Assembly: GCA_009773355.1 (NCBI GenBank)
Contig: WRPG01000050.1
Span: forward strand, 1 to 37,528
DNA length: 37,528 nucleotides
Direction: 5' to 3'
DNA from: Limisphaerales bacterium
GTDB lineage: Bacteria; Verrucomicrobiota; Verrucomicrobiia; Limisphaerales; SXTU01
The notes beneath the pieces are model-generated. The model was not told the origin of the DNA. It searched no databases and saw only the letters and a list, made by a program, of their open reading frames with translations. The translations under genes were made by a program, and so were the position numbers. How positions within the stretch are numbered: position 1 is the first letter of the stretch; each line of letters starts with the position of its first letter. This document shows, one piece after another, positions 1 to 37,528 of this stretch.

Positions 1-274
1 GGTCCAGCACCGTCTCGCCGGGGCGCAGCGCGGCGATGGCGTGCGGGTTGCCGCAGCCGAGGCCGAGGTCCGCGCCCTCGGGCGCGGCGGCGATTTCGTG
101 GTCACTGTAGCCGAGCTTCTGCGCGCCCACGGCGGGCGGGCCGCCTCCACCGCAACAGGTGGAGGTGGTGGTGTTCGGCTCGCAGCAGGCGGCGCGCTGG
201 GCGACGGCGGCGTAGGCTTTGCGGACTTCGGCGCGCACCGCGTGCGCGTCCTGGGGGACGGTGTTGGTTTTCAT
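1..274 (-). CDS. arsM: Arsenite methyltransferase ArsM, N-terminal part (runs off left edge)
   Basis: The minus strand from the ATG at 274 reads 91 codons without a stop and continues beyond base 1. The product would be an arsenite S-adenosylmethionine methyltransferase, a cytoplasmic enzyme that methylates As(III). Visible support: the start of the family fold (VRKAYAAVAQRA, residues 14-25), cysteine pairs at residues 30-31 and 40-41, the stretch LGYSDHEIAAAPEGADLGLG at 54-73, then GCGNP and the beginning of SAM motif I (PGETVLD, 85-91). In characterised ArsM proteins N-terminal cysteines help bind arsenic; the cysteine-plus-glycine patch here is inferred to match. No Shine-Dalgarno sequence is visible. 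The gene diverges from the gene at 452 across a palindromic repeat. The missing C-terminus prevents a check of the catalytic cysteines there. Confidence 0.8.
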   Translation of the reverse strand, partial: MKTNTVPQDAHAVRAEVRKAYAAVAQRAACCEPNTTTSTCCGGGGPPAVGAQKLGYSDHEIAAAPEGADLGLGCGNPHAIAALRPGETVLD

Positions 275-340
275 CGCCGTTGCTGACGGGACAGCAGTGA
301 AAAGGACGCGGGAAAAATGCGCGAGCGGAGAATTGCGCAT

Positions 341-403
341 GCCGGCGGTTTGCAACCGCCGTTTGGCGGGCGGCATCGCGGGCGGCGGTTGCAAACCGCC
401 GGC
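341..403. repeat. Palindromic repeat, family R1 (20-bp perfect inverted arms)
   Basis: Arms at 341-360 (GCCGGCGGTTTGCAACCGCC) and 384-403 are exact reverse complements, separated by 23 nt. It fills most of the space between the divergent genes at 274 and 452 (177 nt). Only one copy is in the window. REP-like behaviour is inferred. Confidence 0.8.
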
Positions 404-451
404 ACGGGGCGCCGTGAATTCCCTCCGCCGTTAGCCCGTCGCACGCTGACT

Positions 452-1294
452 ATGCAACTCCTCCGTGCGGGCATTGTTTGCCTTCTCCTCGTCAGTTCCC
501 TGTTCGCCGCGCCCAAAGGCGAGCGCGTGCTGGTCACCGCGCACAGCTTTCATATCTTCACCGCGCCCCGCCTCGCGCCGCTCGCGCAGGCGGCGGGCAT
601 CGAGGGGCACAAGCTCGTCGCCGCGCAGATGATTGGCGGCTCCAAGGTCATCCAGCACTGGAACCTCCCCGACGAGAAGCAGAAGGCCAAGCCGCTCCTC
701 TCCGCCGGCGAAGTGGACGTGATGACGATGTCGCCGCACGTCTATCTGCCCGACGAGGGCATTGACCGCTTTGTGGAGTTGGGCGCTAAGGCCAACCCCA
801 AGCTGCGCTTTCTCGTGCAGCACTCGTGGACGCCGTGGGACGGCTGGGAAGGCTCCGACAAGGTCGCCAAGAATGAGGACCGCGACACGCGTTCGCTCGA
901 CATCGTCCGCGCCGCGAATCTCAAGTGGCGCACGAACCTCGAAGCGCAGGTGGCCGCGCTGAACACCAAGCTCGGTCGCGACGCCGTGTTCATCACCCCC
1001 GTCGGCGACGCGGTGATGAAGCTGCGTGAACTCATCGCCGCCGGCAAAGCGCCCGGCCTCACGAAACAGACCGACCTGTTCACCGACCAAATCGGCCACG
1101 GCAAGGAGCCCATCCTCGCGCTCGCCACCTACTGCAACTTCGCGTGCATCTACAAGGTCTCGCCGGTCGGGTTGAAGGTGCCGAACGCCAACTTGGACAA
1201 GCTCAGTCCTGAGCTGGACCCGCTGCTGCGGCAAATCGCCTGGGAGACGGTGACGGGCTACGCGAAGTCGGGGGTGAAGCTCGTTGCGAAATGA
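452..1294 (+). CDS. Secreted SGNH/GDSL-hydrolase-like protein
   Basis: 280 residues from the ATG at 452. An upstream in-frame start at 317 was rejected because it would translate the palindromic repeat at 341-403. A signal peptide is clear (MQLLRAGIVCLLLVSSLFA, then APKG). After it comes VLVTAHSFH with Ser32 where SGNH hydrolases carry the block-I nucleophile, although the usual Gly-Asp-Ser is Ala-His-Ser. Near the C-terminus DQIGH (Asp212, His216) followed by SPVGL resembles the block-V Asp-x-x-His region. The protein is likely an exported hydrolase-like protein acting on an unknown ester substrate; its activity is an inference because the motifs are degenerate. It precedes other secreted carbohydrate-related genes on the same strand. 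Confidence 0.65.
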   Translation: MQLLRAGIVCLLLVSSLFAAPKGERVLVTAHSFHIFTAPRLAPLAQAAGIEGHKLVAAQMIGGSKVIQHWNLPDEKQKAKPLLSAGEVDVMTMSPHVYLPDEGIDRFVELGAKANPKLRFLVQHSWTPWDGWEGSDKVAKNEDRDTRSLDIVRAANLKWRTNLEAQVAALNTKLGRDAVFITPVGDAVMKLRELIAAGKAPGLTKQTDLFTDQIGHGKEPILALATYCNFACIYKVSPVGLKVPNANLDKLSPELDPLLRQIAWETVTGYAKSGVKLVAK

Positions 1295-1343
1295 ACTGCG
1301 AAACAAGCGGCGCGCAAGCGGGGCGGTCGAGCCTCGTTCAAAA

Positions 1344-1399
1344 GGAGCACGGACGCCCACGTCCGTGCCATGTGGTTCGGACGTGGGCGTCCGCGCTCC
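1344..1399. repeat. Palindromic repeat, family R2, copy 1
   Basis: The left arm (1344-1369) contains GGACGCCCACGTCC and the right arm (1378-1399) contains GGACGTGGGCGTCC. The same inverted pair occurs at 11379-11452. It lies in the 281-nt space between the genes at 452 and 1576, together with a copy of family R3. Confidence 0.8.
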
Positions 1400-1463
1400 G
1401 AGGGCGGTGGTCCATGGAACGAATCCACAGCACAACAGCAGCAGCGATTTCAGCGCCTGAGCT

Positions 1464-1572
1464 GGAGCGCGGCCTTCTGGGCCGCAGCGGCAACGTGCGT
1501 CGAGTGTCGCACGTATTTTGGCAGCGCTGGCGGACTGAGGTGGCTGCTGCGGGCCGGAGTCCCGCGCTCCGG
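1464..1572 (-). repeat. Dispersed repeat family R3, copy 1 (about 109 bp)
   Basis: Read on the minus strand, this element begins with the same 36 bases as the copy at 37218-37326, and the last 30 or so bases also match closely; the middle differs. Both ends are themselves near-palindromic (GGAGCGCGG...CCGCGCTCC). It ends three bases before the chosen start of the next gene. Confidence 0.8.
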
Positions 1573-1575
1573 TTC

Positions 1576-4326
1576 ATGCCGAGGCCTGGAATGGGGGGGC
1601 AGGGTTTCGCCCTGTTCAGCGTGCTCTTTTTTCTCTGCAACTTCGCCTCCGCTGCCGAGTCGCTCACCACGTGGGCACCGCATCCCGCTGACTGGAAAGG
1701 CGCGTCCATCACCGGCGACACGGCGACGTTGACCGGCGACAAGTGGGCTTCCCTGCGCGCGCCAAAGGAGTTTGCCAACCCGCACCTCTCCGCCCGCATC
1801 ACCATCATCGAGGCGGCGAAGTCCGCGAATTTCTTCGGCCAGGGCTGGAGCGCGTGGCCGGACGCAACCTTCAGCGACGGCGGCTTCGACGCCGGCCTCG
1901 TGCTGCGCGCGGGCACGAACAGCGGCTATCGCGTGCAGCTCTCGCACTGGTATCAGGTCGTGGCGGTCGTGAAGTGGCCGGAGGGCGGCTACGTGCGCGT
2001 GGTGCCGTGCGCGGTGAAGCTCAACACGCCGCACACGCTGTCCGTGAGCGCGCAGGGCGCGCAGTTGAGCGTGCGTGTGGATGGCGTGGACAAGGGAACC
2101 TGGCACGACACGTTTCTGCCGCTGACCAACGGCGCGGTCGGTATCGCGGTGAGCGGCGGGGCGAAGGCAATGTTCAGCGAGGTCATCGCCGAGCAAGCGC
2201 CGTGGATTAACCAGCCGCCGCCCGCCCCGCACGCGCCGAACTTCTCCGTGCGCCCGTTCCTCGGTGGGCGGCAGTTTGTCTTCGATGGCGACGAGCCGGT
2301 TCTCCAGTTGCACTACGAGAAGGACCCGAGCGTCTTCGCGAAGCTCCGCCCCGGCTACAAGCCGCAGCTCACGTTCGATTCACACTGGGGCTTGGAGAAC
2401 CAAGGCGCGTTCAAGGAAGCCGACAGCAAGTGGACCGCGCCCGTCGCGAGCGGCGGCGGGAAGACCGTGAAGGCCACGTGGTCCGCGCGCAGCGTGAAGG
2501 ACCGCTTCACCACGCAGAGCACGCTGACGGTCGGCTACGACGCGAAGCGCGGCACTTACACCTACGACATCGAGAGCGCGCTGGAGGTGCTGCCCGGCGA
2601 GCCGTTTCATTTCCGCTACGGCTTCGACTTCGAGCATCACACGCCGCTCGATCCGTTCCGCTGGCAGTATCTCATCGCCAAGCGCGCGGGCGGCGCGGGC
2701 AGTTACCATCGGCCCGTCTATCCGATTGACCCCGGCCCGCAGAACGACCTGGAGACGGCGGGCGGCGCGCGCGTTTGGTTTGGCCGGCACTTGGAGCAAC
2801 TCCACATCGCGCCCGCCGTGGAATACGACATCAGCAGTGGCACAAGCACGGGTCGCAAGCTGAACACCGCCGTCTGCGCCGCCTTCTACGACACCGGCGT
2901 GAGCTTCGCGCCCGAGACCGCCAAGCCCGGCACGCGTCTCGAAGTGAAGTATCGCTACACCGGCGTGCCCGCCGCCGAGGCGAAGGCGCTCTTCGACGAG
3001 TCGAGAATCTACGACGCCCCCACGCTCGACCCGAAACATCACTACATCTTCGCCGACGAGTGGCCGAAGCTGACGTTCAGCCAGCATGTGCCGATGAGCG
3101 AGACGTGGATTTACGGACGCACGCCGTTCATGACCGCGCACAACCAGCGCCCGACCTACGGGCTGGAGAAGAACTGCGGCGCGGGCAGCGGCTTCGCCAT
3201 GAAGCTCGGCCCGGCGTCGTTCGGCATGGCGAAGCTCGCCAAGGCCGCGCCGCTTGCGAAGGGCCGCTACGCCGTCACCGCGCTGGTGAAGGCCGACAAT
3301 GTTCACGGCCCCGGCGGCCGCATCGAGCTGACCGCGACGCAGGCCAAGACGAACAAGAAGCTCGCCGAGGCGCGGCACTTCGTCGGCAGCGGCACGTTTG
3401 GCTGGCGACGGCAGGGCTTCGCCTTCGACGTGCCCGAGGACGCGGGCGCGCTGGAGCTGGCCTTCGGCAACGCGGGCACCGGCGACTTTCTCGTGACGGG
3501 AGTGGAGTTCCGCAAGCTCGGTGACGGCGAGGCGTTGCCCGCCGGCGTGTTGGCAAAAGCAAACGACCAGCCCGCGCCCATCCCCGCCGCGCCCGCCGGT
3601 GCCATCGCGGACTACCGGATGCTGGAGGGCAAAGGCCTCGTGGTGCTGAACCACGGCAGCGGCGGCGGCCTCGGCCACCTCGACCTCGCGAACCTCGATT
3701 GGGTCACGGACGCCGTCCGCCCCGCGCTGCGCTTCGCGGACAACGCGACCGGGCGGAAGGAATTCCGTTTGGACAGCAGTCTGAACCGCTCCTATCTCAG
3801 CCATCCGAGCTACGCGGGCAAGGACACCTTGCCGGTCGCGCTCACCGGCCACCACGGCGGCGGCGGGCCGATTCCCGGCCTCACGCTCGCTGCGTGGGTG
3901 AAGCCTGCGCCCGCGATGGGCAGCGCGCACCATGGCGGACGCGGCGACATCATCGGCTACGGCGCACGCCGCTTCGTCCTCGGCCTGCACGGGCAGAAAG
4001 CCCCGTATCAACTCGCCGCGCGCATCAACGTGAACGACAGCATCGTCTCCACCGCGAGGCTCGACGCCGACAAGTGGCAGCACGTCGCCATGACCGCCGA
4101 GCCGAAGGACGGCCACTGGCTCGTGCGCCTCTACCTCGACGGCCAGCCCGTCGGCGAAGGCCAGACGAAGAAGTTCCCCGCCGACTCGCCCATCGTCCCC
4201 TCGCTCATCCTCGGCGCAGAAATCTTCTACTTCCACGACGCCTACTACCGCAGGCTGATCGGTCGGACGTTGGTGCTGCATCGGGTTTTGCAGGCCGGGG
4301 AAATCGCTGACTTGAGGCGAGAGTGA
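1576..4326 (+). CDS. Large secreted protein with LamG-type C-terminal domain
   Basis: 916 residues from the ATG at 1576, chosen because it follows the R3 repeat directly and gives a basic residue before a hydrophobic signal segment (FALFSVLFFLCNFASA). A second in-frame ATG at 1591 is possible. An upstream start at 1291 would translate two repeats and is unlikely. The N-terminal third (about 25-210) looks like a concanavalin-like/DUF1080-type beta-sandwich (SARITIIEA, GFDAGLVLRAG, GYRVQLSHW). The middle (about 230-660) is unassigned beta-rich sequence. The C-terminal 170 residues contain LamG hallmarks (GLTLAAWVKP, DKWQHVAMT, VRLYLDGQPVG). A role in binding or degrading extracellular polysaccharide is inferred; no catalytic residues can be named. 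Confidence 0.75.
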   Translation: MPRPGMGGQGFALFSVLFFLCNFASAAESLTTWAPHPADWKGASITGDTATLTGDKWASLRAPKEFANPHLSARITIIEAAKSANFFGQGWSAWPDATFSDGGFDAGLVLRAGTNSGYRVQLSHWYQVVAVVKWPEGGYVRVVPCAVKLNTPHTLSVSAQGAQLSVRVDGVDKGTWHDTFLPLTNGAVGIAVSGGAKAMFSEVIAEQAPWINQPPPAPHAPNFSVRPFLGGRQFVFDGDEPVLQLHYEKDPSVFAKLRPGYKPQLTFDSHWGLENQGAFKEADSKWTAPVASGGGKTVKATWSARSVKDRFTTQSTLTVGYDAKRGTYTYDIESALEVLPGEPFHFRYGFDFEHHTPLDPFRWQYLIAKRAGGAGSYHRPVYPIDPGPQNDLETAGGARVWFGRHLEQLHIAPAVEYDISSGTSTGRKLNTAVCAAFYDTGVSFAPETAKPGTRLEVKYRYTGVPAAEAKALFDESRIYDAPTLDPKHHYIFADEWPKLTFSQHVPMSETWIYGRTPFMTAHNQRPTYGLEKNCGAGSGFAMKLGPASFGMAKLAKAAPLAKGRYAVTALVKADNVHGPGGRIELTATQAKTNKKLAEARHFVGSGTFGWRRQGFAFDVPEDAGALELAFGNAGTGDFLVTGVEFRKLGDGEALPAGVLAKANDQPAPIPAAPAGAIADYRMLEGKGLVVLNHGSGGGLGHLDLANLDWVTDAVRPALRFADNATGRKEFRLDSSLNRSYLSHPSYAGKDTLPVALTGHHGGGGPIPGLTLAAWVKPAPAMGSAHHGGRGDIIGYGARRFVLGLHGQKAPYQLAARINVNDSIVSTARLDADKWQHVAMTAEPKDGHWLVRLYLDGQPVGEGQTKKFPADSPIVPSLILGAEIFYFHDAYYRRLIGRTLVLHRVLQAGEIADLRRE

Positions 4327-4373
4327 TTGCAGTTTGCGTCCACCAACCCGTTTGGGAAGACTAGCAAAATCGA

Positions 4374-4817
4374 ATGAACTTCCGACTCGTCACCTTCTCG
4401 TTCACGGCCCTGTTGGCTTTCCAAGGTTGTCGGACACCGAGTTCAAACCTTCAGGAGGTTCACATCGGAGCCCACGTCCCTGACCGGAGCAGCTTCGATA
4501 CGTTCCTGATGCGTGACCTCACGGCCCGCTTGGAGCACACGCACGGGAAGGGACTCAAGGTCAGCTATGAATTGCTCCGGGCTGGGCCGACTCAAGTCGG
4601 CACCGGGTATCCGAAGTATTACCTTTGGGTCAGAGTGGAGATGGCGAATCGGACCGTGGATGAAGGAGCCATCCGAGTGGCAGCCGTGGAGCGGAGGGGG
4701 TTTGAGGTGGGGAATTTCATCTCGAAGACCGAACTCGTTTCGTCGCCAGAACGCATCGAGCAAGAGTTCCCGCTGGCGTTGAAGGATGCCATTCGCGCTC
4801 GAACCGGAGCGAAATGA
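4374..4817 (+). CDS. Small putative lipoprotein, unknown function
   Basis: 147 residues starting MNFRLVTFSFTALLAFQGC. The short hydrophobic leader ending in Gly-Cys at 18-19 resembles a lipoprotein signal, though the lipobox (AFQGC) is not ideal. The remainder is a charged soluble region with no family I recognise; GYPKYYLWVRVEM (near 80-92) looks like a beta strand. The gene sits 47 nt after the LamG-type gene. A TAGCAA hexamer at 4362-4367 lies 6 nt before the ATG, and no Shine-Dalgarno sequence is present. The GC content appears lower than in the flanking genes. Confidence 0.6.
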   Translation: MNFRLVTFSFTALLAFQGCRTPSSNLQEVHIGAHVPDRSSFDTFLMRDLTARLEHTHGKGLKVSYELLRAGPTQVGTGYPKYYLWVRVEMANRTVDEGAIRVAAVERRGFEVGNFISKTELVSSPERIEQEFPLALKDAIRARTGAK

Positions 4818-4873
4818 AGGACAAGTCTCATGGGGGGACATCGGACTTGTGTGCATGTCGCCTAGAACCGGGC

Positions 4874-4902
4874 TTTTGCTTTCGCCTGTCGGCTCATAGA
4901 CT
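4874..4902 (+). promoter_or_regulatory. Candidate promoter for the gene at 4910 (TTTTGC, 17 nt, TAGACT)
   Basis: TTTTGC at 4874-4879 and TAGACT at 4897-4902 are 17 nt apart. The -10-like hexamer ends 7 nt before the ATG at 4910, which would place the transcription start at or next to the start codon. The -35 match is weak. Confidence 0.3.
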
Positions 4903-4909
4903 CTTTTAC

Positions 4910-6550
4910 ATGAATCGTTCTTCCTTACTTCTCTTTGCGCTCCTTTGCGTTCTTTGCGGCCAAGCCCCCGCCGCCGAGACGCGCGACCTGCTGCTCATCG
5001 CCGGCCAGTCCAACGCCGTGGGCTACGACGCGAAACCGAGCGACCTGCCCGCCGATGACGCGGACAAGCAGGTGATGTTCTGGTTCCGCGCGGGCGATCC
5101 GCCGCCGGATGAGCACGATGTCACCAGCGGCGGCAAGTGGCTCACGCTCCAGCCGCAGCCCAAGGGCACGCCGATGGACAAGAGCAAGATGCCGCGCCAA
5201 TACGGCAACTTCTCCGGCGCGACCGGCGGCTTCGGGCCGGAGATGGGCTTTGCCCGCGCGCTCTTTGCGAAGGAGAAGAAGCCGCTGGCCGTGGTGAAGG
5301 CCGCGTGGAGCGGCACGGGCATGGCGCAGGATTGGAACCCCGCCGACGCCGGCCCTGGCGGCTCGTGCTATCGCGCGCTCGTGGCGGAGGCGAAGGCCGC
5401 CCTCGCCACCGCGAAGACGCAGGGCGTCACGCTCCGCATCCGCGCGCTCGCATGGGTGCAGGGCGAGAGCGATGCGAACGCCACCGCCGCGCCGCGTTAC
5501 ACGCAAGCGCTCGGCGACATGCTTGCCGCCCTGCGGAAGGACCTGGCCGCGCCGGAGTTGGTGGCGCTGGTGGCGGTGAACACACAGTTCGGTGGCGGGA
5601 AGAACGCCCTCATGCCGAAGATTATCGAAGCCCAGCAAGCGCTCGCCGCGAAGGACCCGCGCTGCGTCTACGTGGACACGGCGGGTGCCACCATCGCGAA
5701 CGGCGCGCACTGGGATTCCGCCGGCACGCTGGAAGTGGGCATGCGCTTCGCCGATGCGCTGCTCAAGTTCGAGGCCAAGCCGGCGGCACCCGCCGGCGGC
5801 GCACCGTTCCCCGGCAAGAAGTCCGTCTGGAACGGCTACGACCGCTACGACTTCCAGGTGGACGGGAAGAACCTGCTTGTGGTCGTTCCCAAGCAGGCTG
5901 CGCCTGGAAAGCCGTGGGTCTGGCACGGCGAGTTTTTCGGCCACAAGCCTGCGCCGGACATCGCGCTGCTGGGCCGGGGCTTTCACATCGTCTACCTCAG
6001 CGTGCCGAACATGCTGGGCTGCCCGGACGCGGTCGCGCACTGGAACAAGGCTTACGCGGAGTTGACGGGGAAGTTCGGCCTCGCGAAGAAGGCCGCGCTC
6101 GTCGGCCTCAGTCGCGGCGGCCTCTACTGCTACAACTGGGCCAGCGCGAACCCGGACAAGGTGGCGAGCCTGTATGGCGATGCGCCGGTGTGCGACTTCA
6201 AGAGCTGGCCCGGCGGCAAGGGGAAGGGCAAGGGCAGCAAGGGCGACTGGGCGCTCGTGCAGAAGGTCTTCAAGTTCGCCGACGAGGCGGCGGCGCTCGC
6301 CTACAAGGGCAATCCCGTGGACAGCCTCGCCCCGCTGGCCAAGGCGAAGGTGCCGCTCCTCCATGTCTTCGGCGACGCGGACGACGTGGTGCCGTGGGAG
6401 GAGAACACCGGCGTCATCGCGGAGCGTTACAAGGCGCTGGGCGGCGACATCACGCTCATCCGCAAGCCCGGCATCGGCCATCACCCGCACGGGCTGGACG
6501 ACTCGACGCCCATCGTGGAGTTCATTGCCAAACACGCGACGCCGCGTTAG
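4910..6550 (+). CDS. Secreted SASA-type esterase fused to an alpha/beta hydrolase
   Basis: 546 residues from the ATG at 4910, with signal peptide MNRSSLLLFALLCVLCGQA. Residues 25-295 match the sialate O-acetylesterase-like (SASA/CE6) family: LLLIAGQSNAVGY with Ser34 as likely nucleophile, WVQGESD at 182-188, and NGAHWDSAG with His267. The usual Asp of the DGxH motif is Asn264 here. Residues 300-546 form a separate alpha/beta hydrolase: GLSRGG with Ser401, GDADD around 488-492 and GIGHHPHG with His524/525, a plausible Ser-Asp-His triad. Between Ser401 and the acid lies a Gly/Lys-rich insertion (GGKGKGKGSKG). The combination suggests a periplasmic or exported deacetylase of acetylated sugars with a second ester-cleaving module. 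Substrates are unknown. Upstream in-frame codons back to 4814 lack signal-peptide character and were excluded. Confidence 0.85.
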   Translation: MNRSSLLLFALLCVLCGQAPAAETRDLLLIAGQSNAVGYDAKPSDLPADDADKQVMFWFRAGDPPPDEHDVTSGGKWLTLQPQPKGTPMDKSKMPRQYGNFSGATGGFGPEMGFARALFAKEKKPLAVVKAAWSGTGMAQDWNPADAGPGGSCYRALVAEAKAALATAKTQGVTLRIRALAWVQGESDANATAAPRYTQALGDMLAALRKDLAAPELVALVAVNTQFGGGKNALMPKIIEAQQALAAKDPRCVYVDTAGATIANGAHWDSAGTLEVGMRFADALLKFEAKPAAPAGGAPFPGKKSVWNGYDRYDFQVDGKNLLVVVPKQAAPGKPWVWHGEFFGHKPAPDIALLGRGFHIVYLSVPNMLGCPDAVAHWNKAYAELTGKFGLAKKAALVGLSRGGLYCYNWASANPDKVASLYGDAPVCDFKSWPGGKGKGKGSKGDWALVQKVFKFADEAAALAYKGNPVDSLAPLAKAKVPLLHVFGDADDVVPWEENTGVIAERYKALGGDITLIRKPGIGHHPHGLDDSTPIVEFIAKHATPR

Positions 6551-6660
6551 CCTGCCCGCGCTGGATGTGGGTGTGGCCCGAGTTGAATCTCGTCGGCGGG
6601 GCGTGGTCAGGCGTGCAGCCGTGCGGGGTTCCCCGATGCGAAGCTCAGGGGTTTCACCAC

Positions 6661-6688
6661 TTGTTTGACCGGAGCCAGCCCCTATCTT
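6661..6688 (+). promoter_or_regulatory. Candidate promoter of the kinase gene (TTGTTT, 16 nt, TATCTT)
   Basis: TTGTTT at 6661-6666 and TATCTT at 6683-6688 are separated by 16 nt. The -10-like hexamer ends 7 nt before the ATG at 6696. No Shine-Dalgarno sequence is seen. The 145-nt space after the preceding gene holds nothing else recognisable. Confidence 0.35.
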
Positions 6689-6695
6689 GAGCGCC

Positions 6696-9029
6696 ATGAG
6701 CGAACCACGGGACAAGACGGTCGGGTCCGTCACGCCTTCCCCCCCACAGGAGGCTTCGCTCGCTGCTTTGAAGCAGTCTTTGGAGGCCGCCCATCGGGGC
6801 GCGGCCTCCGCCTTGTCCGCCCTGATGTCGGAACGGCTGGGCCGCGGCACGCCGGACGCGGTGCTGGGACCGGGCAAGCCGCCGGCCTCGGCTTACGAGC
6901 TGGGCCGCATCCTGGCCAAGGGCGGCATGGGCGCGGTGCTGTCCGCGCGCGACAACACCATCCAGCGCACCGTGGCGGTGAAGGTCATCCTCACCGGCTC
7001 GAACGCGTCCGACGAGCACATCCACCGGCTCATCACCGAGGCGCGCATCACCGGGCAGTTGGAGCACCCGAACATCGTGCCGCTGCACGAGCTGGGCGTG
7101 ACTTCCGACGGGGTCGTTTATTACACCATGCGGCTGGTCGAGGGCGTCACGCTCAGCGAGGTGCTGGAGCAAATCCGCCAGAAGGACAAGACCGCCATCG
7201 CCAAGTATCCGTTGCGCACGCTGCTGACGGTTTTTCAGAAAGTCTGCGACGCGGTCGCGTTCGCGCACTCACGCGGCGTGGTGCATCGCGACCTGAAGCC
7301 GGACAACATCATGCTTGGGGAGTTCGGCGAGGTGTTCGTCATGGACTGGGGCCTGGCGAAGCGCGTGCGGGGTGACGCGGGGGCGTTCGAGACCACGAGC
7401 CGGACGGCGAAGCAGGCCGCCGAGCTGGGTGGGGACAGCTTCAAAACCCTCTCCGGCCAGGTGAAGGGCACGCCCCGTTACATGGCCCCGGAGCAGGCGG
7501 AGGGGCGGGTCGAGGACATTGACGAGCGCACGGACATCTATGCGCTCGGCGCGATCCTCTACACGATCCTCACGCTGCACCCGCCCGTCACGGGCGACAC
7601 GGTCAACGAGGTGCTCACCAAGGTCGCCTCCGGCACCATCTCCCCGCCCACCAGCTACAACCCGCGCAACACCCACATCTCCCGCCTCACCGGCCCGCCG
7701 ACGCCGGCCCAGGACGTCGCGCCGCCCGAGCTGGCGCACTGCCCCGACCGGCGCATCCCCTCCGCGCTCTCCGCCGTGGCGATGAAGGCGCTCGCGCGCG
7801 ACCGGGCCAGGCGTTACCCGAGCGTCGCGGCGCTCCAGCAGGACATCGCGGCCTATCAGGGCGGCTTCGCCACGACGGCGGAGGGGGCCAGCGCGCTGCG
7901 CCTGCTGCTGCTGCTGGTGCGCCGGCACCGCACGGAGTTTGTCCTGAGCGTCATCTCGCTGGGGCTGATGCTGGCGCTGGCCGCGCACTTCACCAGCAAG
8001 GTCACGCACACGCTCGCCGAGCTGAAGGAAACCGCGCCCTCGTTCCACATCGAGGCGCGGACGCTGGTGGACGAGTTCAAGTTTGCCAAGGCGCTGGCCA
8101 AGATCAACTACGCCATCTCGCTCCAGCCGGACGACGCCCGGTTCCACCTGCTCCGGGGCAACATCCTGCAATCGCTGTTCCAGTTCGCCGAGGCGCGCGA
8201 CGCCTACGCGCGCGCGCTGGAGCTGGATCCCGAGACGCTCCATGCCGAGCGCAACCTCAGGCTTTGCGAGCGGCTCCTGGCCGACAATCAGGGCCGCGCG
8301 ACCCTCAAGCCCGAAAGCCTGGCCGAACTGCGCGCCCAGATGACCCGCCAGCAGCGCACGGCCGAGGCCATTGCCCTGTCCACCCGGGAAACCCGGGGCG
8401 CCCAGGCCACGTTCGAGTCATGGAAGCTCGTGGCCAACCGGCTCGGCCTGCCGGGCGCGCTCAAGCGCGAGCCGGGCGGCCTGTCGCTGACAATTCTGCA
8501 GCCCGACTTCAACGACCTGTCCCCCTTTCGCAGCGCGCCGCTGACCAAACTGCACCTTGCGGAAACCCAGGTGGACGACCTCAGCCCGCTCACCGACATG
8601 CCGCTCGTCTCCCTGGACATCAACAACACGCGGATCTCCGACCTGTCGCCGCTCCGGGGGATGCGGCTGGTCCGGCTGGAGGCCGCGCGCATCCGGGCCG
8701 CCAACTTCACCGTGCTGGCCGGGATGAAGCTCACCAGCCTCAATCTCGCGCACACGCGCATCACCAGCCTCGCGCCGCTCAAGGACGCTCCGCTGCGCTA
8801 TCTTCAGTTGGAGGGCTGCACGAACGTCATTGATTTCTCCGTGCTCGCCGACTGCCGGCAGCTTGAAGGCATCACGCTGCCGGTGGGGGCAAGGAACCTC
8901 GAACCGTTGCGCCAGCTCCCGCGGCTCCGCCACATCGGCTACTCGATGCCCGAGGGCGGCTGGGACCAGGTGCCGCTGGCGGGGGATTTCTGGAAGGTGC
9001 AGGAGCCGCGGCCCGGCAACGGCAAATAG
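6696..9029 (+). CDS. Membrane Ser/Thr protein kinase with TPR and leucine-rich repeats
   Basis: 777 residues from the ATG at 6696; an in-frame TTG at 6687 is the alternative. A Hanks-type kinase domain spans about 66-395: glycine loop AKGGMGAV (74-81), Lys96 in VAVKV, Glu116, HRDLKPDN (197-204), DWG at 217-219 in place of DFG, and APEQAEG later. A long hydrophobic segment near 402-435 ([23 protein letters not shown]) should anchor it in the inner membrane with the kinase in the cytoplasm. Beyond it are TPR-like units (about 455-522, e.g. [16 protein letters not shown]) and at least five short LRR units (about 600-755, e.g. [17 protein letters not shown]). The extracytoplasmic repeats are likely a protein-sensing module; this is inferred. 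It ends 5 nt from a convergent gene. The DWG form is common in kinases of related phyla. Confidence 0.9.
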
Positions 9030-9034
9030 ACGGG

Positions 9035-10369
9035 CTAGGCGGATCCCGCGCGGCGCTCCAGCCGCAGCCGCGCCACGCGCATCCCGTCCATCGCCTCGAC
9101 GCGCAGCGAGAAGGCTTCGAGCCGGACCACATCGCCTTCCTTGGGAAAGCCCCCGAGCCGGTGCGTCACGAAGCCGCTCGTCGTGGTGATTTCCTCCTCG
9201 GCCAGCTCCTCGCCGACGAGTTCCTCCAGCTCGTGCAACGGCAGCGCGCCATCCACGTCCCAAATGCTCTCGCCAGACTTCTGAAGCAGCGGCTTTTCCT
9301 GGTCGAACTCGTCCTGAATCTGCCCGACCACCTCCTCGATGATGTTTTCCAGCGTGACGAGGCCGACGGTGCCGCCGTATTCGTCCACCACCACGGCCAT
9401 GTGCAGCCGGCGGTCGAGCAGCAGTTGCAGCAGCCGCTCCAGCCGCGCCGTGGGCGGGACGTAAATGATTTTGCGCGCGACCGCTGCCAGCTCCGCGCCG
9501 CTGCGGGCCTTCAGACGCATCGCGAACAAGTCCTTGATGTGGACGACGCCCAGCGTGCGGTCCACGTCGCCGCCCTCGCACAACGGGAAGCGCGAGTAAC
9601 GCGTCTTTTCCGCGATGTCCAGGCACTCGGCGATGCTCGCCTGCGTGTTGAGCACGGTGAGTTCCGCCCGGGGCCGCATCACCTCGCGCGCGACGCGGTG
9701 CCGCAGGTCGAGCGCGTTGAGCACGATTTCCCGGCCCAGCTTTGAGCCGCCGGCGTGGCGCTGGTTGGCGTCGAACATCAGCCGCAGTTCCTCCTCCGAG
9801 TGCGCGCCATCGTGCTCGGAGGAGACCGGAATGCCGATTTGCCGCAGCAGCCAAAGCGCGCTGTGGTTCAGCACCCAGATGAACGGATACGCGAGGACAT
9901 AGAACCAGCGCAGCGGATACGCGACCCAGAGCGCGCCCTCCAGCGGCCGCTTGATGGCGAGCGACTTCGGCGCCTGCTCGCCCGCGACGATGTGCAGGAA
10001 CGTGATGACCGAGAAGCCCACCGCGAAGGCGATGCCCGAACGCACGCGCTCCCACTCGTCCCCCGTCCAGCCCAGCCAGCCGAAGACCGGATGCAGCAGC
10101 GCCTCGAAAATCGGCTCGCCAATCCAGCCCAATGCCAGGCTCGCGAGCGTGATGCCGAGCTGCGCCGCGCTCAGATAGGCATCTAGGTTGTGCAGGATGT
10201 GCTGCGCCATGCGCGCGCGGCGGTTGCCCTGCGCGATGAGCGGCTGGAGCTGCGTGTCGCGCACCTTCACCAGCGCGAACTCCGCCGCGACGAAGAAGCC
10301 GTTCAACCCCACCAGCACCAGCACGGCCAGCACTTTCAGTAGGATGAAAAGGACTTCCTCGCCGCTCAC
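9035..10369 (-). CDS. CNNM/CBS-domain membrane protein (HlyC/CorC type), paralogue 1
   Basis: 444 residues from a GTG at 10369. The GTG overlaps the TGA of the upstream gene by four bases (GTGA), indicating translational coupling. The N-terminal CNNM/DUF21 region has several membrane segments and the family motifs NGFFVAAEFALV (24-35) and AGEQAPKSLA. Two CBS domains (about 205-330) and a C-terminal CorC_HlyC domain (about 345-435, including ATTSGFVTHRLGGFP-like sequence) follow. Such proteins are linked to divalent-cation (Mg/Co) transport or regulation, often misannotated as hemolysins. The exact substrate is not deducible. It is the last of three paralogues on this strand. Confidence 0.9.
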   Translation of the reverse strand: MSGEEVLFILLKVLAVLVLVGLNGFFVAAEFALVKVRDTQLQPLIAQGNRRARMAQHILHNLDAYLSAAQLGITLASLALGWIGEPIFEALLHPVFGWLGWTGDEWERVRSGIAFAVGFSVITFLHIVAGEQAPKSLAIKRPLEGALWVAYPLRWFYVLAYPFIWVLNHSALWLLRQIGIPVSSEHDGAHSEEELRLMFDANQRHAGGSKLGREIVLNALDLRHRVAREVMRPRAELTVLNTQASIAECLDIAEKTRYSRFPLCEGGDVDRTLGVVHIKDLFAMRLKARSGAELAAVARKIIYVPPTARLERLLQLLLDRRLHMAVVVDEYGGTVGLVTLENIIEEVVGQIQDEFDQEKPLLQKSGESIWDVDGALPLHELEELVGEELAEEEITTTSGFVTHRLGGFPKEGDVVRLEAFSLRVEAMDGMRVARLRLERRAGSA

Positions 10370-11352
10370 AGGCTCACCTCCCCGAACACGGCTTTCAGAA
10401 TATCCTCCAGGCTCACCACGCCCAGTTCGCTCCGGTCGCGTGCGAGCACGATGCCCAGCCGTTGCCCGCTGCGCTGCATCGCGCGCAGGGCGTCCTCCAG
10501 CCGCAGTTCTTCATCGAGGTAAAGCGCCGGTTGAAGGTAGTCCGCCGCTAGCTTGCGCTCGTCCACTTCCGCCTGGAACAACAGCCGCCGCAAACTCAGC
10601 ACGCCCACTGGGCGCGCCCGGCCCGTGCGCGACTCGCACACCGGCATCCGCGTGAACTGCCGTTGCCGGAACAACTCCATCACCTGCTTCATCGGCGTCG
10701 TCGTCTCGACGCTCACGACCTTCTCCCACGGCACCGCGACCGAGCGCACGGTGAGATTCTGCAAATCCAGCACGCGGTTGATCATCACGCGCTCCTCGCT
10801 GGTCATGCCCTGCGCGGACTCCTGCATGAGCCGGCGCAGCTCGTCGCGGTTCGCAAACAAGTGTCCCGTGAACACGCGCCCGCCCGTCCAGCGCAGCAGG
10901 CCGTCGCTCAAAGTCGTGGTCACGCTCACCAGCGGGCGCAGCAGGAAATGAATCAGCCGGAAGAGCGGCGCGACCAGCAACGTGAGCCGGTTCGGGTAGC
11001 GCGTGAACAGCATCTTGGGCAGCAGCTCGCACCAGACGTAGAACAGCAGCGCCATCACCAGCACCCAGAACGCGAACCAGCCCGGCGCATCCTTGAACTG
11101 CCGGTGCAGTGCATACACCACCAGCCCGCCGCCGAGGAAGTTCGCCAGCGTGTTGCCGACGAGAATGGTCCACAGGAAGTTCTCCGGCTGCTCCAGCCAG
11201 CCGTGCAGCAACCACGCGCGCCGCCCGCCCTTGCGCATCAGGTTGCGGATGCGCAGCCGGTTCAGCCCCAGCACGCCCGCCTCCATGCCGGACAAGATGA
11301 ACGACACCGCCACGCACAGCAGCAGCACCGGAATGAACAGCGCCCACCCCAT
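10366..11352 (-). CDS. CNNM/CBS-domain membrane protein, paralogue 2, lacking the CorC_HlyC domain
   Basis: 328 residues from the ATG at 11352. An in-frame GTG at 11355 was rejected because AAAGGAGG at 11366-11359 lies 6 nt before the ATG. The protein has an N-terminal CNNM region with segments such as FIPVLLLCVAVSFILSGMEA and LVGNTLANFLGG, and the motif CELLPKMLF. Two CBS domains (about 195-325) end the protein at EDILKAVFGEVSL. The CorC_HlyC domain found in both neighbours is absent, so the protein stops right after CBS2. Its stop overlaps the start of the next gene by four bases, and the two products may work as a pair. Cation transport or regulation is inferred from the family. Confidence 0.9.
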   Translation of the reverse strand: MGWALFIPVLLLCVAVSFILSGMEAGVLGLNRLRIRNLMRKGGRRAWLLHGWLEQPENFLWTILVGNTLANFLGGGLVVYALHRQFKDAPGWFAFWVLVMALLFYVWCELLPKMLFTRYPNRLTLLVAPLFRLIHFLLRPLVSVTTTLSDGLLRWTGGRVFTGHLFANRDELRRLMQESAQGMTSEERVMINRVLDLQNLTVRSVAVPWEKVVSVETTTPMKQVMELFRQRQFTRMPVCESRTGRARPVGVLSLRRLLFQAEVDERKLAADYLQPALYLDEELRLEDALRAMQRSGQRLGIVLARDRSELGVVSLEDILKAVFGEVSL

Positions 11353-11358
11353 CACGCG

Positions 11359-11366
11359 CCTCCTTT
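11359..11366 (-). promoter_or_regulatory. Strong ribosome binding site (AAAGGAGG)
   Basis: On the minus strand AAAGGAGG is followed by six bases and ATG at 11352. It is the clearest Shine-Dalgarno sequence in the window and fixes the start of paralogue 2. Confidence 0.8.
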
Positions 11367-11378
11367 CGGGACTCGGTA

Positions 11379-11452
11379 GGAGCGCGGACGCCCACGTCCG
11401 CAGTTCACAAGGCGCGGATGAAAACTGCTGCGGACGTGGGCGTCCGCGCTCC
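11379..11452. repeat. Palindromic repeat, family R2, copy 2 (25-bp perfect arms)
   Basis: Arms 11379-11403 and 11428-11452 are exact reverse complements around a 24-nt loop. They share the GGACGCCCACGTCC core with 1344-1399. The repeat lies between two genes of the same strand and could weaken read-through between them. Confidence 0.85.
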
Positions 11453-11457
11453 AGCCT

Positions 11458-11489
11458 TCATCTGTGTTCAATCTGTGTTTCATCTGTGG
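11458..11489. repeat. Short direct repeats of ATCTGTG
   Basis: TCTGTGTT occurs at 11461 and 11472 (within ATCTGTGTTT) and ATCTGTGG follows at 11482. The stretch overlaps the 3' end of paralogue 3 (stop 11482-11480), so the last codons of that protein lie in repeat sequence. Confidence 0.5.
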
Positions 11490-12724
11490 CTAGAAATCAC
11501 TTCCACCAGCACCTCGCGCACGCGCCGGTCGTCCGCCACCTGCGCCTTGAGCCGCACGCCGCCGAAGACCACCGACTCACCCGTCTGCGGCACGACTTCC
11601 TTCAGCGCCACGAGCAGGCCGCCCATTGTGTCCACGCCGGGCAGCTCGCCGAAGTCGGGATGCTCGCGGCGGAAATCCTCCACGCGCATCGTGCCGTTCA
11701 CGCGCCAGCGGCCCGGCGCGAGCAGCTCCATCACGAAGCCCGGTGCCTCGCCCTCGTTGCGGATTTCCCCGACGATGGCCTCGATGATGTCCTCCATCGT
11801 CACCAGCCCGGCGGTGGAGCCGAACTCATCCATCACAATCGCCAGCCCGCGCCGCTGCCGCTGCAACGCACTGAGCAGTTGCAGCAGGTTCATGCTCTCC
11901 GGCACGAACGACGGGAACTCAATCGCATCCGCCAAGTCGCCGTTCGGCTCCAGCAGCAGCGCGCGGCAGTTCAGGATGCCCACAATCGTGTCCGGCGATT
12001 CGTCGTAAAGCGGCAGCCGCTCGTGGCCGAACTTCCGCGCCGCCGCGACCATCTCCTCCACCGGCAAGTCATCGGGAATCGCCGCCATGCGCGCGCGCGG
12101 GCGCATCACGTCCTTCGCCGTGCGACGGTCGAGCTGGATGATTTGCAGGATGATTTCCTTCTCCGACGCCGCGAGCGTGCCCTGCTGGAACGCCAGCTCA
12201 ATCAGCTCCTTGTAATCCGCATCCGTCAGCGTGGCCTGCGCTGTGATGGACTTGGGAATCGCCACGCGCAGCAACGCCTCGTTCAACCGCTGCGCCACCT
12301 GCCGCAGCGGCCGGCTCACCCGCACGAGGAAAATCATCGGCCCCGCCACGCGCAGCGCCCACGCCTCCGGCATCCGCACCGCCAGCGTCTTGGGCACCAC
12401 CTCGCAGCCCAGCAGGATGAGCAGGAACGTGCCCACCAGCGTCAGGCCCAGATGCGCGCCCGTCACGCTCAGGCTCATCCACAGCGCGAGCGCGATGAGC
12501 GCGGAGTTGGCCAGCGTGTTGCCCAGCACGATGGTGGCGAGCAAGTCCTGCGGCTCGTTCAGCAGCGCCGCGACGGACCCGCCCAGCCCCGGCGACCGCT
12601 CGGCAAGCTGCCGCGCGCGCCACTTGCCCAGCGAGAACAGCGCCGTCTCCGCCAGCGCGAAGAAAAAGCTGGCCGCCGCAAAGCCGAGCACACCCAGCCA
12701 GGCGATGAACGGTGCCAGTGACAT
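11480..12724 (-). CDS. CNNM/CBS-domain membrane protein (HlyC/CorC type), paralogue 3
   Basis: 414 residues from the ATG at 12724; an ATG at 12736 would add four residues (MLPP) and is equally possible, since neither has a Shine-Dalgarno sequence. The CNNM region shows [33 protein letters not shown] and [12 protein letters not shown] domains lie at about 205-320, with [18 protein letters not shown] in the C-terminal CorC_HlyC domain. It has the full architecture of paralogue 1, unlike the shorter paralogue 2. It is transcribed divergently from guaB, about 100 nt apart. A role in divalent-cation homeostasis is the family expectation, not something the sequence proves. Confidence 0.9.
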
Positions 12725-12824
12725 TGGCGGGAGCATGACCGCGAGAAGGGGAAGGCAAAAGGCAGAAGTAGCCGATCCGGCACTTCCCGCTTGCCAGCCG
12801 CGCGCTCGGCGGGCATTTACTGGC

Positions 12825-14393
12825 ATGGCAAATTCCAACGCCGCCAACGCCCTCGACGCCGAGTTCTACCAGACAGCGGAACGCTTTTTTCCGAACCAGG
12901 CCGGCACTGCGCTGACCTACGACGATGTCACGCTCGCGACGCTTTACTCGGAGATCCTCCCGCGCGACACGCAGCTCGACACCACGCTGGCGGAGAGCCT
13001 CCAGCTCAACATCCCCATCGTTTCATCAGACATGGACACGGTGACGGAGGCGCGCATGGCCATCGCGATGGCGCTCAACGGCGGGCTGGGCCTGATCCAT
13101 TACAACATGCCGGAGAAACAGCAGCTCTCCGAGGTGAGCCGCGTGAAGAACCACGTCCACGGGCTGATCCAGGAGCCGATCAAGGTCTCGCCCGACCAGT
13201 TCATCGGGGACGTGCTCGCGCGCATCGAGGAGAAACGGTTTGCCTTCAGCACCTTTCCCGTCGTGGATGAGCAGGGGAAATTGCTCGGCCTCCTCTCCGG
13301 CAGCGTGGTCAAGCCGCGCTACGCGAAGCGCAAGGTCTCCGACGCGCTCACGCCGCGCGACCAGGTCTTCACGCTGACGGAGAAGAAGCTCGGCAAGAAT
13401 CCCATCGCGGCGGCGGACAAGTTCTTCAACGACCATCCCGGCATCCACAAGCTGCTGGTGGTGGACGACGAGGACCGGCTGCGCGGGCTGTTCACGATGA
13501 GCGACATCGAGCGCATCACGTCCGAGCGCGCGGCGCAGTTCAAGCCGGCGCGCGACGCGCAGTTCCGCCTCGTGTGCGGCGCGGCGGTGAGCGCGACGCG
13601 CAACGCCTTTGGCGAGCTGGACCGCGACCGCATCCTCGCGCACGTCGGCGGACTGGTGGAGCGCGGCCTCGACTCCGTGGCCGTCTCCACCGCGCACGGC
13701 CACACGAAAGGCGTGGGCGACACGGTGCGGATGCTGCGCGACGCGTTTCCGAAGCTGCCCATCATCGCCGGCAACGTCACCAGCGCGGCGGGCGTGGCGT
13801 TCCTCGCGGACGCGGGCGCGACCATCATCAAGATTGGCCAGGGGCCGGGTTCCATCTGCACCACGCGCGTCGTGGCGGGCGTGGGCATCCCGCAGCTCAC
13901 GGCGCTCTACGTCTGCTCGCGCGCGGCGGCGGAGAAGAAGGTCACGATCCTCGCGGACGGCGGCATCACGAAGTCAGGCGACATCGTGAAGGCGCTGACG
14001 CTGGCGCAGGCGGTGATTTGCGGCGGCGTGCTGGCAGGTTGCGCGGAAGCACCGGGAGAAATCCTCGAAATCGGCGGCAAGCTCTACAAGCAATACCGCG
14101 GCATGGGCAGCCTCGCCGCGATGAAGGCCGGCTCCGCCGCGCGCTACGGGCATTCAACCGCCGACGCCACGCGCAAGGTCGCGGCGGAAGGTGTCGAGGC
14201 GCTCAAGGAAGTGGCCGGCCCGCTGGAGCGCACGCTCGCCACGCTCATCGGCGGCATCCAGTCCGGCATGGGTTATCTCGGCGCGGCGAACTTGTCCGAA
14301 CTGCGCAAGCGCGCCCGCTACATCCGCGTCACGGCCGCAGGCGTGAAAGAGGCTGGGGCGCATGATGTGGTCGAGGTGAAGACGGGGAACTGA
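12825..14393 (+). CDS. guaB: Inosine-5'-monophosphate dehydrogenase
   Basis: 522 residues from the ATG at 12825. The enzyme oxidises IMP to XMP with NAD+, the committed step to guanine nucleotides, in the cytoplasm. Visible features: N-terminal barrel sequence LTYDDVTL and SSDMDTVTE, a CBS-domain insert (about 115-235), the K+/catalytic loop GPGSICTTR with Cys345, the flap YRGMGS, and the Arg440-Tyr441 dyad that acts in hydrolysis of the intermediate. After the dyad, [11 protein letters not shown] replaces the common EGVEGRVPYKG form; the glutamate is kept. A start far upstream in this frame was rejected as it runs antisense through the CNNM gene. It is convergent with the operon ending at 14474, with a hairpin between them. 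Confidence 0.95.
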
Positions 14394-14413
14394 GGGAGGA
14401 GTGTCCAGTAATC

Positions 14414-14470
14414 AGTGTTCAGTATTCAGTCGGGGAACGGACAGCCTTGGGCCGCTGAATACTGAACACT
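14414..14470. terminator. Inverted repeat between convergent genes, possible two-way terminator
   Basis: AGTGTTCAGTATTCAG (14414-14429) and its exact reverse complement (14455-14470) flank a 25-nt loop. The pair lies between the ends of guaB and of the exb operon. No strong U-tract follows, so it may instead be a dispersed palindromic repeat. Confidence 0.45.
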
Positions 14471-14473
14471 TCC

Positions 14474-14698
14474 TCAGAACTCCACCGCCTCGTTCGTCGC
14501 GCCGCACTGCGGGCAGCGCGACACCTCCACATCCTCGTCATCGGTGTAGACGTAGGCGCACTTGCGGCAGCGGAAAATCGTGTCCTCGGACGGCTCCGGC
14601 TCGAAGCTGCGGCGCCGGCGTTCGGCCAGCCCGGCGATGGCGGCGATGGCGGCCAGCAGGAGGGCGACGTAGGCGAAGATGAGGCTGTCGGCGGTCAT
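14474..14698 (-). CDS. Small membrane protein with zinc ribbon
   Basis: 74 residues from the ATG at 14698, which overlaps the TGA of the TonB-like gene (ATGA). One hydrophobic segment (SLIFAYVALLLAAIAAIAGLA, about 4-24) is followed by a basic patch ERRRR and a four-cysteine knot CRKC...CPQC (CxxC, 16 residues, CxxC), typical of a zinc ribbon or rubredoxin-like site. The topology suggests a soluble metal site next to the inner membrane, on the cytoplasmic side by the positive-inside rule. I do not recognise a named family. As last gene of the ExbB-ExbD-TonB-like operon it may be an accessory of that complex; this is inferred from linkage only. Confidence 0.75.
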   Translation of the reverse strand: MTADSLIFAYVALLLAAIAAIAGLAERRRRSFEPEPSEDTIFRCRKCAYVYTDDEDVEVSRCPQCGATNEAVEF

Positions 14699-15477
14699 TC
14701 CTTCCCCCCGGCAGGCAGCGGGACCGTGTGCCACTGAAACACGAGCGTGCCTTCCATCAGCGCGCCGTTGCCGCCGGCCTTCGGCACCGGGGCAAAGCGC
14801 AGGACGCGCGCCAGTTCGACCGCGAACTGGTCGGCGGCGTGCTGGGCGGGATTCCGCGTGCCGCCGCCGGCCAGCCGCGGGGTAAAGACCAGCCCCTCGT
14901 GGTTCACCAGCACCTGCACGCGCGAGTCCGCCAGCACGTCCGAGTGGCTCCTGGAGGGCAACGCGGGCGGGGTCATCAGCGGACGGGCGCGCACCGGCCC
15001 TTCGATGACCAGCCGCGAGGCCGCGCGCAACGCCGGCTGGAAGGCGGCGACGCCGGGCGCGGTCGCCGGCGGCTTGCGCGCCGGATCAAACACCGGGCGC
15101 GCCCCGGCGGACGCGACCATTGCAAACACACTCCCAAGCGACTGGGTCGGCTGCCCCAACGGCCGCTCCGGCGTGCTCCACTCGCTGAACTGGAAGCCGG
15201 GCGACTGCGGCAGCAGCCACGCCCCGGAGAAGCCACGCCGGCTGGCCATGGCGAAGAGCGTCGGGTCATTGAGCAGGCGGGCGTCCAGCGCCTGGCGCGC
15301 CAGGACCGGGTCGGTCAGCCACCGCACCGCCAGCGTTGCGGCGGCCGCAGGCGGGGGGGGCGCGGTCCGGGTGGAGCCGAGCCAGAGCAGCGCGAGGTGC
15401 AGCGCGAACACCGCAAGCACCACGGCGACCCAGCGCCGGGGCGACCACGGCGGAATGCTGGCGGCGGCACCATTCAT
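14695..15477 (-). CDS. TonB-like energy-transducer protein
   Basis: 260 residues from the ATG at 15477, overlapping the upstream exbD-like stop by four bases. A single N-terminal membrane segment (WVAVVLAVFALHLALLWLG) carries His27, corresponding to the conserved His of TonB; the Ser four residues before it is Val here. A proline/alanine-rich linker follows. The C-terminal part (about 180-260: VQVLVNHEGLVFTPRL, LVFQWHTVPLP) resembles a small TonB/TolA-like alpha/beta domain. It would link the inner-membrane ExbB/ExbD motor to the outer membrane. Assignment rests on position, length, topology and the His, more than on strong sequence identity. Confidence 0.65.
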   Translation of the reverse strand: MNGAAASIPPWSPRRWVAVVLAVFALHLALLWLGSTRTAPPPPAAAATLAVRWLTDPVLARQALDARLLNDPTLFAMASRRGFSGAWLLPQSPGFQFSEWSTPERPLGQPTQSLGSVFAMVASAGARPVFDPARKPPATAPGVAAFQPALRAASRLVIEGPVRARPLMTPPALPSRSHSDVLADSRVQVLVNHEGLVFTPRLAGGGTRNPAQHAADQFAVELARVLRFAPVPKAGGNGALMEGTLVFQWHTVPLPAGGKE

Positions 15478-15917
15478 GGCGCAGGGGTGGTGGCCGGCGG
15501 CGCGACGCGCGGACGGGTGGCCTGCAACAGCTCGCTGACCCCCGCCTCGCGCGCCAGTTCGCCGAGCCGGAAGGTCACTTCCGTGGGCGTCAGTTGGTCC
15601 GCGAGGATGACGAGGGTGAGTCGCGCCTGGCGGTTGCGTGCCTGCTCGGCGGCGGTGCGGAGCCGCTGCCGCAAACCGGCCTCCCCGATGACCTGGTTTT
15701 CGAAATAGAACTGTCCGCTGCGGTCCACGACCACGGCGACACTGGGGTTCGCCGTGCCCGGCAGCCCATCCGCCTGCGGCAGCTCGACCCGCACGCCGGG
15801 CGTGAAGACCAGTTGCGAGTTGAACGTGAGGAAAATCAGGACGAGGAAAAACACCCCCGCGAACGGCGCGGCGTCGAGCTGGCCTTTAAAAATGCGGGCG
15901 TGGCGTGGGAATCTCAT
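15474..15917 (-). CDS. ExbD/TolR-like protein without the canonical transmembrane Asp
   Basis: 147 residues from the ATG at 15917. It has a short cytoplasmic N-terminus, one membrane helix (VFFLVLIFLTF, about 22-32) and a periplasmic domain of ExbD type (VELPQADG, VAVVVDRSGQFYFENQVI, LVILADQLTPTEVTFRL). In ExbD/TolR the helix begins PxIDV, where the Asp carries protons; here the same place reads PFAGV, so Gly21 replaces it. An Asp at 15 (LDAAP) falls where ExbD usually has Asn. The gene overlaps the TonB-like gene and follows the ExbB-like gene by 103 nt. It is clearly in the family but its energy coupling is uncertain. Confidence 0.85.
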   Translation of the reverse strand: MRFPRHARIFKGQLDAAPFAGVFFLVLIFLTFNSQLVFTPGVRVELPQADGLPGTANPSVAVVVDRSGQFYFENQVIGEAGLRQRLRTAAEQARNRQARLTLVILADQLTPTEVTFRLGELAREAGVSELLQATRPRVAPPATTPAP

Positions 15918-15945
15918 GGGGGGATCGAAAACGGAGCAGGATCAA

Positions 15946-16010
15946 GATCAGGATTAAGAGCAGAAAGGAACCGCGCGCCCAGAGCGAAACTCCTGCTCGT
16001 AATCCTGATC
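15946..16010. repeat. Stem-loop between the exbB-like and exbD-like genes
   Basis: 15946-15963 pairs with 15993-16010 at 17 of 18 positions (GATCAGGATTA with TAATCCTGATC, then GAGCAG with CTGCTC) around a 29-nt loop. It occupies most of the 103-nt spacer in an otherwise overlapping operon. It could lower downstream expression or protect the exbB end of the mRNA; both are inferences. Confidence 0.7.
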
Positions 16011-16020
16011 CTCCGTGCCC

Positions 16021-16644
16021 TCATCCCTTCCTCCCATTCTCCCCCGTCACGAGGTTCAGGATTTCGTTCGAGGACTTCTCCATGTCGAGGACGATCTGGT
16101 TCACGCGGCTGACGAGGTAGTTGTAGCCGACGTAGCAGGGAATCGCGACGGCCAGGCCCATCGCCGTGCAGACCAGCGCCTGCCAGACGCCGCCCGTGAG
16201 CAGCGCCGCGTGGGCGAACTGCCCTTCCTTCTCCATCACGCCGAACATCTTGATGAAGCCCAGCGCCGTGCCGAGCAGGCCGAGCAGCGGCGCAATCTGC
16301 GCGATGGTGGCGATGAGGTTTAACTTCTCTTCGAGGCGCGGCACTTCCTGAAGGCCCGTGTCCTCCAGCGCTTCGCGCACGCCCTCGCGCCCGCGCTCGC
16401 GGCTGAGGATGGCGTTCTTCACCAGCCGCGCGACCGGGCCGGGCGTGGCGTCGCAGATCGAGAGCGCCTCGACGACGTTGTCGCGCTTGAGCACGGTGCG
16501 CACCCCCGCGAGAAACTCGGCGGAGTTGATCTGCGCGCGGTGAAAGTGCAGCACCCGCTCGATGAACACGGCGATGGCGACCGCGCTCAGGAGCAGCAGC
16601 AGCCACACAACCGGCCCGCCCGCGGAGAGTAACTTCGGCAGCAT
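16021..16644 (-). CDS. ExbB/TolQ/MotA-family proton-channel protein, variant
   Basis: 207 residues from the ATG at 16644, the first gene of the operon. Three membrane segments fit the family: VVWLLLLLSAVAIAVFIERV (about 11-30), IATIAQIAPLLGLLGTALGF (about 107-126) and ALVCTAMGLAVAIPCYVGYN (about 156-175). APLLGLLGTALG is the classic ExbB signature. In E. coli ExbB the third helix starts with GIAEAL, where Glu176 is functionally important; here it is GVWQAL with Gln155, while the threonine five residues on (Thr160) is kept. Together with the Gly in ExbD, the pair lacks both usual carboxylates. A longer in-frame start at 16866 would translate a repeat and was rejected. Confidence 0.9.
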   Translation of the reverse strand: MLPKLLSAGGPVVWLLLLLSAVAIAVFIERVLHFHRAQINSAEFLAGVRTVLKRDNVVEALSICDATPGPVARLVKNAILSRERGREGVREALEDTGLQEVPRLEEKLNLIATIAQIAPLLGLLGTALGFIKMFGVMEKEGQFAHAALLTGGVWQALVCTAMGLAVAIPCYVGYNYLVSRVNQIVLDMEKSSNEILNLVTGENGRKG

Positions 16645-16650
16645 GGGTTT

Positions 16651-16679
16651 CTTATAGGGAGCGGACGGGGGGGGGCAAA
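16651..16679 (-). promoter_or_regulatory. Candidate promoter of the exb-like operon (TTTGCC, 17 nt, TATAAG)
   Basis: On the minus strand TTTGCC (16679-16674), a 17-nt spacer and TATAAG (16656-16651) precede the ATG at 16644 by six bases. TATAAG matches TATAAT at five positions. The transcript would be leaderless or nearly so, and no Shine-Dalgarno sequence is present. Confidence 0.45.
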
Positions 16680-16780
16680 GTTCAATCTTCGTGGTGAACC
16701 GGTAGATTCGAACGCGCGGCTCTCCGGTTTGGAAGGCGCAAAGCCGATTCGGGAATCCTCGCCTGACATTCGCGCAGACC

Positions 16781-16889
16781 AAGGGCTGAAAGCCCGGCAG
16801 ATGATAGCCCAGGGCAAGCGAGACGCAGTCCGCGCCGCCCTGGGTCACCGTCCCAAAGAATCTCAAGCCCTGTAGGGGCGGCAGAAACC
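16781..16889 (-). repeat. Dispersed repeat family R4, copy A, upstream of the HA helicase
   Basis: Read on the minus strand it matches 21320-21401: a CAGGGCTTGA-like segment, then GCTTGCCCTGGGCTAT and a palindromic GGGCTTTCAGCCC end. Copy A has an extra 25-30 bases in the middle. The two copies face each other around the gene at 16925-21316. Confidence 0.75.
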
Positions 16890-16918
16890 TTTTCCACGCT
16901 CTTCAGACACGCTATTCT
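16890..16918 (+). promoter_or_regulatory. Candidate promoter of the HA helicase (TTTTCC, 17 nt, TATTCT)
   Basis: TTTTCC at 16890-16895 and TATTCT at 16913-16918 are 17 nt apart; TATTCT ends six bases before the GTG start at 16925. The -35 match is poor. The site begins directly at the end of repeat R4. Confidence 0.3.
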
Positions 16919-16924
16919 GCCGCT

Positions 16925-19900
16925 GTGCCAAAGCCGCAGCATCCCAAAGCGTTTGCCTTCCAGCGAACAGGATTGTTCGCCGGTTTGAAGTCGTTTGAAG
17001 AGCTTGAGGCCCGCATCCTAAAGCTGCCTGACCAACAGGCGAAGGGCGCGGCGCTCGAAGTGTTCGCCGAGGCGTGCCTCGCGACGCAGCGCGTGTATCA
17101 GGCGCACGAAGTGTGGCCGGGGAATTCGATGCCCGCCGCACTGCGACAGAGCCTTCGCTTGCCGATGACGGATATGGGTGTGGATGGCGTGTTCGTGACG
17201 GCGGCTGACGAGGCGGTCTGTTACCAATCGAAGTTTCGCACGGGGCGACCTGCTCTCACTTGGACGGAGCTTTCGACGTTCTATGGCTTGGCGGATGTCG
17301 GTCAGCGCAGGCTTGTCTTCACCAACTGCGATGAGATTGCTCGCGTCGCCGAGGAAAGATTGGGAGCAATCTTCGTCAGAGGCAGCGACCTCGACCGCCT
17401 CACGCCGGAAGATTTTCAAATCATCGAAGCTTGGCTCGCGGAGCGGCCTGCCACTCCGAAGAAGAAAGACCCAAGGCCACACCAAATCGTCGCGCTGAAC
17501 GGCATCGTGGCCGGCCTGTCATGCGGGCCGCGCGCCACGGCGCTGATGGCTTGCGGGAGCGGCAAAACTTTGGTCGCGCTTTGGACCGCCGAACGACTCG
17601 GCGCGCGCACCGTGCTCGTTCTCCTGCCGTCGCTCGCGCTGCTTCGCCAAACGTTGCACGAGTGGCTCCACGAAACGAGTTGGCCGGACGTTCAGTTCTT
17701 GTGCGTCTGTTCCGACCCGACAGTTCAGCCGGAGGAGGATTCGCTGTTGGTTCGGCCTTCCGACCTCGACTTTGCAGTCACGACGCAAGCCGCCGATGTG
17801 CGCCGATTCCTTGAGCGTCCGACCGACGCGGTGCGGTTGGTGTTTTCCACTTATCAATCCAGCCAGGTCGTCAAAGCGGCCATCGCTGGCTTGCCACCGT
17901 TCGATTTCGGTGTCTTCGACGAAGCTCACAAGACCGCTGGACGCGACGGAATGAAGTTTGCGCTCGCGCTCAAAGACGAAAACCTGCCCATCGCTCGCCG
18001 ACTTTTTCTGACCGCGACGCCGCGTCACTACGACGTGGCAAAGAAGGACAAGTTCGGCGAATCGAAAGTCGTCTTCTCGATGGACGTGCCCGAAACCTAC
18101 GGGCAGGTCGTTCACCGGCTGCCGTTCAGCGAGGCTGCGAAAGCCGGCATCATCACCGACTACAAGGTCATCATCTCGGTCGTGACATCGGAGATGGTCA
18201 CCAACGAGGCACTGCGGCTCGGCGTTGTGCTGGTTGAAGGAGATGAAGTGAAAGCTCGGCAGGTCGCGAACCAGATTGCCCTCAAGTCGGCCATCGAGAA
18301 ATTCAACGTGTCGAAGGTGTTCACATTCCACTCCAAGGTGGACTCCGCGAAGTCGTTCACTTCCGCCGGCCCGGAAGGCATCGGCACGCACATCGAAGGA
18401 TTTCACTGCGCGCACATCGAAGGCGCGATGACGACCGCCTACCGCGAACGTCTCTTGCGCGAGTTCGCCGCCGCACCGCGCGCTATTCTCTCCAACGCCC
18501 GTTGCCTCACGGAGGGCGTGGATGTTCCCGCCGTTGACATGGTGGCGTTCCTCAGCCCGAAGCGGAGTCTCGTGGACATCGTGCAAGCGACGGGCCGGGC
18601 GATGCGTCTATCGCCCGAAACTGGAAAGCAATTCGGCTACGTGCTCGTGCCGCTCTACGTCGAGAAGGCGCGCGGCGAAACGATTGAGCAGGCTGTTCTG
18701 CGCAGCAACTTCGACGAGGTTTGGAAGGTGCTCCAAGGACTGAAAGAGCAGGACGACTTGCTGGCGCAAATCATCTCCGAGATGCGGATTGAGCGGGGAC
18801 GGACGGGCGGCTTCGACGACAGCCGATTCCGCGAGCGCGTTGAAACTCTCGGTCCCGAGTTGTCGCTGGAGACGTTGCGCCGCACCATCACGGCGGCGTG
18901 CCTAGAAGCGATTGGTGAACAATGGTTCGAGCGTTACGGGCAACTCGTCGCTTACAAACAGGAGCACGGGGGGTGCGACATGCCCGCGCGATGGGAGGAA
19001 AACCAAAAACTGGCGACGTGGGTGGTAAATCAGCGCGTGCTGCAACGTGACGGCGCGTTGGAGCCTGAGAAAGTCGAACTGTTGAACCGGCTTGCCTTCA
19101 AGTGGAACCCACACGCAAGCAACTGGCGGACGTATTACCTCGCTCTGCTTGAGTATCGAAAGCGATTTGGAAACTGCCGCGTGCCCCAAGGCTGGAACGA
19201 GGACAGAAAACTTGCCACATGGGTTTCCACGCAACGGAATAAATACCTCCATGGAAAAGCTTCCCGCGAGCGCATCGCGATGCTGGAGAAGATCGGGTTC
19301 GAGTGGGCCACTGGGCTCGCATCATGGGACGAGCGATTCGCCGAACTGTGCGCCTTCAAAGAGCGATTTGGTCATACCCGCGTGAAAGTTAAGTGGTCAG
19401 AGAACTCGCTTCTCGGGGCGTGGGTAGTCAGCCAGCGATACAAGCACCGGAGAAAGGAGTTGGGCGAAGAATACGTTCAACGACTGAACGCCATCGGCTT
19501 TGATTGGGATGGGCGAATCGCCGCAAGGCCAGTTCAGAAGACTCTCTCAGACCCGGACAAGAATTGGCACGATATTTTCGAGCGGTTCAAAACTTACGCC
19601 GCTGCGAACGGCGCGGACGTGGTTACGGTGGTGGACGAGGAGACGAAGAAGCTCAATCGCTGGATGCTTTATCAGCGGCAAGCGAAGAACCAGGGCGAGT
19701 TGAGCGAGGCGCGAATCAATGCTCTGAACGAAATCGGATTCGTCTGGCAGCGAAACGCGCGGCGCACCGGACCGCGCGCACCTCGTTCTCCGGCAGTCGA
19801 AGCTCCCATTACCCGCACTTGGGACGAGATGTTTTCAGAACTGGGGGACTTCTTCAAACTGCACGGTCATTGCAACGTGCCTGATGACTGGGCCGCACAG

Positions 19901-21316
19901 CCCGAACTTGCGCGCTGGGTCGCCATGCAGCGCCGGGCCAAGAAGCAGAATCAGCTATCGCCGGAGCAGGTGAACCGGATGGAAGAAATCGGCTTCGCTT
20001 GGAGCACGCATGACGGCGGTTGGGATGCGATGTTCGCGAAGCTGGTTGAGCACATGCGGCCGATGCACAATGGCAAGCCGCGCGAGGCACCCGCCAGCGA
20101 TGAACTCAAACGCTGGATGCTGACGCAGCGCCAGTCGAAGAAGCGCGGCGACCTCGAACCCGAGCGCGAGAAGCGGCTGACCAGCATCGGATTTGAGTGG
20201 GAGCCTTTCTCCGCGCAGTGGGAGGCCATGTTTACCCGCTTGCGCGCTTTCCATGCGGAGCGCCGCAACTGCCGCGTGCCCTCAAAGTGGCCTCAAGACC
20301 CGCAACTCGCGAGTTGGGTCGGCACACAGCGGATGCAGAAGTCGGAAGGCAAGCTGTCAGTGGAGCGAACCGCGAAGCTCGACACGCTGGAGTTTGAGTG
20401 GAATCCCAGACGAGGTGGTGCCGGCGGTGAACGCGAGCCGTGGGAAACAATGTTCGCCCAGCTTCAGGAATACCACCGGATCAATGAGCATGCATCGGTT
20501 CCCCAGACATACCTCCCCAACAAGAAGCTGGCTTGGTGGGTCACTACTCAGCGCCGGAAGTATCGGAAGCAAAAACTCGCCGATTGGCAAATCGCGCGTC
20601 TGAACGAACTGAATTTTGAATGGGACGGGGGACGCAAGGGCGGCAGACCGAGAACGAACACGCCTAAACCGCCGAGTGGTGAGAAGCCGCTTTCCGGCGA
20701 GAAATACTTCGAGACGATGTTGCAGGCGTTGCTGGAATACAAGCAGGCGCACGGTGACTGCCTCGTTCCGCAGCGTTGGAAGGAGAACCGCAAACTCGCC
20801 GAGTGGGTTTCAGCACAACGCATGGCCTACAACCGCGAGCGTCTTGACCCCGACCGAGTTCGACGGCTCGACGAGGTTGGCTTCGAGTGGGATCCCGTCG
20901 GCACACGGTGGGAAGAAATGTTCCAGCAACTCGTCGAATACAAGAAGCAGCATGGTGACACCAACGTGCCGCAACGCTCGGGCAAATATGCCGAGCTTGG
21001 AACGTGGGTTCGGAATCAGCGCGCTGCGAAGCGATACAATCGCCCGATCCTCGCCGAGCGCGGCAAACGACTGGATGAAATCGGTTTCGTCTGGCGGCTT
21101 GTCGAGCGGGACGCTTGGGAACGAATGCTGGAACGGTTGGTTGAGTTCAAAAATGTTTATGGCCATTGCAATGTCCCGCAGAAAGACGGAGTGAACAAAA
21201 GGCTGGGAAAATGGGTGAACACGCAGCGGACTCACTACAAGCGGGGAATGCTGAAGACTGAGAGACAAAGGCAACTGGAAGCCGTCGGTTTCGTCTGGAA
21301 CACGAAAGTCAGATGA
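16925..21316 (+). CDS. Nuclease-like/SF2 DEAH helicase with eleven C-terminal HA repeats
   Basis: 1463 residues from a GTG at 16925, the first plausible start after repeat R4. Residues 1-170 look like a PD-(D/E)xK nuclease: Glu45 in a helix, GVDGVF with Asp87 and CYQSKF with Gln101-x-Lys103. The helicase core follows: RPHQ (184-187), Walker A CGSGKT (210-215), DEAH (332-335), TAT (363-365), and QATGRAMR of motif VI. From about 664 to the end, eleven units of 65-72 residues match the helicase-associated (HA) pattern: W....F..L..Y...G...VP, then L..WV..QR, then R...L..IGF.W. No methylase, specificity subunit or other partner is adjacent. Sampled 60-nt lines gave 45-65% GC, against 77% in one sampled gltB line. 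The protein likely binds and unwinds DNA and may cut it; a defence or repair role is inferred. Confidence 0.85.
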   Translation: MPKPQHPKAFAFQRTGLFAGLKSFEELEARILKLPDQQAKGAALEVFAEACLATQRVYQAHEVWPGNSMPAALRQSLRLPMTDMGVDGVFVTAADEAVCYQSKFRTGRPALTWTELSTFYGLADVGQRRLVFTNCDEIARVAEERLGAIFVRGSDLDRLTPEDFQIIEAWLAERPATPKKKDPRPHQIVALNGIVAGLSCGPRATALMACGSGKTLVALWTAERLGARTVLVLLPSLALLRQTLHEWLHETSWPDVQFLCVCSDPTVQPEEDSLLVRPSDLDFAVTTQAADVRRFLERPTDAVRLVFSTYQSSQVVKAAIAGLPPFDFGVFDEAHKTAGRDGMKFALALKDENLPIARRLFLTATPRHYDVAKKDKFGESKVVFSMDVPETYGQVVHRLPFSEAAKAGIITDYKVIISVVTSEMVTNEALRLGVVLVEGDEVKARQVANQIALKSAIEKFNVSKVFTFHSKVDSAKSFTSAGPEGIGTHIEGFHCAHIEGAMTTAYRERLLREFAAAPRAILSNARCLTEGVDVPAVDMVAFLSPKRSLVDIVQATGRAMRLSPETGKQFGYVLVPLYVEKARGETIEQAVLRSNFDEVWKVLQGLKEQDDLLAQIISEMRIERGRTGGFDDSRFRERVETLGPELSLETLRRTITAACLEAIGEQWFERYGQLVAYKQEHGGCDMPARWEENQKLATWVVNQRVLQRDGALEPEKVELLNRLAFKWNPHASNWRTYYLALLEYRKRFGNCRVPQGWNEDRKLATWVSTQRNKYLHGKASRERIAMLEKIGFEWATGLASWDERFAELCAFKERFGHTRVKVKWSENSLLGAWVVSQRYKHRRKELGEEYVQRLNAIGFDWDGRIAARPVQKTLSDPDKNWHDIFERFKTYAAANGADVVTVVDEETKKLNRWMLYQRQAKNQGELSEARINALNEIGFVWQRNARRTGPRAPRSPAVEAPITRTWDEMFSELGDFFKLHGHCNVPDDWAAQPELARWVAMQRRAKKQNQLSPEQVNRMEEIGFAWSTHDGGWDAMFAKLVEHMRPMHNGKPREAPASDELKRWMLTQRQSKKRGDLEPEREKRLTSIGFEWEPFSAQWEAMFTRLRAFHAERRNCRVPSKWPQDPQLASWVGTQRMQKSEGKLSVERTAKLDTLEFEWNPRRGGAGGEREPWETMFAQLQEYHRINEHASVPQTYLPNKKLAWWVTTQRRKYRKQKLADWQIARLNELNFEWDGGRKGGRPRTNTPKPPSGEKPLSGEKYFETMLQALLEYKQAHGDCLVPQRWKENRKLAEWVSAQRMAYNRERLDPDRVRRLDEVGFEWDPVGTRWEEMFQQLVEYKKQHGDTNVPQRSGKYAELGTWVRNQRAAKRYNRPILAERGKRLDEIGFVWRLVERDAWERMLERLVEFKNVYGHCNVPQKDGVNKRLGKWVNTQRTHYKRGMLKTERQRQLEAVGFVWNTKVR
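18916..21310 (+). repeat. Eleven tandem HA-domain coding repeats (about 200-216 bp each)
   Basis: Each unit starts near a W/F-x-x-x-F/Y motif and ends in GF-x-W. Consensus landmarks (G-x-C-x-VP, LA-x-WV-x-x-QR, R-x-x-x-L-x-x-IGF-x-W) recur eleven times. Unit 4 (about 19561-19755) and unit 6 (about 20017-20205) are the most degenerate and lack the central Val-Pro. At the DNA level the units are diverged, so recent expansion is not evident. Confidence 0.8.
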
Positions 21317-21319
21317 ATT

Positions 21320-21401
21320 TCTGTCGCCCTTACGGGGCTTGAAGGTTTCTGCGGACTCGCTTTGCCCTGGGCTATTATCTGTCGGGCTTTCAGCCCTGCG
21401 G
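21320..21401 (+). repeat. Dispersed repeat family R4, copy B, downstream of the HA helicase
   Basis: It contains ACGGGGCTTGA, then GCTTTGCCCTGGGCTAT and the palindrome GGGCTTTCAGCCC. It is the inverted counterpart of 16781-16889 and starts four bases after the helicase stop. The intergenic stretch to gltB (21317-21969, 653 nt) also holds a terminator-like hairpin, an R3 copy and a second hairpin, and no gene that I can support. Confidence 0.75.
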
Positions 21402-21451
21402 AGGGGTAGGTTTCAAGGGAATCCCCCGCCCTCGTTTCTTCAGAGAACGCC

Positions 21452-21493
21452 CCGGCGGGACATTGTGTTTTCGCACGATGTCCGCCGGTTTTT
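21452..21493 (+). terminator. Intrinsic-terminator-like hairpin after the HA helicase
   Basis: 21452-21467 (CCGGCGGGACATTGTG) pairs with 21474-21488 (CACGATGTCCGCCGG) with one bulge and one G-T pair around TTTTCG, and five T residues follow at 21489-21493. The orientation fits termination of plus-strand transcripts about 140 nt after the helicase stop. Confidence 0.55.
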
Positions 21494-21692
21494 CCCATCG
21501 GCTGCACGAGATAAGTTGCCGTTGCGCAGGGAGCCACTCAGATAAGGCAGAAATCATTTTTACACGCGCGCGTGCGTTTGGTAAGCAAGACCAGTTTGGG
21601 TTTGATTGAAACCGACATGAAGCAACTGAACGTCCGTCACCGGCAGCCAGCCAGCGGGGCGCGGCGGGGCGTTGTGCAGGCAGGTCAATCGG

Positions 21693-21798
21693 CGGGGCGC
21701 GGGACTCCGGCCCGCAGCGGCAACTTCGCCGCCAGCGCGGTGGACAATCGCATCCATTGCCCGCCCCAGCCGCTACGGCCCGGAGGGCCGCGCTCCGG
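21693..21798 (+). repeat. Dispersed repeat family R3, copy 2
   Basis: It begins with GCGCGGGACTCCGGCCCGCA and ends with CCGCGCTCCGG, as in the copies at 1464-1572 and 37218-37326, with a divergent middle. Confidence 0.75.
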
Positions 21799-21873
21799 GA
21801 AACAGCCTGCGGATGCGGGCGAGCGGGTGCGGAAATGCAAAAAGCCATTGCGCCTGCGAAGTGGTTTGTTACC

Positions 21874-21898
21874 GTCGCGCCGCTTTTTTCGGCGCGAC
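21874..21898. other. Perfect 9-bp hairpin upstream of gltB
   Basis: GTCGCGCCG (21874-21882) and CGGCGCGAC (21890-21898) flank a loop CTTTTTT. It is 71 nt before the gltB start. It has no T-run after the stem on the plus strand. A role in gltB leader control is possible but unproven. Confidence 0.4.
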
Positions 21899-21969
21899 CA
21901 GACTGAACCAGCCTTTCTGAGAGCGAGGAAGCTTTCCATGCCGGGACATTCACCGGCCAGCCAGTGACG

Positions 21970-24900
21970 ATGAACGACCAACAAATGAGCACACAGGCGC
22001 GGTGGCAAGGATTGCCGCCCAAGCAGGGACTTTACGACCCGCGATTCGAGCACGATGCCTGCGGCGTCGGCTTCGTGGTCAACATGAAGGGGAAGAAATC
22101 CCACGAGGTCGTCCAGCAGGGCATCCAGATTCTCGTGAACCTCGACCATCGCGGCGCGTGCGGCTGCGAGCCGAACACCGGCGACGGCGCGGGCATCCTC
22201 ATCCAGCTCCCGCACAAGTTCTTCACCAAGGCCGCGAAGGAAAACGGCTTCACGCTCCCCGCGCCCGGCCGTTACGGCGTGGCGATGATCTACATGCCCA
22301 AGGACGAGGAGGACCGCCATCTCTGCGAGCGCACGTTCGAGCGCGTGGTGCGCGAAGAAGGCCACTCGGTCCTCGGCTGGCGCACGGTGCCCACGGACAA
22401 TTCCCCGCTCGGCCCCACGGCGATTGCCAGCGAACCGGCTGTCCGACAGTGCTTCATCGAGCGCAACGTCCGCCGCGCCAAGGACGAGCTGGCCTTCGAG
22501 CGCAAGCTCTACGTCATCCGCAAGCGCGCGCTCACCGAGATCCGCAACTCCGGCCAGCGCGGCACGCAGGAATGGTATGTGCCCAGCGCCTCCTGCCGCA
22601 CCATCGTTTACAAAGGCATGTTGATGCCGGCGCAGGTGGACCAGTATTATCCCGAGCTGCGCGACCCGGACATGGAGTCGGCGCTGGCGCTCGTTCACTC
22701 GCGCTTCTCCACGAACACCTTCCCGAGCTGGGAGCGGTCGCACCCCTACCGCTACATCGCCCACAACGGCGAGATCAACACGCTGCGCGGCAACATCAAC
22801 TGGATGCACGCCCGCCAGTCCATGTTCGAGAGCGACCTCTTCGGCAAGGACATCAAGAAGGTCTTCCCCATCATCAACCCGAACGGCTCCGACTCGGCGA
22901 TGTTCGACAACTGCCTCGAACTGCTCGTGCTCGGCGGCCGACCGCTCGCGCACGCGATGATGATGATGATTCCCGAGCCGTGGACGAACCACGAGTCCAT
23001 GAGCGATGAGCGCAAGGCGTTCTACGAATACCACTCCTGCCTGATGGAGCCGTGGGATGGTCCCGCGTCCGTGGCGTTCACTGATGGCGTGCAGATCGGC
23101 GCGTGCCTGGACCGCAACGGCCTGCGCCCCTCGCGTTACTACGTCACCAAGGACGACCTCGTCATCATGGCGTCGGAAGTCGGCGTGCTGGACATCGCAC
23201 CCGAGCGCGTGCTCCAGAAGGGCCGCCTCCAGCCGGGCCGCATGTTCCTGGTGGACACGGCGCTGGGCCGCATCGTGGCCGACGAGGAAATCAAGGAAGC
23301 CATCTGCAAGTCGCAGCCTTACCGGCAATGGATCAACGAGAACATGGTCGAGCTGGACAAGCTCCCCGACGCGCCGCACTTGCCGGAGCCGGACCACGAC
23401 ACCGTGCTGCACCGCCAGCAGGCCTTCGGCTACACCTTCGAGGACTTGCGGATGCTCATGGTCCCGATGGCGCGCGACGGCGTCGAGGCCGTCGGCTCGA
23501 TGGGCACGGACACGCCCATCGCGGTGCTCTCGCAGAAGCCGCAGTTGCTTTACAGCTACTTCAAGCAGCTCTTCGCGCAGGTCACGAACCCGCCGATTGA
23601 CTGCATCCGCGAGGAGATTGTCACCAGCGCCGAGACGACCATCGGCTCCGAGCGCAACCTGCTCAACCCGCAGCCCGAGAGCTGCCGGCTCATCGAGTTG
23701 AAGCAGCCCATCCTCAGCAACGAGGAGTTCGCGAAGCTCAAGCATCTCAACCACCCGCACTTCAAGTCCGCCACGCTGCCCACGCTTTTCAAGGCTAGCG
23801 AAGGCACCAGCGGGCTGGAGAAGGCGATGGACGATTTGTGCGAGGCCGCGACCAAGGCCATCAAGGACGGCGCGAACATCGTCATCCTCTCCGACCGCGG
23901 CGTGAACGCGGAGAACGCGCCCATCCCCGCGCTGCTCGCGGTCGCGGGCGTCCATCACCACCTCATCCGCGAAGGCACACGCACGCGCGTCGGCCTCGTG
24001 CTCGAGTCGGGCGAGCCGCGCGAGGTGCATCACTTCTCGCTGCTCATCGGTTACGGCTGCGGCGCCATCAACCCGTATCTCGCCTACGAGACGCTCGACG
24101 ACATGATTCGGCAGGGCTTGCTCGTCGGCATTGACCACAAGACGGCGGTGAAGAACTTCACCAAGGCCGCCGTGAAGGGCGTCGTGAAGGTCGCCTCGAA
24201 GATGGGCATCAGCACCATCCAGAGCTATCGCGGCGCGCAAATCTTCGAGGCCATCGGCTTGAACGACGCGGTCATTGACAAGTATTTCACCTGGACCGCC
24301 TCGCGCGTCGCGGGCATCAGCATCGAGGACATCGCGAAGGAAGTCCTGACCCGCCATGAGCACGCGTTCCCCGACCGGCCGACGAACGGCCACACGCTCG
24401 AAGTGGGCGGCCAGTATCAATGGCGCGCGGATGGCGAGCTGCACCTCTTCAACCCGCAGACCGTCCACAAGCTTCAGAAGGCCGTCCGCAACGCGGATTA
24501 CAAGACCTTCAAGGAGTATTCCGCGCTGGTGAACACCCAGCTCAAGGACATCTACACGCTGCGCGGCCTGCTGGAGTTCAAGCCTGCGACTGCGATTCCC
24601 ATCGAGGAGGTCGAGTCCGTCGCGACCATCTTGAAGCGCTTCAAGTCCGGCGCGATGAGCTACGGGTCCATCTCCAGCGAGGCGCACGAGACGCTCGCCA
24701 TCGCGATGAACCGCTTCGGCGGCAAGAGCAACACCGGCGAAGGCGGCGAAGACCCGGCGCGCTACACCTGGACCAACGACAAGGGCGACTCGAAGAACTC
24801 CGCCATCAAGCAGGTCGCGTCCGGCCGCTTCGGTGTCACGAGCCTCTACCTTACTCACGCGAACGAGCTGCAAATCAAGATGGCCCAGGGCGCGAAGCCC

Positions 24901-26598
24901 GGTGAAGGCGGCCAGCTCCCCGGCGCCAAGGTTTATCCGTGGGTCGCGAAGGTTCGTCACTCGACGCCCGGCGTCGGTTTGATTTCGCCGCCGCCGCACC
25001 ATGACATCTACTCCATCGAAGACCTCGCGGAGTTGATTCACGACCTCAAGAACTCCAACCGCCGCGCGCGCATCAGCGTCAAGCTGGTCGCCGAGGTCGG
25101 CGTCGGCACCATCGCCGCCGGCGTCGCGAAGGCGCACGCGGACGTCGTGCTCATCTCCGGCTTCGACGGCGGCACCGGCGCGTCACCGCAGACTTCCATC
25201 AAGCACGCGGGCATTCCGTGGGAACTCGGCCTCGCCGAGACGCACCAGACGCTCGTGTTGAACAATCTTCGCTCGCGCATCGCAGTGGAGACCGACGGCC
25301 AGTTGAAGACCGGTCGCGACGTCATCATGGCGGCGCTGCTCGGCGCGGAGGAATTCGGCTTCGCCACCGGCCCGCTCGTGGCGATGGGATGCATCATGAT
25401 GCGCGTCTGCCACCTGAACACCTGCCCCGTCGGCGTCGCGACGCAGAACCCGAAGTTACGCGGCCTGTTCCCCGGCAAGCCCGAGGACGTGGTGAACTTC
25501 ATGACCTTCATCGCGCAGGAAGTGCGCGAGCTGATGGCGCAGCTTGGCTTCCGCACCATCGCCGAGATGGTCGGCCGCGTGGACCGGCTCGAAGCCCGCA
25601 AGGCCGCCGACCATTGGAAGGCGCGCGGCCTCGACCTCTCCAGCATCCTGCACGCGCCCGACGTGGACGCGAGCGTGGGCCGCTACTGCCAGATGGCGCA
25701 GGACCACGGCTTGGAGAAATCCATCGACATGACGCACCTACTGGAGGCGTGCAAGCCGGCCATTGATCGGAAGGAAAAGGTCGTCGTGCAGCTCCCGATT
25801 CGGAACATCAACCGCGTCGTCGGCACGATTCTCGGCAACGAAATCACCCGTCGCCACGGCGCGGCGGGCTTGCCCGAAGACACGGTGCAACTGCACTTCA
25901 AGGGTTCCGCCGGCCAGAGCCTCGGCGCGTTCGTGCCGCCCGGCGTGACCATCCGCCTCGAAGGCGATGCCAACGACTACTGCGGCAAGGGCCTCTCCGG
26001 CGGCAAGCTCATCATCTACCCGCCCGGCGGCTCCACCTTCCGCGCGGAGGAGAACATGATTATCGGCAACGTCGCCCTCTACGGCGCGACCGCTGGTGAG
26101 GCCTACTTCCGCGGCATGGCGGGCGAACGCTTCGGCGTCCGCAACTCCGGCGTGAAGACCGTCGTTGAGTCCGTGGGCGACCACGGTTGCGAATACATGA
26201 CCGGCGGCACGGTCATCGTGCTCGGCAAGACGGGCCGCAACTTCGCGGCGGGCATGAGCGGCGGCGTCGCCTACGTGCTCGACGAAGACGGCACGTTCGC
26301 CCGCAACTGCAACAAGCAGATGGTCGGCTTGCAGAAGTTGGAAGACGCCGACGAAATCGCCGACGTGCGCGCGCTGATTGAGAAGCATGTCCTCTACACC
26401 GGCTCCGAGCGGGGCCGCAACGTGCTCGCACTCTGGAATGCGAACGTGCCGAAGTTCGTGAAGGTCATGCCGAAGGATTACGAGCGCGTGCTCCAAGCCA
26501 TCAAGAAGGCCCAGGCCGCCGGCCTCACCGGCGACGACGCCCTCAACGCAGCCTTCGAGGCCAACTCCAAGGACGCCGCGCGCGTGGGTGGTGGTTGA
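21970..26598 (+). CDS. gltB: Glutamate synthase (NADPH-type), large subunit
   Basis: 1542 residues from the ATG at 21970; an in-frame GTG at 21964 is an alternative. The enzyme transfers the amide of glutamine to 2-oxoglutarate, giving two glutamates. Cys31 in HDACGVGF is the expected nucleophile of the type-2 glutaminase domain after removal of a 30-residue propeptide. A central domain and the FMN-binding synthase domain follow ([30 protein letters not shown]), with Cys1141, Cys1147 and Cys1152 ([14 protein letters not shown]) as 3Fe-4S ligands. The GXGXG C-terminal domain shows [21 protein letters not shown]. The length is normal for the family. gltD follows after 59 nt on the same strand, so the two are probably one operon. 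No Shine-Dalgarno sequence is obvious. Confidence 0.97.
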
Positions 26599-26657
26599 TT
26601 CACGCCCTGACACATCGCAGCCGAACCAATACCGAAGCCACTTTCCTTCACTGACTC

Positions 26658-28142
26658 ATGGGCAAACCCACCGGATTCCTCGAATTCAACCGCGAACTTC
26701 CCGCCGACCGCTCGCCGCTGGCGCGCACCGCCGACTGGGGCGAGTTCCACGACCACATGCCGGAGCCGAAGCTGCGCGAGCAGGGCGGGCGCTGCATGGA
26801 TTGCGGCGTGCCCTTCTGCCACACCGGCCAGCTCATCAGCGGCATGGCCAGCGGCTGCCCCATCAACAACCTCATCCCCGAGTGGAACGACCTCGTCTAT
26901 CGCGGCCTCTGGCAGGAGGCGCTCGAACGGCTGCACAAGACGAACAACTTCCCCGAGTTCACCGGCCGCGTCTGCCCCGCGCCCTGCGAAGGCTCCTGCG
27001 TGCTCGGCATCAGCTCGCCGCCCGTCACCATCAAGAACATCGAGTGCAGCATCATTGACCACGGCTGGGAGAACGGCTGGGTCAAGCCCGAGCCGCCCGC
27101 CGTCCGCACCGGCAAGAAGGTCGCCGTCGTCGGTTCCGGCCCCGCCGGCCTCAGCGCCGCCGCCCAGCTCAACAAGGCCGGCCACCGCGTCCTCGTCTTC
27201 GAGCGCGCCGACCGCCCCGGTGGCCTGCTCATGTATGGCATCCCCAACATGAAGCTCGACAAGAACGAGGTCGTCCTGCGCCGCATCAAGCTCATGGAGC
27301 AGGAGGGCATCAAGTTCGTCTGCAACGTCGAGGTCGGCAAGGACGTGACCAGCAAGCAGCTCATGGACGAGTTCGACGCCGTCGTGCTCTGCACCGGCGC
27401 GACCAAACCACGCGACCTGCCCATCGAGGGCCGCTCGCTCAAGGGCGTCCACTTCGCGATGGAGTTCCTCCACGCCAACACCAAGGCCCTGCTCGACCAG
27501 CACAAGAACGGCAACTTCATCACGGCCGAGGGCAAGGACGTCATCGTCATCGGCGGCGGCGACACCGGCACCGACTGCGTCGGCACCGCCATGCGTCACG
27601 GCTGCAAGAGCCTCGTGCAGGTGGAAATCCTGCCCAAGCCCCCGCTGGAGCGCGCGAAGGACAACCCCTGGCCGGAGTGGCCCAAGACCTACAAGCTCGA
27701 CTACGGCCAGGAGGAGGCGAAGGCGAAGTTCGGCGACGACCCGCGCATCTACCTCACCACGGCGACCAAGTTCGAGGACGACGGCAAAGGCAACGTCAAG
27801 GCCGTCCACCTCGTGAACATCGAGTGGACCAAGAACGACAAGGGCCAGTTCATCCCGAAGAACATCCCCGGCACCGAGCGCGTGGTTCCCGCGCAGCTCG
27901 TTTTGCTGGCGATGGGCTTCCTCGGACCCGAACAGCCGCTGCTGGACGCCCTCGGCGTCGAGCGCGACCCGCGCTCCAACGTGAAAGCCGAACACGGCAA
28001 GTTCCAGACCAGCCTGCCGAACGTCTTCGCCGCCGGCGACTGCCGTCGCGGCCAAAGCCTCGTCGTCTGGGCCTTCAACGAAGGCCGTGGCGCCGCCCGC
28101 GAGTGCGACCGCTACCTGATGGGCAAGACCGAGCTGGCCTGA
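26658..28142 (+). CDS. gltD: Glutamate synthase, small (NADPH-oxidising) subunit
   Basis: 494 residues from the ATG at 26658. It oxidises NADPH and passes electrons to the GltB FMN/Fe-S centres. Features: N-terminal cysteines Cys46, Cys49, Cys54, Cys67 and Cys106, Cys110, Cys114 (CPAPCEGSC) for two 4Fe-4S clusters; the FAD-binding motif [11 protein letters not shown] (about 158-168); a second Rossmann motif [10 protein letters not shown] (about 296-305) for NADPH; and the C-terminal FAD motif [18 protein letters not shown]. The length fits bacterial GltD. It lies 59 nt after gltB and is followed by the R5 palindrome. Confidence 0.97.
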
Positions 28143-28157
28143 GCCGGAACGCCCTCC

Positions 28158-28266
28158 CATTAGCACCCGGCTTCAGCCGGGTGTTCAGGGCGGTCCGGTG
28201 GGAAACTGTTTAAACAGTTTCCCCTTGGAAGCGAAGTGGTCACCCGGCTGAAGCCGGGTGCTAATG
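28158..28266. repeat. Nested triple palindrome, family R5
   Basis: Outer arms 28158-28183 and 28241-28266 are exact 26-bp reverse complements, and each arm contains its own palindrome ACCCGGCTTCAGCCGGGT or its inverse. In the centre, 28201-28222 is a perfect 22-bp palindrome around TGTTTAAACA. The whole could fold as a three-hairpin cloverleaf. It fills the gltD-panB space and its last bases include the chosen panB ATG. Confidence 0.9.
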
Positions 28267-29112
28267 AGATGTCGTTTCAACCTCGCGAACATTCCCCTTG
28301 TCGCCCCGCTCGCTGACGCAAATCCTCCACCCGTGGACGCCGCCGCCAAAGTCACGCCCGACACCATCCGCGCCATGAAGGCCGCCGGTCAGCGCATCGC
28401 CTCGCTGACCGCTTACGACTACCCGATGGCCCGGCTGCTCGACGAGACAGGCATCCCCATCCTCCTCGTGGGCGATTCGCTCGGCATGGTCGTGCTCGGC
28501 TACCCGGACACCACGCACGTCACGCTGGCCGAGATGGAGCACCACATTCGCGCCGTCGCCCGCGCGAAGCCACGCGCCCTCCTCATCGGCGACCTGCCGT
28601 ATCACAGCTACGAGACGCCCGAGCAGGCCGTAACCAGCGCGCAACGCCTCGTGGCCGCCGGAGCGGAAGCGGTCAAGGCCGAGGGTGGGCGCGACATCCT
28701 CCCGCAGATTCGCGCCATCCAGGCCGCTGGCATCCCCTTCATGGGCCACCTCGGCATGTTGCCGCAGCACGTCCTGGAGGAGGGCGGCAAATACCGCATC
28801 AAAGGCAAGGACGACGCCGGCCGCGCCAAACTCCTCGATGACGCCGCCGCGCTCGCCGAGGCCGGTGTCTTCGCCGTCGTGCTCGAGCTCGTCACTCCGC
28901 CCGTCGCCAAGGAAATCACCGCGCAGTTCCCCTTCGCCACCATCGGCATTGGCTCCGGCCCGGACTGCGACGGGCAAATCCTCGTGACCCACGACCTCCT
29001 CGGCGCGTTCCCGTGGTTCACGCCGAAGTTCGTGCAACCCAAGCTCCGCATCGGCGAGGACGTGCGGCGCGTCGTCCGCGAGTGGGCAGATGGACTTCAG
29101 GCCGACAATTGA
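28264..29112 (+). CDS. panB: 3-methyl-2-oxobutanoate hydroxymethyltransferase
   Basis: 282 residues if it starts at the ATG at 28264. This ATG lies in the last bases of palindrome R5, and family homology begins near KVTPDTIRAMK, so a GTG at 28333 (259 residues, closer to the E. coli length) is a serious alternative. The enzyme makes ketopantoate in the pantothenate/CoA pathway. Support: SLTAYDYPMARLLDETGI, LLVGDSLGMVVLGY with Asp71 as Mg ligand, GDLPYHSYETPEQA, AVKAEGG, MGHLGMLPQ and IGIGSGPDCDGQILVTHDLLG-type sequence. Downstream, the toxin-antitoxin and moaC genes are collinear. No Shine-Dalgarno sequence is visible for either start. Confidence 0.9.
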   Translation: MRCRFNLANIPLVAPLADANPPPVDAAAKVTPDTIRAMKAAGQRIASLTAYDYPMARLLDETGIPILLVGDSLGMVVLGYPDTTHVTLAEMEHHIRAVARAKPRALLIGDLPYHSYETPEQAVTSAQRLVAAGAEAVKAEGGRDILPQIRAIQAAGIPFMGHLGMLPQHVLEEGGKYRIKGKDDAGRAKLLDDAAALAEAGVFAVVLELVTPPVAKEITAQFPFATIGIGSGPDCDGQILVTHDLLGAFPWFTPKFVQPKLRIGEDVRRVVREWADGLQADN

Positions 29113-29137
29113 CGCGCCCCGCTCACGCCACTAGCTT
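29109..29137 (+). promoter_or_regulatory. Candidate promoter of the toxin-antitoxin/moaC row (TTGACG, 17 nt, TAGCTT)
   Basis: TTGACG at 29109-29114 overlaps the panB stop; TAGCTT at 29132-29137 is exactly 17 nt away and ends 7 nt before the antitoxin ATG at 29145. It is the best -35/-10 pair in the window and implies a leaderless start. Confidence 0.5.
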
Positions 29138-29144
29138 TCCACGC

Positions 29145-29396
29145 ATGACCGAAGTCAGCCTTTCCCTGTCCGACACGGCGGTCGCCGCGTTGCATGTGGC
29201 CCCTGACCGCGTGGGTGAAGAGCTGCGGTTCGCAGCAGCGGTGAAGCTGTTTGAGCTGGGCCGGCTGTCCAGCGGCGCGGCGGCGGCGGTGGCCGGCGTG
29301 CCCAAGCCGCTCTTCCTTCAGCGGCTCACGGACTATCAGGTGCCCGCGTTCCGCCTGACCGCCGCCGAGGTCGAGCACGACTTCGCCAATGCCTGA
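29145..29396 (+). CDS. UPF0175-family antitoxin-like protein
   Basis: 83 residues from the ATG at 29145. The sequence has the pattern of UPF0175 proteins: ELRFAAAVKLFELGRLSSGAAA-like helix, then AGVPKPLFLQRLTDYQVPAF, which resembles a small DNA-binding or helix-rich antitoxin. These proteins are commonly paired with DUF3368/PIN-like toxins, which is the case here: the next gene overlaps it by 8 nt. It would neutralise the toxin and may repress its own promoter at 29109-29137; both are family-based inferences. Confidence 0.8.
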   Translation: MTEVSLSLSDTAVAALHVAPDRVGEELRFAAAVKLFELGRLSSGAAAAVAGVPKPLFLQRLTDYQVPAFRLTAAEVEHDFANA

Positions 29397-29874
29397 GGTC
29401 GTCTGCAACACCTCGCCCGTTCAGTATCTTCACCTGCTGGGCAGGCTGGAGGTTCTGCCGCAGCTCTACGGTCGGGTGCTCCTTCCGCCTGCCGTTGTCA
29501 GTGAACTCGACGCAGGCCGCGCGCTTGGCGTTTCGTTGCCGGATGTCCGCTCGCTGTCCTGGTGCGAAGTCCGTCCGCTTCCCGTCAACATTCTCTACCT
29601 GCCCGGTGACCTGGACCGGGGCGAATGGGAAGTCCTGAACCTTGCCCATCAGCTAGGTGCTCTGTCGATTCTGGATGACGGTCGCGCCCGCGCGCACGCC
29701 CAGCGGCACGGGCTGCGGTTCACCGGCACCGTCGGTGTCCTGTTGCGGGCGAAGACTTCCGGCCTGCTGGGAGAAATCAAACCGCTGCTCGAAAAACTCC
29801 GCCAACTCGGCTTCCGCTTGGACAACGACGCGTTTGCAACCGCGCTCCGTCTGGCCGGAGAATCTAAACCATGA
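29389..29874 (+). CDS. DUF3368/PIN-like toxin
   Basis: 161 residues from the ATG at 29389. Family landmarks: VVCNTSPVQYLHLLGRLEVL at the N-terminus, VLLPPAVVSELDAGRALGVS, SILDDGRARAHAQRHGL with an acidic pair (DD), and FTGTVGVLLRAKTSGLL. DUF3368 belongs to the PIN-like superfamily, whose members are usually RNases that depend on a cluster of acidic residues; Glu and Asp candidates are present, although the first position is Asn in NTSP, a form seen in this family. It overlaps the antitoxin by 8 nt and moaC by 4 nt (ATGA). Activity is inferred. Confidence 0.8.
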   Translation: MPEVVCNTSPVQYLHLLGRLEVLPQLYGRVLLPPAVVSELDAGRALGVSLPDVRSLSWCEVRPLPVNILYLPGDLDRGEWEVLNLAHQLGALSILDDGRARAHAQRHGLRFTGTVGVLLRAKTSGLLGEIKPLLEKLRQLGFRLDNDAFATALRLAGESKP

Positions 29875-30335
29875 AACGCCTCTCCCACCTCACCCGCACC
29901 GGCGAAGCCCGCATGGTGGACGTGTCCGCCAAGCCCGTCGTCCTCCGCGAGGCCGTCGCACGCGGGGAAATCCGCCTCCAGCCGGCGACGCTTAAACTCA
30001 TCGAGTCCAACGCCATCGCGAAGGGCAACGTGCTCGCCACCGCGCGGCTCGCGGGGATTCAGGCGGCGAAGAAGACCGGCGAGCTGATTCCCCTCTGCCA
30101 CCCGCTGCCCATCACGCACTGCGAAGTCACCTTCGCGATTCCCGCCCGCCGCGACCGCGTGGTCATCACCGCCTCGGCGAAGATTGCGGCGCAGACGGGC
30201 GTGGAGATGGAGGCGCTGACCGCCGTGACCGTGGCCGCGCTGACCATCTACGACATGTGCAAGGCCGTGGACAAGGCGATGGTCATTGGCGAAATCCGGC
30301 TGCTGAAGAAGACGAAACGGACGGCGGGGAAGTGA
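29871..30335 (+). CDS. moaC: Cyclic pyranopterin monophosphate synthase
   Basis: 154 residues from the ATG at 29871, which overlaps the toxin TGA. MoaC acts after MoaA in molybdenum-cofactor synthesis, forming cPMP in the cytoplasm. Conserved stretches include KGNVLATARLAGIQAAKKT, ELIPLCHPLPITHCEV and VEMEALTAVTVAALTIYDMC followed by KAVDKAMVI; the His and Asp/Lys of these motifs are the known active-site residues. The length is typical. No other mo genes are in the window. A small hairpin at 30354-30372 lies in the 36-nt gap to the convergent barrel gene and could act as a weak terminator. Confidence 0.95.
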   Translation: MKRLSHLTRTGEARMVDVSAKPVVLREAVARGEIRLQPATLKLIESNAIAKGNVLATARLAGIQAAKKTGELIPLCHPLPITHCEVTFAIPARRDRVVITASAKIAAQTGVEMEALTAVTVAALTIYDMCKAVDKAMVIGEIRLLKKTKRTAGK

Positions 30336-30371
30336 TCCGCGGTTGCCTTCCACAGCGCGGCTGCGGCCCGC

Positions 30372-31451
30372 TCAGAACGCGTAGTTCAAGCCGGTGTTCA
30401 CGCTCATGATGCCGTCGAGCTTCACGTTCGAGGACTTGCCCTGCACGGAGGAGCGGGAGCTGCCGGCGTATTGGTAGGCCAGGCCCAGTTCCCAGCTCCA
30501 CGCCTCGCTCAACGCCACGTAGAGGTTCGCCTTCGCGACGGCGGTGAAGAGCCAGTCGTCCGCCGAGACGCGACCGGAGCGCGTCGCGGTGACGACGGCC
30601 GGGACCACCACCGTCTCGGTGAAGGAGTAGGTCGTGCTCGCATAGACGACGCCCAGTCCACCGCCGAGCGTGAGCGACACCTTGTCGTGCAGCGGCAGTT
30701 CGATAAACGGCCCGATGTTGAAGCCGTAGAGGGAGCCTTCGAGCTTGTTGTTGACGGTGCCGGTGGCGGCAACCGCCGTGAGCGCGCGGTCGGCCGGCAC
30801 GTCGGGAATCAACGGCCCGGCCGTGCCGAAGCTGCCGGCATAGGGCGCAAGCGGCGGCAGCACCGCGCCCGTGGCGTATTTGTCCGTGGTGAGGCCGACG
30901 ATGCCGGCGAGCGAGCCGGAGTCCTGCTGCCCCAGCCGCATGTAGCCAAAGGAAACCAGGACGCCGATGTTCGCGCGCCGCTTCTCGCTCATGTGCCAGC
31001 GCCCCAGCACCTCCTCATACACCAGCTCGAAGCCGGGCGTCATCTTGTCCCGGCTGCCGCGCGTCTGGCCGTCCGCCAGCGAGCTGACAGAATGGAAGGC
31101 GAGCGAACTCGCACCGAGGAACGGCGCGGCAGGGTCGGCGGCGGTGAACTGCCCGGCGGTGTCGTAGCCCCAGTTCCACGTCGTGCCGCCGGCGTTGCCG
31201 CTGATGTCCACCTTGACGAAGCCGTCGTCGTAGGTGCGGTTCACGCCGGGGACGAGCGCGCCGGAGTTGTTCGGCGTGGCGCTGGTGAACTCGGTCTTGA
31301 TGCCGAAGTTGAACGTCGCCTTGAGCGAGAAGCGGTTGCGGCGCTTGAGCATCGCGTCGTTCATCTCCTCCACGGGAAAGCGCTCCTGCGCGAGGGCGTC
31401 GCCACCGACGCACGCCAGGCCCACCGCCCCAAACCAAAGTGTGTTTCTCAT
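30372..31451 (-). CDS. Outer-membrane beta-barrel protein, unknown function
   Basis: 359 residues from the ATG at 31451, only 15 nt after the giant gene, hence probably in one transcript. The N-terminus (MRNTLWFGAVGLACVGGDALAQ) is a signal peptide. The rest has alternating amphipathic strands rich in Gly, Tyr and Ser (e.g. ANIGVLVSFGYMRLG, LYGFNIGPFIELPL, VSLTLGGGLGVVYA, WELGLAYQYAGSS) and ends with the aromatic-terminated NTGLNYAF, typical of barrel-assembly signals. No closer family could be assigned. It could serve as a surface anchor or exporter for the giant upstream protein; this rests only on linkage. Confidence 0.75.
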   Translation of the reverse strand: MRNTLWFGAVGLACVGGDALAQERFPVEEMNDAMLKRRNRFSLKATFNFGIKTEFTSATPNNSGALVPGVNRTYDDGFVKVDISGNAGGTTWNWGYDTAGQFTAADPAAPFLGASSLAFHSVSSLADGQTRGSRDKMTPGFELVYEEVLGRWHMSEKRRANIGVLVSFGYMRLGQQDSGSLAGIVGLTTDKYATGAVLPPLAPYAGSFGTAGPLIPDVPADRALTAVAATGTVNNKLEGSLYGFNIGPFIELPLHDKVSLTLGGGLGVVYASTTYSFTETVVVPAVVTATRSGRVSADDWLFTAVAKANLYVALSEAWSWELGLAYQYAGSSRSSVQGKSSNVKLDGIMSVNTGLNYAF

Positions 31452-31466
31452 GTAGTGGGAAATCGG

Positions 31467-34400
31467 TTACGGCACCTGGAGCAGCCGGTAGAAGCGCGTG
31501 CCCGCCGCCGTGGGCAGGCTCGTGGTGCGGGGGGGGCCGGTGTCCACCCATTGCTGCCGACCGCCGGTGCCCGTGATGCCGGGGAAGGAAGTCTCCCACG
31601 GGCCGACGGCGCTGGCGCTGTATTGGATGTAGTAGGTCTTCCCGGCGCTGCTCAGGAAATCAATCTTGAACCGGCCCAGATGAAACTCCGCACGGTCCGG
31701 CGCGAGCACCGTGCCCGCCGGGGCGACCGGGAAGCCGCCCGTCACGACCTCCACCACGAGGCGCGGCTTGGGCGAGGTCACGCGGTCGGAGACGTAATAC
31801 TCGACGTTCAGCGGGAAGGACCCCGCCGGCGCGATGGTCGTGGGGATCAGCACGTAGGGCACGCCGTTGTTCGTGCCGGTGGCGTTGATGAGGTAGATCG
31901 CGTTGCCGAGCGAGTCCACGCCGAGGTCGAAGAACGAGATGCGCAGGAAGGTCAGCGCGCTGGCGCTGCCGGCGGGGTTGAAGATCGGCAGCGCCTCCTC
32001 GGTGGCCCCGGTCTGCGAGCGCAACTGGTAGGCGTTGGTGCCGGTCGCCTTGAACACCACCGCGCCGCTGAGGAAGTAGCAGGCCAGCGGCGCGCTCGCG
32101 ACGTCGAGCACCTGGTTCGTGGTGGGGATGCCCTGCAAGGTCAGGCTGGCGATGCTTTGGGTGACACCGGCCGCGACGGTGAAGTTCAGGAAGACGACGG
32201 CATTGCTGCCGGCGGAGAGCGTGGCCGCGCCGGCCAGCGTGAGATCGAAGCCAATCTGCCCGGCGGCCGTGGCGTTGGTCGTCGTGAGCGCCGCCGTGGT
32301 GAACGGGCTGGTCACGCTGACGAAGGCGAGCTTGTTGGTGTCGTAGGCGACGCTCGCGCGCACGCGGTTCTCGCCGCCCTCGGCCAGCAGCGCCACGGGC
32401 ACGGCGACCGCCGCGCCGGCGGTGAGGTTCGTGGTCTGTGTCGTGACGACCTGCAACGTGCGATTCGAGAGCGCCAGCGCCGCGTTCACGCTGGTCACGG
32501 AGCCGTCGGCATTCGTCACCTTGACGCAGTAGTTGGCCACGTCGGCGGTGGAGACGTTGGCAATGGTCAGCGTGGCGTTCGTCGCGCCGACGATGTCCAC
32601 GCCGTTCTTGCACCACTGGTAAAGTAGCGTCGGCCGGCCAACGGCGGTGACACTGAACGTCGCGGTGCCACCGGTCAGCACGGAGACGGACGCGGGCTGG
32701 ACGATGATGACCGGCGGGTCGAGCACGGTGAGCGTGGCGTTCGAGCTGGTGGCGGTGCCATAAGGGCTGGTGAGGACGACGGAGTAAAGGCCGGCCTGGT
32801 TGGTCTGGACGTTCGTGAGCGTGAGCGGGTTGTTCGTCGCCCCGGAGATGGGGACGCCGGCGAAGCGCCATTGATACGTGAACGGCCCGTCGCCGCCCGG
32901 CGTGACGGAGAACGTCGCGCTCGTTCCCCTGAGCACGGTGAGCGACTGCGGATGAGCGAGGAACGAGGGCGGCGTCTTGAGCGTGAGCGTGGCGTTGGTG
33001 CTCGTGGCGGTGCCGAAGGGATTCGAGACAACCACGGAGTAAAGGCCCGCATTCGCGGCCTGCACGTTGGTGAGCGTGAGCGTCGCGCCGGTCGCGCCCG
33101 CGATGTTCACCCCGCCGAAGCGCCACTGGTAGGTGAGCGGCGCATCGCCCGTCGCCGTCACGGAGAAGGCCGCGTTGCTGCCGGCGATGGATTCCAGCGA
33201 CACCGGCTGCACGACGATGGTGGGCGGCACGTTGACGGTGAGCGTCGCGTTCGAGCTGGTGACGGAGCCGTAGGGGCTGGTGATGACGACGGAGTAAAGG
33301 CCCGCGTTGGTCGTGAACGCGCTGGCGAGTCCGAAGCTGGAGTTAGTCGCGCCGGTGATGCTCACGCCGCCGAAGCGCCACTGGTAGGCGAACGGCCCGT
33401 CCCCGCCCACCGTGACGGAGAACGCCGCCGGGCTGCCCTGCAACACCGTGAGCGACTGCGGCTGGCCGGACTGCGGTTGCGTGACAATGAAGGGCGCGGT
33501 CTTCACGTCGAGCGTGGCGTTGCTGCTCGTGACCGTGCCGTAGGGATTGCTCACGACCACGGAGTAGAGGCCGAGCTGGCTGGTCTGCACGTTGGTCAAG
33601 GTCAACGTCGCGGCCGTCGCGCCGGTGACGTTCACGCCGTTGAGCCGCCATTGGTAAGTCAGCGTCGGGTCGCCGCCCGCGACGACCGTGATGGTCGCGT
33701 TGCTGCCGACGATGACCGTCTGGTTCGTCGGCGTGGGCTGCGTGATGATGAAAGGCGGCACGCGCACGGTGAGCAGCGCATTCGAGCTGGTGGCGGAGCC
33801 GAAGGGGTTGCTGACGACGACGGAGTAATTGCCCGCCTGATTGGTCAGCACGCCGGTCAGCGCGAGCGGGTTGTTCGTCGCGCCGGTGATGTTCGTCCCG
33901 TTGAAGCGCCATTGATACGTGAAGGGCTGGTCGCCCGTGGCGCTGACCGAGAAGGTCGCGTTGCTGCCCTGGATGACCGTTAGCGGCTGTGGCTGGCCAT
34001 TGTCAAAAATCTGCGGCGGGGACTGCACCGTGACGACCGCGACTTGACTGGTCGCGGTGCCGTAGGGGTTACTCACCACGCAGACGTAGTTGCCCTCCAG
34101 GCTTTCCTGCACGTTGAAGAGCGTGAGCGCGGCGGCGGTCGCGCCAGGGATGGCAGTGCCGTTGAGGCTCCACTGATACGTGAGCGTCGGCGAGCCGGTG
34201 GCGGTGACGGAGAGGTTCAGCGTCGCGCCGTTGGTGAGGGTCTGCGACACGGGCTGCACGATGATGGTGGGCGGCGTCAGCACCGTCAGCGTCGCGTTGG
34301 AACTGGTCGTGGTGCCGAACGGGTTGCTGATGACGACGGAGTAAAGCCCCGCCTGCGACGGCTGCACGTTGGTGAGCGTGACCGAGCTGTTCGTCGCGCC

Positions 34401-36263
34401 GGTGATGTTCACGCCGCCGAAACGCCACTGGTAAGTCAGCGGCGTGCTGCCGACGACGTTGACGCTGAACGTCGCGTTCTGCCCCTGCACGACTGTGAGC
34501 GACTGCGGCTGGCCGGTCGCAGGGTCGCCGCCGCCCGCGCCCGGCAGGATGGCCGGCGGCGCGGCGATGACCTCGGTGGCGGAGTTGGTCACCGCGCCGA
34601 ACTGATTCGAGACGATGATGGTGTAGACGCCGCCGTTGGTGAGCTGGAGGTTGGTCAGGTTCAGCGCCGCATTGGTCTGGTTCGCCAGCGCCGCGCCGTT
34701 GAACAGCCATTGATAGAACAGCGGCGTGGTGCCACCGGCCACGACCGTGAAGTTCGTGTTCTGGCCGACGAGGTTCGTCTGCGAGGCCGGCGGTGCGACG
34801 GTCAGGAAGGGCAGCGTGCCCAACGTGAGACTCGCGTTGGAGCTGGTGGCGGTGCCGGCGGCGTTGGAGACGATGACCGAGTAGAGGCCGACGTTGGCGT
34901 TCTGCGCGTTGGTGATGGAGATGGGATTGTTGGTTGCGCCGGCGATGTTCACACCATTGAAGCGCCACTGGTAAAACAGCGGCGCGGTGCCGCTCGCCGT
35001 GACGGCGAACGTCGCGGTCGTGCCGGTGAGGATGAACAGGTTGGTCGGATGCGAAATGATGAGCGGCGGCGTGGGGTCGGCGGTCTCGACGCGGGTGATG
35101 AAGTTCAGCGGGATGTTGTTGAACTGCCGGAACTCGCCCACGACCACGAGCAGGGAGTTGGTGTCGAGGGCGCTGGCGTTGACGGCGGCGTTGCTGGGGT
35201 TGTCGAGGAAGCCCGCGCCGGTGCCGGGGTTGAAGGTGGTGTCATGCGCGCCGTTCACGTCCAGCCGCGCGACGCTGCGGCGGGAGACGCCGTTGATGTC
35301 GAAGAACACGCCGACGATGAGCAGCTTGCCGGTGGGCAGCAGCTCCGCGTCGCGGATGTCGGAGTTAATGGCCGTGGCCGCCGCGTAAGCCGTGTCAATC
35401 GAGCCGTCCGCGTTGAGCCGGATGATTTTCGCGCGGGCCTGGCCGTTGAAGAAGTTGAAGCCGCCATAGACGATGATTTTGCCGTCGGTCTGGATGATGG
35501 CACCGTTGACGAGGCCGGACGCGCCGGTGCCGGGGTTGAACGTCGTGTCCACCGAGCCGTCCGTGTTCAGCCGCACGATGCCCGCGCGCGCCGTGCCGTT
35601 GAACGTGGTGAAGTTGCCCGTGACGATGCTTTTGCCGTCGGCCTGAAGCTGGATGGACACCACGGGCGAGTCCGGGCCGATGCCGGGGTTGAACGTCGTG
35701 TCCAGCGTGCCGTCGGCGTTCAAGCGGGCGATGCGGTTGCGCGCGGTGCCGTTGAAGTTCTGGAAGCGCCCACCCAGCAGGATCTTCCCGTCCGCCTGCA
35801 GCGCCAGCGCGTCCACGCCGTTGTCTGCGGCGGTGCCCAGCGCGGTGGTGAAAGCGGTGTCCAGCGAGCCATCGTCGTTGAGCCGCGCCAGCCGGCGGCT
35901 GTTCGCGTTGCCCACGCCGAAGAAGTCACCGCCGATGACGGCCTTGAGGTCGGGCTGGAGCGCGATGGCGTTCACCGAACTGTCGGTGCCCGCCGTGGCG
36001 AAGGTCGTGTCCAGCGCGCCGGTCTGCGAGAGGCGGGCGATGCGCTTGATGACCGTGCCGTTGTAGCCATCGAACGTGCCGCCGATGTAAATCTTGTTGT
36101 CGTTGGTGCGGACCTTGGTGGCGTAAATGATGGCATTGGCCCCCGTGCCGTTGGTGAAGGAGAGGTCAATGTCGCCGGGGCCGGCGAGGAGGCGGGCGGG
36201 CAGGAGGCCGGCGGCCAGTAACAGGCACAGTGGGAAGGCGCGCGGCCAGCCGGGGGCTTTCAT
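31467..36263 (-). CDS. Giant secreted protein: delta-60 repeats, Ig-like repeats, cohesin-like domain
   Basis: 1598 residues from the ATG at 36263, which starts a signal peptide (KAPGWPRAFPLCLLLAAGLL). Codons upstream in frame (to 36515) have no signal character. Residues about 29-393 hold seven delta-60-type units (e.g. ADGKILLGGRFQNFNG, RIARLNADGTLDTTFNPG), a number fitting a seven-bladed propeller. About 395-1263 carry ten Ig-like units of about 87 residues (FSVTATG..PLTYQWRFGG, LYSVVVSNPFGTATSSNATL). About 1264-1400 resemble a cohesin-type domain (AVAVPVALLAEGG, ASVAYDTNKLAFVSV). The C-terminal 200 residues, ending RFYRLLQVP, are beta-rich. It is likely an extracellular adhesin or matrix protein. 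No LPxTG or PEP-CTERM type anchor is seen at the end. Confidence 0.85.
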   Translation of the reverse strand: MKAPGWPRAFPLCLLLAAGLLPARLLAGPGDIDLSFTNGTGANAIIYATKVRTNDNKIYIGGTFDGYNGTVIKRIARLSQTGALDTTFATAGTDSSVNAIALQPDLKAVIGGDFFGVGNANSRRLARLNDDGSLDTAFTTALGTAADNGVDALALQADGKILLGGRFQNFNGTARNRIARLNADGTLDTTFNPGIGPDSPVVSIQLQADGKSIVTGNFTTFNGTARAGIVRLNTDGSVDTTFNPGTGASGLVNGAIIQTDGKIIVYGGFNFFNGQARAKIIRLNADGSIDTAYAAATAINSDIRDAELLPTGKLLIVGVFFDINGVSRRSVARLDVNGAHDTTFNPGTGAGFLDNPSNAAVNASALDTNSLLVVVGEFRQFNNIPLNFITRVETADPTPPLIISHPTNLFILTGTTATFAVTASGTAPLFYQWRFNGVNIAGATNNPISITNAQNANVGLYSVIVSNAAGTATSSNASLTLGTLPFLTVAPPASQTNLVGQNTNFTVVAGGTTPLFYQWLFNGAALANQTNAALNLTNLQLTNGGVYTIIVSNQFGAVTNSATEVIAAPPAILPGAGGGDPATGQPQSLTVVQGQNATFSVNVVGSTPLTYQWRFGGVNITGATNSSVTLTNVQPSQAGLYSVVISNPFGTTTSSNATLTVLTPPTIIVQPVSQTLTNGATLNLSVTATGSPTLTYQWSLNGTAIPGATAAALTLFNVQESLEGNYVCVVSNPYGTATSQVAVVTVQSPPQIFDNGQPQPLTVIQGSNATFSVSATGDQPFTYQWRFNGTNITGATNNPLALTGVLTNQAGNYSVVVSNPFGSATSSNALLTVRVPPFIITQPTPTNQTVIVGSNATITVVAGGDPTLTYQWRLNGVNVTGATAATLTLTNVQTSQLGLYSVVVSNPYGTVTSSNATLDVKTAPFIVTQPQSGQPQSLTVLQGSPAAFSVTVGGDGPFAYQWRFGGVSITGATNSSFGLASAFTTNAGLYSVVITSPYGSVTSSNATLTVNVPPTIVVQPVSLESIAGSNAAFSVTATGDAPLTYQWRFGGVNIAGATGATLTLTNVQAANAGLYSVVVSNPFGTATSTNATLTLKTPPSFLAHPQSLTVLRGTSATFSVTPGGDGPFTYQWRFAGVPISGATNNPLTLTNVQTNQAGLYSVVLTSPYGTATSSNATLTVLDPPVIIVQPASVSVLTGGTATFSVTAVGRPTLLYQWCKNGVDIVGATNATLTIANVSTADVANYCVKVTNADGSVTSVNAALALSNRTLQVVTTQTTNLTAGAAVAVPVALLAEGGENRVRASVAYDTNKLAFVSVTSPFTTAALTTTNATAAGQIGFDLTLAGAATLSAGSNAVVFLNFTVAAGVTQSIASLTLQGIPTTNQVLDVASAPLACYFLSGAVVFKATGTNAYQLRSQTGATEEALPIFNPAGSASALTFLRISFFDLGVDSLGNAIYLINATGTNNGVPYVLIPTTIAPAGSFPLNVEYYVSDRVTSPKPRLVVEVVTGGFPVAPAGTVLAPDRAEFHLGRFKIDFLSSAGKTYYIQYSASAVGPWETSFPGITGTGGRQQWVDTGPPRTTSLPTAAGTRFYRLLQVP
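32490..35085 (-). repeat. Ten tandem Ig-like coding repeats (about 260 bp period)
   Basis: The TYQW-R-F core and the SNATL segment recur ten times. Some neighbouring units share long DNA stretches (for example GAAGCGCCACTGGTA at 33117 and 33375), unlike the more diverged HA units, which suggests more recent duplication or gene conversion. Confidence 0.75.
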
Positions 36264-36423
36264 GACGGAAGGTCTGAGGACATCGGGCGGCTTGGTAGCA
36301 GACGGGAGGGGGGCTGGCGAGCGGTTTTCCTCCGTCGGAATCCTGCGGGCGCAGCCGAGGTCTTTTTCCCCATTGGCGGACGGCCTGAATTGGTTCAGGC
36401 TGGCCGCACCAACTGCCCAGCAC

Positions 36424-37191
36424 ATGAAAACCACCCCCGCCCTCCTGTCATTGTTTGCCGCGCTCCTGCTCACGCCCGCCGCCCACGCCGCGCCCGTCCC
36501 GCTCTTCGACGGCAAGACGCTCGACGGGTGGGATTACGATCCCAAGGTCTGGCGCGTGGAGGACGGCCTGATCACCGGCGGTTCGACGACCGAGAAGATT
36601 CGCGAAAACTTCTTCATCGCCACCAAGAAGAGCTACCAGAACTTCGAGCTGGTGATGAAGATCAAGTGCAGCGGCGACCCCAAGACAGGCTTCATCAACA
36701 GCGGCATCCAGGTCCGCAGCGTGCGCGTGCCCGGCGGCAACCACATGAGCGGCTACCAGGTGGACTGCGGCGCGGGCTGGTTCGGGAAGATTTACGACGA
36801 GTTCCGCCGCAACCGCGTCATCGCCGAACCGGTGGACGCCGCCGCGCTCGCGAAGGTCGTGGACGTCTTCGGCTGGAACACCTACCGCATCCGCGCCGAG
36901 GGGCCGCGCATCCGCACCTGGATCAACGGCGTGCTGGCGATTGATTACACCGAGATGGACAAGAACATCGCGCTCGACGGCCAGATCGGCCCGCAGGTCC
37001 ACGGAGGCGGCGTCTGCCTCGTGCAGGTGAAGGACGTGACCGTCGAGGAACTGCCCGCCACGCCCGGCGTGCCGACGTGGCAGTCGCTCGGCGGAGTGGA
37101 GGCCGCGCGCAAGCTCGTCACTCCCGCGCCCAAGAAGAAAGCGGACGAGAAGAAGAAGTCCGCCGCCAAGCCATCTGACAAGGCGAAGTAA
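36424..37191 (+). CDS. Secreted DUF1080 / 3-keto-disaccharide hydrolase-type protein
   Basis: 255 residues from the ATG at 36424, with signal peptide MKTTPALLSLFAALLLTPAA ending before APVPLFDG. The DUF1080 signature is plain: PLFDGKTLDGWDYDPKVWRV, EDGLITGG, FELVMKIKCSG, NSGIQVRS, GYQVDCG and WNTYRIRAEGPRIRTWINGV. The family is a concanavalin-like sandwich, and some members hydrolyse 3-keto-glucosides. The last 20 residues form a Lys/Ala-rich tail. It is divergent from the giant gene across 160 nt that contains a short CCTGAA/TTCAGG hairpin (36384-36399). The specific substrate is not deducible. Confidence 0.9.
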   Translation: MKTTPALLSLFAALLLTPAAHAAPVPLFDGKTLDGWDYDPKVWRVEDGLITGGSTTEKIRENFFIATKKSYQNFELVMKIKCSGDPKTGFINSGIQVRSVRVPGGNHMSGYQVDCGAGWFGKIYDEFRRNRVIAEPVDAAALAKVVDVFGWNTYRIRAEGPRIRTWINGVLAIDYTEMDKNIALDGQIGPQVHGGGVCLVQVKDVTVEELPATPGVPTWQSLGGVEAARKLVTPAPKKKADEKKKSAAKPSDKAK

Positions 37192-37217
37192 CCAGCGCAC
37201 ATGAACCTCTTCACGAA

Positions 37218-37326
37218 CCGGAGCGCGGGACTCCGGCCCGCAGCAGCCACCTCCACCCGGGAGTGCTGCGAATGCTCGCACGCTACCCGGCACACGTTGC
37301 CGCTGCGGCCCGGAGTGCCGCGCTCC
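37218..37326 (+). repeat. Dispersed repeat family R3, copy 3
   Basis: The first 36 bases equal the reverse complement of the end of 1464-1572, and the final GCCGCGCTCC matches too. A short ORF through it (37201-37449) was judged spurious. The 316-nt stretch 37192-37507 contains this repeat and a promoter-like hexamer only. Confidence 0.8.
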
Positions 37327-37494
37327 AACTCGCGGACTGAACGCCCGCCAGTTTGTCGTCCGGCCATTCGCCCACCCCGTCACGCCGCCGGTTCAACCCG
37401 CACCCCACTGCTTTGCCTCATCGCTGCCGCTAGGGAAACGCTGATTTAAGCCATCGGGTTTCGATTTGTTGCAGACGGCGCGGCGGGCGTTTTC

Positions 37495-37500
37495 TAAACT
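37495..37500 (+). promoter_or_regulatory. -10-like hexamer TAAACT before the last ORF
   Basis: TAAACT ends 7 nt before the ATG at 37508, the same geometry as at 4897, 6683 and 29132. TTGCAG at 37469-37474 is 20 nt upstream, longer than the usual spacer. Confidence 0.3.
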
Positions 37501-37507
37501 GCCTGAC

Positions 37508-37528
37508 ATGACCCACCAGACCAGTTTC
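37508..37528 (+). CDS. Start of an unidentified gene (runs off right edge)
   Basis: Seven codons (MTHQTSF) are visible from the ATG at 37508. The only support is the start codon and the well-placed hexamer at 37495-37500. Nothing can be said about its function. Confidence 0.3.

Follow-up and report, generated by a model that had tools for sequence, protein, structure and literature searches.

An order-wide operon of ExbB-like, ExbD-like, TonB-like and zinc-ribbon genes in Limisphaerales whose ExbD-like protein lacks the membrane aspartate

The described systems closest to the operon studied here include the Ton system (ExbB-ExbD-TonB), the Tol-Pal system (TolQ-TolR-TolA) and GldLM/PorLM, the motor of type 9 secretion. 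Asp25 of E. coli ExbD is an essential residue. In GldLM/PorLM the axle helix lacks a MotB-type Asp, and GldL carries an essential glutamate. The membrane Asp of ExbD, TolR and MotB is regarded as indispensable, and in known motors it is "absolutely required for activity" (PMC12905483). Conservation in the E. coli Ton and Tol structures is concentrated in the pore (PMC12215075). The PVC tolQ/tolR/vWA force transducers (PMC12204202), like the operon described below, are uncharacterised motor-family operons of Verrucomicrobiota with a non-standard partner.

The operon lies in the window, by which we mean the whole 37,528-nucleotide stretch of DNA that was analysed. It consists of four co-directional genes for an ExbB-like protein, an ExbD-like protein, a TonB-like protein (T) and a membrane-anchored zinc ribbon (Z), the last three joined by consecutive 4-bp overlaps (exbD/T and T/Z; Table 1). 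As in Ton, homologous ExbB and ExbD proteins are encoded side by side, and the third gene product begins with a membrane helix and ends in a putative TonB_C-type domain. Unlike Ton, the operon lacks Asp25 and often the equivalents of Glu176 or Thr181, has Z as a fourth gene and a highly conserved ExbB cytoplasmic loop, and has no receptor gene on its contig. The resemblance to Tol-Pal is one of profile scores: profiles of TolQ score best for the ExbB-like protein (TIGR02796, 2.8e-26 and 92.6 bits, far under the cut-off of 221) and those of TolR for the ExbD-like protein (TIGR02801, 26.8 bits, under the cut-off of 127.3), neither protein reaching the equivalog level. However, the ExbD-like protein is missing the Asp23 equivalent, and TolB, Pal and CpoB were not recognised among the recurrent neighbours in a neighbour survey not targeted at them. 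The PVC TPH-vWA family differs in keeping the proton-binding Asp and in having a vWA protein as partner, rather than a TonB-like protein and a zinc ribbon (PMC12204202). GldLM/PorLM shares the general architecture that would be expected here, a pentamer plus a dimer, but the acidic position of the operon ExbB is not conserved.

Table 1. Features of the operon in the window and an example of a tandem-domain orthologue
Feature	Position	Strand	Description and basis
ExbB/TolQ-like subunit of a putative pentamer	16021..16644	-	207 aa, ATG at 16644; Pfam, alignment to PDB chains, orthologue starts
exbB-exbD gap	15918..16020	-	imperfect 18-bp inverted repeat, arms 15946-15963 and 15993-16010
ExbD-like subunit without membrane Asp	15474..15917	-	147 aa; Gly21; Asp15 at the Asn19 position; Pfam and alignment to ExbD chains
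TonB-like protein (T)	14695..15477	-	260 aa; membrane helix 13-34 with His27; putative TonB_C-type C-terminus; 4-bp overlap with exbD
Membrane-anchored zinc ribbon (Z)	14474..14698	-	74 aa, ATG at 14698; 4-bp overlap with T; alignment, weak Pfam
Tandem-domain ExbD example	L049:5481-6155	-	one helix, two periplasmic domains in a single chain

The open reading frame of the ExbD-like protein is real; its product has the N-terminal sequence MRFPRHARIFKGQLDAAPFAGVFFLVLIF and matches Pfam ExbD (PF02472) at 8.1e-12 and 45.8 bits, above the cut-off of 25.4. To identify equivalent residues, we aligned a family profile of the protein to the ExbD chains 7ajq_F and 6tyi_Y. The alignment pairs LDAAPFAGV with INVTPFIDV, which places Gly21 at Asp25 and Asp15 at Asn19. 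The Asp of the P-x-x-D motif (Asp25/Asp23) is therefore absent, and Gly21 stands there, as the sequence-only reading of the window had proposed while allowing that one substitution could be drift. The pattern across the order (scored as Limisphaerales/Pedosphaerales, Verrucomicrobiota) is far from drift: none of 107 readable orthologues has Asp or Glu at this column (68 Gly, 15 Ser, 14 Ala, 5 Cys, 2 Ile and one each of Thr, Val and Met), whereas of 37 ExbD paralogues sampled within the order, 36 carry Asp and one carries Asn. The replacements are mostly small (Gly, Ser, Ala or Cys in 102 of 107), which would be expected of an ExbD helix that remains packed inside a narrow pore. Each individual part of the operon belongs to a known family; we did not find the combination of four genes, the lack of the Asp throughout the order or its repeated change across the phylum described in the open-licence literature that we searched, nor any Asp-less ExbD family, although absence from that literature is weak evidence. 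Separately, one canonical-type ExbD paralogue (L238), encoded near an Asp-bearing ExbD, has Asn in place of the Asp (VPLLNLAF).

The ExbB-like protein matches Pfam MotA_ExbB (PF01618) at 8.1e-31 and 106.9 bits (cut-off 22.9), and its orthologues begin at the same Met. In the alignment to PDB TolQ/ExbB chains, Gln155, numbered from this start, occupies the position of ExbB Glu176, the Glu of G-I-A-E-A-L in TolQ/ExbB. Both channel-position threonines are present in the window protein, with Thr126 and Thr160 at the Thr148 and Thr181 positions; across the order, the Thr148 equivalent (GLLGT) is kept in 104 of 108 ExbBs, and the Thr181 equivalent is relaxed (Thr in 74 of 108). The sequence-only reading had taken Gln155 and Gly21 together as a hint that both carboxylates were lost as a co-evolved pair, to be checked by co-variation of the two columns. 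We found that the columns vary independently. The ExbB position is Glu in 24 of 108 operons of the order and in 4 of 51 operons outside it. Glu without the ExbD Asp occurs in 24 of the 108, and Asp without the ExbB Glu in 24 of the 51 other-class operons, so that either position is found changed without the other. Moreover, independent pairs on the tree showed no association between the two states, and no joint change appeared there. From these mismatched operons and tree contrasts, we reject a coupled loss of the ExbB Glu and the ExbD Asp.

For the TonB-like protein, Pfam TonB_C was matched weakly by 19 of 34 T orthologues (best 9e-5), the window protein itself giving no match, and a profile comparison of T to PDB TonB gave 0.0055. 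When the AlphaFold model of T was searched with Foldseek, TonB/TolA C-terminal domains ranked first at E ~0.3, none being significant alone. T does not carry the complete TonB SHLS motif (Ser16, His20): a His is present in the membrane helix, and the Ser position is not Ser. This His is replaced by Gln in 67 of 106 members of the order. A link between Asp loss and loss of the T His seemed strong among 13 other-class T proteins found by profile. In a wider set, with T located by position in more loci, His was present in about 13 of 23 T proteins from Asp-bearing operons and in 7 of 21 from Asp-less ones, approximate counts from helices read by eye, and we do not claim the link. The Z protein has a hydrophobic N-terminus, RRRR, and then FRCxxCxxVYTDDxDVxxSRCxxCG, of which the four Cys and VYTDD are invariant in an alignment of 37 rows. 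Its Pfam matches are weak and rubredoxin-like, and its position in the operon is unchanged in most orthologous loci. The order of hydrophobic N-terminus and Arg residues suggests, by the positive-inside rule, that the ribbon is cytoplasmic. The inverted repeat between exbB and exbD can form a strong predicted RNA hairpin (z -2.8), and the arm sequence has only one further copy in the genome.

Almost every homologous locus in the order has the genes in the same arrangement, and the ExbD-like protein was detectable in 56 of 58 related genomes searched; relatives with names are Pedosphaera/Limisphaerales and 'Verrucomicrobia subdivision 3' genomes. Across the phylum, 202 partly overlapping loci were sampled; the complete set of four genes was recovered by profile search in 154 of them, and the gene order is likewise maintained at this level. 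The operon identifies an uncharacterised envelope system that spans the phylum and is recognisable by its consistent set of four genes. Outside the order, the Asp column of 51 operons reads Asp in 26, Asn in 17, Ser in 4 and Thr, Ala, Gly and Cys in one each, with orthology less sure for the part of these operons in which no T or Z gene was detected. We then considered the history of this column on an ExbB tree of 98 operon rows and two canonical ExbBs. The order forms one clade with 100% SH-aLRT support. The Asp/not-Asp state changes 18 times on the best tree, an approximate count because this quick tree has many weak branches, and six independent contrasts fall on well-supported branches. 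Change counts alone cannot tell whether the Asp was gained or lost; its presence in the paralogues and in all characterised relatives makes loss the simpler reading. Since half of the other-class relatives keep the Asp, the complex may have started out as a true motor, and a mechanism that is invisible in sequence could operate in the forms without Asp.

The ExbD-like protein also varies in its periplasmic part. In nine loci of the order (L046-L054, the last being the least clear), the ExbD chain reads as a single membrane helix with a tandem pair of periplasmic domains behind it. A predicted model of a tandem ExbD (mean pLDDT 69) contains one fold repeated twice, with the ExbD periplasmic domain as its best PDB match. 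An ExbD with one helix for two domains would alter how the subunits of the complex add up.

We compared regional conservation of ExbB between closely matched genome sets of 9 and 10 sequences, a modest sample. In a canonical ExbB paralogue, conservation was highest in the pore (TM2 0.90, TM3 0.93, cytoplasmic loop 0.74), whereas in the operon ExbB it was highest in the loop (loop 0.93, TM2 0.91, TM3 0.87). This move of conservation from the pore to the cytoplasmic domain is the strongest hint that selection protects the cytoplasmic face and not the ion path. Because the Asp is absent order-wide from an intact, conserved complex, the complex probably has a different job, perhaps as a non-motor envelope bridge. 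On balance we lean toward an envelope-spanning complex of the ExbBD/TonB type in which proton flow via Asp25 is no longer coupled and which would act as a scaffold or signalling bridge. The complex would still assemble, with the ExbD helix in the ExbB pore, the TonB-like helix on the side of ExbB and the periplasmic domains pointing toward the wall and the outer membrane, and proton flow through the Asp25 site would no longer be used for work. A passive or switch-like bridge could then connect both the TonB-like arm and the periplasmic domain of ExbD with the conserved ExbB cytoplasmic face and the zinc ribbon; the putative assembly, stoichiometry and zinc-ribbon contact are read solely from gene order and conservation. 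More tentatively, and as a possibility that we would not yet call probable, a complex of the 5:2-motor family may have given up proton-driven work across the order to become a passive trans-envelope sensor or scaffold whose output is the ExbB cytoplasmic face and the tethered zinc ribbon, with several families having a one-helix, two-domain ExbD. A conserved, selected family with repeated loss of the Asp is a natural experiment: it can show what such complexes achieve when no protons flow, and whether the cytoplasmic face, the periplasmic domain or the TonB-like arm carries function on its own.

The sequence-only reading had offered either a motor with a different ion path, perhaps through Asp15, or a non-motor scaffold. 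The scaffold is compatible with our data. A re-routed motor, in which an ion gradient is still used and Asp15 or a polar residue of ExbB (Gln116 or Glu155) replaces Asp25, could explain why Asp15 is acidic in 103 of 107 orthologues of the order (95 Asp, 8 Glu) while much of the N-terminus is variable, and why ExbB Gln116 is near-invariant there. Such conservation indicates that Asp15 matters for something, and a different ion route may exist within the order. However, the position is also Asp or Glu in 29 of 51 operons outside the order, many of which retain Asp25, and relatives such as L087, L093, L098, L107 and L109 carry both residues; Asp15 is therefore older than the loss of Asp25 and did not arise as its replacement. 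Other relatives (for example L108, L114, L128 and L129) have neither acid, and the ExbB Glu position is not conserved. We conclude that Asp15 is not supported as a compensatory ion carrier, at least as a general rule, and consider a re-routed motor unlikely. The Asn19 position lies directly N-terminal of the membrane helix and its Pro, which suggests that an anchoring role at the cytoplasmic mouth, structural or electrostatic, is more likely for Asp15 than the relay of protons.

The Asp-less ExbD could instead pair with an Asp-bearing paralogue, giving one proton carrier per 5:2 complex, or dampen a paralogous motor. The genome encodes five canonical ExbDs, and the PVC group has pairs of different tolR-like genes beside tolQ-like genes (PMC12204202), both of which would allow mixing. 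We nevertheless regard it as improbable, because the operon has a single exbD adjoining its own divergent ExbB, every canonical ExbD sits beside an ExbB of its own, and the Asp loss is fixed across the order despite otherwise variable ExbD repertoires. The five canonical pairs also mean that other motors are available for standard Ton work; one pair (G000:C105:31569-35007) lies ~1-2 kb from a TonB-dependent receptor, and the standard Ton motor of the genome is probably there. Another idea is an unusual Ton/Tol system in which an outer-membrane partner is still energised: another motor would do the work, and the operon's complex would be no more than the arm. The putative TonB_C-type C-terminus of T and the five TonB-dependent receptors of the genome agree with it, but none of the five is on the operon's contig and T evolves fast, making it, in our view, quite improbable. 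Finally, variation at several motor residues (Asp25, the Thr181 equivalent and the TonB-like His) might reflect decay of the operon, or drift under relaxed constraint if it is dispensable. Purifying selection acts on all four genes, with dN/dS within the genus well below 1 (0.02-0.08 for ExbB, with one near-identical pair at 0.15; 0.08-0.32 for ExbD; 0.12-0.49 for T; <0.4 for Z) and ExbB the most constrained, and reading frames are intact in almost all genomes. Together with the retention and synteny described above, these values make decay extremely improbable, and we reject it for this order; the operon is intact, as had been supposed from the window alone.

The surroundings of the operon also recur, with an IMP dehydrogenase-like gene downstream and dUTPase-like and MoaE-like genes upstream (named by eye from sequence). 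We set this wider neighbourhood aside as a functional clue, because recurring neighbours indicate a stable position and not function. Elsewhere in the genome, a weak match to the ExbD periplasmic domain (28.8 bits) was found at G000:C157:7881-8120, inside a 2911-aa open frame. The window further contains, at 16925-21316, a DEAD/ResIII helicase of 1463 aa in which the helicase-associated (HA) domain is repeated 11 times, and three neighbouring CNNM/CorC-type transporter genes at 9035-12847 on the minus strand.
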